Assembly (NCBI GenBank): GCA_025617745.1
Contig: CM046869.1
Coordinates: 16,449,168 to 16,513,167, forward strand
From: Heliocidaris erythrogramma
Lineage: Eukaryota; Echinodermata; Echinoidea; Camarodonta; Echinometridae
DNA length: 64,000 nt
Direction of reading: 5' to 3'
This document shows, piece by piece, positions 1 through 64,000 of the stretch (positions within the stretch are counted from its first letter, which is position 1; each line of letters starts with the position of its first letter). A program made the translations under genes and the position numbers. The notes under the pieces were generated by a model, which was not told where the DNA came from, searched no databases, and saw only the letters and a program-made list of their open reading frames with translations.

Positions 1-1620
1 GACAAAGACGAATCAATCACAAAAGGCTGATTAGTCTCAAAGTCAGACCCCTGAATAGGGACAGAAGCCAGGGTTGAAGTAGCCGGTACAAAGGACCAAC
101 CCTGATCCTGAGCAAAAGCCCGCATCATGCTGAACATATCAGCTTGAGAGGAGCTAGCCGGGTTAGCCAGGCCAGACGGGCAAGAGGCCGGCAAAGCCTG
201 GCCACTTTTTGCCTTCTTCTTGGCCTTTTTCTTGGCTGGCTCGACAAGAGTCGTAGCCGAAACCCTTTTCTTAGAGCGCTTAATCGGATTCGTTCGGATC
301 TCTGAAGCCGCTTCGGAAACACGAACCGAACCCTCCGCGGAGGGACGCTCACCTCCCTCAAAGGGATTAGAGCGCTCAGGGTGTAACCCCAAAGATTCGC
401 ACAAATCACCCATATTGGCTAAGCAAGAAGATGCGGTAGCCATGGGTTGGGAGCTAAAAGCACCCAGTGCGGGGGCAGACCGAGATGACTCGGTATGTGC
501 CCGATGACTACTAAAGGCGTGTGAACCCACTATTGGACCGCTAGAGAGCGGCAATAGGGGAGCACTAGTAGTCACGCACTCAGGTGAAAACACCTGTTGC
601 TCCGAAGAGCGTCCATAATTGTTAGCCCGAGCATTCCCATTAGCTGGCAATGTAGACAGCCCGGGAAGTACTCGTTCCCCCATATGGCGTCGGCCGGGGG
701 CTAGGGTTTGAGAACCCAGACCAACATGGACTACGCCCGTGGGTTGCCCCGCAGTGGGGCGCGTCTCCCCTAACGGATCAGAGCGAGTGAACGCTACCGT
801 ACGGGAAACAACCGCCCCCCTTCTGGTCTTGACGACCGGGGGATTGGATTCGAGATATCCAAACCACTAGAATCTGACGCCACCCACCCCGAAGCCACGG
901 GCTTCGGAGTTGACAATCCAGACTCAGTTAACGCCACCCGTCCCGAAGCCGCAAGCTCCGAGACTGGCAAACTCTGCAAGGAAACACCACTAGGCAACTT
1001 ACCCGTAGCCCTCCTCCCTCCCCCATGTACCGAAGTACTCGGGAGAGTTCTGGAAGGCCGAGTCGTCTTGCTAGACGACTCTTCGGAAGAAGCAGGTCTC
1101 CGTGACCTAACTGCTTCTTCTTCCGAATTCATACCACTGCAATAAAACAGACAATAAAGTATACTTTTCAAAATAAGAAATACTTCAACTGAATGCAGTA
1201 AATAAGACTAAAGTTTATTTGGGAGATACGCACAAAAAATTTTCACAGCCAAAACCGTAAGAACAAACACCAAACCCAAAGGCTCGGTGACAAAAGGAAA
1301 CACCTGCAAACACACAGAAATATCTACGTGGGGCTGACCGTGAAAGCGAAAAATAAATGCCAAGGAAAGGAATCAAAAATCCCTTGCAATCGGCAAGAGC
1401 GACTACTAAAACACAAAGTACTATAATCTAAGAGAATATAGGTACCTAAAAGTGCTTTAAAGATGCGAAAAAGCGCGCCTAAAAGATACTAAAAGACCTG
1501 ATTTCAGGAGCGCTGTGACTAGACGTCCTAACTCGTCGGGGGCGAGCAAGAAAGAGGAAGATGGCCGTAGCGTGTTGACGCGCATGAGTGGCGAAGGGGA
1601 CAATAGGATTACGGGGGGTG
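1..1620 (-). mobile_element. DIRS-like retroelement, left part only, broken
   Basis: Low-complexity Ser/Pro/Arg-rich coding remains on the minus strand (about 1171 down to the window edge) resemble the gag-like first ORF of the better preserved DIRS-like element at 10.6-13.8 kb: both have a Lys/Arg-rich basic stretch, Ser/Thr-Pro linkers and a short helical segment ending in a Gly-Trp pair. The presumed 5' non-coding end (about 1480-1620) has a GGGCGAG-AAG-AGGAAG-ATGG block that recurs near 13.77 kb. The rest runs off the left edge. It is a fossil copy with several breaks, apparently old. The family assignment rests mainly on similarity to the second copy. Confidence 0.45.
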
Positions 1621-2000
1621 CACACAATATTGTGACTCATGTGTGTTAAATTCTCGAAGGGGTCCCGTAGTCAAGACTACTGGCATAATAGGTATAATAG
1701 GTAGGTATATATGATTTATTGCAGTAAATATTGCAGTGTACGAGCCTGTGCTATTGCGCAATGGCGATCGCTATCAATGCCGACCGTGATTAGCTTTAGA
1801 GAACAATACAGGTGCAGGGGATTGCAGCTGGATGCTGCGAAGATTACGTAAACGAACAATGTGGTAAAATTTTTTTAGATCTTCTTGGCCATTGTAGAAT
1901 CTTGTGTGAGAGTTGACTGAGCTAGGACTCGGTAAACACATCGCGGCTTTATTATGCCTATGGCAACAACTACTTTTTGTGCATGAAGCTACGGCTCGAC
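1621..2000. other. No gene seen
   Basis: AT-rich non-coding DNA between the DIRS-like fragment and the GTGGCCGCT repeat field. No ORF, splice-bounded exon or repeat end was recognised. Confidence 0.4.
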
Positions 2001-2002
2001 TC

Positions 2003-2195
2003 GATATTGGTGGCCGCTATACGCGGTCAGATATTTGACCGAGGGATACATAATGGTGGCCGCTGGCCGCGTTAGGCAGGTGACCGCTATATGCAGGGTC
2101 TACAACACAGTAATTTCCTGGGGGGGATATTTTGGTGGCTGCTATAAGCAGGTGGCCGCTATAGACAGGTGGCCGCTAAGACAGGTGTGACTGTA
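2003..2195. repeat. Degenerate GTGGCCGCTATA minisatellite
   Basis: About six imperfect copies of a GGTGGCCGCTATAnnCAG unit, some abutting and some separated by up to 60 bp. It sits just downstream (in gene orientation) of the EGF exon, so it is probably intronic. Confidence 0.6.
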
Positions 2196-2220
2196 TAGAT
2201 ATAGATAGATTAGTTGCTAC

Positions 2221-2826
2221 CTTCAAACCCAGCAGAACAGATGCATACTGCTGTAACACCGACTTGCATACATGTTGCTCCATTCTGACAACCCAGCTGA
2301 TCACATGTTGCAGTACCTCCAGATGTTGTAGGCAACATTATGGTAGATGGATCAACTGATGTTATCTGTACTGTTGTTTGGGTAGTAGGAGTCGAAGCCT
2401 GTGTTGTTTCTTCAGGAAACATTGTTGTTGGTATATTCTGTGAAGTGGTAATTGCAGAAGTTGTTGATGACAAACTTGTAGACTGAAATGGTGTAGTTGT
2501 AGTTGTTGCACCTTGAGTAGAAGCCAATGCTGTCTGTATTGACTCTCCTGTGTTGGTTGAGCTTGTTGTTATTGCTGCAGTTGTAGGTCTTGTGGCAGAA
2601 ATGGTTGGTTGTGGAAGAAATGTTGTAGAGAAAATCCCATCTGTCTGCATATTTGTTGCTTGAGTGGTAGATCCTGATGGTGACAGAGTGCTGACAACAA
2701 TCTGACACTGGTCACCAAGTTTGTTAGGTGGACAACTACAGTTGTAGTATGCCACATTGTTGCTTGTTCTATCTGTAGCTGTACATACTCCTCCATTCAA
2801 GCATGGGTTGCTGTCACATGCAGACA
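2221..2826 (-). CDS. Exon: EGF-like / Ser-Thr-rich mucin stalk / EGF-like
   Basis: A 606-bp open exon on the minus strand. An EGF-like module opens it (Cys pattern C-x5-C-x5-C, then CSCPP...GDQC). About 125 residues follow that are nearly all Thr, Ser, Ala, Gln and Pro, as in an O-glycosylated mucin stalk. A second EGF-like module (CDQLGCQNGATC...CICSAGFEG) then runs into the exon end. The acceptor (CTTACTAG before 2826) and donor (GAAG|GTAGCA at 2221) are both phase 1, the usual class for shuffled extracellular modules. The host gene is therefore multi-exon and encodes a secreted or cell-surface protein. The LDL-receptor exon at 3384-3518 is the next one upstream. Other exons were not found, so the gene cannot be named. 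The reading frame is intact across the whole exon. Confidence 0.8.
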
Positions 2827-3383
2827 CTAGTAAGAAGAAAAAGAAACAGGGATAAAGTAAAATGAGAAAAAAATGGACCTAAAATCCAGATTATAAGAAG
2901 AACCTCTTTTTATAACATGCATGATATAACAGAATTGATCCACTTGATCAACTCATCAAAGGCTGCTTCTACTTCAGTAATTTTACAAAATAATTAGATT
3001 ACTTTAAATTTACATGAAGTTGTAAAATTAAAGACACATAATACATGTGAATTTTTTTATCAAATCTGAATTTTTGGTGTCTTGGGGCTTAGACAATAGG
3101 TACCTGGCCTGGATGCTCACCAATAAGTTGCTTTCTTAACATTCAAGTGAAATGACCATTCAAGTATATATTAACATGTACACTGAAGGATGTACATGGT
3201 CCATATGCTTATCAGTTATTGTTACTTTTCATTCATGTCAAGTGAGCCAGGTATTGCAGTTTGTCATACTTTAAATGACAGTTTGTGTTTCTCTACTGGC
3301 TTTTAATAGCAAGCGTGACTGAATTAACTGGTGGACCATAGGTGGCTTGTGGATGACTTTCTAAGAATCACTGGTATATGTAC
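2827..3383 (-). other. Intron of the EGF/LDLa gene
   Basis: AT-rich non-coding DNA between a phase-1 donor (CAG|GTACAT at 3383) and a phase-1 acceptor at 2827. No repeat end or internal exon was recognised. Confidence 0.6.
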
Positions 3384-3518
3384 CTGTATCATTACAAGTA
3401 GCAGGAGTTTCATCAGAACCATCAGGACAGTCATTCAAAGAGTCACAGACAAACAAGGGAAAGATACAGCTTCCATCTGCACACTCTACCTGACTGAGAA
3501 GTCCATTACAGGATTGCC
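3384..3518 (-). CDS. Exon: LDL-receptor class A domain
   Basis: A 135-bp exon (45 codons) on the minus strand. It encodes one complete LDLa module: a Cys-rich segment with ECADGSCIFPLFVCDS and the calcium-binding signature DCPDGSDE before the last Cys. The acceptor (TTTCCAG before 3518) and donor (ACAG|GTACAT) are clear and both phase 1, so the exon is symmetric. Known LDLa modules bind calcium through the Asp/Glu cluster and mediate ligand binding on extracellular proteins. It lies 557 bp upstream of the EGF-mucin-EGF exon on the same strand and in a compatible phase, so both probably belong to one gene. Confidence 0.8.
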
Positions 3519-3737
3519 CTGGAAAGTCAAACAGAAATACAGTACAATTATAATAAGATATGGGCATATTGCATTACCAGCTCACACCAATCATCATGTA
3601 CATGTATGTAAAAAACACGCTCATCATTAACTGGTGAAAATGTTCTCTACTCAAAGCAAAAATGTCAGCCCATTGCTTTCTGGGAATGAGTCATCCCTTT
3701 GTTAACCCAACAGGAATGAGACAATTCAATAGTCAAA
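3519..3737. other. Intronic or intergenic, no gene
   Basis: Short AT-rich stretch between the LDLa exon and the TSD of the hAT-like element. Probably an upstream intron of the same gene. Confidence 0.4.
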
Positions 3738-4129
3738 GGGTTAACAGGCCTTCGTTTTTGAGGAGCGCCAGCGCGATTGCACTCCTACTGCGCCCCTCGA
3801 CACTAGTCGAGGGGCGCAATTAATTGCGCTCCTCGTCTGAGCCACTCTAGTCCCATTCAAAACTAAACAGTTGACGCTGCCTTCATACGGTCGTCGTATC
3901 AAAACATCAGGACGAAAAAAGTTACACCTCTTCGTATTGGTTAATTGGGTAGTTTTAAGCTATTTGCATATTTTTTAAAGCCAATCACGAATCGGAACCT
4001 ATGTACGCATGAGAAAAATTCATTGTGTATTATAATTACGCATCATGTTCTGAATAATTCATATGTGTGTACCGTACCGGGGTGTGTGCAGATACATTTG
4101 TGCGTTTGTACACTGAACTGCAGTTAATA

Positions 4130-6240
4130 TTCATATTAATATCTATTGTTCCCTGCCAATGTATCCCAGCAACAAGGGATTTTTCGCGCGCTTCTGCAAA
4201 ATCGATAGCAGCTATCGCGATACTTTTTTTGTCTACAACTTCAGTTAGATTCAGGCAACCCTAGCACGTCTAATTTCTCCTCTATTTCTTATCTTCTGTG
4301 CATTTTTGTTTATTTTCCCCCGTTTTTTCTACTTTGTTGTGGAAGTTTTTGTGATTTATTTTATCCTGGTGGACGTGTAGTACGTGATTTTAATTGTTTT
4401 CGGTGAAAATCTGGTGAGTTTGTTCGACGTGAGTGAGTCTATCGCACTCACGAGTGTTCGCGTGTGTTGTGAATGGGCTGTGTGGTTGTGAGTACGGTAG
4501 TGAGTACAGTCAGTCAGACCCAACTTCGGAAAACCGAGCACAGGTATATACTCCGAAAACGGCGTATGAGTATAGAGCCCTCATCGTTCAGTATGAGACA
4601 GTGTGTACAAAAGGCATGTGGAAAATCTTGCAAAGTCAAACTGCCAACGATATACATATTCTTAAAAATAATGCTGCGTGTCAATTATCTTCAAAATCAT
4701 TGATTAATTCGTCATATGAAATGAATTTCAAATGACACACATTTGAAATAAATATATCCGCAGCATTATTTTTGAAAAATATATTATCAACAGCAGGTCG
4801 ACACTGTACAATTTTCCCCATGCCTTTTGTACACATTGCCTCGCACTGAACGATGAAGGCTCTATATTCATCTTGTTCTATACGCCGTTTTCGGAATATA
4901 AACCTGTGTGTGCAGTGCCAGCGCAGTGCCAGTGATTTAACTTTTCTCTTTGGGTTACTTACGGTCCTGTCATTTGAGCTTTGAGTTAGTTTATAACTCA
5001 TTTTATGTCTGTTTGAATGGATTTCGTAATTGTAAAATATATACAAAAACTGTATGTATTTTTTTTTATATTCGCATGGATTTGCAAAATTTGTCTGGTG
5101 GCTGAGGCTCACCGAATGTACGCCAGTATACACTTTGACTTTGTTGATGGGTGATGACTGAGCTGAGTGAGTTAGCTCTGTGCCTCGCATGCATGTCATT
5201 TTGAAGTCGAGATCCAACCTATTTTGTCGTCATTTTTATTTTATCCAAGCCCGATGAAAAAAAAAAACAACCCCAATTGCAATGTAAAGAAAGACCATGA
5301 ATACATTTACTAACACTGACATGACTCAACACTGAATACAAATTGCTAAACTTTTTTTTTTCCTCACGCCACGCTCTCTGACATGTCTAATCAACTACTT
5401 TCAGGGGAGGGATGTTTCAATAATAAAGTATCTTTTTCAGAAGAATTTTTTCAAGGGTGGGGACACACAAAGTTATGACCTGGATATGGCAAAATTTATT
5501 GGGGGTGGAGATGCCCAGGGGGGTCACTCACCACATTATGTGCTACGCACGCTCGTCCACAAAAACGTCGAAAAGGGTCTGTTTTCAGGCTTAAGGCGTC
5601 GTCGATGTCTTCCTTAAAAAAGGGGGTGTTTTTCAACTTCAATTGCCATTTAGAGTACCATTTCACAAATTTCAAATTCGACATTTAGGGTACAAAATGA
5701 ATTGTGATAATCAGTAGATTCTGCTTTGTATCTGTTTCTACAAAGGTTAATTCTAATTTTACTTCCTACTATTTTCATCCGTGAAGAATATACAGGATCA
5801 GATATTCACCCCCTGCGTGAAATCGAAAGCGCCAGTGACGGGGCTCCCGCCCGAAAAAGAATAAGGAAAAAACAACAACAACTCTCGAAACATGCCTCGC
5901 TACAGCGCACGCGTAGTTGAACTTGGAGATATTATACTAGACGTACGCGTAGCTAGTACTGTACTATAATTTATACGCCACTTAGGGTATTTTTGGATGG
6001 AGTGATGAGCGTGTTGACGCCATTTAGGATATGTTTTTCTGATGTGATGCCGTATAGAGGTGCAAATTAGACCTTGCGCGATATGCCATTAAGGGTCCAA
6101 TTTTGAAGTGTGTAGACGAGCGTGCGTAGCACATAATGTGGTGAGTGACCCCCCTGGGGGGAGATTTGCCTCTTGTGATCCCCTTTGAATGGCTACTGCT
6201 TACAAAAATAATTGCAACAAAACAAAACCTATATTGGGTT
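4130..6240. repeat. Repeat A, related to the middle of the element at 34.3-36.0 kb
   Basis: Long collinear similarity to 34795-35955. Shared words include CCCAGCAACAAGGGATTTTT, GGTGGACGTGTAGTACGTG and GACTTTGTTGATGGGTG. The two copies share the order of segments, but this one lacks the 5' and 3' ends of the Helentron-like element and carries a MITE at 5514-6160. It codes for nothing recognisable. Confidence 0.7.
5514..6160. mobile_element. MITE with about 42-bp TIRs, possibly hAT-like
   Basis: Inverted arms start CAGGGGGGTCACTCACCACA and run through ATTATGTGCTACGCACGCTCG. The same region of the unoccupied copy near 35.87 kb reads GGAGATGTGCC without this 645-bp block. GGAGAT occurs on both flanks, consistent with a diverged TSD of about 8 bp. 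CAGGGG ends are typical of hAT elements. No transposase is encoded. Confidence 0.65.
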
Positions 6241-8280
6241 TACTTTATTTTATACACGACAGGGGAACCAACCAGTAAAAATATATCTATTTCTGCAGTT
6301 TCAAGAATAATCAAGTAAGAGCTACAATTAAATTTATTCATCAACGTAAATCTTGTGCTTTGAGGTTATCATTCAGCACATCAATTTCCACCAGTGTTAT
6401 TGTTTACATTACCGAGAAAAAGGGGGGGGGTTGTCGTTGAGTCACTCTCATTCTTGGTAGTTCAAATATTCAATTGTTATTATTGCTACATATATAAGAC
6501 CATTATATTCAACTGCAACACGTTCAATCTGATAATCAAAGAACTATTTTCAAGAATTTCCAAATGAATGACTAGATGACAGACTATTGCACGCATTCCG
6601 ATCCTTTCCACAGACAAGCACAACACACTTTCAGCAGCACACACACGCACACACACGCACACACAGGCAAAAATACAAGTGTACGAAGGTACACACTGGC
6701 TCTATACAGGTACTCTACGATGAATCACATTCCTCACATTCCTCCCTTTCCAATTCCCAAGCTTTTTCCTTGGCTAAGCCAAGCTATCGATAGTTGAGGT
6801 CCTTCGCGTAGATATACCATTTTGGGACAGGATAAATGATAACTTGGGGACAAAATCACAGACTCATAAAAACTTTGAGCAAGGTCAGTTTGCTAATATT
6901 ACGAAATTTTTCAGATTCTGCATGTAAGTAAAGATAATTACTTCTCTCATTTTGTGACTTTATCCGACTCTATCCCTTACTGCTCGGGGTGTCATTTTTC
7001 AACCCCCCTGTACAGAGTCGACGAATCCAAAACCATGCCGTGCCAGCATGAATGACTAGAATAGATGAAATGGGCATGCACTTTCAAGAATGACAGACAA
7101 ACATAAATAAGATGGTTCTCAATATAAAAAGTACATTGTATCACTATTTCAGAATATAACAGATTACTTTTCTAAATGATAGCTTTCATAAGGATTTCAT
7201 TTCAGTTGAATGGTGTAAATCACAGCCATATTTAGCTTGGGAACAGTCCCTCTCAAACTGCGTGTCCCTTTTGGTGAGTGTCGTGTTCCTAGACTTGCAA
7301 CGGCATGCGCTGTGCTTGTTGCCGTCTTTGAAGAGTGGACGTCATGATCCATTTTTAGAAAATCAATGTCGCGAATGGGTTAAATAAGTGTATGAGTCAA
7401 AATTGTAGACTGACCCCAGAGGGTTCACTTCAAAGTTTAATTGTTAGTGACCACGACTACTCAAGCATTTTTTGTGTCTAAATTTGAGCCAATGTTCATT
7501 TTAGATCCAGCAGAAAAATACTTCTTACTCATGTTGTCATGGAATAACAATTATTGGAAATTGCAGAATCATGCAAAAAAATTGCACACAGATCATGCAT
7601 TTATACTGATTGGTTTTAAAGAATTTTACCCTTTGCAGGTATTTGTTAGTATTTTTTATGTTTTTTTTTCTGCAATGCTTGAATAGTTTCGGACCCAATG
7701 TTAGTGTGTTAGGGGCAAGGTTATGTGTGGTCCAGTCTTAACATGATCATCAGATGTCAAAACTGCTTTACAGCTCTTCAGGTGGTCGCACATACCTGTA
7801 CCTTTTGCCAACCAACTTGAACAGCGAACCAGTTAATAAAATGATAAATATTAATACAACTCAACTGATATACAACTTGTCTTGTGAGCAAATACTTCAT
7901 TAGCTGATCAATTAGTGTCACAGTTAGCAAGCAGCTAAAAAACTACATGTTTCAAAGCATGATTTCAACAAACAAACACTACATGTAGGTTGAAACTTAT
8001 AAGTGCAAATTGAAGGAATTAATACTAAAAATAAATAGTGTGAGTTCTTGAAAAAAATTATACTACTATTTAACAGCATGAACTACTTATTAGAATAAAA
8101 ATGAGGGAGGAACAAGTGGAAAATGCCAAGGGAGTAAAACAACGGAATTGAGCTCCTCGGTGATTCCAGGAGAGTTATTTTAGGAGCTCAAATTGAGCTC
8201 CTTGCCAACATTGAGGAGAGCAATTCACTGAGCCCCTTGATTTTTCAAAAACGAAGGCCTGGGTTAACCATCACCAATTC

Positions 8281-9282
8281 GGCCAATCAACATTTCGTTT
8301 AACAATTTGGTCTAATAATCAGTTTAAACACTTTGTCTTAACATCACTTCATCTATAGCCAATTCATCTAAAAACCCATTTAGTCTAATACCCATTTGGT
8401 CTTAAAACTACTTGGTCTAAGAATCAGTTCGTCTAATGTTCACTTTGTCCAATATCTATTTCGGCTAAAACCAGTTGGTCTAATAACCAAATGGTCTAAT
8501 CATCATTTTGTCTACTTACCATTTTGTCTAATCACGGTTTGGTCCAATTCTCAGTTCGTCAAATAACCATTTGGTCTAATGTTCACTTGGTCTAATATCC
8601 ATTTGGTCTAATACTACAGAGATATAGGTTAGCCTGTCATAGTTATATAGGTTTATTGCCACTTGGTCTACAGCTAGTAGGTCTAATAGCCAATTGATCT
8701 ACCATCCATCGGTCTAGTATCAGTTGGTCTAATAAAACAATCTAAACATCATTTCGTCCAATTACCATTTGTTTTAATTGTCATTTCGTCTAATTACCAT
8801 TTGGTCTATAGTGAATTCGTCTAATAGCATTTGGTCTAGTAACTATTTCGTCCATTATCAATTGTCCAATTGCCATTTCGTCTAATCATCAAATGGTATA
8901 AACCCAATAAAGCACTTTGGTAATGTATGCATATTTTATGCATACCTGTCAACAAAGGTTGTTCTTGACAACCTGAAAGCTTGACGGACAAAGCAACAAA
9001 TAATGTATGCAAAGTGGATTCCAAGCATCGAGGCTCATTTGTAAAAAGCAGGTTCATGGAAAAGCAGGTTCATGGAATAGCTCGTCACTAGGTGCTCAGA
9101 GAATATTTGTGCATAAATTTGTATACATTACAGAAGCAGTCTATTGGTCTAATACCCATTTGGTCTACACATCATTCGGTCCATTTGTCAGTTAGTCTAA
9201 CCTCAGTTGGTCTATCATCATTTAGTCAACACCCATTTAGTCTAATAACCATTTGGTCTAATTGCAATTTGGTCTAATTTTA
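8281..9282 (+). repeat. Minisatellite of about 16 bp, TTTGGTCTAATAACCA type
   Basis: Roughly 45 to 50 diverged copies of a 16-bp unit (consensus ATTTGGTCTAATAACC), all in one orientation. The array begins directly after the right TSD of the hAT-like element and is split by a small MITE at 8908-9146. The word GGTCTA stays constant while the spacer half varies. Confidence 0.85.
8908..9146. mobile_element. Small MITE (about 240 bp), copy 1
   Basis: Interrupts the 16-bp array. Its ends carry inverted GTAATGTATGCA / TGTATACATTAC words, and the interior contains complementary blocks around AAAGGTTGTTCTTGACAACC. An inverted copy lies at 60400-60650 with the same order of blocks. Confidence 0.65.
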
Positions 9283-9828
9283 CCAAGATACACTTCCATA
9301 CAAAATTTGAACGAAATCTGTCAAGAAATGCAGAAGAGTGCACGAAATGGACAAATGACCTTTAACCCTATACAGGACAGAACAATGCGGGCAGCATGAT
9401 CAAAAAGTAAAGATGTGTAGATTATACCATGATACATCTCCATACAAAATTTGAAAGTAATCCATCCAGAAATGTGGCCTGCAGAGTGCACTCACGCCAT
9501 CCCCCGAAGTATGACCTTTGACCCTATAAAAGACGGAACACTGGTGGCAGCATCACCAAATAACTATAGGTTTTTAGATTACACCAAGAGACACTTTCAT
9601 GCAAAATGTGAACGAAATCTGTTGAGAAATGTGACCGCCAGAGTGCACACAACAGTGCACACAAGACATCTATCAAAATATGACCTTTGACCCTACAAAA
9701 GACGAAACACTGGAGGCAGCATCACCAAAATCTATAGGTTTCTAGATAATACCAAGAGACACCTTCATGCAAAATTTGAACAAAATCTGTTGAGCATTGT
9801 GACACTGGAGCGCACAAAAAACTGGCTT
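9283..9828. repeat. Satellite-like tandem repeat of about 150-170 bp
   Basis: Three to four diverged units, each holding ACCAAGANACACTTTCATGC-like text, a GAACGAAATCNGTTGAGAAATG block and TGACCTTTGACCCTATAAAA. The same unit makes up 31800-32560. It codes for nothing recognisable. Confidence 0.75.
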
Positions 9829-9920
9829 ATCTCGAAAGGGTGCGTTGAGAACGGAGTGGCCCGTTAACGCACACCCTTTCGAGACAAGCGGGGGGGCTTT
9901 TCTCGAAAGGGTGCGTTAAC
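9829..9920. repeat. Short interrupted palindrome, CTCGAAAGGGTGCGTT
   Basis: CTCGAAAGGGTGCGTT occurs as direct, inverted and again direct copies within about 90 bp. It ends the satellite field on its right side and could be the terminus of a mobile unit. Confidence 0.5.
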
Positions 9921-10570
9921 TAGTCTTCCACATCAGTCGTTTATAAAATTAAAATATCATCTATTTTCTAACTGAACGTGGAATTTAGCTTGCATGTGTT
10001 TAAAAAGAGGCAATATCGTGATACAGACCCCGCAACTTACCCGTCTTGTAATCGATCTTCTTAAACGTCTAACTTCAGCCAACTCACTAGTTATACTCGT
10101 GTTACAAGCCCCGCACAACCATGTTGAACAACTTACAAAACGGAAATGGGGCCGTTTTAACATTATAAACTCGTGAACAAGGCCCCATCCTATGCAAAAT
10201 GAAGACAGACAACATGGTAGTGGGGCCTCACGATTACATATAAGGGCATAGTTGCAAGGGAGGGGGGATAAAGGCAGGGACGGATCCGAATCGGCCGGGG
10301 CCCCCTTTTGAAACCCTTAAGTACACAATAAAACAAATTGGGGGGGGGGGGGGGCGGAGGGGGGAATTGCAAGGGAGGGGTTAAAGGGATATATAAGGGG
10401 ATACTTTCCCCCAATATCTAAATTTTTTTGATGGGGGACTCCCCAAATGTATATTTTTGAGGGAGTAATGGCAAGGGGGGGGGGGGGGGGTGGGTAAAGG
10501 TATGGGCATCCGGATCCAGGGGCTAAAGCAGCTGTGCCCCCCCCCCCTTTAAAATCCAAGTGGCATGCCT
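9921..10570. other. Low-complexity DNA with long G runs
   Basis: Contains several poly-G tracts of 10-14 bp and two related GGGATTGCAAGGGAGGGG blocks. No gene was seen. It abuts the truncated 3' side of the DIRS-like element. Confidence 0.5.
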
Positions 10571-10574
10571 TAAC

Positions 10575-13500
10575 TACACAATAAAATAATTGCATCTTTT
10601 TTGGGGGGCGGTGGTGGGGGGATTGCAAGGAAGTTCCCACACTGAAGGGAGAATGCATCGAGGGCCCAAGCTTCCGGATCTCGCACTCGAGAGCAGTATC
10701 TCGGGAGGCGATGATTGAGAGATGTCACAAACAGATCTATCTCTAGAGGGACCCAGACTGAACTGAGGTAATCGAAGACCTCTTGATTCAGTGTCCACTC
10801 GGAGGGAAGGCACATGCCCCGGGACAGAAAATCTGCAATCAGATTGTCCAGGCCGGGAACATAGGAGACGATCGGAATTACTCGGTGAGACCGACACCAC
10901 CTCCAAAGCTTGGCGGTCAGAACGTTCAGAGTAGTGGAACGAGTTCCGCCTTGTCGGTTGATGTAGGCAGCGACAGAGGTGTTGTCCATCAAAACCAGGA
11001 CGGAGCGACCTACAATCATGTTCCCAAAATGACAGAGAGACATGAAGACTGCCATCAACTCCAATACATTGATGTGGGGCAAGGTGCACAGGTGTGACCA
11101 GTCCCCTGAGACCACCTGGTCCGAACAATGGCCGCCCCACCCCAGAAGAAAAGCATCCGTCGAGATGGTGACTGACGGAAGGGGCGTGCGAAGAGACTTG
11201 CCTTGAAGAAGGAACGACTCTTTCGACCAGGGAATAAGCAGGCTTTTGATTTCCCCGGTGAGAGGAATCCACACCTTGAGAGAGTCTACACTGGGCTACA
11301 CTGAAATTGGAATGGCCTCATATGAAGCCAACAGTCTTGGAGGACATCCACAAGGCTCCATAAGTGGCCCAAGAATTGAAGCCATCAGCCTGCCCGAACT
11401 CGACGTTAGAGACGAAGAGATCAAGCTAGTAAGACAATCGCTTGAACCCTCTCCCGACTGGGGCGGGCAACTTGGTTCAAGATGTCTATTTCCGCACCCA
11501 GGTAAATGGGCCTGCGGGTAGAAGTCAACTCAGACTTGTCCCAGTTGACTATGAACCCTACTCTCTGTGTGGTACAGAGAAGTAGGTCCATGTGAGACTG
11601 AAGGACGGACACAGAGCTCGCCACCAGGAGCCAGTCGTCCAGGTAAGTGAAAAGTCTCAGACCGCGATACCTGAGGAAAGCAGCTAGGGCAGAGACTACT
11701 CGAATAAAAACTCGAGGTGCCGGTTTCAGGCCGAATGGTAAGGCTTTGAACCGGAAGTTTCGCCTTGAAAGGTGAAACCTAGTAGGTCCCTTGAAGAAGG
11801 GTGTATAGGTACGTGAAAGTAAGCATCTTTCAAGTCCACCGAAATGGCCACGTCTGACGGTCTGATAGCCGGAACAATCAAGGCGAAGGTTTCCATGCGG
11901 AAACGCTCCCTTGGTATGAAGGTATTCATGACCTTCATATTCAAGATCATTCTGAGCTTCCCCGAGCGTTTGGGAATTACAAAGATAGGGGAGAGACACA
12001 GATGGGGGTGGTCTTGTACCCTTTCAATCGCGCCCTTTTCCAGCAGCTCTTGAATCTCTGTGGAGATGTGCTCTAGAAAAGGGGGCGAGAGTGTAGGAGG
12101 GTTGCGGCGGATGGCTCCGTGTGGGAGGGGCTCTGCGAGCTTTATGCAGAAGCCTCCTCGCAAGATGGAGAGCACAAACTTGTCGGTAATTTCTTCCCAG
12201 ACGGGAAGAATTACTGAACACGGCCTCCAACCCTCACCTCCAACGCTCAGTCATCAAACTCGCCGCGAATCGTGGGCGTACCCAAGTAGGCAGTCAGTCT
12301 CAGGCCAGACCTGGAATGGGCTTCCATCAGGTTTGGGAACTTCTCCGCTTTGGTGTAACTTGTACTCTTAAAGTTGGCACCAAGCCTTCCACCTCATGAA
12401 TGAGGTCATTGGAACAAGACTTTCTCGTAAAGAAATCGTGAGTGTCTTGCTGGGAGAAGGTGAAATCCCTGGCCAAGGGACGAGCCTTACCAAGAAGGGA
12501 AGGAGGCTGAGAAGCGAAGTCATTGTAGACTCGCTTAAAGTCCTCTGTAAGAGGGATGCCCTTGGAGGGACGCTCACCTTTGAAAAGGAGAGACGGATGT
12601 CCCGAATCGACCCGACTCGGCAAATACGTGTCGGGAAGATATTTCTCCAGCAGGGCTTGAGTATCTTCCGCCAGGGACCGAAAGGTCTGGGGCCGAAAGG
12701 TCTGGGGCGTAACCACAGCCTGTAAAGAGGCATCATCCTTCGAGAATCCCGACTGCGAAGCCTGATCCCAAGAAGGGCGGTTTAGGCAGTCCCAGGATTC
12801 CACCCCAGACGGAGCACCAAGTGCCGCTGGAAGGGGAGCAGCCCCAACCGGACGATCAAAAGCTGAACGTGGTCGGGAGATGCCCGCAGAGGGGTGGCAA
12901 GAGCAGAGGAACCGGATCCCAATCCACTGGAACAGTGGTGGATAACCCAAGGGAAAACCAGCGTTCCTAGCCGGACAACCAATAAAACCGGATTCGGGAA
13001 CCGGAAACCGAACCGGATCCGGTATCCGAACCGGAACTGGAACTGGTACCCGAACCGGATCCGAAACCGGATCCGGACCTGGGAGGGTACAGGTATCCCC
13101 CCTTCCCCCAGGGGGGGAGGGGTTGGAGTCAGGCGTGGTGGGGGGTACGGACATAGAGTCCGACCAACCACTCTTCTCCACAATGATCTTCAGATAATTC
13201 AGAAGAGCATGGGAGACGCCCGACTCAGAAGAAGTAGTCACCCTCGGAGGGCTAACCCGCTTCTTCTTGGCCTCCCCTGACACAGTTGGTAAAGACTCGG
13301 TCGATGTCGAGGGGAGAGAGTCCGCCCCGCCGGCCGGCTGGGCAGGACCCTGGCGCTTACGTTTCTTGGGCAGACGAGCATGATTACCGCCCGCACTCAC
13401 TCTCCCTGTTATACAAGTCTCTATCCCCGAGAGAGATATTGGCCTAGTGCGGCACTCACTCTCCCGGTTTATCCCGCATGAGTTGGTTGTCAATACAGAC

Positions 13501-13830
13501 GACAAACTCATCACAGGGCGAACCTTACACGAGGTACGAGACGGAGACCTCGACATGGCTGAAAATAAGACAAGCAAAAAATATAGAACTATATATGACA
13601 ACAACCAACTCACAATACGGAGTGGGAAGGAGGTTGACTTAGGAAAAGTCTGATACACCAAAATGTGTGTAAAAGCTTGGTGAACGGGATTTTTATTGCG
13701 AAAAGCAACCAAAAATGCTTTTGGAGGTAAAAATCTCGCAATTTAGGCTAAGACTTCTCTGACGGGCGAGAAAGGAAGAGGAAGAGCATGGCGGCTGCGC
13801 GATCATGATTGGTGGACGGGGAGCGATCTG
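10575..13830 (-). mobile_element. DIRS-like retroelement (gag-like, RT, RNase H), broken
   Basis: A tyrosine-recombinase-type (DIRS) retroelement fossil on the minus strand. Parts in order: a presumed 5' end near 13.77-13.83 kb; a gag-like ORF at about 12330-13560 with basic Lys/Arg motifs, Pro/Val/Arg minisatellite text and a Trp-containing helical segment; a reverse transcriptase with the DIRS-typical DLKDAYFHVPIHP motif and a TYLDDWLL catalytic box; and an RNase H with DAFLLGWGG, HINVLELMA, DNTSVAAYINRQGG and ADFLSR motifs. The methyltransferase and tyrosine recombinase that follow in whole DIRS elements are missing, since the copy ends at a G-rich junction near 10.57 kb. It is incomplete and carries a few breaks within the remaining coding parts. 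The motifs are still easy to read, so it is of moderate age. Confidence 0.85.
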
Positions 13831-13845
13831 ATCCGCCAAACGGTT

Positions 13846-14047
13846 TTGAAGTTATCGCAAGAACGAACCATTTTTATGTATATACATGTAATGACCTCTA
13901 TGACCTTTGACCTTTAGACCCCAAAATCTAATCAGTTCATCGTCCCCATATGCATACATGGGCCAAGTTACAAACTGATCCAAAAAAGAACGGTTTTGAA
14001 GTTATCGCGAGAACGAAAAGGGGACAGACGGACGACCGGAAAACTTA
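13846..14047. repeat. Two-copy repeat with ACGGTTTTGAAGTTATCGC
   Basis: The word ACGGTTTTGAAGTTATCGCRA occurs twice about 145 bp apart, with TGACCTTTGACCTTTAGACC between. It is similar in style to the satellite fields at 9.3 and 31.8 kb and probably a fragment of a dispersed tandem-repeat family. Confidence 0.5.
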
Positions 14048-14048
14048 A

Positions 14049-14180
14049 TGGCCCGAATTCACAAAGGTGGTTTCAGTCAAAACCATGGTTTCAACAGTGG
14101 TTTGAAACCATGGTTTAGACCATGGATTCAAATCTGCGATTCACAAAGGTGGTTTCAAGTAAAACCATGGTTTCACCCAC
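14049..14180. mobile_element. Partial MITE end, GGCCCGAATTC family
   Basis: Starts GGCCCGAATTCACAAAGGTG and contains repeated AACCATGGTTT words, matching in design the complete MITE at 50779-51090 (GGCCCGTATTCTGAA start). No opposite end was found downstream, so it is a half element or solo terminus. Confidence 0.45.
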
Positions 14181-14905
14181 AGATTTTACGTCATCATTTT
14201 GAGTCAACTGTTTAGAGTGGTCTTAACCAATCAGAGTGCAGCATTTAGGCTGCAGATATCATCAACCGGCCGGATGATCATGATCGATCGTGAAGGCTGC
14301 GGAAAGAAATTTTCTCGCAACAAAAATTGAGGAGCTAGCATACTTTCCCAGAGTTCAAGCTAGAAGGAAATCTTAAGTAATTTACCGATTCCAAGTGATA
14401 TCTAATTTAAAAATTTCTTTTCTTCTCATCTGTACGTATCGTGTTGCGCAGAAAATTAAAAAATACTTCATAAAAGCATGCTGTTTGGAGCCTAGCGCCA
14501 GTATGCAGCTGGTGGAGAAAAAAAAATCTCCACTACTTAGTATCCAGCATGTATTATTTTGTATGGACATTCAGCAAAATTTCACCATTATTGGGGAGTC
14601 GATGAACAAGACATTGCATATTTTAATTGGTTGCTAAAAATCAACGGTGACAACGCCCATGCACATAGGCCTGCCCTAGTCTATTTATTCCAATTCCAGA
14701 GTCCGACTCAAGGCTAGTTGAGTTATGAATTATGAATGAATGATTCAAAAAATTAGGTGGTCAATAACATGTCAACGTCCAGACTCTGCTCGAGATCCTG
14801 GTTTAAAAGCAAGATCTATTCAATCTTTCACCCAAATTGATTTTTAGTAAAATGAGACCAAGGGAACAATAAATTAATATAAGTTTGACCCCCCCCCCCC
14901 CCGGA
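14181..14905. other. No gene seen
   Basis: AT-rich DNA with only short ORFs that match no recognised family. Confidence 0.4.
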
Positions 14906-14908
14906 CCC

Positions 14909-15810
14909 TGTGTGCTATGTTTGAGTTTTGCTTTGCCTTCGGCTGAAATTGTAAATGTACATTGTAGAGAATCTCAATTTTTGCGAACTTGTATACCCAT
15001 CTGTAATGTAAGATACCATTACAGGAAGGTTCACAAAAATTTAAATGCACATATAGAGTACCGAAGTGATGACGTCACAAAAAGCTATTTTTTCATTTTG
15101 ACATTTTTTTATACCATATCTCAAAGGAACCGGGTGAAAAACATCCAGAGCCCAAATTTAATGGCAATTGGCTCATTGGGCCCCGAGATATGGCCGCATG
15201 AATACCTTCTTAGCCCCATTGAAGTCGGTGTTAATTGGTCTGGTTCTAAACTGTTAAAGGGAGCGACAAGTCGCAATCTATGGGCGGTTTTACAGTTGGC
15301 TGCTCCTTTCTCTGGATCAAAGTTCAAAGCGACTTCAATTTATCGCGCGCAGTTCGCACATTGACCCAAATTTGAGTAAACAAGATCGCGCGTTATTTAT
15401 TCCAGTATTTGAATCTCATTGGTCGGTTACGTATGTAGGGATTCGAGTTAACGATCAGGCGAGGAATTCGGCAATAACATTCCTTTGGTAGCGCACGATT
15501 GGACCTGATTGTATCCGAATTTCCCCGAGTCAGGCCAACTGGTCAGGCCCATGGATTACGACTTGCCACTCCCTTTAAGAACCAGGCCAATTTACCCTGA
15601 CTTCAATGGGGCTAATTAGATATTCATATAGCCATACCTTGGGCCACCATGAATTGATTCATGTCAAATTTGATGTGTGAACATTTTCCATCATGCTCTA
15701 CCTAAATATTGTCATAAAAATACTGAAATACAAAAATCAAAATTTGATGACGTCACACTTCGGTACTCTATAAAGCAGAGCGAAGCACAAAGACGGGTTA
15801 AGCAGCACAC
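14909..15810. mobile_element. TIR element (about 0.9 kb) holding a second MITE
   Basis: Two inverted blocks mark it. The outermost are GTGTGCT words at both ends. The inner pair is TAGAGTACCGAAGT plus TGACGTCA (15055-15075 and 15745-15772). A further inner pair, GCCCCATTGAAGTC / GACTTCAATGGGGC, brackets the MITE at 15258-15574. No transposase is encoded. The TSD was not resolved. Confidence 0.6.
15258..15574. mobile_element. Kolobok-like MITE, TTAA TSD
   Basis: 317 bp with imperfect TIRs starting AGGGAGYGRCAAGTCG. It is flanked by TTAA at 15254-15257 and 15575-15578. A TTAA TSD with AGGG ends fits Kolobok; piggyBac also uses TTAA but usually starts with CCC. It has inserted in the centre of the larger TIR element and pushed its two arms apart. 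Confidence 0.65.
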
Positions 15811-16358
15811 ATTACATGTGAGGGACTGTAATGAGCGACAATTTTTTTTTGTTTTTAAAGATTTTTTTATTTTCCATTCAATGAACAAACAAAATAACAT
15901 AACATAACATATATAATATGCATCCTTAATTAACATACTTATTTACATGTAAATAATATGCATATCACAATTATGAACATTCGCAATATAAACATATAAA
16001 TTATATTACATCACATATTACAAATTGTAAAGTACCTCCAAATTCAATAACGTATACACAACCGAAAAAATATAATAACCCTGATTCAGTTAATGGAAAA
16101 AAAGAAAAAACAAAACAAAAACCCTATAACTTAAAGATAATCCCTATACCTCCATACTTAAACTGCCATGCCCCCACCTCCCTCTCCCTCTCTCCCTTTC
16201 CCGAACGACATCTCGTTCCTCAGTGTTCAACCTCCCCTCCCTCCCCCCACCTTCATCCGCCTTCCTATGCCCATACTCAAAAATTAACCCTATAAAGATA
16301 ATTTCAACAATGAACCAGGCTAACTCTATTCATTGAAATTGCGTCTGCCTCAGCATCC

Positions 16359-16754
16359 CTAGTAAATAAACTTATCCCATTTTCTGAAATGACTTGGTAA
16401 TAATCCTCTTTCTTCCGCTAATTTTCTTTCTTCTTTTTTGTCCTCTTGAATTTTTGTCTTTATCTCATTACAAGTAGGGGGTTTTCTTTTAACTCTACTA
16501 TCGATAAATATCATGTACTTTATCTTAATTATTATATGATTCAATAATTGCTCTTCTCCTATATTTGATCTGTGCACCCCAATATGAACACCTTTCCAGT
16601 CTATGTTTGAAATATTCGGAAGTTGAAAAAAGTTACCACATTCATTCCATAATATTTTTATCCGTTCACAAGTAAAAAATAAATGATTATAGGTTTCCTC
16701 CTCTTTATGACAAAAAGAGCATAAATTGTCTGCTATAATCTTAAATAGGTACAA
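16359..16754 (-). CDS. LINE ORF2 C-terminal zinc-motif domain
   Basis: Encodes the end of ORF2. It contains a CSFCHKEEETYNHLFFTC motif, the Cys/His pattern seen after the RT in many L1-like LINEs (zf-RVT-like), then a Trp-rich helical tail ending in RKWDKFIY. It lies in the -1 frame relative to the upstream RT block, and the two frames overlap at 16733-16754. The overlap holds ACA AAA AAC, that is, an A AAA AAC heptamer in the zero frame. This is a canonical slippery site, and slipping at it would give exactly the expected continuation. The second LINE copy at 62.85 kb has the same six-A run. It could instead be a one-base deletion inherited by both. Confidence 0.75.
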   Translation of the reverse strand: MYLFKIIADNLCSFCHKEEETYNHLFFTCERIKILWNECGNFFQLPNISNIDWKGVHIGVHRSNIGEEQLLNHIIIKIKYMIFIDSRVKRKPPTCNEIKTKIQEDKKEERKLAEERGLLPSHFRKWDKFIY

Positions 16755-18910
16755 ATGTTTTTTGTGTAGACTATATTGTGTAACATTTTAAACTGAAATT
16801 CTCTGAGTCTACTGTTTAAAGTAGACTTCCGAGGTCTCAAAAAAATCAAAGAGGTATCCTTTTTTGAAAAATTATACATTTCCTCTAATTTTTGTATAGC
16901 TTTTGGTTTTTCTGTTCTCATGTTTAACAAAGCCTCATATATTCTTTTTGATGTAATATCTTGTAGGGAAAAACATTTACCTTTAAATTGAAATTCCAAG
17001 TTCAAACCACTATCTTTGACCGCATAATCATTCTTTTTCAAAAAACCTTTCCAAACATATGGAATATTCTTAAAAATTTCTAATATCTTGTTTATTTCCA
17101 ATTGATCTAGACCCATTCTTTGAAGGTTTGAATTAGATTTCACTTTTCCTTCTTCATCTACTATATGATGGAGTTTATAAACATTCTTTAAGAATAATCT
17201 TTCATCAAAATAAGTTTCTCCATCCAATCGTATGAACATATTATTAAAGATCAACTCATTTCTTTTGTTTATTTCTTCTTTAAGCAAAAAGTGTTTCTTA
17301 TTCAACCACACCTCTATCATATCTTTATAAAATTCTGGCAATGGGAACTCTACTAAATTCATTCTGGTATTACTAAAAAATATTAACAATCCTCCGGCTT
17401 TCCGAGCTAAATATCTATAATATTGTTTCCATTTCATATTTGGATCCCCCAATATAAGCTTTTTAATCCACATAATTCTTTGCACCTTGATGAATAATTG
17501 AAAATCAGTCATTTTGAGACCACCACTGTCATAATTTAAATAAACACTATTTCTCTTGATTTTATCTTTCCCACCCCATAAGAAATAAAAAATAACTCTG
17601 TTCAGCTCCTGCACTAACCATGTCGGTACAACGGTTAGTGAAGAAACATATATTAGTTTGGATAGCACAAAAGTTTTAATAAGCTGGATTTTACCCATTA
17701 ACGTCAAATCTCTCTGCTTCCACCACGTGAAAATTTTCTTTATTTTACTAAGTATTTCTTTATAATTGATTCTTTCCTGACTTTCTCTATTCAATGAAAA
17801 ATATATACCAAGAATCTTAACTATCTGCTCTACTTTGCCGAAGGGTAATACTACATCACTTTCTTTATGGGGTCCCAATAACATTATAAAGGTTTTATCC
17901 TTATTCATTTTCAACCCTGACGTTTCCGAAAAAAACTCAAACAGCTTATCTAACTTCCTAATCGAATAAACATCTTGAACAAAAATCGTCATATCATCTG
18001 CATATAATATTTGTTTGACTTCTGTATCCCCAAACCTAATTCCATGAATTTCTGGTTCAAGCCTTATTTTGTTAGCTAATATTTCAATACATAATATAAA
18101 AAGATAAGGGGATAAAGGATCCCCTTGTCTTACTCCTCTCTTAATGTCAAAGTAACCTGTTGAAATATTACCATTAAAAACACAACTTTCAGCCTTTTTA
18201 TACAAGGTCTTAACCCACTTGCAAAACGAAGGTCCAAAACCAAAAGCTTGTAATACTTTGTACAAAAAACAATGTGACACTGAATCAAAGGCTTTTTCAA
18301 AATCAATAGCCAATAAATATGCCGATATATTATGTTTTGTTGTGTGATAAATCATATCGTCTATAAGTCTAATGGCTTCCCCAATATTTCTTCCCTTTAA
18401 ATATCCCACCTGATCCACTTTGATTATTTCATGTAAAACTTCCTTAATCCTTATTGATAGAACTTTTGCCAAAATTTTGTAGTCTACATTAAGTAATGAG
18501 ATAGGTCGGTAATTTTTAATTTGTAATGAATCTTTTCCCTCTTTATGAATTGAAGTTATAACTGCTTGTCTTTGTGAAGGTGAGAGTTCTTCTCTAATAA
18601 AAGCATTATTTAAAGCTTCAAGTAAAACATCCCCAATCACCGGCCAAAACAATATATAAAATTCCGCACTCAGCCCATCATTTCCTGGTGATTTATTCAT
18701 TTTCATCTCTTTTAAAGCAGCTAAACATTCACCTTCTGTAATTTTCCCTTCACATGCTTTCATCGATTCTAATGATAATTTTGGTATATCATGGAATAAA
18801 ATGTTATCATCGACATCTTTATCCTCTCTTTTTGAATATAACTTACTATAAAATTTTTTAATTTCAGCTTTTATTTCGAATTGATCAAAACTTATATCAC
18901 TTCCTATTAA
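16733..18910 (-). CDS. LINE reverse transcriptase domain (ORF2 part)
   Basis: Encodes the RT and thumb/connection region of an L1/Tx1-type ORF2. Visible motifs in order: KNYRPISLLNVDYKILAK, VGYLKGRNIGEAIRLI, AYLLAIDFEKAFDSV (RT motif A), RRGVRQGDPLSP-like (IKRGVRQGDPLSPYLF, motif B) and LYADDMTIF (catalytic YADD, motif C, near 18.0 kb). It then runs through a long C-terminal region typical of this clade to about 16.75 kb. Function: target-primed reverse transcription of the element RNA. The N-terminal boundary at 18910 is the insertion site of the Harbinger-like element. The few residues upstream (18911-18937) are read from that element's TIR and are not native. Confidence 0.9.
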   Translation of the reverse strand, partial: LIGSDISFDQFEIKAEIKKFYSKLYSKREDKDVDDNILFHDIPKLSLESMKACEGKITEGECLAALKEMKMNKSPGNDGLSAEFYILFWPVIGDVLLEALNNAFIREELSPSQRQAVITSIHKEGKDSLQIKNYRPISLLNVDYKILAKVLSIRIKEVLHEIIKVDQVGYLKGRNIGEAIRLIDDMIYHTTKHNISAYLLAIDFEKAFDSVSHCFLYKVLQAFGFGPSFCKWVKTLYKKAESCVFNGNISTGYFDIKRGVRQGDPLSPYLFILCIEILANKIRLEPEIHGIRFGDTEVKQILYADDMTIFVQDVYSIRKLDKLFEFFSETSGLKMNKDKTFIMLLGPHKESDVVLPFGKVEQIVKILGIYFSLNRESQERINYKEILSKIKKIFTWWKQRDLTLMGKIQLIKTFVLSKLIYVSSLTVVPTWLVQELNRVIFYFLWGGKDKIKRNSVYLNYDSGGLKMTDFQLFIKVQRIMWIKKLILGDPNMKWKQYYRYLARKAGGLLIFFSNTRMNLVEFPLPEFYKDMIEVWLNKKHFLLKEEINKRNELIFNNMFIRLDGETYFDERLFLKNVYKLHHIVDEEGKVKSNSNLQRMGLDQLEINKILEIFKNIPYVWKGFLKKNDYAVKDSGLNLEFQFKGKCFSLQDITSKRIYEALLNMRTEKPKAIQKLEEMYNFSKKDTSLIFLRPRKSTLNSRLREFQFKMLHNIVYTKNICTYLRL

Positions 18911-20075
18911 GGGAGACCATCCAAATTCATCGACCATTCAGAATGCATCCGGAATGGTCCCCTAAAAATCCATTGTCTTGCTCATCCCCATTCTGGCCTG
19001 CGTTTAGAATGCGGTACTTAACTCCGCGCTATGGAGGATTACATCCGGAATGGGGTCAGAATGGTGTTAGAATGGTGTCAGAATGGGTATGTTCCGGAAT
19101 GCTCCGAGAATGCGCCACTCAATCCAGAACACGCTATTGTTCACAGTACAGCAAGGAAGAGCTATTCAGCCAGCGCAGCCGGCGCGGCCGATCGCTGATC
19201 TGTCTTTTTCATGCCGCGCGCGCCGCGATATCGATCGATGCCTTTTTGAAGTGATCGCGGACATACTTCGGAAAGCAAATGAAAAACACGCGAACCCGTC
19301 TGATATTATTTTGGGAAAAATAACATGATTCTGAAAACAAATCAGTGACGTATCATATTTTAAACGACTTATAAAACTTGCACAACATGTTATTACTTTT
19401 GATCATTCTGTGTCGATGTAAATTTGTGTGTTTGTGAATTTCATCAACGATGTTTGAAAATGGTTTACAGTCATGATGACAGGTGGCCCCGGAATTGGAA
19501 CACTATACGCATGCATTCGGGCTGCTGCCGCGTGATTCCAGTGATGCAGAGAAAATGATGAAATTATGGAAACATAAAAATACGTCTGTGAAATAAGCTT
19601 GTCAGTTCTTGAGAGGGGTGATTTCGTATTTGTTTGGTTCTTTTCTCTTTCAATGGAATTTGATATTGTGATATTATTTCGCCGAAATTCAATGGCCATA
19701 TTAATAAGTTCTTAACACAAATGTCAAGCAGAATATTTTTTCATTTTTAATTTTTTGTATGATTCATTTGATATCATAATTATCATAAAATTTCACTCAT
19801 TATCATCTTTATATTATATAGCTCTAGCGACCGGGAAAGAGGGAAAGTGAAGGGAAAGTCAAAACAAAAATCAAACATCCACCACTTTCTGTGACTTCCT
19901 ACATTCGCATTAAATTTTCTGAGGACCCCCCACCCCCCTAAAAAAGGATGCAAGTGCCCCTCAACTCAGTGACTAGGCTACAGAGATCGTCTTCGTATTT
20001 ATCTTTTATTTGGAGGGGGTGGGAGGATGGGAGGGGAGATATGCTGCTGAATTTCTTTCTACAGTAGCATGAAAA

Positions 20076-21440
20076 TAGTCTGTCAGATATGCGTCGGGCT
20101 TTCTGGCAAGTAATGAAGTATACTGATCGCGTTATGGAGACGGGCAATCGGCGAAGGCCGGCAGTAGCCCAAACCTGGGTCCGCTTTACTGCGGCAGCCC
20201 GAACGCTACGCGTTTGGGCTGCGATCAGCAGTCATTAGAAAGGTTGGATGCCTCATAAATCCAAGCTCGTATGTCAAAATTATACCATGAAATATGACAT
20301 AACTTCATTTGAAGATGCTTTAGGTAATTACAATACTGTCCGGATAACTGTCGTCTTTCTTTTCGACGAGAATGATATAAAAAGCCTATTAATTTCCCGG
20401 ATCCTGTACTAAAATTTTTCGGAGGCCGATGTATAGTTTGCAATACGCATGCGCGTCCGTATATTTTTTTACATACGTTCGAATTCTCGCTCGAGAGAGA
20501 CGAGAGGGAGGATTACAATTGAGTGAAAAAGGTGACATTTTATTGATTCTATACATTTCTGAGGAAGAGCTGATCTGCGGAAGGTCTGTTTAGGTAAGTG
20601 GCAGGACATATATGATACTTTGATTGAAAAAATAGTCCCTACGATACAACTATACATTGTCATTTGCCCATGTAATTGTGAGACGCACGGAATAGTAGTG
20701 GTTTCCCTCAAAACGTCCCGGGGCTGAGTTTATAAGTATAACTTCCACGATAGCTGGATTAGAGGCGTACGCATGCGGTACAATGACATTGACAATGATT
20801 TTATTTCTGACGGCCCCTCCTGTGGGCATGGAAGAGATCATAAATAAAACGGCAATATCTGGCATAAGAAAAATACAAAGAAAAATACAAAGAATACGTA
20901 CTGGGAATAATGAACATATGTACAGGCAATATGTCACAAAATAAAGTGTATTTTTATTAGCCAACCTACACCCATACACCACAACACCCAGTTGGAAAGA
21001 ATGTACCGTAGTCTAGAATAATGCGTTATTATGATTAGTTAAAAATAAGATGTGATACTGGATACAAACTTCGATACAGCAACAGTGCAGTAAATTATTA
21101 CATACTTGCATACAGACTATATTAAGCCACTCCAACAAAATAGGGAGTTGTAGCGTATTATGAATTTTGTACTAGTACAGGACGGAAAAAATCGGAACTT
21201 GAAAATATTTGATTGGTTGAATAAAAGGAGGTCGATCACCAAATAAGGCTAGTTTATGAATCATGCATGGCATACCCTCCTCTCACATTCGATATTTAAA
21301 ACATATATGAATAATGATGAGTTCACCAGCGATGATACTTGCTTGGGCTAACGCCCTCGCCCATTGTCCGTATTGTCTCCATAGTTTACGTAACGCAATT
21401 AGTATACTTGCCAGAAAGCCCGGCGCATATCGCATAGGCT
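20076..21440. mobile_element. TIR-bounded segment inside the Harbinger-like element
   Basis: Inverted arms of about 85-100 bp, each containing GCGYCGGGCTTTCTGGCAAG and a GTATACT block (20086-20175 and 21345-21440). The interior has no recognised gene. A TSD was not identified. Confidence 0.55.
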
Positions 21441-22299
21441 AGCATGAAAAAAAAAAATCACAGCAGGTCATAAATCATTAACTGGGTCAATGACATTGAG
21501 AGACTCTTGGGAGCCATTGTCTGGCAAGTTGTTGATATCACTGCGGTTATTTATAAATAGTATGCGCGCGCGCGGGTAGATCAAACAAGCCTTTTCCCCG
21601 AAATAATTTGTAAAAAGTAAGAGAGGGGGGGGGGGGGGGGGAGTTACATAAAGTCGCGTTGTATTGACGGATTGATGGAGCTATAGAAAAAGGGTAAAAT
21701 GAGCTCAGAAAGAGGGGATCATGCAAAAGCAAGGAGAGAAATATCGTTAAAATGAGTTGAGTTAATTCATTTACTTTTTGGGAATTTGTTGATAGCCGAT
21801 GCCTCTTGCAATTTTAAGGGTGCTATCGTGTTTCCTTATGTTATTCTTTGTTTTTATCAAGAATAATCACCCTTTTCTTATGGCTTTTATTCTGTCAGCT
21901 TTTCATTCAACTTTTCCGATGTTTCTCTTTAATTTGTCATTTTATTCTCTTTCTATCTGTCACGTTGACACGATTCCATTTTATTTCTCTCCTCTCCATG
22001 TTTCTATTCCGCTCTCACAGTGTTTGCCCTCTATTTTACGCTCAAGCGGTGTGCTAAAAATATAAAAGATTCGGAAAAAAGTATGAACCTTCAAAAGAAT
22101 TAACTCTATTTCATATTTCGGACTATCAATTATTTTATCTGGTGATCTCCTCTTTCACCTCGCGGTCGCCGCTCTATTCTGTCGTCTTTCGTTTACATTG
22201 TTTCATTATAAATAGACGGGTTGTTACCATAAATATAGTATAAACATGAAAAAAGGTTATATACACATAACTTCACTGATTCTCATCATTGTAGTTATT

Positions 22300-24100
22300 T
22301 ACATACGTTAAACTTCCGCAATAATTCTTGCGATCCATACATGTCCTTAAAAATGCATTGCCATCTTAATATCGGAAGAAATAAAGCGCATTTGGTGCGC
22401 AAAACTGATTATCATTTGTTAATAATTATTATCAATCATATCGTGCATTTTTCATGTATTGATCATTCTCATCAGTGAATTTATTTAAGGGCAACACAAA
22501 TATATATCGGCCGTCATTTATTTCATCTGTCTATACTGTAGTAATATTAATATTATTTCATTGGACAATCGTCCAAATCTGTATCATCTAGCGAGTGTAA
22601 TTTAATTTCATCTGACGATCATTACTTTATTTCATATGATGAGCTTCAATTTCTTTCACCATTAAACTTCCGCATAATTCTTGCGATCCATACATGACAT
22701 TAAAAACAAAAATCAGCTATTTGTTGCGTCCTAATATCGGAAGAAATAAAGCGCATTTTTTCACCCGGCGATCATCACTTCGTTCAATCTGGCAATCGTA
22801 TTCTTTTTTCATCTGTTTATACTATAGTAATATTAATATTATTTATTTGGGCGATCGTAAATCTGTATCATCTAGCGAGTGTAATTTAATTTCATCTGAC
22901 GATCATTACTTTATTTCATATGATGAACTTCAATTTCTTTCACCATTAAACTTCCGCATAATTCTTGCGATCCACACATGTCATTAAAAACAAAAATCAA
23001 CTATTTGTTGCGTCCTAATATCGGAAGAAATGTAAAGCGCATTTGGCGCTCAAAACTGATTATCATTTGTTAATATTATCAATCATATCGTGCATTTTCC
23101 ATGTATTGATCATTCTCATCAGTGAATTTATTTAAGGGCAACACAAATATATATCGGCCGTCATTTATTTCATCTGTCTATACTGTAGTAATATTAATAT
23201 TATTTCATTGGACAATCGTCCAAATCTGTATCATCTAGCGAGTGTAATTTAATTTCATCTGACGATCATTACTTTATTTCATATGATGAGCTTCAATTTC
23301 TTTCACCATTAAACTTCCGCATAATTCTTGCGATCCATACATGTCATTAAAAACAAAAATCAGCTATTTGTTGCGTCCTAATATCGGAAGAAATAAAGCG
23401 CATTTTTTCACCCGGCGATCATCACTTCGTTCAATCTGGCAATCGTATTCTTTTTTCATCTGTTTATACTATAGTAATATTAATATTATTTATTTGGGCG
23501 ATCGTAAATCTGTATCATCTAGCGAGTGTAATTTAATTTCATCTGACGATCATTACTTTATTTCATATGATGAACTTCAATTTCTTTCACCATTAAACTT
23601 CCGCATAATTCTTGCGATCCACACATGTCATTAAAAACAAAAATCAACTATTTGTTGCGTCCTAATATCGGAAGAAATGTAAAGCGCATTTGGCGCTCAA
23701 AACTGATTATCATTTGTTAATATTATCAATCATATCGTGCATTTTCCATGTATTGATCATTCTCATCAGTGAATTTATTTAAGGGCAACAAAAATATATA
23801 TCGGCCGTCATTTATTTCATCTGTCTATACTGTAGTAATATTAATATTATTTCATTGGACAATCGTCCAAATCTGTATCATCTAGCGAGTGTAATTTAAT
23901 TTCATCTGACGATCATTACTTTATTTCATATGATGAACTTCAATTTCTTTCACCATTAAACTTCCGCATAATTCTTGCGATCCATACATGTCATTAAAAA
24001 CAAATATCAGCTACTTGTTGCGTCCTAATATCGGAAGAAATAATGCGCATTCTTTCACCCGGCGATCATCACATCGTTCAATCTGGAAATCGTATTCCTT
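22300..24100. repeat. Higher-order tandem repeat, about 647-bp period
   Basis: About 2.7 units of a 647-650 bp repeat, each itself made of two related halves (about 286 and 361 bp) that start with ATTAAACTTCCGCATAATTC. Landmarks fall at about 22660, 22946, 23307, 23593 and 23957. Neighbouring units are nearly identical, including a 97-codon open frame repeated without change at 22694 and 23341. That frame is most likely an accident of repeat homogeneity and not a gene. Confidence 0.85.
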
Positions 24101-24592
24101 TTTCATCTAACGGTCGACGCTGTATCTTATCTGGTGACCGTCGCTTACAATATTCTTAAATAAAGCGAATTCACTATAGTATATGGCATCAACTTGAATC
24201 TTCAAAAATAATTCTTCCGAGCCTTACAGTCAAAGAAAGGGAAATACTTTGAAATGAGATTATACATGTATCATGCCGGCATGATCGATATCGCAATAAA
24301 TGAAGCACCTTCGATCGCGCTGCGCATCCTTGGCTGTCCCGTTCATGATTTTTAATCACCGCATTCTGGGACCATGCCATGTCGACAACAAAGGGACATT
24401 TCCAGAATGCTCCCAGAATGCTTCCAGAATGCTTTCAGAATGCCCCTTTGTTCGGCAACACAAAAGACGCCGATCGGCCGGAAATTTGAGAACGCGACTA
24501 GAATGGGGATATTCCCGACCCATTCTGGAATGCTTGATGACCCCATTCCGGATGCATTCTGAATGGTCGATGAATTTGGATGGTCTCCCTAA

Positions 24593-25035
24593 CAGTTTCC
24601 GTATATTTGTCCTTTTCTTGTTAGATTCCATTAATTGTGTAAAGTACCTCGTGTCTCTTTCCCCGCTTTCATAAAAAGTAGCTCTGGATCTGATTTTAAG
24701 TCCCTCACTTATGTAATCATAGCATGCCTTCAGCTCTGTCTTTTTACTTTCTAATAAATCTATTTTTTCTCTATTCATATCTGTTAAATTATTTTGGATG
24801 TGATTTATTTCTTTTTCTAGTTCCAGAATTTGATCTCTTCGTTTTTTAGCCTTTTCCTTCGAAAATTTCCTGGAAAAATTATTTATTTTCATTTTCAAAA
24901 AATCCCACAAAACTCTCTTATCTTTTATTTCATTTTGGTATGTTTGTTTCAAATTAATAATTTCTTCTTTCATTTGCTTAGTGTATTCATTGTCTGTACA
25001 TAAACTGTTATTAAATTTCCAATATGTGCCTTTAA
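24593..25035 (-). CDS. LINE ORF2 linker between endonuclease and RT
   Basis: An open frame on the minus strand whose native part starts after the foldback insertion and ends at the Harbinger-like insertion. It encodes KLKGTYWKFNNSLCTD, the conserved WxFNNSLL-type segment that follows the endonuclease in L1-like ORF2 proteins. A long charged coiled-coil-like stretch (Lys/Glu-rich) and RSRATFYESGERDTRYFTQL, which precedes the RT, come next. Both ends are open and in frame with the neighbouring LINE blocks once the insertions are removed. Confidence 0.85.
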
Positions 25036-25054
25036 GTTTTGAAGGGGGCATCTC

Positions 25055-25620
25055 GTTTTTCCGAAGGTTCGTATTTCCGAAACACTAATTTCCCATGCCT
25101 GGGGGTTCATAATTCCGAAAATGAAAAAGGGTTCGTAATTCCGAACATTTGTTGCATTATTCCGAAGGTTCGTTATTCCGAAGGTTCGTTTATCCGACGG
25201 TTCGTTTATCCGAAGGTTCATAATTCCGAAAATGAAATAGGGTTCATATTTCCGAAGGTTCGTATTTCCGAAAATGAAAAAGGGCTCATAATTCCGAAGG
25301 TTCGTATTTCCGAAAATGAAAAAGGGTTCGTATTTCCGAAAATGAAAAAGGGTTCGTATTTCCGAAAATGAAATAAGGTTCGTATTTCCGAAAATGAAAA
25401 AGGGTTCGTATTTCCGAAAATGAAAAAGGGTTCGTATTTCCGAAAATGAAATAAGGTTCGTATTTCCGAAAATGAAAAAGGGTTCGTATTTCCGAAAATG
25501 AAATAAGGTTCGTATTTCCGAAAATGAAAAAGGGTTCGTATTTCCGAAAATGAAATAGGGTTCGTATTTCCGAAAATGAAAAAGGGTTCGTATTTCCGAA
25601 AAATGAAATAGGGTTCATAA
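25055..25620 (+). repeat. Left arm: GGTTCGTATTTCCGAA arrays
   Basis: The outer part is a 16-bp repeat (GGTTCGTATTTCCGAA and variants TTATT, TTTAT). The inner part is a 26-bp repeat that adds AATGAAAAAG or AATGAAATAG. About 25 units, with two alternating inner variants (AAAAAG and AAATAG/AAATAAG). Confidence 0.9.
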
Positions 25621-28548
25621 TTCCTGGAAAAAAAAGCAAATTCGTCAGGAGCAGAGGTGTAGCAATGGGGGGGGGGGGGGGGGGGAGGGAACGCCCCACC
25701 CCTCCCTCATCGGATGGCGAAAAAATCAGAAAAAAAGAAAGAAAATGGAATAGGAAAGAAGACGGTTGGACTGTACAAATGATTAATGGTTTTACTCATA
25801 AATACGAACCTACCATTTTTCATTTACATTTATTATATGACCTTCAAATGTTACGTAACACCATACCCGGGAATACACACACATTTTGTATCAAAAGATA
25901 CATTACACTCTAAAGAAAAAGTCATAAGGTCGCGCGGCAAGCCCTTTAAAACTATCAGCGGTGGGGGGGGGGGGGGGCGGGGGGCGCTAATTGCCCTCCA
26001 GTCCTATTTGGATTAAAGGAATGTGAAAGAAAGATGAGTCTCGTCCGGGTCTGAGATACAAAACTGTATTTGGGCAGCCATGTTCATCGTTAATCTCATC
26101 TCAAAGTTCTTCTTTCTTCATCCTGTCGCTTTCTTCTTTGTTTTCCTTTCGCTTTTTTCTTATAATCTATTTATTCCCATATGCATATACGAATTTCAGT
26201 GTTGAAAAAATCGGAATTAGGTTTTCTGTTTTCTTTCCTTTTTTCTTCTTTTTCTCTCTTTTTTCCCTTCTAACCTCTAATGAATCTTTTCACCTTTTTC
26301 TTTTCTCCTTTCTCTTCCCTCTCCCTCCTTTTTGCCCACATAGTGGCGCATATACTGACAGCAATGTTGAATATGAAAGGGGGAGTGACATCCCAACACC
26401 CACCCCTGCCCCCACCCCCTTTTAGCAAGGCCCATGATAGGGGTGGGGTAGGAAAATTTATATATCTTATCATAAGTCATAAGCCTGATCATGTGATCTC
26501 ACATTGTGCAGTACGCAGTTATCTTTATAAAGTTCATATAATGGAACTTAATACAATAACTACGTGTATTTGAGGGCCTCGTGTTTGAAACCAAGTGGAT
26601 GCGGTCACCATGCCCCTCGAAGTGACTTAAAACCGTCGTTCCACTGTTTGCTTACTTTATACAAACATAAATTATCGAGTAATCGCAGATATAGGTTAAC
26701 TATAATTTTTATAATTACAGGGGCCGCATAACTCCCTTTTTTTAAGTAGGGGGGGGGGGGCTGACACATCTTTCCCGAAAATCCACCATTATGTTTCTAC
26801 ATTTTCTAAATTTTATGAGCGAGCGAAGAGAGCGGGGAAAGAATTAACCTACAATTTTATTTTGTCAAAGAAATACACGAGAAAGGTTTATGTACATGAC
26901 CACCTCCTATACTTGATAATTATGTCGGATTTCGGGCACTTTGCAACACGAATATGTGTATATTTGCTGAACGAGGCATCCAAGAAAAGTTTAAGTTTTA
27001 CGAACGAACGAGAAAAAAGGACACTTTATCATCTTTAAATGCTATCAACAAAAGACACTTACAAACATTATTATAAGAAGTATATATGTGCTCCTTAATA
27101 TTTTACCTGAAATGATATATCTTAACACTCTCATTTTTACGTATAAGTTACCCAGTTTATTTGATGACAGTCATGTTCACTCTTAATTCATCTGTGTATT
27201 CATATAATACCCGTCAATCTGTCAATCTACAATGTTTCACCAACCTAAGGTTTTCTCTACTTTAAATTCATTTGGCATTAAAGCTATGGTCACAACCCAC
27301 AAAATTAGCCTGCAATGGGAGTAAAATATGATGTTATGTTTTGCATAATGAATTTATATAGTCAAATAATTTTACACATTCATGCATACTAAATGAAAAA
27401 AATTACGTGTTAAAAAATTGCCTTATTTTAGTAGCCAGCCTTAGCATAATATGCTTTGGACACTATAATTTTCATTATGGATATGTAGAAATTTGGATCC
27501 ACTGGATATGTGTTTTGAGGTTGACAGATAGAAATAGGCCCATGGTTACAAAACTCTAGTAATCATTAGGATCATTTGAATGTAATTAAGATTCTATCAT
27601 CATCTGAAAAGGAAAGTGAGTTCAGCATTATCACATTATATTACTTGTGAATAATAGACGTCATTAATAGACGTCCATATGCACTCGTCAATGTTCATCA
27701 AAAGATAATTCTTGTATGCAATGTAAATCATATCACAATATATAACTAAAAAGAGCAAAATAGGAGGTAAAGATCAGAATCCAGAACTTTAGTAACTCCC
27801 AGTGTGGGTGATAGCAGGGGCGGTGGAGCGTCTTTCAAAATGGGTGGGGGCACCAACAAAAGGGGCACTTTGGGGGCAAAGGGCACCTACAAAGGGTGAA
27901 AAAATTGCGGGAAACGCCACTTTGAGCTGAGACAATAGTATATTGCTTTCGTTGGTGTCCCCACCCATTAATACACTATCGAATATCATTTTCGACACAT
28001 TATTGTTTATGTCTTAGCATGGTTCTAGATGAAAAAGAAAAAAAAAAGAAAAAAAAAATATTTTACAGTTGAGTGCAATGATCTGATTATTCATATTGAA
28101 GATATTTTGAATAACAGCGATTTTCCTAATAATTATGATAAAAATGGGAAATGCGAGCGAGCGTAGCCAGCGAGCTTTAAAAAAATTAGAAAGAAATTGT
28201 CGTTCTTCCTGTTTTGATGTAAGGGCACTGCTCATTCTTGTATAACTGCCCCCTGCTCCACTGCCTCTCATTATGCTGATATCAGTAGGGGATCGGAATC
28301 TATTATATAGGAAGCCTCTCTGAGCTAGGTAGGCCTATGTGGTTCTTTTGTGGACGTTCGGGCTCAATTTGTAAGCGACATCGGAGTATATACGAACAAT
28401 ATATTAAATACATATATAGGTATATAGGTATAGGGCACTTATCACAAGACAAAGCGGGCACTTATCAATAGCAGTGACTCCTTTATGAACTCTCTGTAAT
28501 ATTATGTTGTTGTTTTGGGGACCGGAGGGGAGGGCTTGTAGAGTCATC
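25621..28548. other. Interior of the foldback element, no gene
   Basis: Non-coding DNA with poly-G and poly-pyrimidine tracts. Short ORFs here match nothing recognised. Confidence 0.45.
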
Positions 28549-28699
28549 TACAGAGCCATATTACAGACTTCGGCCAACTCGGTTTATTTGGGCACATGGC
28601 GTATATTCCTTTGTTTAGTGCTTGCCTAACAAAGCAACAAGCGCCATATTGCTACCTACATGGAGCCGAGTTGGCCAAACTCTGTAATAGATGGCTCTG
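28549..28699. mobile_element. Hairpin MITE, about 150 bp
   Basis: Inverted arms of about 40 bp: AGAGCCAT-(2-4 nt)-TTACAGA followed by GGCCAACTCGG on the left, and the reverse complement on the right. Nested in the foldback interior. Confidence 0.65.
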
Positions 28700-29439
28700 A
28701 GGGCTAGGGAAGCAGGACGCCCCACCTTATTTTTAGTTTACACTTTTCATAGTATACTTTTTTAATCACAATTTATGTTCACGAAGTAATTACATCTTAA
28801 AGATAATAAAGTGTCAATGTTTGGCTCGCTGGAATCCAGCAGCGTGGTGCCCGAACATCCTTTTATTTTGGGAAGCGAGATGGTCGGCTAAAATCATTAT
28901 TCTATAGACAATATCTCCTTTTTTTTACTTGCTCACTAGCGCGTAAGATTTAGAAACGGAATAGTTTGGGACAGGGAACGCCCTTCATTAGGGCGAGTGA
29001 AGTGCCCAAATATTCCATATTCGGCAGTAGGGTTCAGTTATATTATTCATGGCTCATTATTACATGTTCTATATTTGTCTTTTGATGGCGAAATTGCATT
29101 TCCATTACAATAAAAAAGGGTTTCATGTTTTTCATGCAAATTGTACGAACGGGGAGTATGATATTCTGCCAAGAGGCATCAGCTCCCCCTTTCAAAAACA
29201 TTACGTGACCATTTTCTGCTTGTAAAGATCTACTTGGAACTTTGGTGTGTCTCATTTTCCAAAGCGGTATATAGATTATATAAATAACTTCAAGCCAATT
29301 TCGTTGTAGGAAATTTAATCCGGAATCCGATCATTCACTTTCTTCAATACATCAGTATGTATTTTAATCACCGAAGTAATATCATTTTATGAGAAATGAA
29401 ACATGTATTCCTGAGGCGCTCGCTCTCCACGCTCGCTCA

Positions 29440-29635
29440 CAAATATTGGTTATTATAATAGGAACAATTATAATAATGATAATAATATTAATAATAATAA
29501 CAATAATGATGATAATAATAATAATTATAATAATAATAATCATAATAATGATAATATTGATAGGAATTACGATAATAATGGCTATTTCTCTGGATTTTAT
29601 TATAATTGTTATCATCATTGTTATGATTATTGAGT
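29440..29635. repeat. ATA/ATT microsatellite
   Basis: An imperfect AATAAT-type trinucleotide tract of almost 200 bp next to the right arm of the foldback element. Confidence 0.9.
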
Positions 29636-29717
29636 ACGACATGAATATCTTTACACTTGGCCGTCTTTCCCCTCCTCCCTATCCAAAATACGGATTGACC
29701 GCGTATTCTCTGAATTT

Positions 29718-30158
29718 AAACCCTTTTTCATTTTCGGAAATACGAACCCTTTTTCATTTTCGGAAATACGAACCCTATTTCATTTTCGGAAATACGAACC
29801 CTTTTTCATTTTCGGAAATACGAACCCTATTTCATTTTCGGAAATACGAACCCTATTTCATTTTCGGAAATACGAACCCTTTTTCATTTTCGGAAATACG
29901 AACCCTTTTTCATTTTCGGAAATACGAACCCTATTTCATTTTCGGAAATACGAACCCTTTTTCATTTTCGGAAATACGAACCCTTTTTCATTTTCGGAAA
30001 TACGAACCTTCGGAATTATGAACCCTATTTCATTTTCGGAAAAAAGAACCTTCGGAAAAACGAACCTTCGGAGTAACGAACCTTCGGAATAACGAACCTT
30101 CGGAATTATGAACCTTCGGAAAAACGAACCTTCGGAAATACGAACCTTCGGAAAAACG
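29718..30158 (-). repeat. Right arm: inverted GGTTCGTATTTCCGAA arrays
   Basis: Mirror image of 25055-25620: the same 26-bp inner unit and 16-bp outer unit in reverse complement, with the same two inner variants in a different order. Variant order and copy number differ between arms, so arms have expanded independently. Confidence 0.9.
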
Positions 30159-30177
30159 ACATGTAACCGTTTTGAAG

Positions 30178-30949
30178 ATGATGCAGTAGACTTATTGTAC
30201 ATTTGAAAGATAACTGCCGAATGGTCTGGCGCTATAGACGGGATTATGTTACATTTTAAAACTATTTCCTTTAACTTTTCAGTAATAAACCAATAATCAA
30301 GCCGGCTTTGCATAAAGGGATTAACTTGACTAAAAGTGAATTGCTTCTTAAAACCATTTAATTCCCTCCAAATGTCTATTAGATTTAAATTACCCAGGAA
30401 ATTATCGAAATTCTTGTGAAATGAAGACTTGAACTGTCGTTTATTATTTCCCATGTAGTCTAAGTCAATATTCCTTACTAAATTGAAATCTCCCCCAATA
30501 ATGAGTGGGATGTCTTGATCATGTTTTTCTTTTAGAATTCCATTTAATTTATGCAAGACTGTATTCCGTTCTAGAGTTTTCCCCTGAACCGGAAAATATA
30601 CATTAACTATAATAAGCCTTATTCCTTGTAAAATACATTCCATAATGATGTACCTCCCTTCTTCATCCGTTTTTATATCTAAAATCTGAATCTCTAATTT
30701 AGAATTAATTAAAACAGTGACCCCTCGACTATGATTTGTTCCGTGACTAAAATATAACTTTCCGTCCCACACTAACCCCCATTCGTCTTCAATATCCCTT
30801 GTACTAAATGTCTCTTGTAAAAAGAATACATCTGCTTGCTTATCCTTCAACCAAGTAAATATTCTCTCTCTTTTTATCTTATCTCTCAACCCTTTAACAT
30901 TCAAAGATAGAAAGTTACAGTTAACAGAAAAACAGTTAAAGTCCATCAT
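30178..30949 (-). CDS. LINE ORF2 AP endonuclease domain
   Basis: N-terminal apurinic-type endonuclease of an L1/Tx1 LINE. Motifs: SLNVKGLRDKIKR near the start, VFFLQETF (catalytic Glu), a SRGVTVLI segment, LIIGGDFNLV (catalytic Asp/Asn) and the C-terminal SIAPDHSAVIF (catalytic Asp-His). The frame starts with Met-Met at 30949 and is open until the foldback insertion; residues read beyond 30178 come from the inserted repeat. It nicks target DNA to prime reverse transcription. The upstream ORF stop (TGA) overlaps the ORF2 start as ATGA. Confidence 0.9.
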
Positions 30950-31287
30950 GGATCTCGGTTAAGGAGACTCCTCCCCTTTACAAAAAATGCCAGAGATGTC
31001 GAGGCAGAAGCATGTTTTTGAATTGAGCCTTTGCTAAAGAATTTACAATAATCCAAAAATGTATTCAAGGTTACTCTAAGAAAGACTAACGCTATGAGCA
31101 TAGAAATTAGCGGACGCCACCCCCTTAAAAGAAAAAAAAGTATCCCCAACTGATTGGATAAAAAGGCAGTACCAACTACCCTAAAAAAACACAAAGAAAT
31201 CAAACAAATAACATACCTAACTAGACCAATTATGTACATCCCATAGACCATCGCAAATAAAAACACACAAAAAAAAAACCCGCCCAC
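30946..31287 (-). CDS. Hydrophobic ORF upstream of LINE ORF2, doubtful
   Basis: A 113-codon frame rich in Phe, Leu, Ile and Val with two or three possible membrane segments. It ends in a four-base ATGA overlap with the ORF2 start. It does not resemble the coiled-coil or zinc-knuckle ORF1 proteins known for L1/Tx1 elements. It may be a chance frame in the 5' leader. The overlap geometry is the only argument for a real upstream ORF. Confidence 0.2.
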   Translation of the reverse strand: MGGFFFCVFLFAMVYGMYIIGLVRYVICLISLCFFRVVGTAFLSNQLGILFFLLRGWRPLISMLIALVFLRVTLNTFLDYCKFFSKGSIQKHASASTSLAFFVKGRSLLNRDP

Positions 31288-31300
31288 AGTTCACCCCTTT

Positions 31301-31798
31301 TCCTTGAGTTGAACTATTTTAGACAATCTATAGACATTCCTAACTATCTGAAAACCAAATAAACGACATCTCGTATAGGTATTGAAGTGCATTCCTCCAT
31401 TATTAACCCCTCCCTACTACCATCAAACCAACTGCCATGAAAGAATGACATTATCCCAGAAAAATCTCATCTAAATTACTAAACAGACAGGTCTATTATT
31501 TTATTCGACATACCTAAAATTTTGGTTGTATCAAATTGACATAACACATGCAAATTTTTGCAAGACAGTCAATGACCTTTAAGTTTCATGAAAAAGTCTT
31601 TATCTATTAATAAAATGAATTAATTGCCATGAAAATACTATTTGAGCTATTTGGCGATACCGCCCGAATGTACTTACATTCAAATATTCAGTAGACTGCA
31701 ATAATACAATTCATTTGAATGTTATGTCCTTATCGAAAGACATAGTTGTAAGTCATTCAAGAATGACCACAAAAAGGAAAACTTCTTCAGTAAAGTCT
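31301..31798. other. Unassigned, possible LINE leader
   Basis: AT-rich DNA with no recognisable gene between the LINE and the satellite field. The 5' end of the LINE may lie here. Confidence 0.35.
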
Positions 31799-32602
31799 GA
31801 ATGAGGGCAGCATCACCAAACAGTAAAGATGTGTAGATTATACCAAGATACATCTCCATACAAAATTTGAAAGAAATCCATCAAGAAATGTGGCCTGCAG
31901 AGTGAACTCACGCCATCCCTTGAAGTATGACCTTTGACCCTATAAAAGACGGAACACTGGTGGCAGCATCACCAAAAACTACAGGCTTTTAGATTACACC
32001 AAGGGACACCTTCATGCCAAATTTGAACGAAATCCGTCAAGAAATGCAGAAGTAAGAGTGCAAGAAATGGAAAAATGACCTTTGACCCTATAAAGGACGG
32101 AACAATGAGGGCAGCATCACGAAAAATTAAACATGTGTAGATTATACCAAGATACATCTCCATACAAAATTTGAACAAAATCCATTGAGAAATGTGGCCT
32201 GCAGAGTGCACTCACGACATGTCCTGAAGTATGACCTTTGACCCTATAAAAGACGGAACACTGGGGGCAGCATCACCAAAATCTATAGGGTTCCAGATTT
32301 TACCAAGAGACACCTTCATACAAAATTTGAACAAAATCCGTTGAGAAATGTGACCGCTAGAGCGCACACAAACTTTCCCCAAAAATATGGCCTTTTACCC
32401 TATAAAAGACGGAACACTAGGGGCAGCATCACCAGAAACTATAGGGGTCCAGATTTTACCAAGATACACGTCCATAGGAAGTCTGAAAGAAATTCGTCGA
32501 GAAATGTGACCGCTAGAGCGCACACAAGAATGTGACGCGGCGGCGGCGGCGGCGAAACGCTGCTGAATCCAAAGTATCCTCCGGCATACTGCCGGGGGAT
32601 AC
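31799..32602. repeat. Satellite-like tandem repeat ending in a CGG tract and hairpin
   Basis: About five units of roughly 150 bp, the same family as 9283-9828 (GACCTTTGACCCTATAAAAG, GGAACACTGGNGGCAGCATC). The right end is distinct: a (CGG)n tract, CGAAACGCTGCTGAATCC, and a 12-bp-stem hairpin TATCCTCCGGCA / TGCCGGGGGATA just before the boundary at 32602. A terminal hairpin suggests a Helitron-like 3' end, but a CTRR end is not seen. Confidence 0.65.
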
Positions 32603-32926
32603 AATTATGTAAAATTCTAATGTAAGTAGCATTCTATGACAATGAATTGTGCATATATAAAGATGAAAGTTGATATTTTACCGGATTTAAGACGCCTTTT
32701 TATCTTATCACGCAACCCTGTTTCAGTGGCAAGAAGCACACGCTTACAGAACATAACAATCATAACAATAATTATGTAAAATTCTAATGTAAGTAGCATT
32801 CTATGACAATGAACTGTGCATATATAAAGATGAAAGTTGATATTTTACCGGATTTAAGACGCCTTTTTATCTTATCACGCAACCCTGTTTCAGTGGCAAG
32901 AAGCACACGCTGACAGAACAAGCAAA
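32603..32926. repeat. Tandem duplication, 167-bp unit
   Basis: Two near-identical direct copies (start near 32603 and 32770) spanning an exon-like segment. Copy differences are few, so the duplication is recent. The first copy begins exactly where the satellite field ends. Confidence 0.85.
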
Positions 32927-33023
32927 GGTCCTTCGCCCGTGATCTCCGGCAGACCTCGCGTTGCTTGCCCGGTGGGTTGTGTACAGCAGAATTTTTTTCT
33001 GACTTGGACGATGCAAATTTCAT
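32784..33023 (-). CDS. Exon-like ORF, KDLCLFCQ type, unknown
   Basis: A 79-codon frame on the minus strand that starts with a Met and is Lys/Arg/Ser-rich, with a short KDLCLFCQ motif and TGLRDKIKRRLKSG. A donor-like CCG|GTAAAATATC lies inside, so the likely coding part is 33023 to about 32850. The duplicated unit at 32603-32756 repeats the second half, preceded by a possible acceptor (TCTGTAAG). A CxxC start like this recalls N-terminal regions of repeated unknown proteins in marine invertebrates, but the evidence is thin. Confidence 0.3.
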   Translation of the reverse strand: MKFASSKSEKNSAVHNPPGKQREVCRRSRAKDLCLFCQRVLLATETGLRDKIKRRLKSGKISTFIFIYAQFIVIECYLH

Positions 33024-33157
33024 TGTGCTTGTAAAACTAATTATGTATTTGTTATGATGGTATTATTACGACCCATGTCTCCTACTATTTCTTAACACAC
33101 TTGGGCAAACCCACAAAATAGGGGCCAGATTTTTTCCAAGCTATTATAAGGCCAACC

Positions 33158-33216
33158 AATAACAACATGCAACAGGCAGGCCCAAATGTTTGGCTTGCCT
33201 GTTGCATGTTGTTATT
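33158..33216. repeat. 59-bp near-perfect palindrome
   Basis: 23-bp arms AATAACAACATGCAACAGG... with one mismatch, and a loop that is itself palindromic (CCAAATGTTTGG). Its right edge coincides with the start of the Helentron-like element. Confidence 0.8.
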
Positions 33217-34310
33217 AGGTGGTCTGTCATTTATGACAGACCTCCTTTTAATTTTGTCAAGATTTTCTTTATTTTTATTATTTATTTTTATAACAAATTT
33301 TTGTACCCACCAAATCTCAAAATCGGCGAGGTCAATATCATCGAGTTTCATGTCATGTATGAGGTCAATTATGGACATGGTCCATTAAGCTTTTGGAGGT
33401 CATCAGGTCATCGTGACGTCATCAAGAAACCATTTTGTAAATTTACAAGATCGATTATATCTTCATAATCGATCATCAAAAATAAACTATATTCACATCA
33501 CATAAACTTCAAATGACGAGTCATCAAGCAATGTCCTCACAGGTCATCTAGAGGTGAGGACGTGCGCGTACGCGCGTCAAAATTTAAAAATGCTCAAAAT
33601 CACGTAGGATCAAGTCTGCACACGTTTCAGGTCATTTTGAGCATTTCAAAAATGTCCGTGCGTAATTGTCCGCGCGCGCGTTTTACGCGCGCGCAAGTCG
33701 TAAATAACGTTAAAACACTGTTTTTTCGATTGATTTGCAATCTTGACACTTTTCTTCATCATTTCCATCAACTTGGAATCAATTTCAATCAATAATAAGG
33801 TCGTACGGGCGCGTCAAACTTCAAAATCCGTGCGCGCATCTATGGCGAAAATAACGTAAAAACGTGCAAAAACATGCCTCTACAAAATTAACTCTAGCTC
33901 TTTAAATAGTCCATAAATCCCCCAATTTTTTGTCATCATCAGGTAGGGTATGAATCATAGATATGATTTCATGTATCATTTGACCCTTATAAACATTATG
34001 ACGTCATCAAAATGGCACCAGAAATCCAAATTTCCATTTTTCATGTTTTGACGTCATCACATTTATGCAAATTTGGCTCTAGATTCGTAATTATTGGTCT
34101 TTTTTCGCCCAGATTTTGATATGTCATAGCTGAGGCAATTTCCTACAAAATTAGTTACCATTTTTCATTTTGATGACGTCATCACAGTGAAATTTTCAAT
34201 TAAAGACGCCATGTCAGAATTTTCCCTATTTGCGTGTTATGTCTATGGAAGATGACTTTTTTTTGAATCATGAATCTACATGACATCGTTCTCTGAGCAG
34301 TATCTCAGTT

Positions 34311-35995
34311 ATTACCCACGCCGATGAAATCGGCAGGGTTATGTAAAGGGCTCCGTATGTTTGTTTTTTTTTTTTGTTTGTTTGTTTGTTTGTTTGTTTG
34401 TATGTTTGTTTGTTTGTTTGTTTGTTTGTGTACAAGATAACAAGAGAACGGGTGAACGGATTTGCACCAAATTTTCAGGGAATGTTCAGAAAGTGACAGG
34501 AAAGAATCGATTAGATTTTGGTGATGATTGGTTGACCCCTGCACATTCTGTGTGACCTTGAAGTTTTGACCCTGTAGTAAAGTATAGGAACTTCAGTTCA
34601 GATAGTGACAGGAAAGAAACTAGAAAGATTGATGACCCCAAACTTCGCCTGCAGATGCAGAAATATTTTGGCCAATCAAAACACTCATTACTTCGTCTCA
34701 CCAAAAGTCTATTTCAGGTTTATGAATTTTAGAAGACTTTTAGACCCATTATTTGCCATTTCACTTCAAATCCGTACGAGCCTGCAATGAATATTCAAAG
34801 CCAACGTATCCCAGCAACAAGGGATTTTTCGCGGGCTTGAACTACTACTAAAGCGGCTATGTACGGTATACTAATAGGCGGCTAGGCTCTATAGCTATCG
34901 CGCGCGATACCCTTTTTATCCACAAAGTCATTTAGATTCAGGCTACCCTAGCCCTACGGCTTCTCCTCTATTTCTTATCTTCTGTGCATTTCTGTTTATT
35001 TTCCCAGGTTCTTTCCACTTTGTTGTGGAAGTTTTTGTGATTTATTTTATCCTGGTGGACGTGTAGTACGTGATTTTAATTGTTTTCGGTAAAAATCTGG
35101 TGAGTTTGTTCGACGTGAGTGAGTTTATCGCACTCGCGAGCGTTCGCGTGTGTTGATCTGAGTGAGTGCTAGTACTTAGGGCTGTGTAGCTAGCTGTACG
35201 TACATAACTATACACAGCGCTGTCGCGAAGTGACGGCGATCTGGTCGGGCTAGGGAGTACATAACCCCAGGGAGTCAGCCTGTGCCTGGCTCACTGTGGT
35301 AGGATTGAACTTTTTTCTTTGGGTTATAACGGTCCTGTCATATAACTAGTTTATACCTCATTTATGTCTGTTTGAGTGGATTTCGTAGTTGTAAAATATA
35401 TACAAAAACTGTATTTTTTTTTAAATTTGTGTGGATTTGCAAAATTTGGTGGCTGATCGAGGTTCGCCGAATACGGGCATGCACGCCAGTATCCACTTTG
35501 ACTTTGTTGATGGGTGGTGACTGAGCTGAGTGAGTAAGCTCTGTGCCTCGCATGCATGTCATTTTGAAGTCTAGATCCAACTTTATTTGTCGTCATATAT
35601 ATTTTATCCAAGCCCGATGAAAAAAAAACAACAACCCCAATTGCAATGTAATTTAAAGATAGAACATGTATACATTTACTAACACTAACATGACTGAATA
35701 CTGAATACAAATTGCTAACATTTTTTTTTTCTCACCACGCCACGCTCTCTGACATGTCTAATCAATTACTTTTAGGGGAGGGATGTTTCAATAATAAAAT
35801 ATCTTTTTCAGAAGAATTTTTTCAAGGGTGGGGATACACAAAGCTATGACCTGGATATGGCAATATTTATGGGGGGGGGGAGATGTGCCTCTTGTTATCC
35901 CCTTTGAATGGCTACTGCTTGCAAAAATAATCGCAACAAAACAAAACCTATATTGGGTTAAGGCGTGGGTCTGCCGCCTTTGACGGCCTTTCTAG
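34311..35995 (+). mobile_element. Helentron-like element family 2, nested
   Basis: Starts ATTACCCACGCCGATGAAAT (with a CCGAT/ATCGG hairpin). It ends with the matching inverted GGCGTGGGT, a small GCCG/CGGC hairpin and TTTCTAG followed by T. The uninterrupted copy of family 1 at 50.36 kb reads CTCAGTTGTTTTTGGTC across the site, proving a clean insertion between T residues. Near the 5' end is a TTTG microsatellite. The middle is homologous to repeat A at 4.1-6.2 kb. Another 5' end lies at 61806-61948. No protein is encoded. Confidence 0.75.
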
Positions 35996-36167
35996 TTTTT
36001 GGTCTATTTTCTTCCAGATTTTAATATGTTGTAGCTGAGACTATAAGCTTTGACAAGTGTGGTCTCCAATTTTTGATCAGATGTCGGGATCATGCCCAAT
36101 TTTTCAGTACAAAATGTGATTTGAGAATCCCGTTTTCGTTTACGTGTTATCTCTATGGGAAATATTC

Positions 36168-36230
36168 TGGTCTATCGGTAAAGCACATGACTACCATGGT
36201 CAAGGTACCTGGTTCGATCCCCGGGGCCGA
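36168..36230 (+). tRNA. tRNA-like Pol III promoter module, copy 1
   Basis: GGTCTATCGGTAAAGCAC resembles a D-arm/A box and GGTTCGATCCCC is a textbook B box; a T-run follows at once (possible Pol III terminator). The acceptor arms do not pair, so this is not a functional tRNA. It occupies the same place as 50518-50583 in copy 2, but the anticodon-arm sequence is different. Confidence 0.5.
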
Positions 36231-36439
36231 TTTTTTTATTTTTTTTTGCTTCTTTTTGCCTGTCATTTTACCATCCTCTTCGACTAGTATAACATAAAAA
36301 ATCACAAATCATGTAATAAACTGCCTTATTTTCCCGTATTATGTCTATTAGAAAGTAGTGTGCAGTAGTTTTGTGTACAACCCTATGGCAATTGTGATTT
36401 CCTGTCCTGTATTAGAGCTAAGGGGTTAATCTGCCAAGT

Positions 36440-36560
36440 ATCCTGTATCATCATCATTATTATCATCACCGTCATGATCATCATCGCTATTATATCATCG
36501 CCATCATATATCATTATAATCATCATAATCACCATTATCATCATCACCATTATTTTACAA
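36440..36560. repeat. ATC/ATT microsatellite in Helentron-like copy 1
   Basis: Imperfect TCATCA and TCATTA trinucleotide tract, the counterpart of the longer tract at 51200-51570. Confidence 0.85.
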
Positions 36561-36744
36561 TGACCGTTACACATTTTGCTACATTCCCGTCCTCAAGAAG
36601 GACCTCCATTCATGGCATTCTTGACATCCTATCTTCAGTTTAGTATTTCCCCATTATTATGATCATCCTGATTACAATCATAATCGTACAAATTGAAGGA
36701 CAGACCACCTAATTCGTCCTCATGACGAATTAAATTCTAGTTAA

Positions 36745-37110
36745 TATTATTACTGTTGTTAATTTGAACAATTTGAGCGATTCAAAATGTTCTTGTAGCT
36801 TTTTATGAAGAGATAAGAAGAGCGAGTGTAAAAATCCAATAATTCAAGAGAGCGAGAGAGATAAATGCATTCAGTGCAGAGGAGTCAAAACTCTGGGTGT
36901 ATCTGGTGGTTTTGCAAAAAACCATGTGCCTGGTCATTCTCCTCTTCACCCATCTAGCACAGGCTCCTTACTGGCTAAAACATGAAAACAAAGTTGCCTG
37001 GCTACAGTCTGACAAAAGGAAGAATCTCTTGAATCTTTAAAATGAACTTTCCAGACGGTGACAATAGAAATGGAACCAAAAACATTGAGGCCAGACTCCA
37101 AAGGAATATG
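36745..37110. other. No gene seen
   Basis: Non-coding, AT-rich, between the Helentron-like element and the 269-bp palindrome. Confidence 0.4.
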
Positions 37111-37379
37111 ACACTATGAACATGACAAACAAAGAAAGCGGACAAAACATACAGCTCCTCACTGTACCTTCCACAATTGCCCTGGAAGACAAAAGAACAT
37201 CCCTTCATTGCTATTATGTAAAATATGTAGAACAGGTGTCACATGCATATTCACCTGTTCTACTTATTTCACATAATAGTAATGAAGGGATTTTTTTTTT
37301 GTCTACCACAGCAACTGTGGAGGGTACAATGAGGAGCTGTATATTTTGTCCGCTTTCTTTGTCCCCATGTCCATAGTGT
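37111..37379. mobile_element. Palindromic MITE, 269 bp
   Basis: Almost the whole unit folds back: ACACTATG at the ends, then AAAGAAAGCGGACAAAA, TACAGCTCCTCA and CTTCATT arms down to a centre near 37245. No coding capacity. The arms show scattered mismatches. Confidence 0.75.
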
Positions 37380-38640
37380 GAGTCTTTCTGGTCACCTGCC
37401 AGGCATGCAGACTTGCATAATGAGAGCTATTTACATACTAGACAAAACATTGAATGTTTGTAAACAAGAAGTCACTACAACTAAGGTTAAAGAAAGGATA
37501 ATGTTTCGATGAAACAAACTCATTAAGTTAGTGGAAAAGAATAACAATGGAAAAGATTAGGCCTAGGGAGTCTGTCTAATTTTGCCACAATGTAAACAAG
37601 GTCTGCCCCTAATAATTTTTGATAATGGTGTCTAAATGTGCAAGAAATTAACATTTTAATCCAAAAAATCTCCCTACCAAGTCCATGGCCATGGGAGGGG
37701 GTAAACTCATCTCCCGCACCCAAGTCCAAGTCCAAGTCCATGGCCATGGGAGGGGGTAAACTCCTCTCCCGCAACCGCCCCCATTGGGCGTTGACAATTC
37801 CTGGCTGCACCAATGTTATTGGAATAGCTAAGATACATAAGTTAAGGGTCCATACTCCCCTTTAAAGTAAAAGATGTTTAAACAGGGAAATCTATGGGAT
37901 GTTGCTGTAAGTATAAATATAATGGCAACTCAAATTTATTAGGAATTAACTGTTACAGTGCATGTGTAAGAAAATTATGCTGTTTTATTAAAGGTGCACA
38001 AAATTTTCAAAAAACTTTCCTTAAATGAGCATGGGAGGGGGAACCCCTCTCCAGTAGCCTCCCCCCTGCTCTCCTACAGGCTACACTGCCCCCCCCCCCC
38101 CCCCCCCCCGTTCTCCAATACCCTCCCCCTGCTAGGTCGTTTCACTCCAGGCAGTGGCATACCGTGCAGTGTGGGTAACGTATTGGCCAATGGGGGGAGG
38201 GGACCTAGCACTGGCATAGCCAGTATCTTTCAACAATGGGGGAAGGGTGTGGGTGTTCCCCCTGCCACGGTAGGGAGATGTTTTTGGAAAATTTCTCTAC
38301 GAAAACAAGTTTTCTTCCACATTAAATCACAATATTAGGAGTTATGTGGGGTGGGGGGGGTGCTTCAAAACCTAAAATTTCACCTCCATTGACTACTGTG
38401 CCATAATTATTGTCATGAACGACAATAAATACAATTTTCATATATCTTCATAGTGAATGTGTTACTTTCATTATTTTTGCATTCTTGGATGCTTTTTCAT
38501 CCATCTGAACATAATTAAACTGGTCAGACAGCTGAGTTTTAGAATTTTTTTAAATCGATCAACCACAATGTTAAACTGTGGCTTTAAATGCCCTGGCTTG
38601 TAATATAATTTTTCAAGTGTCGCAGTACGCAGGTAAGTTA
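37380..38640. other. No gene; short duplication and poly-C tract
   Basis: Contains a direct duplication of a CCATGGCCATGGGAGGGGGT block (about 37680 and 37738) and a poly-C run near 38088-38110. Short ORFs here are low-complexity. Confidence 0.45.
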
Positions 38641-39330
38641 ACCAAAAGTAGTGGGAATCATCCTTAGGGGGTAGGGACCCAAAAGTGTTCATTTGGGACA
38701 TGTGGCCCCCAGGGGGAATGCCCCCAAGGGAAATAAGGGGGCTAATTTTAAACATCTTCTCCAGACACAAAAGCAGGAGGGTCAAGATATGTTGTATGTA
38801 GATATATCTATATGAAGAATATAATAATAATAATACATGTGACTTGTATAGCGCACTTATCCATCCTGATTAGATGCTCAAGGCGCAAATTATTACCCCC
38901 GGTCATTGCATTCTGGCTCGCCCGCACAATATAGTTCATGGCAAGACATAGAGGGGGTTAAAGTTTGGGGTGGGACCCAAAGTGAAAAAGCATTTTCATC
39001 ATCTTCTTCAGAACCAGTGGCTGAATTTCAAACAAACTTTGTGGGGATCATCCTTAAGGGGTAGGGACCCAAAGTTGTTCATATGAGGCATGTAGCCGCC
39101 AGGGAAATGGGAAAAGGGGAAAAAATATTTTTCTCCAGAATCAGGGAGTGGATTTTAAGCAAACTTAAATTATCCTTAGGGGGTACCAACCAAAATTGTT
39201 CATAAGGTTCATATGGGGTGTGCCCCCCCCTGAGAACCCCTAAACGGATTAAGGGAGTAAGCTGTAAAAATCTTCTCCAGATCCCAAACTAGTAGAGTCA
39301 AGATATGTTGTATGTAGTACGAAGAATGTA
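38640..39330. repeat. Old interior copies of Helentron-like family 3
   Basis: Two or three diverged units with AATCATCCTTAGGGGGTAGG, ACCCAAANTTGTTCATA and CCCCCAGGG text, the internal repeat of the family at 41.4 and 49.2-52.8 kb. A separate interspersed motif, TGTATAGCGCACTTATCC, lies at about 38840. Confidence 0.55.
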
Positions 39331-39545
39331 GTTTGTTCATGGCAAGACATAGGATAGCATTACTCCTTGGTGATTTCCCCAAGCCCCCCCCCCCCCCATA
39401 AAAAAAAGAAGTGGGAGAAGGGGCCTTTACAGCAAACTGTGCCTAGTGTATCGATTGCGTTACTCGGGAGAGTGCGTAGCCCCATGGGGATCTTTTTTTT
39501 TTCTTCTTTTTTATGGTTACACATTTTTTTTTTGGCACGCATTCC

Positions 39546-40483
39546 TACGGTGGCTGATTTCCGCCAAGGTTTTTTTTTCTTTGTTCAGTACGGAGTAATA
39601 ACGCCCTAAATTACGGCGATATTACGCCCTATTACGGCGATATAACGCCCTAAATTACGGTGTAATAACACCCCAAATTACGGCGCAATAATGCCACAAT
39701 ACGGCGTTATAACGCCCTAATACGGCATTATAACGCCCTAATACGGCATTATAACGCCCTATTACAGCGTTATAACGCCCTTAATTGTGGCGTTTCAAGT
39801 ACGAAGTTCGTCATTATGAAGTTTCGAGTTCGAGTACGACAGGAGGCTAGCTCTGCACATCGATCCAGGACCAGGTTTATGTACGTTGGATCGATCACAT
39901 TTTGCCAGCCTGATCTTTGCTCTCTTTGAAATGAATTGAAGCATTCTCCTTCCATGTCATGTAAGTGTTTTCTAATATAAAGAGAAAGAAAACACATACA
40001 TGACATGGAAGGAGAACGCTTCAATTCATTTCAAGAAGAGAAGGCTGACGTACTCGACTGTGCCATGCCGGCAAAATGTGATCGATCCAACATACAAGCC
40101 TGGTCCTGGATCGATTTGCAGAGCTAGCCTCATGTCTTACTCGAATTGTTCTCGAAACGCCGTAATTAAGGGCGTTATAACGCCGTAATAGGGCGTTACA
40201 ACGCCGTAATGTAGGGCGTTATATCGCTCCAACATACATGCCTGGTCCTGGATCGATTTGCAGAGCAAGCCTCATGTCTTACTCGAATTGTTCTCGATAC
40301 GCCGTAATTAAGGGCGTTACAACGCCGTAATTTAGGGCGTTACAACGCCGTAATGTAGGGCGTTACAACGCCGTAATAGGTCGTTATATCGCCGTAATAG
40401 GGCGTTATATCGCCGTAATTTAGGGCGTTATTACGCCATACTGAACAAAGAAAAAAAAACCTTGGCGGAAATCAGCCACCGTA
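39546..40483. mobile_element. Foldback element with ACGCCGTAATTTAGGGCGTT arms, 938 bp
   Basis: Flanked by a perfect 6-bp duplication CATTCC (39540-39545, 40484-40489). It starts TACGGTGGCTGATTTCCGCC and ends with the reverse complement. Each arm then carries an array of about 20-22-bp units (ACGGCGTTATAACGCCCTAA type), followed by unique arm sequence that meets near 39980. The right array is longer than the left and holds a partial duplication of arm sequence (CATGCCTGGTCCTGGATCG). No protein is encoded. Confidence 0.8.
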
Positions 40484-40489
40484 CATTCC

Positions 40490-41403
40490 AGATATCGTAT
40501 TTGACAATTTGATTTATTTTGTATTTTGCCAGCCCCAAAAGACTGAATTTTCTCCAGATTGCAGCATTCCTCTCATCATTTCTACAAGTTTATCAACTGA
40601 ATACTAGTAGGCCTGGCCAGCTTCTGTGGGATGATAGGATTCATGAATAATTAACTATGGCATCTGAGTAAGTTTGCTTTATTTTACTTTGCATTTTTTT
40701 ATGATTTTCATTGTATTTAATATTTTTGTATTGTTATTACTTGTTATGAGTGATTCAATTCAGAAAAAAAAGGCAAAACAAGTAAATAACTTAAAAATGC
40801 AGCGAGACCAAGTGGTTGCAGTTAAAAGTGTTCAGTAGGCAAATCTTTACACTTCCACTTGTAACAATGCGAATTGAAGTAGACTAAATTACAGCTGAAA
40901 AGTATGGCTAGCCGAAAATGGAATTCCCTGACGTCTAGTTAAAGTGAAAAGGGACAAATTGAGGCCTTAACATTGCGTCACAAAATATGCCCCAGAAAAT
41001 AAACTACTAAACCAAAATCACTGATCTTGGTATCATTTTTCTCAGGAGAACTTACTGCATACTCTGATATCAATTAATTGGTCCCTATAATGTCAGAAGT
41101 ATTCCGTTCCGTTTTTTTATGGGCCACCCTGTATAGTAATACAGCAATTTATTCCCGCTAGTTTACCCTTGGAAATGATCGCCCGACTGGTGATGTTTTT
41201 AAAATAGTAAATGGGCATTATGGATGGAATCCTACATGTATGTATATTATGCATACTGTATGCATTAGTTTTCTCACCTTGCACACTATTAAATTAACTT
41301 TTACAGGGTAATGCTCGAAACTGAAGTCTGCAAGACAACATTGTCAAATTGTTACAATAATATCAGATGAAGAGACTAAAGAGACTAAATGCAAGATTTA
41401 TTT
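40490..41403. other. No gene confidently seen
   Basis: AT-rich. A short ATG GCA TCT GA followed by a strong donor GTAAGTTT at about 40652 could be a minimal first coding exon, but nothing else supports it. Confidence 0.35.
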
Positions 41404-41408
41404 TTTTT

Positions 41409-41800
41409 AGCTCACCTGAGCTTAAGGCTCGAGTGAGCTATTGCGATGGAAATTTGTCCGGCGTCCGTCATGCGTCGTCCGTTAACTTTTTACATTTTCA
41501 TCTTCTTCTCCAAAACCCATGATCGGAATTCAACCAAACTTGGTAGGAATCATCCTTAGGGGTAGAGGACCCAAAGTTGTTAAAATGGTACATGTGGCCC
41601 CCAGGGGGCCTGGCCCCCAAGTGTAAAAGCTATGTAAATTTCAAACATCTTCTTCTCCAGAACCAGGCATAGCTCAGACTTGGTATTGTGTATGGAGATA
41701 CCTCTATAGATGAAGAATGAAAGTTGTTCATGAAATTTCTCTGGGTGGCCCTATAGGGGCCCTGTGGGGGTTACATACTGGAGTGGATTGGGGGGGGGGA
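41409..41800 (+). mobile_element. Helentron-like family 3, 5' end only
   Basis: Begins AGCTCACCTGAGCTTAAGGC, a hairpin-forming start shared with 49171, then the GTCCGTCGTGCGTCGTCCG block and one internal unit. It supplies the empty site for the insertion at 49253: here TTAACTTTTTACATTTTCAT is continuous. The 3' end is missing. Confidence 0.7.
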
Positions 41801-42585
41801 TTATGTTAATTTCTAACATGTCAGCAATTTTAGGGGCAGGCAATTTCTGGTTTTTGGGGGCAGTCTCTTTCAATATTTTTTTAGGGGCAGCAAGGCAAGT
41901 CAGTGGGGCACCAAGGCAAAAAATAAAAAATCAATCAAAAATAGTCTAAATTTTATATATTTTTCGTGATCGGGTTGGAAATATTGTAATCAGATTTTGA
42001 AAGCTTTGAATTCGCTCACAGCGAGCAATGAAAGATCTACTTGCAAGATCGAACATCCGCGCTCGCACGCCGCTCCACTGATAACACACGCAAAATCGCG
42101 GGGAGGTGTGTTGACAGCAGAAATGTCATTTCCCCTAGACAATACACGTAATCCGGTAATTACTACCAGTTCGTTTTGCGTGCGTCAAAAATAACAGAAA
42201 TTTTGCGAGGTCGTGTTTCGGAACTTATATCTCGAGACAACGATCATCATTTGCAAAACGGATTTCATATTTGGATTCATCATCACTTCCTTTATGAACA
42301 TCGCATTGGGAAGCAATTTTGAAGGTAGCTTTCAGTCTACGAAATTAGAAGAAACTCTTAAGTGTCCGGTAATACAATACACCACTATAAAAAAAAAAAC
42401 AAGAAGGGGCCCTGCATAATACGATACGGTGTACATGGGACTGTCAATATTATGTAAATGGTTGTTTCACATCTTCAATATAGGCAATAGCATTCATTCT
42501 ATGATAACCTTACCTTTGAATAAAGAAGTCGAGCGTTCGGCATTGAGCCGCCGCGTTCTTCAGCTCACACTCACTCATGGCTACA
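41801..42585. other. No gene seen
   Basis: Non-coding. It has a few GGGGCAG words and a run of A near 42390. Confidence 0.4.
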
Positions 42586-42589
42586 TTAC

Positions 42590-43262
42590 TGTAAAATAGT
42601 TGGTATTTTCTGTCGCATGTACTAAAGGTATGGGGGGAAAATAAGATAAATATTTTAAATACTTGCTTTCAAATTCAGCCCTTAAAAATCTCACTCCTAC
42701 CTCAAATGGCCGTTAGGAAGAACTTTTGATATTTTCAGCAAAATCCAAAGTCAAAATCTTGTCCAAAACTGGAGAAATCCCCGCCGATTTGTTTCGCGAT
42801 CGCGTGTTGTTTACATACTGCCGATGTCTTAGACTAAAATCGGCCAATAATTTTTTTGTCCACGAAGAAACTCGGGATCGCAAGCGCACATCGATCTTTA
42901 CGATCGCGCACACAGAAAATCGGGACTTTTCCGTGTACGCCATAGGGACCAAATTTTTAAGGACAAAACTCTTTTGGGGAGATGTCAGCGCCCGCGGCGA
43001 CCAGGAAATGTACACAATGACTCCGATAGCTCGTTTCGCGAGAATCAACAGTAAATTACGGATTTCATTTTTGGAAATATCTTTTCCAACATCGGTGAGT
43101 TGAATTTATTGTATTTCTTGGATATTTTGGGGTCGGTTTTTGTAAATTAAATGCCGATTTTGAGTGAATGTTGGTGACTTTTGTGCAGTGGTGTTTTAAA
43201 AAGTTGAGGTGTATGACTGCCTACATTCTACACACAAAGTATAGGAATGTAGCTATGAGTGC
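42590..43262 (+). repeat. Dispersed repeat D, copy 1
   Basis: Roughly 95 percent similar by eye to 59080-59748 over its whole length. CpG-rich (GCGATCGCGTG, AAGCGCACATCGATC). It contains a 125-codon plus-strand frame that runs into CATCG|GTGAGTTG, a good donor. The 59-kb copy keeps the start and first 60-70 codons of that frame but not all of it, so coding is doubtful. ACTCATRGCTACATT words near both ends may be TIRs. Confidence 0.65.
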
Positions 43263-44129
43263 TCACACTCTTTAATCGCTTTCCTGCGATTGGCTTTCGG
43301 CATTTTTTATCGATCTAATTAGGGATTTGTTATGTGTGTCGCATCATCGCATGTTCAGCTTATACAAGCGACGCACCTTGGATACGTACACATGTGCGTG
43401 AGCTGAGAGAAAAGACTGACCGTGCCATCACTGGGTGTGCATGTCAGACTCAGTACCATAGAGTTACATGTAACTCTATGCTCAAGTACATACTGCTCCG
43501 CGCGGCCTCGCTCCCTGCTGCCTCTGGCCGGCGCGCCCGGCTATGCCCACCAGCCAGCTACGTTACCTGGGTAGCTGCAGCTGGCTGGCGGGCAGCAGAG
43601 AGCGCGGCCGCGCAGAGATCATAGACAAATTAAAACTTATAGACGGAAAGGTAGCACCCGCGGATTTCCCTCATTTGCATATAAGCTGGAGCGTCACCAT
43701 TCAGGCTAAGCGTATTCGGCCCTGATTCGGCCACGCCCATTTGGTAACATTTCATTTTCCTGAAGCCCCCGATACCAAGAAAATATCGAAAAGTATCGAG
43801 CAACACCTTATGCATTATTCATTTTTGTTTTGCATACTCCGATTTATCAAACTTTGATTGGACCGGACCTTATGAATATGAATGTTCTTCAAACGGGACG
43901 ATTTGACCTTTTTGTCACTTCCGCTGTGAATTTGACGTCACCCGCACAAAGTAAAAAAAATTGTGGAAAGTTTAGAGGTGAGTACACCTGTATTTATGCT
44001 TAATTTTCGAAAATTGGATTATATTTATAACAAGTTCTGCCATTGTGAGTAATCTGTTTCAATTTCTCTACATTTTGAAAGGATTCTACATAGTCTAGGC
44101 AAGAAATCCAGAAATGTGCTTATTTAAAC
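43263..44129. other. No gene; GC-rich island with short palindromes
   Basis: About 43440-43620 is GC-rich with short inverted words (AGAGTTACATGTAACTCT; GCTGGCTGG / CCAGCCAGC). The rest is AT-rich. No gene was recognised. Confidence 0.4.
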
Positions 44130-44640
44130 TGCAAGAGGCATTTTTGAGGAAAAGCAAACAAGTAGGTTATTCTGAAAGGAAATTTTGTGCTGAATAAGAA
44201 TATCTTGTTTGTGTTTCTCAAAATTGCCTAATTAGGTCATTTAATTAAGGTCAAAGGTCATTAAGTGCAAATTACATATTTTCACAAAAAATGCTTTATT
44301 TCACCTTCTCAATACAATGGTGTAAACAATTTTGCAAATTCACTTACACTAAATCACGCAGAGCATATCAAAATATCGATATTAATGGAAATTGTGATAG
44401 AATTGTTCACTTATTTTGCCAATATCTCCTTAACCGTTGGCATTTCTGTTTTCCACTACGGGATGAGTTTGTGCCTGTTTTCACACCAAAATTCACTTCT
44501 GATCAGTGTTCTCTGGCTTGCTTACATTGTTTTGGGTACTGAGGGACAGGAATATGATATTTGGTTTCATTAATTGTTATAATTAAGACGGTAATTAGAG
44601 CCAAAGGCCAATTAGTGCAGAATACCAATTATCACGAAAT
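44130..44640 (+). repeat. Left TIR, 511 bp
   Basis: Starts TGCAAGAGGCATTTTTGAGG and ends near CCAATTATCACGAAAT. Contains TTAAGGTCAAAGGTCATTAA, a nuclear-receptor-like half-site context that may be fortuitous. Confidence 0.85.
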
Positions 44641-44914
44641 ATAATTTTTTTTTGTGATACTGATGCTGCCATCCTGTGGTAGGCCCCTAATACAATAATT
44701 ATCTCACATGCTTTTGTTCATCATCATCAAGGCAGAATCCCTACCTACTCTTCCTGAAGTGCAGGTGTCTTGTGATGGTTGTGTAATGGTGTATTGCATG
44801 AGATGTATTACATTCCCACAGCATGTTCTACTAGACAGGTAGATCTACTTGAGCAACATTCAGCCCAAATAGAAAGTGAAAGTGAATGTGTAGGCCCACA
44901 TATGTCAAGCATGG

Positions 44915-47239
44915 ATGACGGCTATTGGTGGGAAGGATCATGACGCTCTTCTAGAGATCACATCTTCTCCAGGCTTTCGGAAACATATGGTGGCATTTGG
45001 AGAGGAGAACAGAAGTGACAAGAACTTCGCGTTCTGGTGGAGCTACATGGAGATGGTGGCTGTCTTGCTAGCCTTTATCCGAGCCCAGCGTCAAGGAATA
45101 TGGGAGCTGCACCTTGCTGCGTTTCGTAAAATGCTGCCCTTCTTCCACAGATATGACCACACAAACTATGCACGATGGGGATGCGTATACCTCTCACAGA
45201 TGAAACAGTTACCACAGCCAGTGGAGGATGAGTTTAAACTTGGAAACTTCGTGGTAAAGGGTTCGAACCAACGCTTCAACCAAGTGTCCCCGGACCACAG
45301 TCTAGAGTGGCTGAATGGCATCGGAAAGAAGAGTGGCGGCATCGTTGGGATCACGAAGACAAACACAGCTCTTGCAAGATGGACTCTGTCTTACAATCAA
45401 AGAGCTAGTGTTTCGAATCAGACATACGAAATGATGAATGTTGGTTTGGAAACTGAGTGGACACCTAATGAAGCAACACCAGCTCGGATGTCTCGTGACA
45501 GCAAAGACGAAGCAAGCATCTGCACAGTGTTGAGGAGATTGAAGGTTATGACAGAGGAGAGACTGGATAGGCCTGACACACTGTTGAATATAGCAACTCG
45601 AGACGTGGCCACAACCGAAATAGAGGAGTCACTGCTGAATGCAAAGCAATTGGGACAGGATCAGCTGGAGATATTCGTGAAGGAGAGAATGGTTGATGAA
45701 AAGGTTGACTTCAGGGACCCACTGCGGAAAGCGAAAGCTGTCACCTTCGCATCCTTGTATGATATGCGCACAGGGACAGAGACTTCGAAAGGAAAGATGG
45801 AAACTTTGAAAGCAGACCGGAACTTTTCACAGAGATTGATCACTGCATATCGAGCTGTTGATCTACACAACATCCTCAACCATGAGTTGATGAAAGTACC
45901 AGTGAGCATTGCCGATACCTCTGGCAAATTGCGTACCGGTTCGAAATCTATCATATTTGGTGTGTTAACCAAAGATGTAAGTTGCCCTCCAGAAATCACC
46001 ATTGGTAAGCCTGCCTGCCTGGTCATAGATGGACAAGCCACGGTGATGGCACTGGGGAAGCCAAGCGAAGTCCACACCTTCGGGCAATACGCCAGTATGT
46101 TTGTTAACCACATTCTGAAGCAGGGCAAAGAATATGACAGGATTGATGTGACCTTCGATCGGTACAGGGACCTCTCCATCAAAGGTGGTACAAGAGAGAA
46201 GCGTACAAAGAATTCCAGGCCAATCCGCCGACTGATTGAAGACGGAGACGTACCCCTTCCACAGAAGTGGCCCGACTTCCTGGCATCCACTGAGAACAAG
46301 AAGGATCTATGTCTATTCCTGTCTAATGCACTCATCGCCGGAGCTCCTAGTGAGAAGACCATTGTGGTGGGTGGAGGTTTTGCAACAGAGACAGAAGTAC
46401 AGAGTAATGATCCCACAATGTCCACAGCATTGCTGGAAGCTGAACATGAAGAGGCAGATTCAAGGATCGTACTTCACTGTATCCACAGTGATCCACAGAC
46501 CATAGTCGTCTCTGCTCGTGATACTGACATCTTGATCTTACTTCTGGCACACTTCAACAAATGCAATTGCCAGCAGTTATGGCTGAAGGCTGGTACTTTG
46601 AAGAAACCAAAGTATGTTCCCATTCACACCATTAGAGATCAGCTCGGCCTTAGTGACCAAGTCTATGAAACCATGCCAGCATTCCATGCGATCACAGGGT
46701 GTGACACGGTGTCATACTTGTCTGGGCATTCCAAGAAGTCGGCATGGGATGTATTCATTGAACACCATCATCTACTCAAGGATCTTGGGAAATCTCCCAC
46801 TGTATCCAAGGAGGTTGCTGAGGATGCTGAGAAATTCATCTGTCACATTTACAAGTCCTCATCCGAGAACTGTGACAAGGCCAGGGTGAAGCTGTTCACA
46901 AAGTGCCACGCACCAGAGTCAATGCCACCATCAAGTGATGCTGCCCAGTTACACATACAGCGTGCCAACTACCAAAGCCTAGTGTGGAGAGAGGCCTGTC
47001 ATCCCAAACCAGATATTCCCTCCCCGACTGACTCCGGATGGAAACTGGTTGATGGGCTTCTAAAACCTGTCCTCACAACCTTACCACCCATTCCAAAGGC
47101 ATGCAAGGACATTGTGTCATGTAACTGCACGAAGGGTTGTGTGAGCAATAGGTGCACTTGCAAGAAATGGGGTCTGCAATGTACAGAGGCATGCAAATGT
47201 AGCGAGTCCGATGTGGAATGCAAAAACAAGACAAATTAA
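44915..47239 (+). CDS. PIN/FEN1-like nuclease with C-terminal Cys cluster, transposon-borne
   Basis: Intact 774-residue protein. Region 1 (about 35-175) holds FWWSYMEMVAVLLAFIRAQR, YDHTNYARWGCVYL and FNQVSPDHSLEWLN, conserved text I recall from a large repeated family of uncharacterised proteins in cnidarians and other marine invertebrates. Region 2 (about 365-600) looks like a PIN/FEN1-type nuclease: VIDGQA (Asp372), VTFDRY (Asp415), SIKGGTREKR, HEEADSR (Glu512, Glu513, Asp515) and ARDTDILILL (Asp536, Asp538), then HAITGCDTVS (Asp597). Such acidic clusters bind two metals in flap nucleases. Region 3 (about 735-770) is a Cys cluster, CNCTKGCVSNRCTC then CTEACKC, like CXC/tesmin DNA-binding motifs. 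The start is the first Met after a stop at 44891; an acceptor-like TGTGTAG there leaves room for an upstream exon. Function is inferred, not known. Confidence 0.75.
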   Translation: MTAIGGKDHDALLEITSSPGFRKHMVAFGEENRSDKNFAFWWSYMEMVAVLLAFIRAQRQGIWELHLAAFRKMLPFFHRYDHTNYARWGCVYLSQMKQLPQPVEDEFKLGNFVVKGSNQRFNQVSPDHSLEWLNGIGKKSGGIVGITKTNTALARWTLSYNQRASVSNQTYEMMNVGLETEWTPNEATPARMSRDSKDEASICTVLRRLKVMTEERLDRPDTLLNIATRDVATTEIEESLLNAKQLGQDQLEIFVKERMVDEKVDFRDPLRKAKAVTFASLYDMRTGTETSKGKMETLKADRNFSQRLITAYRAVDLHNILNHELMKVPVSIADTSGKLRTGSKSIIFGVLTKDVSCPPEITIGKPACLVIDGQATVMALGKPSEVHTFGQYASMFVNHILKQGKEYDRIDVTFDRYRDLSIKGGTREKRTKNSRPIRRLIEDGDVPLPQKWPDFLASTENKKDLCLFLSNALIAGAPSEKTIVVGGGFATETEVQSNDPTMSTALLEAEHEEADSRIVLHCIHSDPQTIVVSARDTDILILLLAHFNKCNCQQLWLKAGTLKKPKYVPIHTIRDQLGLSDQVYETMPAFHAITGCDTVSYLSGHSKKSAWDVFIEHHHLLKDLGKSPTVSKEVAEDAEKFICHIYKSSSENCDKARVKLFTKCHAPESMPPSSDAAQLHIQRANYQSLVWREACHPKPDIPSPTDSGWKLVDGLLKPVLTTLPPIPKACKDIVSCNCTKGCVSNRCTCKKWGLQCTEACKCSESDVECKNKTN

Positions 47240-47519
47240 TGCCTTCATCTGCACCACAACATGTTTTTCCCATATAATGATAGGAACCTTGTCCTGGATG
47301 TATCACAATCAAGCAGTGATGGGAAAAGTCTTGGTAATGAGCTGTTACTGAAATATGTGCCAACGGGTCGGGGTTAGGCCTAGTCGTAATTATTTTTATT
47401 TGTTTTAATTATTTTGTTGCTTTATATTTAATTCGATAATTTAGTTTATCAGATAACATTATTTTGAGTATTTGCAGCATAGATGGGGTAGAATTGACCA
47501 AAAATGGACATAAAAGTAA

Positions 47520-48030
47520 TTTCGTGATAATTGGTATTCTGCACTAATTGGCCTTTGGCTCTAATTACCGTCTTAATTATAACAATTAATGAAACCAAAT
47601 ATCATATTCCTGTCCCTCAGTACCCAAAACAATGTAAGCAAGCCAGAGAACACTGATCAGAAGTGAATTTTGGTGTGAAAAACAGGCACAAACTCATCCC
47701 GTAGTGAAAAACAGAAATGCCAACGGTTAAGGAGATATTGGCAAAATAAGTGAACCTTTCTTTCACAATTTCCATTAATATTGATATTTTGATATGCTCT
47801 GCGTGATTTATTGTAAGTGAATTTGCAAAATTCTTTACACCATTGTATTTAGAAGGTGAAATAAAGCATTTTTTGTGAAAATATGTAATTTGCACTTAAT
47901 GACCTTTGACCTTAATTAAATGACCTAATTAGGCAATTTTGAGAAACACAAACAAGATATTCTTATTCAGCACAAAATTTCCTTTCAGAATAACCTACTT
48001 GTTTGCTTTTCCTCAAAAATGCCTCTTGCA
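47520..48030 (-). repeat. Right TIR, 511 bp
   Basis: Reverse complement of 44130-44640 with scattered substitutions, mostly in the inner half. The outermost 60 bp are almost identical between arms. Confidence 0.85.
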
Positions 48031-49170
48031 ATCATAGTTTCTCAAAATCAAACCAGTCTAACAGAGCTGTATGTCATGAAACAATGTGTAATCTACTCTC
48101 GAACTTTCAATTCAATTTTCATCGTCATGAGCTGATGTTGCAGCTCGATTGCCCTTACCACCCCGTCACTCGTGACGGCTTTACCCGGACTTTCGGGCGG
48201 GACTATCTCGATACGTTTCGATAGATGATCTATTGATTGATGTCAATGCCAATGGCTGATAGATTTAGTAAACCTCGAAATAGATCGATCTTAGTCTGTA
48301 TTTCGATGATTTGGTTATCTAAGTTAGATGTAGACGCATAGACCCCGTTATATTCTGAAAGACAAAGGGCCCAGGTGAGACCCTTTTTAATTAATTTATT
48401 TTGTAGCGTAGTTTGCTAATACAGGGTTGTAATTTTAACGTAGTGGTTCTTAGTAAAAGTTAATTTGCTTAGGTGTACTAATGTTAGATGAGCTTTGGCC
48501 CACTTTTTTTCTTCTAAAAGTAAAGTTGTGCCAAGGCCAAAGCCAAGGCTACCTAGGCAAGCATCTAAATGATCTAGACTGAACGAGAGACAGAAATTTC
48601 GGTCTAGGCTAGCATCATGATGAGGTTTTATATTTTTTACATTTCAAGAGAGAGAGAGAGAGAGAGAGTGTGGGGGGTACATAAATTAGTGTTGATTCTA
48701 GACCAGAATCAAAGGCCTTTTTAAAGAGGTAATAAATCTCCCCTGAGTAATAGCTGGATGGCCTTTGTTTCAGTATTGCATTCATTAGTCTCATCATGTT
48801 GACTTTGATTTCAATCAGATAAACACATGGCAAGGAACTAACCTGTGGCTGATCTACTTGAAGATCTACTAGAGCTTAATGTTAGAGGTCTCCTTACATA
48901 ACTCAACAACTGTTGGAGGTGCCGGATGAAGCGGAAAGTCCTACTATTAAAGACTTTGATGAGACATGAGAAATAAACAGGTACATGTAAGTCTAGACCT
49001 TACTGCGGCAGCCTGAACGCATAGCGTTCGTGGCAGCATCCCTGGGCTAGGGACTAGACCTATTACAACTAAAAATTATAGACTAGGTCTGGTGGTGGTA
49101 GTGGATCCAGGATCAGTTAACTAGGGAGGGAGGGGGTGATCATGTGTTCACAATAAAGAGTGGCATTTTT
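48031..49170. other. No gene seen
   Basis: AT-rich, with a GA microsatellite at about 48648-48668 and a GCGGCAGCCTGAACGC hairpin-like block near 49005 that resembles one at 20190. Confidence 0.4.
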
Positions 49171-50517
49171 AGCTCACCTGAGCCTAAGGCTCGAGTGAGC
49201 TATTGCGATGGAAATTTGTCCGTCGTCCGTCGTGCGTCGTCCGTTAACTTTTTAGGTGGTCTGTCATTTATGACAGACCTCCTTTTAATTTTGTCAAGAT
49301 TTTTCTTCTTTAATATTATTATTTCTTTTTATGACAAATTCTTGTGGCCACCAAATCTCAAAATCGGCCAGGTCAATATCATCGAGTTTCATGTCATGTA
49401 TGAGGTCAATCATGGACATGGTCCATTAACCTTTTGGAGGTCATCAGGTCATCGTGACGTCATCAAGACGCCATTTTGTAAATTTACAAGATCGATTATA
49501 TTTTCATAATCGATCATCAAAAATGAACTATATTCACATCACATAAACTTCACATGACGGGTCATCAAGTCATGTCCTCAACAGGTCATCTAGAGGTCAG
49601 CACGTGCGCGTACGCGCGCGTCAAAATTTAAAAATGCTCAAAATCATGTAGGATCAAGTCTGCACATGTTTTAGGTCATTTATAGCATTTCAAAAATTTC
49701 TGTGCGTAAGCGTCCGCGCGCGCATTTTACGCGCGCGCAAGTCGTAAATAACGTTAAAACACTGTTTTTTCGATCGATTTGCAATCCTGACACTTTTCTT
49801 CATCATTTCCATCAACTTGAAATCAATTTCAATCAATAATAAGGTCGTACGGGCGCGTCAAATTTCAAAATCCGTGTGCGCGTCTATGGTGAAAATAACG
49901 TAAAAACATGCAAAAACATGCCTCTACAAAATTAACTCTAGCTCTTTAAATAGTCCACAAACCCCTCAATTTTTTTTCATCATCAGGTAGGGTATGAATC
50001 ATAGATTTTATTTCATGTATCATTTGACCCTTATAAACTTTATGATATCATCAAAATGGCGCCAGAAGTCAAAATTTCCATTTTTCATGTTTTGACGTCA
50101 TCACATTTATGCAAATTTGGCTCTAGATTCGTAATTATTGGTCGTTTTCTGACCAGATTTTAATATGTTGTAGCTGAGGCAGTTTCCTACAAGATCAGTC
50201 ACCGCCATTTTTCATTTTGATGACGTCATCACAGTGAAATTTTCAATTAAAGATGCCATGTCAGAATTTTCCCTATTTGCGTGTTATGTCTATGGAAGAT
50301 GATTTTTTTTCGAATCATGAATCTACATGACATTGTTCTCTGAGCTTGTATCTCAGTTGTTTTTGGTCTATTTTCTTCCAGATTTTAGTATGTTATAACT
50401 GAGACTATAAGCTTTTACAAGTGTGGTCTCCAATTTTTGATCAGATGCCGGAATCATGCCCAATTTTTAACTACAAAATGGAATTTCAGAATCCCGTTTT
50501 TCTGTATGGCAAATATT

Positions 50518-50583
50518 TTGGTCTATTGGTTATAGCACTTGCCTCTCATTCCGGTGACCCAGGTTCGATCCCCTGTGGGTCCA
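50518..50583 (+). tRNA. tRNA-like Pol III promoter module, copy 2
   Basis: GGTCTATTGGTTATAGCAC (A-box-like), CTTGCCTCTCATTCCGG (anticodon-arm-like) and GGTTCGATCCCC (B box), followed by a run of 13 or more T. The 3' acceptor-like TGGGTCCA has no 5' partner, so it is tRNA-derived, not a tRNA gene. D-arm and B box match copy 1 at 36168-36230. Confidence 0.55.
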
Positions 50584-50778
50584 TAATTTTTTTTTTTTTT
50601 TTGCTTCTTTTTGCCTTTCATTTTACCATCTTCTTCGACTATTATATCATATACCATCAGAAACCATGTACTAAAAGTGTCTTATTTTGCATGTTTTGTC
50701 TATTGGAAAGTAGTGTGTGCGGTAGTTTGTGTACAACCCTATGGAAATTGTGATTGCCTGTCATGTATTAAAGCTATT

Positions 50779-51090
50779 GGCCCGTATTCTGAACTCCGGT
50801 TTAACTTAAACCATGGTCTAAATGTGTGGTTTAACTATGGGCAGCCAAATGTTACACAAATCTCTAACAGTACATATTCAATTTATCAGCATTTTTGGTA
50901 CTCAAGCTTTTAAAAACTGTCTGGGAATGATAAGTAGAATATTTTTCTTGACCATTAAACCACGAGACCAGTATCCAGAAAACATAAGGAACATACAGTG
51001 CAAACACAGTTTTGACATTTTTGGCTACCCATAGTTAAACCACAGATTTAGACCATGGTTTAAGTTAAACCGGGGTTCAGAATACGGGCC
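50779..51090. mobile_element. MITE, 312 bp, GGCCCGTATTCTGAA ends
   Basis: About 70-bp TIRs rich in GGTTTAACTTAAACCATGG, flanked by ATT at 50776-50778 and 51091-51093. Copy 1 of the host element lacks this block near 36420, which confirms the insertion. A 3-bp TSD and GG ends could fit PIF/Harbinger, but ATT is not the usual TWA target. Confidence 0.75.
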
Positions 51091-51199
51091 ATTGGGTTTA
51101 TCTCTAAAGTATCCTACACTGTCAAATAGTGCTATTTGATATCACAATTTCTCTTTTTCATAACGAAATGTGATTTCTCTTTCATATTTGGCATGGTTA

Positions 51200-51378
51200 A
51201 GGTCACTGTCATTGCAGTCATGGTCATCACCATTATCATCACCATCACCATCACCATCATCATCATTATATCATCTTCATAATCACCATCACCATAATCA
51301 TCACCATTATCACATCATCAATAATCATCATTATCACTTTCATCATCATGATTATCATCACCATCATAATCATCATTA

Positions 51379-51411
<33 letters not shown>

Positions 51412-51575
51412 TATCAACAACATCAACATCATCATTGTTATCATCACCGTTATGACCATAATCGCTATTATTATTATATCATCACCATCATCATTATATC
51501 ATTATAATCATTATAACCATCATCATTATATCATTATAATCATCACCATTATCATCTTCACCATAATCATTTTGC
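51200..51575. repeat. ATC/ATT microsatellite
   Basis: A trinucleotide tract of over 350 bp near the 3' end of the Helentron-like element. Confidence 0.95.
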
Positions 51576-52811
51576 AATGACCGTTTCCCACATTTTGTTA
51601 CATTCCTGTCCTCAAGAAGCATCTCCATACATGGCATTCTTGACTTCCTATCTTCAGTTTAGCATTTCCACATTGTTATGACCATCCTGATTACAATCAT
51701 GATCATACAAATTGAAAGACAGACCACCTAATTCGTCGTGATGACGAATTAAATTTCTAGTTGCATTTTCATCTTCTTCTCCAAAACCCATGATCGGAAT
51801 TCAACCAAACTTGGTAGGAATCATCCTTAGGGGTAGGGGACCCAAAGTTGCTAAAATGGTACATGTGGCCCCCAGGGGGGCCCAGGAGGAAGGCCCCCAA
51901 TTGTAGAAGCTATGTAAATTTCAAACATCTTCTTCTCCAGAACCAGGCATACATGTAGCTCAGACTTGGTATTGTGTATGGAGATACCTCTATAGATGAA
52001 GAATGAATGTTGTTCATGAAATTTATCTGAGTGGCCCTATAGGGGCCCTGTGGGGGTAACATACTGGAGGGGGGGAGCACTGGCAGGCAAAATGTATATT
52101 CTGATCTTCTTCTCCAAATCACATGATCGGAATTCAACCAAACTTGGTAGGAATCATCCTTAGGGGTAGGGGACCCAAAGTTGCTAAAATGGTACAAGTG
52201 GCCCCCAGGGCCCCCAATTGTAAAAGCTATGTAAATTTCAAACATCTTCTTCTCCAGAACCAGGCATAGCTCAGACTTGGTATTGTGTATGGAGATACCT
52301 CTATAGATGAAGAATGAATGTTGTTCATGAAATTTCTCTGAGTGGCCCTATAAGGGCCCTGTGGGGGTAACATACTGGAGGGGGGGGGGCGCTGCCAGGC
52401 AAAATGTACATTTTGATCTTCTCCAAAACACATGATCGGAATTCAACCAAACTTGGTAGGAATCATCCTTAGGGGTAGGGGATCCAAAGTTGCTAAAATG
52501 GTACATGTTACCTCTATAGATGAAAAATTAAAGTTGTTCATGAATTTTTTCTGGGTGGCCCTATAGGGGTTCTGTGGGGGTAACATACTGGGGGGGGACA
52601 AGTTGTCCGCCATCCAGAAACTTTTTACATTTTCAGCTTCTTCTCCAAAACCCATGATTGGAATTTAACCGAACTTGGTAGGAAGCTCAGACTTGGTATT
52701 GTGTATACCTCTATAGATGAAGAATGAAAGTTGTTCATGTGCTAGAGAGAACATGCACCAGATGTGATTTGATCCACCTCAGGTGAGCGTCGTGCCCCCT
52801 GGGGCTCATTG

Positions 52812-55000
52812 TCCAACCAAAACAACAACAAATTTTCTGAGGAATGGACAATTCATTTGTCATTTTTCATTTATCCACCACTGAGATCTGTTTTCAGTGT
52901 AATATGAAATTAGCTGTTAAGTGTCTTTAAATATCAATTATGATATATTTAAGGGATGTTCAGTGGGATGTCATAAATACAAATTTAGTCCCCTTAAATA
53001 TTACATTAAACATTTCATTAATTCCTGCAAACAGAAACAAAACAAAATCAGATGGGTGAACGTATGTTATTGATGATATCAATATTGTTATCATTATGAT
53101 CATTATTATTGTTAGTAGTAGTAGTAGTAATATTAGGGCCAAATATGACACTTTTGATTAGAGTCCATGAATCTATTGTAGTTAGTCTCCTCTTTGAAAG
53201 GATGAAGAGGGTGAGGATGAGTGTTTGTGTGATTTTATTTCTTAATACAGGATAATGCTTCTCTACCTCATCTAGTCTACAACAGATGATTATGATGATG
53301 ATGCAGAGGAAGGCTTACCTACTGAGAATGAAGACAAATTTGGAGAGGAACAATTAATACTTAGCTACTTCAGTTTTGCATGGTAGGCATGTGCTTTAAG
53401 AGTAAGATTGCTATCAGCCTTCAGCGGCGTCAATCTGTTTTTTCGGATGGGGAGGGGGGCAAAACTGCCTAAAGGCACCCTTCATGATTTTTTTTCAACG
53501 CCTCTTAATTACCAGCTTCTCCAAGGTAACATGAGTCAGGGAAATATAATTTATTTTTTTTTTGGGGGGGGGGGGGCAAAACTATATTATTTGCCCTCCT
53601 ACTGCCCACTTACCACCCCATAATCAACGCCCCTGGTTGCTATTAGTACCTCAATACAATTAAGGTACACATTTTTTGGTTTAAGAAGCCATTTTCTTGT
53701 GACTTTACTAATTTAGTTTCTTTTGAATAGCCTTGAAAATTTTATCTGTGGAACTGGACAAACTTCTTTCCTCTTTAAATACTTTTGAGAATTCCCACTT
53801 CTTATTCTATTAATTTCATTTAAAGAGTCATTGTTAACTATTAATAGGAAACTCTAAATTTCAGTATTTTTTTCAAATTCTAACTGTTGCTTGTTAAACA
53901 ATAAATACACAATGGATGCTATTTTCTAAAATCTTTCCTCTTTTCTTTCAACAGACATGGATTTCTACTTCAGCTCTTCAGTGAAATAGACCCCTGCTTT
54001 GATAAACATCTATTTCTTCATACTGAAATCATACCTGGATTCCAGTCTAATACATGTATGCATCATTAGAATGGCGGAAGAGGAGTTTTAAAGTTCTTCA
54101 ATTATATCTTAACCATCTCACCCACCCCCTCCCCATGTCAAATGTTGCAGTCACATGCAGCCATTTTGTGTAGTAGCTCGTTATTGTGAGGAGGTCTTCC
54201 TCTTCTATGTGGCCTAGTGACATTACATGTCCACTAATGAAATAAAGATAAGCACTGTTATTTAGATTAAAACTATAGAATTACATGTAGATCTGTGTTG
54301 TGTGTGTTTCTCCCCCCCCCCCCCTCCCATTTTTTTTAGTTAGACTTTTAATACTAGTAATATACAATATATATGTACCAACTAAAAGGAAGATGAATCA
54401 TTTACTTTATATTTCTTAGAACTGTCAACAAGACTCAACATTATCTTTGTTTTTCAAGAGTAACATGGTGTGTGTGTTGAACAAAATTAGATGGTCATTT
54501 ATTTCTTTTAATTATTATATCTTCTTTTGTGGGATATAGTGGGTAAATAAATTAATAGTATCTAATTCTCCAGTGTAAATTCAAATATTTTACCTCTTGA
54601 CTAGGGATTAAAATAAATAATGTATGATTCAATTAGATTGAAATTCATATTTCTTTTAAAACTGTCAAGATGAGAATGATATTATATGACCTTGACAAGT
54701 CAGCTGTAATGGAACTCTTGAAAGAGTACGGAAAAGAATTAAACGTATATTTAAGAAGTAAGACAATGTCTAAACATCTCTAAAGACTGTTCTCATTTCA
54801 GCATGTCGGAAAATATTCATTAAAATGTGAGAAAATCTAACTGTATTTCCGAATCGACGTGTGCAAATAATTGCACCTTAAATCTTGATTGTAAGAAAGA
54901 TATATGTAATTGAAAATTTGTATGTGAACATGATAAAGGTCCTCTCGCGTTATATCAATGACATGAACCATACGGGTGACTGGGGGAAGGGGTAAAATAA
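52812..55000. other. No confident gene; weak exon candidates
   Basis: AT-rich. A pyrimidine-rich acceptor (CTCATCTAGTCTACAACAG) precedes an acidic frame YDDDAEEGLPTENEDKF near 53290-53390 that closes with TAG. A second acceptor-like TTTCTTTCAACAG lies at 53954, and AATAAA occurs near 54241. Together these could be 3' exons of a host gene on the plus strand, but no domain is recognisable. Confidence 0.25.
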
Positions 55001-55002
55001 AT

Positions 55003-55510
55003 CAGGACATGTGATCGAGGTGTGTGTATGAGAGAGAGAGGGGGAAGAAAAAAGATGAGAAAAGGTAAAAGAGAAGATTTGATGAATATGGGGGGGGGGG
55101 GTGGTTAGCCAGCCCTCCAAGAATTATTTTTCCTCCAAAATAAACCAGGACGTGTGATCGAGGTGTGTGTATGAGAGGGAGAGAGATAAAAAAGAGAGAG
55201 GGAAGAAAAGAGAGAGGGAAGAAAAAAAAGAGAAAAGGTGAAAGAAAAGATTTAATGAAAATTGGGGGGGGGGTGATTTTTTTTTTTAGCTAGCCCTCCG
55301 AGAATTTTTTTTTTCGCCTCCAAAATTCGCTCGTGGGGAGAGAGGAAAAAGAGCGAGGGAAGAAAAAAAACGGAAGAAAAAAAAGAGAAAAGGTGAAAGA
55401 AAAGATTTAATGAAAATTGGGGGGGGGGTGATTTTTTTTTTTTAGCTAGCCCTCCGAGAATTTTTTTTTTCGCCTCCAAAATTTGCTCGTGGGGGGGAGA
55501 GGGGGGGAGG
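55003..55510. repeat. Three-copy tandem repeat with GA and poly-G tracts
   Basis: Units of about 160-180 bp: a GAGAGGGAAGAAAAAA tract, GATTTAATGAAAATTGGGGG, TTAGCTAGCCCTCCGAGAA and CGCCTCCAAAAT. The last two units are nearly identical, so the array is still changing. Confidence 0.8.
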
Positions 55511-56589
55511 AGAATTTTAAAAAAGGTTATAAAAAGTTCTAAAAGAAAGGGGTGGCACACTGGGGGGGGGGTTGAGACAGAGACAAAGTAAAGAAAGAAA
55601 AAGGGTCACATTTAACTTTGAAATAAAGGTACATGTATATGTTCACAATTAAAAGATTCTCAAACTTGGCATCAATGCGAAATTTGCCCCTCAAGATAAT
55701 GATGATAATGATTATACACCCCCCCCCCCCCCCACTTTTTTTGATAACTTTATCCTACTGGTCAAAGATAGTAAATTTATTAATTTCTTTGAAAAATTAC
55801 TTGTTATGAATGTAAAAGTTTTTCTCTTAAATCGTGAGATGTGATAAATGTGAACAATATGTATTTATCTTCTTAATAACTACGGTGTACAACTCGTTGA
55901 ACTCGACCACGTAATGTTATTTAAGTGGAACGAAGTTAACCCTTTTGTGTTGACGATCCTGTCAATTTGCAATTAATCACATGTTGGGACCTAATTATCA
56001 TAAAGATTTAATGACACCATATGAATGACGCCCATTCGTCAATTATCGATGTGCTGTATTAGCCAAGTGCTGAATACATTAGCATACATGAATAGATTAA
56101 GCGGATTTGACCTTTCTTAATGCGCATGCGTGACACTGGTCCACATTTATATTTTACTTGCTTGTAAAGCATACACACGTTAGGGAGCATCGTACAAAAT
56201 GAATAATGCATAGGGGCTTCGGGCGCGTTCAAATCGTGCCCAAATGTTACAGCGTAATGGCGGCCGCTTTAGGGGCTTGGCAGAGATCCATTGAGCAATG
56301 TTAAAAAGTTGCAGTTCGTCGTCATGCAATGACATTATGTACATTTCTGAGTGCGTGTGGACAAGTAATGTCATTTTGGTGTAAAATATTCACTCGTGTA
56401 GTGAGTTCCTCAACAAGCTATTGTTTGTGTATGTTTCGGGTGAAAGGGCATCACGGCAAAATAAAAAAAGGGGCAGCCACAAGTTGCCGCAAGTATCGTA
56501 TTTTTAGAGGGGCATTGCGGCAAGTTGAAGGGGCATTGCGGCAAATTGCCTTTTGCCGACCGGGTAATTCAAGCCCTGCACCACTGAAA
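55511..56589. other. No gene seen
   Basis: AT-rich non-coding DNA with a poly-C run near 55718. A GGGGCATTGCGGCAAGTTG word is repeated at about 56510-56550. Confidence 0.4.
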
Positions 56590-57250
56590 TCGTGTGGCAG
56601 TGGTCATTTGTGTATCTTCGTACTATGGCGAATCTTTTGATATAGGTTTCTTAGGGTTTCCTTTCCAGCTGAGATTCTAGCTCAATATTGAGAGCTAGGG
56701 AAGTTTAGGGGCGTCTGGCAAGCACTCCCCACCACTTAAAACGTCTGGCATTGTCCATTCATGTATCTTGGGAATATTGCGAATCTTTTGATATAGGTTT
56801 CTAAGGGTTTCGTTTCCAGCTGATCTAGCTCAATTTTTGGACCCCTTTGGGGCGTCTGGCGGCCACCTCCCACCACTTAAATCGTCTGGCAGTGGTCATT
56901 TGTGTATCTTTGGACTAAGACGAATCTTTTGATATAGGTTTCTTAGGGTTTCCTTTCCAGCTGATCTACCTCAATATTGGGGGTTGGGGCACTTTAGGGG
57001 CGTCTGGCAAGCATTCCCCACCACTTAAAACGTCTGGCATTGTCCATTCATGTACCTGGGGACTATGGCGAATACTTTCTAAGGGTTTCCTTTCCAGCTG
57101 ATCTAGCTCATTTTTTTGACCACTTTGTGACCTCCCCCTGGCCACACCCACCACATAGAACATGCCAGACGGTCAATTCGTTATATCGGACTATGCGATC
57201 TTTACATCCATGCACATGAAAATTGGTTTCCTTTCCAGCTAGGTTGACCC
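56590..57250. repeat. Tandem repeat, about 146-bp period
   Basis: Four to five units marked by CTTTTGATATAGGTTTCTWA, TTTCCAGCTGATCTAGCTCA and GGGGCGTCTGGC; units degrade toward the right. Confidence 0.8.
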
Positions 57251-57559
57251 CCCCTGGCTCCCGGACTAAGATGATGAAGTGCCTATTGCAAATCTGGCTA
57301 AATGTGGTTTTGGAAGGAGACAGTGACATATACATGTAGATATGAATGAAAGTCTGGAAATTGACAACTCAAGTTGCACGACTTCAGTTAAAAGATTTTG
57401 GGGAATGTAAATTTTAATAGTTTTACTGTGTGACAGAGAAATTTGAAATAAAAACAACATGAAATGTTGAAAAAAAAATGTCAAAATATAGAGGTTACTT
57501 TACAAAATACAAATAATGGACTTCTTTCAACAATTTTCTTACATCAGTAACAGCATTTC

Positions 57560-58090
57560 ACCTTGAAAACTAAGGCCGAAAGGGTGAACTAGTTCTCTAT
57601 TGCAGCCTGTAGAACTCAGGAGTAGTACCACGTCCACACACACCGATGGGTGCTATGCCAAAACTCATTATTGTGTATACAATAAAGAGTACATAAGCCA
57701 TTTTTGTGATCTTTTTAATAAATTTCGCATAAATTATCATAATTTGAGACAAAATTTCAAAATTCCGAGAAGTTCAATGAACCTCATGAAAGTCTTTCAG
57801 ATGGAACAACAAAAATCGAAATCGGTCAAATGAGGGAGAAGCAATTTTTGTGATTTTTGAGAAATGCGCATAAATTAGCATATTTAATGAGTTTCGAAAT
57901 TCTGTGTAGAAGTTTCGAATCCCCCACCTAGTGCTATCATATAAAGCAAACGCAATTAAAATCGGGTAAGAAATGGCGAAGAGGAAGCATTTTGAAATTG
58001 TGGACGGACAATAGACGAAGGACGACGGACGCCTCGCTGCGGCATACAAGCCATAAGCTCATCTGGCCCATTCGGGCCGGATGAGCTAAA
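57560..58090 (-). mobile_element. Possible Helentron-like family 4, 5' end
   Basis: On the minus strand the unit starts AGCTCATCCGGCCCGAATGG, which forms a hairpin with GGGCCAGATGAGCT. It then runs through a GTCCGTCGTCC block as in family 3, and non-coding text with ATAAATTATCATAATTTG-like units. The 3' end was not identified. Confidence 0.5.
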
Positions 58091-58553
58091 AATCAGAGGT
58101 CAACACCTAACACCGACTGCTTTTTTTTTCAATTCATAGTCGGTGTTAGATCACAATTTCGCAGCAAAATAGACACTAACAGTTTTAGTAACACCAAACA
58201 CCAACACGAGGGTGAAATCATATCAGCAAGCAATGGTCATATTGACCATTAGGATCATATACATGTGTGTATACTGGGTATTGGGGATACAGATGTAATT
58301 TTGTTTGAAATGGAGGTTTTTGTGGGCAAACTGATACTTAAGTATCATTCTTTAGATTTTAAGTTATCAGTTCGTTAAGATACAAAATGTAGAAAGTTAT
58401 AAAAACTTACATTTACAGCCCTCTTTTTGGTATTTGCTACCCACACCTCCATACGGATGACGACTGCTCTCAATATGTTGCGCACTAGTGAGGCCGCTCT
58501 ACATGGTTACGCACCGTAGATACGTACGCAGAATGTTACGCACACAAGCTATT
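58091..58553. other. No gene; small inverted repeat
   Basis: CTAACACCGACT and AGTCGGTGTTAG form a small hairpin at 58107-58150. Otherwise non-coding. Confidence 0.4.
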
Positions 58554-58691
58554 CTACGAAGACCTGGAAGGGCCAAACTGACGACGTAAAAAAATAGAAA
58601 ATATTACGTACGCACGTAGTAATTATTACGTACGTACGTAATATTTTTAATTTTTTTACGTCGTCAGTTTGGCCCTTCCAGGTCTTCGTAG
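58554..58691. repeat. 138-bp near-perfect palindrome
   Basis: Arms of about 63 bp starting CTACGAAGACCTGGAAGGGC and ending in ACGTACGTACGT, differing at only a few positions, with a centre of about 10 bp. No TSD was identified. Confidence 0.9.
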
Positions 58692-59079
58692 GAGATCGAC
58701 GAACCGATCGCGCCGGTACTACTACGAGCGCTGAGGGCTCCCTTCATCATAATCGTGAAAAATACAAACTGGATGCTGACGGGACAGTCTCGATAGCAGT
58801 TATCGACAAAAAGGACCCAAAATTTCAGGAAACCCTCTTCAAAGGTCACAAAACAACCTGGTAAGTTTTAATCATCTTTTATTCAACATAAGTATTTGGA
58901 TTTAAGTAAACTGCAATATAGGAGTTTCAATTAAATATAGCCAAAAATGCACAGTGATGCAGTTTAGGTATGGGATGTGTGTTGGCTGCGTTACTACACA
59001 GTCGGCAATGGCGTGTACCTATGAGTGGTCACACCACGAATAGTGGTCATATTGACCACTACGAATACAAAATGCAAAA

Positions 59080-59748
59080 ATAGTTTGTATTTTCTGTCGC
59101 GTGTAGTAAAGGTATGGGGGGGAAATAAGATAAATATTTTAAATACCTTGCTTTCAAATTCCGCCCTTAAAAATCTCACTCCTACCTCAAATGGCCGTTA
59201 AGAAGAACTTTTGATATTTTCAGCAAAATCCAAAGTCAAAATCTTGTCCAAAACCGGAGAAATCCCCGCCGATTTGTTTCGCGATCGCGTGTTGTTTACA
59301 TACTGCCGATGTCTTAGACTAAAATCGGCCAATAAAATTTTTGTCCACGAAGAAACTCGGGATCGCAAGCGCGCACCGATCTTTACGATCGCGCACACAG
59401 AAAATCGGGAACTTTCCGTGTATGCCACATAGGGACCGAATTTTTAAGGACAAAACTCTTTTGGGGAGATGTCAGCGCCCGCGGCGACCAGGAAATGTAC
59501 ACAATGACTCCGATAGCTCGTTTCGCGAAAATCAACAGTAAATTACGGATTTGATTTTTGGAAATATCTTTTCCAACATCGGTGAGTTGAATTTATTGTA
59601 TTTCTTGGATATTTAGTGGTCAGTTTTTGTAAATTAAATGCCGATTTTGAGTGAATGTTTGTGACTTTTGTGCAGTGGTGTTTTAAAAAGTTGAGGTGTA
59701 TGACTGCCTACATTATACACACGAAATATAGGAATGTAGCTATGAGTG
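59080..59748 (+). repeat. Dispersed repeat D, copy 2
   Basis: Same sequence and orientation as 42590-43262, including the CATCG|GTGAGTTG donor-like site. Small indels shorten the open frame seen in copy 1. Confidence 0.7.
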
Positions 59749-59913
59749 CTATGAGTGATGAGTGGTATAGGCCAAGGGCCTAGCCTTAGGCCTACCTTTT
59801 TTCCGATAATTTACTGGGGTCACCGTAACAATTCAGATGAAATATCAAAACAGCATTCAAATTTATATATTTATCATTTAAAATGAAATGGAAATGGTGA
59901 AACAGTGAATTAC

Positions 59914-60031
59914 CTGCAGTAAACGGAAGAGAGAAAAAGGTCCCAGCAAGAAATGTATAAAGAACAACACCAAACTTCATATGTGGGACCGCTCTGCCTG
60001 TCCCGAGATTCGAAGACAGAGAGATAGCCAT
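59914..60031 (-). CDS. Possible first coding exon with signal peptide
   Basis: From ATG at 60031 the frame reads MAISLSSNLGTGRAVPHM, then KFGVVLYTFLAGTFFSLP, a hydrophobic stretch like a signal peptide or signal anchor. It ends at CTGCAG|GTAATTC, a fair donor. An internal Met just before KFGVV could be the true start. No matching downstream exon was found within the window. A plausible 5' exon of a secreted or membrane protein gene, but unproven. Confidence 0.3.
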
Positions 60032-60399
60032 GATCACGCTCACAGTCACAGCACGGCGTCGCCGGTAGCCTTGGTAAACAACGACGCAATTAGCTCCTAT
60101 CCAGTCTGTCACATATAATTTTGTTCGTAAACTGTATACCGGATCGAATAGAAAGCTAGCATTTCACGAGAAATATGCTATTCAAAAGTGAAGTCGCGTG
60201 TGAATACCAGGCATCAATAATCTTGAGAATAAGTTATTTCGTGTAAAAAATGGATCTCAATTCATTGTGTAAATCAGCCCATTCCTATACATACATAGAA
60301 CAGACAGGATTTGAAAATCGATTTTATAGTTATGTCCCGCGGTCTTTTTATGTTACAAAATTACCCATGCATGGTATGGTAGGGCTAATCGTACTAGAT

Positions 60400-60650
60400 A
60401 TTGCTTCTACAGTAATGTATGTATACTAATTTATGCACATATATATTCTCTGAGCACCTAGTGACCAGACCCCAGACGAGCTATTCCATGAACCTGCTTT
60501 TTATAAATGCAATGCTTGGAATTCAGTTTGCATACATTATTTGTAACCTTTTGTAGCTATGCCCGGCAAGCTTTCAGGTTGTCAAGAACAACCTTTGTCT
60601 TTGTTTGAAAGGTATGCATAAAATTTGCATACATTACCGGAGCGATCTAT
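60400..60650. mobile_element. Small MITE (about 240 bp), copy 2, inverted
   Basis: Reverse-complement copy of 8908-9146 with the same landmarks (TCTGAGCACCTAGTGAC, ATTCCATGAACCTGCTTTT, GGTTGTCAAGAACAACCTTTG) in order. The ends extend a little further (GCTYCNGTAATGTATRC). Confidence 0.65.
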
Positions 60651-61805
60651 TGTCTAGTCTCCCTCTCTGCTCCTTCCCACCGCTACAAGTACGTACAAAG
60701 CATGGGAGTCGATCCCGGGGGGGGGGGGGGGGGGGGAATGGTGGGTATATATTTTTTAAAAAAATTGAGGTGGGGAGGGGATGGCCTGTATTATCATCCC
60801 CCAATGTTTTTAGATAGAAAAATGAGAATTATGATACATTAACTTAAAACTAATAATTATCCAAACTCATTATTTGATCTTGAAATACTAACACATTCCT
60901 TGATGATTAGAAGTAAGGAAATAAAAAATGCCATAATTTCAATGCAAAAATATCGAAGAAAATTTGTTCGCTCGCATTGTTATTCTCAATTAAGGGGTTC
61001 GTACATTCCTTCTTTTCATTAAAAAACATTTTGGGATGCTTTAAAATCCAAGTTTTTTTTGGACAGATTTTTGAAAAAGTCCCTGGTGTGGGAGAGGGAT
61101 ACGCCCTCCAACACCCCGGCGCTTGGTCGCTTCGCTCAGTAGCGTATATCTAGGGGGCAAAGGAGAGAAAAAAGGGAGGAAATGAAGAAAAATCATAATC
61201 CTTACAGATTATGCGCCCCCAAATCCGCAGGGTAAATGCACTCTAGAAATCTAGATAGTTTTCGAAGGTTTGAAATTTTCCAAAGCTTGGTCGCTAATCT
61301 CCCTCGCATTTCTTTCAGGATCTCGTAACTTTGCGCCCCCAGTATAAAAAAAGTTTGAAAAAATACAGATGTAATTATACTTTGCTCGCTATATCATTTA
61401 AGTTTCATAATATCATTTAAGTTTCTCTACTCTTTCTCAATCCTATAGGGTTTTCGTTACTTTTGCTCGTAATTGTAGAAGTGAGTGAATCGAAAATTGT
61501 TTATCAATTACCGTATGTATAATATTCGAGCTTCTCTACCGCTCAACTGCCTTTCAATTGCAAAATTTCCTTGGTAAAATGCACCAAAAAATGCATTTTT
61601 AAGGTTAAAAATTGAAATAATAAATGTCGCCTGAAAGAACTACTCAAACTCAGTAATCATTCAGCTAGATATCTAGACTTTAGGGACGAAATAGTTAAGA
61701 CCGTTCTGTTCATTTCATATGTAATATTTCAAGGAAGACGTGAGCCAGCACGGCAAATTGATCTGATTATGTTAATGGAACTATGAAGTTTTCAAACTGT
61801 CTGAA
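60651..61805. other. No gene; poly-G tract
   Basis: Non-coding, with an 18-20 G run near 60718-60736. Nothing else was recognised. Confidence 0.4.
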
Positions 61806-61948
61806 TGTATTATTACCCACGCCGATAAAATCGGCAGGGTTATGTAAAGGGCTCCGTATGTTTGTTTGTTTGTTTGTTTGTTTGTGTACAAGATAACTAC
61901 AGAGCGGGTGAACGAATTTGCACCAAATTTTCAGGGAATGTTCGGATA
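61806..61948 (+). mobile_element. Helentron-like family 2, 5' end
   Basis: ATTACCCACGCCGATAAAAT start, TTTG microsatellite and the GAACGAATTTGCACCAAATT block match 34311-34480. It breaks off at the poly-T tail of the second LINE copy. Confidence 0.7.
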
Positions 61949-63347
61949 GTTTTTTTTTTTTTTTTTAACATAACATAACATATATAATATGCATCCTTAA
62001 TTAACATACTTATTTACATGTAAATAATATGCATATCACAATTATGAACATTCGCAATATAAACATATAAATTATATTACATCACCTAATACAAATTGTA
62101 AAGTACCTACAAATTCAATAACGTATACACAACCGAAAAAAAATAATAACCCTGATTCAGTTAATGGAAAAAAAGAAGAAAAAGCAAAACAAAAACCCTA
62201 TAACTTAAGGATAATCCCTGTACCTCCATACCTAAACTGCCATGCCCCCCCCCCTCCCTCTCCCTCTCTCCCCCTCCCTTTCCCGAACGACATCTCGTCC
62301 CTCAGCGTTCAACCTCCCCTCCCTCCCCCACCTTCCCCCGCCTTCCTATGCCCGATTTAGCTTTGATCCATACTCAGAAATTAACCCTATAAAGATAATT
62401 TCAACAATAAACCAGGCTTACTCTATTCATTAAAATTGCGTCTGCCTCACCATCCCTAGTAAATAAACTTATCCCATTTTCTGAAATGACTTGGTAATAA
62501 TCCTCTCTGTTCCGCTAATTTTCTTTCTTCTTTTTTATCCTCTTGAATTTTTGTCTTTATCTCATTAGAAATAGGGGGTTTTTCTTTTAACTCTACTATT
62601 GATAAATATCATGTACTTTATCTTAATTATTATATGATTCAATAATTGCTCTTCTCCAATATTTGATCCGTGCACACCAATATGAACACCTTTCCAGTCT
62701 ATGTTTGAAATATTGGGAAGTTGAAAAAAGTTACCACATTCATTCCATAATATTTTTATCCGTTCACAAGTAAAAAATAAATGATTATAGGTTTCCTCCT
62801 CTTTATGACAAAAAGAGCATAAATTGTCTGCTATAATGTTAAATAGGTACAAATGTTTTTTGTGTAGACTATATTGTGTAACATTTTAAACTGAAATTCT
62901 CTGAGTCGACTGTTTAAAGTAGACTTCCGAGGTCTCAAAGAAATCAAAGAGGTATCCTTTTTTGAAAAAAATTGCCATTTCCTCTAATTTTTGTATAGCC
63001 TTTGGTTTTTCTGTTCTCATGTTTAACAAAGCCTCATAATATTCTTTTTGATGTAATATCTTGTAGGGAAAAACATTTACCTTTAAATTGAAATTCCAAG
63101 TTCAAACCACTATCTTTGACCGCATAATCATTCTTTTTCAAAAAACCTTTCCAAACATATGGAATATTCTTTAAAATTTCTAATATCTTGTTTATTTCCA
63201 ATTTATTGATCTAGACCCATTCTTTGAAGGTTTGGAATAGATTTCACTTTTCCTTCTTCATCTACAATATGATGGAGTTTATAAACATTCTTTAAGAATA
63301 ATCTTTCATCAAAATAAGTTTCTCCATCCAATCGTATGAACATATTG
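61949..63347 (-). mobile_element. 5'-truncated LINE, second copy
   Basis: Homologous to 15.9-17.24 kb with a few percent divergence. The 3' end has the TTATG repeats followed directly by an oligo-A tail (poly-T at 61950-61968 on this strand), a classic LINE end. The 5' end stops at 63347 in the ORF2 C-terminal region. It keeps the six-A AAAAAAC run that shifts frame in the main copy, plus further small indels of its own. It has landed in a Helentron-like 5' end. No TSD was seen. Confidence 0.85.
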
Positions 63348-64000
63348 TGGCGGAATAGGGGGGGGGGGGTAATAATAAAAGAGGAGGGGCAGAGGAGGAA
63401 TGGATGGGGGAGGAGGGGTGCGAGGCGAGAGAGACCGGAAACGATGGGGTTGGTGGTGGTAATTTGGAAAATGCTTTCTTCCCATACCAGAAGTCGATCT
63501 GGTGATAATAAAATCGGCAAATGGATAGTAAAGGAATCACCGACCCCCAACCTCTCTCCACCCGCCAATCACACGTCGGAGGGCGTTTTCTCTGCCACGA
63601 TCACTTCTCAAAACGGTAAGCTGCCACCATCTAGCCTTTATTAGGAGCACTAGATTCTCCTTCTCTTTATAACCTGTAGTTATGAAGAGAGTTAATTTCC
63701 AGACTTGCCGGTTCACAACAACAGCACTCAAACAATTAAATGTCTTAATTATGCACAAATTACAGCCATCTCATTGGCTCGCTCACTTTGCTCTAATTCA
63801 ACGCGACGCACTCAAACTATTTCACAATTGGTCAACCTTTGACCTGAACCCTAGGATAAACAACATACTCGCGCCCATTTCATCCAAACCATGAGGGGCC
63901 CAGTCCATGTCCACATCGTTCACCACTACCAACTATCGTCTTTATCAACAAGGTGAGCTACAATAATTATCTCAACTTCTCCATTTGATACTCAGTCATT
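63348..64000. other. No gene seen
   Basis: A poly-G tract at 63360, then purine-rich and mixed non-coding DNA up to the window end. Short ORFs match nothing recognised. Confidence 0.4.

Follow-up and report, generated by a model that had tools for sequence, protein, structure and literature searches.

The described systems closest to the locus analysed here belong to the Academ superfamily of DNA transposons, in which the AcademX lineage carries a nuclease gene and leaves target-site duplications of 3-4 bp (PMC10045372). PMC9587614 assigns Academ a DDD/E transposase, and for the curated Academ elements in a library centred on bivalves PMC10294476 gives a mean length of 5,565 bp. A DDD/E transposase is likewise paired with an accessory nuclease in KolobokP, KolobokD and KolobokE, where the nucleases are described as His-Me, DEDDh or PD-(D/E)xK enzymes; the usual Kolobok duplication is TTAA, that of KolobokP being 3-5 bp (PMC9587614).

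The candidate mobile element described here, probably part of an animal genome, lies within a window of 64,000 nt, the whole stretch of DNA that was analysed. It resembles AcademX as a TIR-type DNA transposon with a nuclease, here putative, and a 3-4 bp duplication, here a candidate (PMC10045372). It differs from Academ in having no recognisable DDD/E transposase (PMC9587614) and in measuring 3,893 bp against the 5,565 bp average (PMC10294476). On balance, we read positions 44134-48026 as a TIR-type DNA transposon of AcademX-like, nuclease-carrying type that has been shortened by deletion and whose transposase would act in trans. We infer the N-terminal deletion, the supply of transposase in trans, the kinship with AcademX and the role of the nuclease, and a shortened relative of known Academ transposons is more likely than a new class.

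Element boundaries and structure of the inverted repeats

The preliminary description had proposed 511-bp inverted repeats of about 95 percent identity at 44130-48030. The repeat search and the arm alignment upheld this mobile-element anatomy. Arm pairs were found at 44130-44481/47679-48030 (98% identity) and 44478-44640/47519-47681 (100%), and arm-against-arm alignment paired a left terminal inverted repeat of 506 bp (44134-44639, + strand, first letters AGAGGCATTT) with a right one of 507 bp (47520-48026, - strand, last letters AAATGCCTCT), separated by 8 substitutions and one indel. Identity is about 98% (97.9% across 520 columns by blastn) instead of the 95 percent claimed, and the aligned repeats measure 506/507 bp. 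The claimed span 44130-48030 takes in a TGCA on each side. The element appears fairly young because its arms are so nearly identical.

The two TGCA sequences (44130-44133 and 48027-48030) form a candidate 4-bp target-site duplication. In a boundary test of 16 shifts, in which duplication lengths of 2-12 were tried, the TGCA bracket was the sole boundary at which the flanking direct repeat exceeded 2 bp (two others gave 2 bp), and no duplication longer than 4 bp occurred at any shift. TGCA agrees in length with the 3-4 bp duplications of Academ/AcademX, as a single palindromic copy; because TGCA is its own reverse complement, the duplication is modest evidence, and the flanking pair could instead be four further bases of inverted repeat. 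If TGCA is read as a duplication, the element extends from 44134 to 48026, which gives the length of 3,893 bp.

These ends were also compared with those of MuDR (MULE) and Kolobok elements. MuDR (MULE) elements have long inverted repeats, which the arms found here resemble, and duplications of 8-11 bp, whereas no 5-12 bp duplication, and nothing above 4 bp, was found in the 16 shifts. The 5'-RR/YY-3' ends and the 4-bp duplication are reminiscent of Kolobok (PMC9587614), but the duplication is TGCA, not TTAA. KolobokP, KolobokD and KolobokE are DNA transposons with an accessory nuclease, as is proposed for the present element type, but the nuclease types given for them in PMC9587614 are not flap-type. 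Membership of the MuDR (MULE) or Kolobok type is very improbable, the least probable of the readings considered.

The repeats open with an imperfect hairpin of about 96 nt, located in the left repeat at its outer end (44136-44229), with a self-inverse match of 72% over 97 columns. Folded as single-stranded DNA, positions 44134-44232 reached -19 kcal/mol (z -6.3), a stability equalled by none of 200 shuffles, and the right arm is identical to the left across the first 176 bases, hairpin included. A unit of about 90 nt occurs twice on the + strand of the left repeat, as an outer copy at 44198-44289 and an inner copy at 44550-44639 whose end coincides with the repeat's inner edge. Local alignment of the pair, for which both stretches were picked by eye, scored 62 against a maximum of 39 among 500 shuffles.

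The open reading frame and its N-terminal half

The intact 774-codon ORF previously noticed between the repeats was found as claimed (44915-47239, + strand, ATG start), and it is the sole long + strand ORF of the element. The longest stop-free run of the element on both strands was 781 codons, whereas 300 mononucleotide shuffles yielded at most 222. The ORF begins only 275 bp from the left repeat, occupies about 80% of the interior without interruption and is overlapped by a 254-aa antisense frame (45661-46425). The motifs DGQ, FDRY, HEEADSR, ARDTD and TGCD are all present in the protein, in the order given before.

The whole protein matched no family in Pfam (E up to 5), NCBIfam or PHROGs (both E up to 10), and no PDB sequence (E up to 5); no transposase family was recovered in the Pfam, NCBIfam and PDB sequence searches, and the N-terminal 195 residues had no transposase match in the PDB. 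Residues 31-135 (45005-45319, + strand) weakly matched positions 258-362 of the 410 in DUF6589 (PF20231), which we conjecture to be a transposase domain. This match to the last third of the profile was below the cut-off and near chance (E 0.09). Three of four further overlapping segments matched at about positions 257-362, again below the cut-off (E 0.064, 0.071 and 0.096), and DUF6589 was not detected when the whole protein was searched against Pfam. A DUF6589 search of two archaeal genomes gave no match and was uninformative, as its controls likewise gave none; none of the papers searched mentions 'DUF6589'. Because the start of the ORF matches positions 257-362 of 410, at near-chance E-values, the ORF looks N-terminally incomplete, and upstream of it there is no room for the remainder of DUF6589.

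A small but appreciable probability attaches to the alternative that the ORF is complete and hides a diverged RNase H-type transposase in its N-terminal half (e.g., D81, and E131 in LEWLNGIGK), which would make the copy autonomous. In its favour, E-x-x-N-x-x-x-K is spaced as in retroviral integrase, an in-frame stop precedes the ATG from which the ORF runs intact, and the arms are about 98% identical. The lack of a transposase match in Pfam, NCBIfam and PDB, the N-terminal 195 residues included, argues against a hidden transposase, as does the confinement of the DUF6589 match to the last third of the profile.

Within the window the repeat had no further copy by blastn (E 0.01), and neither had the ORF by tblastn, where the next best match had E 2.5. 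Among prokaryote genome contigs, 100 stretches fitted a peptide pattern and none was confirmed as a relative; viral contigs gave no peptide-pattern match, and tblastn found no relatives in phages or plasmids. A degenerate HEEAD.R..LH pattern occurred at 9 viral and 68 genome loci, which were rejected as relatives: tblastn (E 1) matched 2 of the 77 (best E 0.038), and the translations were unlike by eye. Three viral loci with FHA.TGCD were judged to be chance matches, with a best tblastn E of 0.11 and stops nearby.

The single copy visible in the window and the lack of a recognisable transposase in Pfam and NCBIfam would also suit a TIR element that had captured a nuclease gene from the host or another element, the ORF being passenger DNA (Pack-type). 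An uninterrupted frame of 774 codons that fills most of the interior speaks against such a passenger, and a host gene would be unlikely if relatives of the protein are multi-copy. We consider capture improbable, more so than a hidden transposase.

The putative nuclease region and the cysteine cluster

Residues 368-660 (46016-46894, + strand) form a flap/5'-nuclease-like region as judged from an hhalign register test, an order test and a MAFFT column test. Its acidic residues are D372, D415, E513, D515, D536, D538 and D597, and SGHSKKSA follows them. The PIN/FEN1-like acidic pattern of the preliminary description was supported by the register test and more weakly by the MAFFT and order tests, but not by profile scores.

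Against a bacterial 5'-nuclease profile, for which 29 of 30 loci passed a filter itself requiring EADD-like and D.D motifs, hhalign best aligned the whole 774-aa protein at residues 502-619, with acidic residues in 5 of seven metal-binding columns that were named after the alignment had been seen. Five acidic columns were reached by none of 1000 whole-protein shuffles, 1000 region shuffles and 545 unrelated open frames. An equally long alignment was obtained with 7 of the 1000 whole-protein and 2 of the 1000 region shuffles, and protein stretches 1-313 and 101-413, which lack the nuclease-like region, scored 0. Several choices of profile and mode were tried, and this register test is the favourable one among them. 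In this best alignment the acidic motifs and the helix-hairpin-like SGHSKKSA are in register with the bacterial 5'-nuclease/FEN superfamily (PF02739, PF00867). The protein differs from the superfamily in an S that replaces a D of EADD, in a gap facing the first D of GD..D, in the fusion of the region to other regions and in a profile score that is not significant.

In the MAFFT column test 7 of 9 bacterial columns agreed (4 of 200 shuffles as good), the last two columns lying out of hhalign's register, and 7 of 10 archaeal columns agreed (2 of 200 shuffles as good), with D415 off the FEN column. A revised regular expression for motif order matched the window; it also matched 11 of the 45 FENs and, among 20,000 shuffles, 7. 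This is weak support because the expression was written after seeing the sequence and is insensitive. In the first, badly built set two of three expressions missed the window; the third matched it, but also 13 of the 45 FENs, 75 of the 20,000 shuffles and 3 of 586 open frames.

The profile scores were ordinary. The score on the bacterial profile (20.5, E 0.086, not significant) was equalled by 73 of the 1000 shuffles of the whole protein, by 199 of the 1000 of the region, and in a smaller run in local mode by 10 of 60. It was exceeded by one unrelated open frame, which scored 29.9 across 178 columns and had 4 of the columns acidic. Archaeal FENs, which are true relatives, scored 52-107 on this profile compared with 20.5 for the element protein, and only 2 of 35 reached five of the seven acidic columns. 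The protein was not detected by an archaeal FEN1 HMM built from 45 sequences that passed a motif filter from 63 loci (10 of the 45 truncated), and of four segment HMMs three had no match and one was misplaced. With hhalign, the 45-sequence archaeal alignment gave a score of 17.2 (8 of 40 shuffles higher), 35 full-length archaeal FENs gave a misplaced alignment (33 of 60 shuffles as high), and in global mode, used with both the archaeal and the bacterial profile, 42 and 32 of 60 shuffles were as high. In the alignment scoring 17.2, TGCD sits over FEN GTDY and KKSA over KKAL. The HMM comparison with PIN/FEN1 suggested in the preliminary description yielded no significant score on archaeal or bacterial profiles, and the protein had no significant profile match to the FEN or XPG family.

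Two single-sequence AlphaFold models were of low confidence (pLDDT 32 and 49). Foldseek searches with the pLDDT-49 model gave 297 matches in the PDB at E 10, none of them at E 0.001, and no flap or PIN nuclease was named among the best 50 of the 297; 669 matches were found among viral structures, none at E 0.001. The best 50 of the 669 were mostly unnamed or uncharacterised. A putative nuclease core gains support from the statistical register test, not from the profile score.

A CXC-like cysteine cluster lies at the C-terminal end (47087-47236, + strand). It aligned with Tesmin/TSO1 CXC (PF03638, TCR) over profile positions 3-37 of 38 at E 0.0076, in line with the CXC-type cluster claimed earlier, but its 17.0 bits fall below the Pfam cut-off of 23.5. 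The cysteine spacing of the tail was compared with that of Tesmin/TSO1 CXC, and among PDB sequences no CXC domain matched the tail.

A nuclease core by register test, the lack of a DDE domain in Pfam and NCBIfam and long structured ends with terminal hairpins would fit a DDE-free animal transposon class, in which a flap-endonuclease-like enzyme with a CXC tail would be the sole catalytic core and would cut and rejoin the hairpin-tipped long repeats. However, FEN-type enzymes hydrolyse DNA and are not known to carry out strand transfer; the ORF also looks N-terminally truncated, on weak evidence. Such a class is unlikely, less probable still than gene capture.

Proposed origin and significance of the element

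The preliminary description had offered two options, a transposon class not described before whose catalytic core may be the nuclease and, alternatively, an accessory of an Academ-like element. The first was not supported, as the ORF looks N-terminally incomplete and AcademX has already been described (PMC10045372); the second fits best, the nuclease-encoding AcademX making 3-4 bp duplications according to PMC10045372. None of the papers searched combines the words 'Academ' and 'XPG'.

As a deletion derivative of an AcademX-like transposon, this copy would have kept both ends and, of the protein, the C-terminal portion, namely the tail of a transposase-like domain, the FEN/5'-nuclease-like domain and the CXC-like zinc module, from a full element type in which a DDD/E transposase would be accompanied by the nuclease. 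Because the N-terminal part is missing, the copy would probably depend for its mobility on transposase from an intact relative. That transposase may bind the ~90-nt units repeated within the long terminal arms and would cut and join the element ends, producing the 4-bp duplication. The nuclease may trim flap or branched strands remaining at the ends or the target, assisted by the DNA binding of the CXC module.

For a protein unmatched in whole-sequence searches, a flap-nuclease core in a TIR bracket would offer a concrete, testable function. PMC10045372 raises the question of what a second nuclease or helicase does in the eukaryotic transposons that have one, and how it may alter the size of their duplications. 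A compact element with a putative nuclease, apparently without a transposase, would lend itself to a test of this question.

Boundaries and Terminal Repeats of the Element

The intact ORF between inverted repeats noted in the preliminary description was borne out, the 774-codon frame (44915-47239, + strand) being flanked within the window by both arms. The arms (44134-44639 and 47520-48026) differ by eight substitutions and one indel in an end-to-end alignment, and the earlier figure of 95 percent identity was too low; the outermost 176 bases of the two ends are identical. The span first proposed, 44130-48030, takes in the TGCA that adjoins the element at both ends. The boundary placed after TGCA was the only one of 16 placements with a direct repeat longer than 2 bp, and two others gave a 2-bp repeat. 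TGCA is palindromic and may alternatively represent four extra bases of the inverted repeat; because a random arm is expected to end in a 4-bp palindrome about 1 time in 16 (our arithmetic), TGCA is modest evidence of a duplication. The sequence at 44134-48026 (3,893 bp) is very probably a real transposon copy.

The outer 96 bases of the repeat contain an imperfect hairpin (72% self-inverse match over 97 columns), whose fold in the left arm had a z of -6.3 and was equalled in stability by none of 200 shuffles. This hairpin at the outer end (44134-44229) is an inverted repeat within the terminal inverted repeat, giving a double palindrome. The repeat also holds two copies, in direct orientation, of a roughly 90-nt unit (44198-44289 and 44550-44639), and the inner copy stops exactly at the repeat's inner edge. 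The two copies, stretches picked by eye, aligned with a score of 62 vs. a best of 39 in 500 shuffles. Hairpin and units are putative binding sites of the transposition machinery.

Other Repeats and Reading Frames in the Window

The window also contains EGF-like and LINE-type ORFs, which suggest that the host is an animal. A foldback of about 0.94 kb (39546-40483) has mirrored outer ends (GGTGGCTGATTTCCGCCAAGG...) and an interior of arrays of a unit of about 22 bp (TACGGCGTTATAACGCCCTAA) in opposite orientation; it resembles a foldback or MITE-type element in which tandem arrays serve as the inverted repeats. Two 26-bp satellite-like arrays (25049-25631 and 29719-30163) share a common unit in opposite orientation; the first adjoins an ORF (24356-25051) and the second runs into a LINE ORF of endonuclease type (29936-30949). 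Retroelement remains on the minus strand (10570-13712), which are possibly DIRS-like, comprise an ORF with a reverse transcriptase (PF00078, E 1.8e-12), a second weakly similar to RNase H (E 0.042) and a third of 461 aa without a match. Three arrays of degenerate tandem repeats with a period of about 16 bp (type CATTTGGTCTAAT) extend across about 900 bp (8367-9278).

A Nuclease-Like Region in the Encoded Protein

The stop-free run of 781 codons was well beyond chance (maximum of 222 in 300 shuffles). The whole protein had no match in Pfam, NCBIfam, PHROGs or PDB sequences, and searches of prokaryote and virus collections found no relative, as expected for an animal element. AlphaFold without homologues gave a pLDDT of 32 for residues 322-668 and 49 for residues 500-660; searched with Foldseek, the latter model matched nothing in the PDB or viral libraries at E 0.001.

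Archaeal FEN1 profiles, including full-length FENs, did not significantly recognize the protein; one such alignment placed TGCD over the FEN GTDY and KKSA over KKAL, but 8 of 40 shuffles gave a higher score. A bacterial 5'-nuclease profile (29 sequences; 30 loci were taken and one failed the motif filter) aligned the protein better, the best whole-protein alignment (hhalign) covering residues 502-619 with HEEADS on EADD, ARDTD on DKD, TG-CD on GD..D and SGHSKKSA on the helix-hairpin motif. Acidic residues occupy five of seven metal-binding columns, which were named only after this alignment, one among several options of profile and alignment mode, had been viewed. Five acidic columns were reached by none of 1000 whole-protein shuffles, 1000 region shuffles or 545 open frames, and four by five, three and three of these, respectively. 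The control frames, some of which are not genes, had at least 313 codons, of which the first 313 residues were used, and came from 77 loci (9 viral, 68 genomic) judged to be chance matches to HEEAD.R..LH. Two stretches of the protein without the aligned region had no acidic columns, and residues 462-774, which contain it, had five.

The raw score was ordinary (hhalign E 0.086), being matched by 73 of 1000 whole-protein and 199 of 1000 region shuffles, and one unrelated open frame scored 29.9 over 178 columns. Thirty-five archaeal FENs, genuine if distant relatives, behaved differently, scoring 52-107 on the bacterial profile; only two of them reached five acidic columns, so the count is not very sensitive as a gauge of kinship. 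The upstream aspartates D372 (VIDG) and D415 (TFDR) are in the expected order; MAFFT placed both on matching bacterial columns and D372 alone on an archaeal one, with column totals equalled or bettered by 4 of 200 (bacterial) and 2 of 200 (archaeal) shuffles, which are weak controls. A flap-type nuclease core is likely, if unproven.

Remaining Coding Content and Relation to Known Transposons

In segment searches, the last 50 residues resembled the Pfam CXC domain (PF03638, E 0.0076, under the cut-off) and residues 31-135 resembled positions 258-362 of the 410 of DUF6589 (E 0.09). Three of four further overlapping segments matched DUF6589 (E 0.064-0.096) and one had no match. These segments also matched ATP_synt_H over 18 residues (E 0.019-0.13), which we take as a chance match that illustrates the weakness of such E-values. 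The DUF6589-matching region probably lies mid-protein in long uncharacterized invertebrate proteins. Only 275 bp separate the left repeat from the start codon, so the first 250 or so positions of a DUF6589-like domain cannot fit. Upstream of the ORF and in frame with it, 36 stop-free codons showing a cysteine pattern (44732-44839; SCDGCVMVYCMRC) are preceded by a pyrimidine-rich tract that ends in AG and possibly represent a remnant of an upstream exon.

The Academ nuclease is XPG-like; the literature searched yielded no paper with both Academ and XPG. Target-site duplications are 9-10 bp in AcademH and 3-4 bp in AcademX, and their sizes seem tied to the encoded helicase and nuclease, according to PMC10045372. 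PMC9587614 relates that Repbase places Academ among the DDD/E superfamilies and that Kolobok lineages, on the same principle, pair an accessory nuclease with their DDD/E transposase. Because the transposase domain was not found, the copy is not assigned to Academ; that it represents a transposon free of DDE is very improbable. By analogy, the copy would work most like a nuclease-carrying Academ element whose N-terminal coding part has been lost, and the element probably derives from a known kind of transposon.
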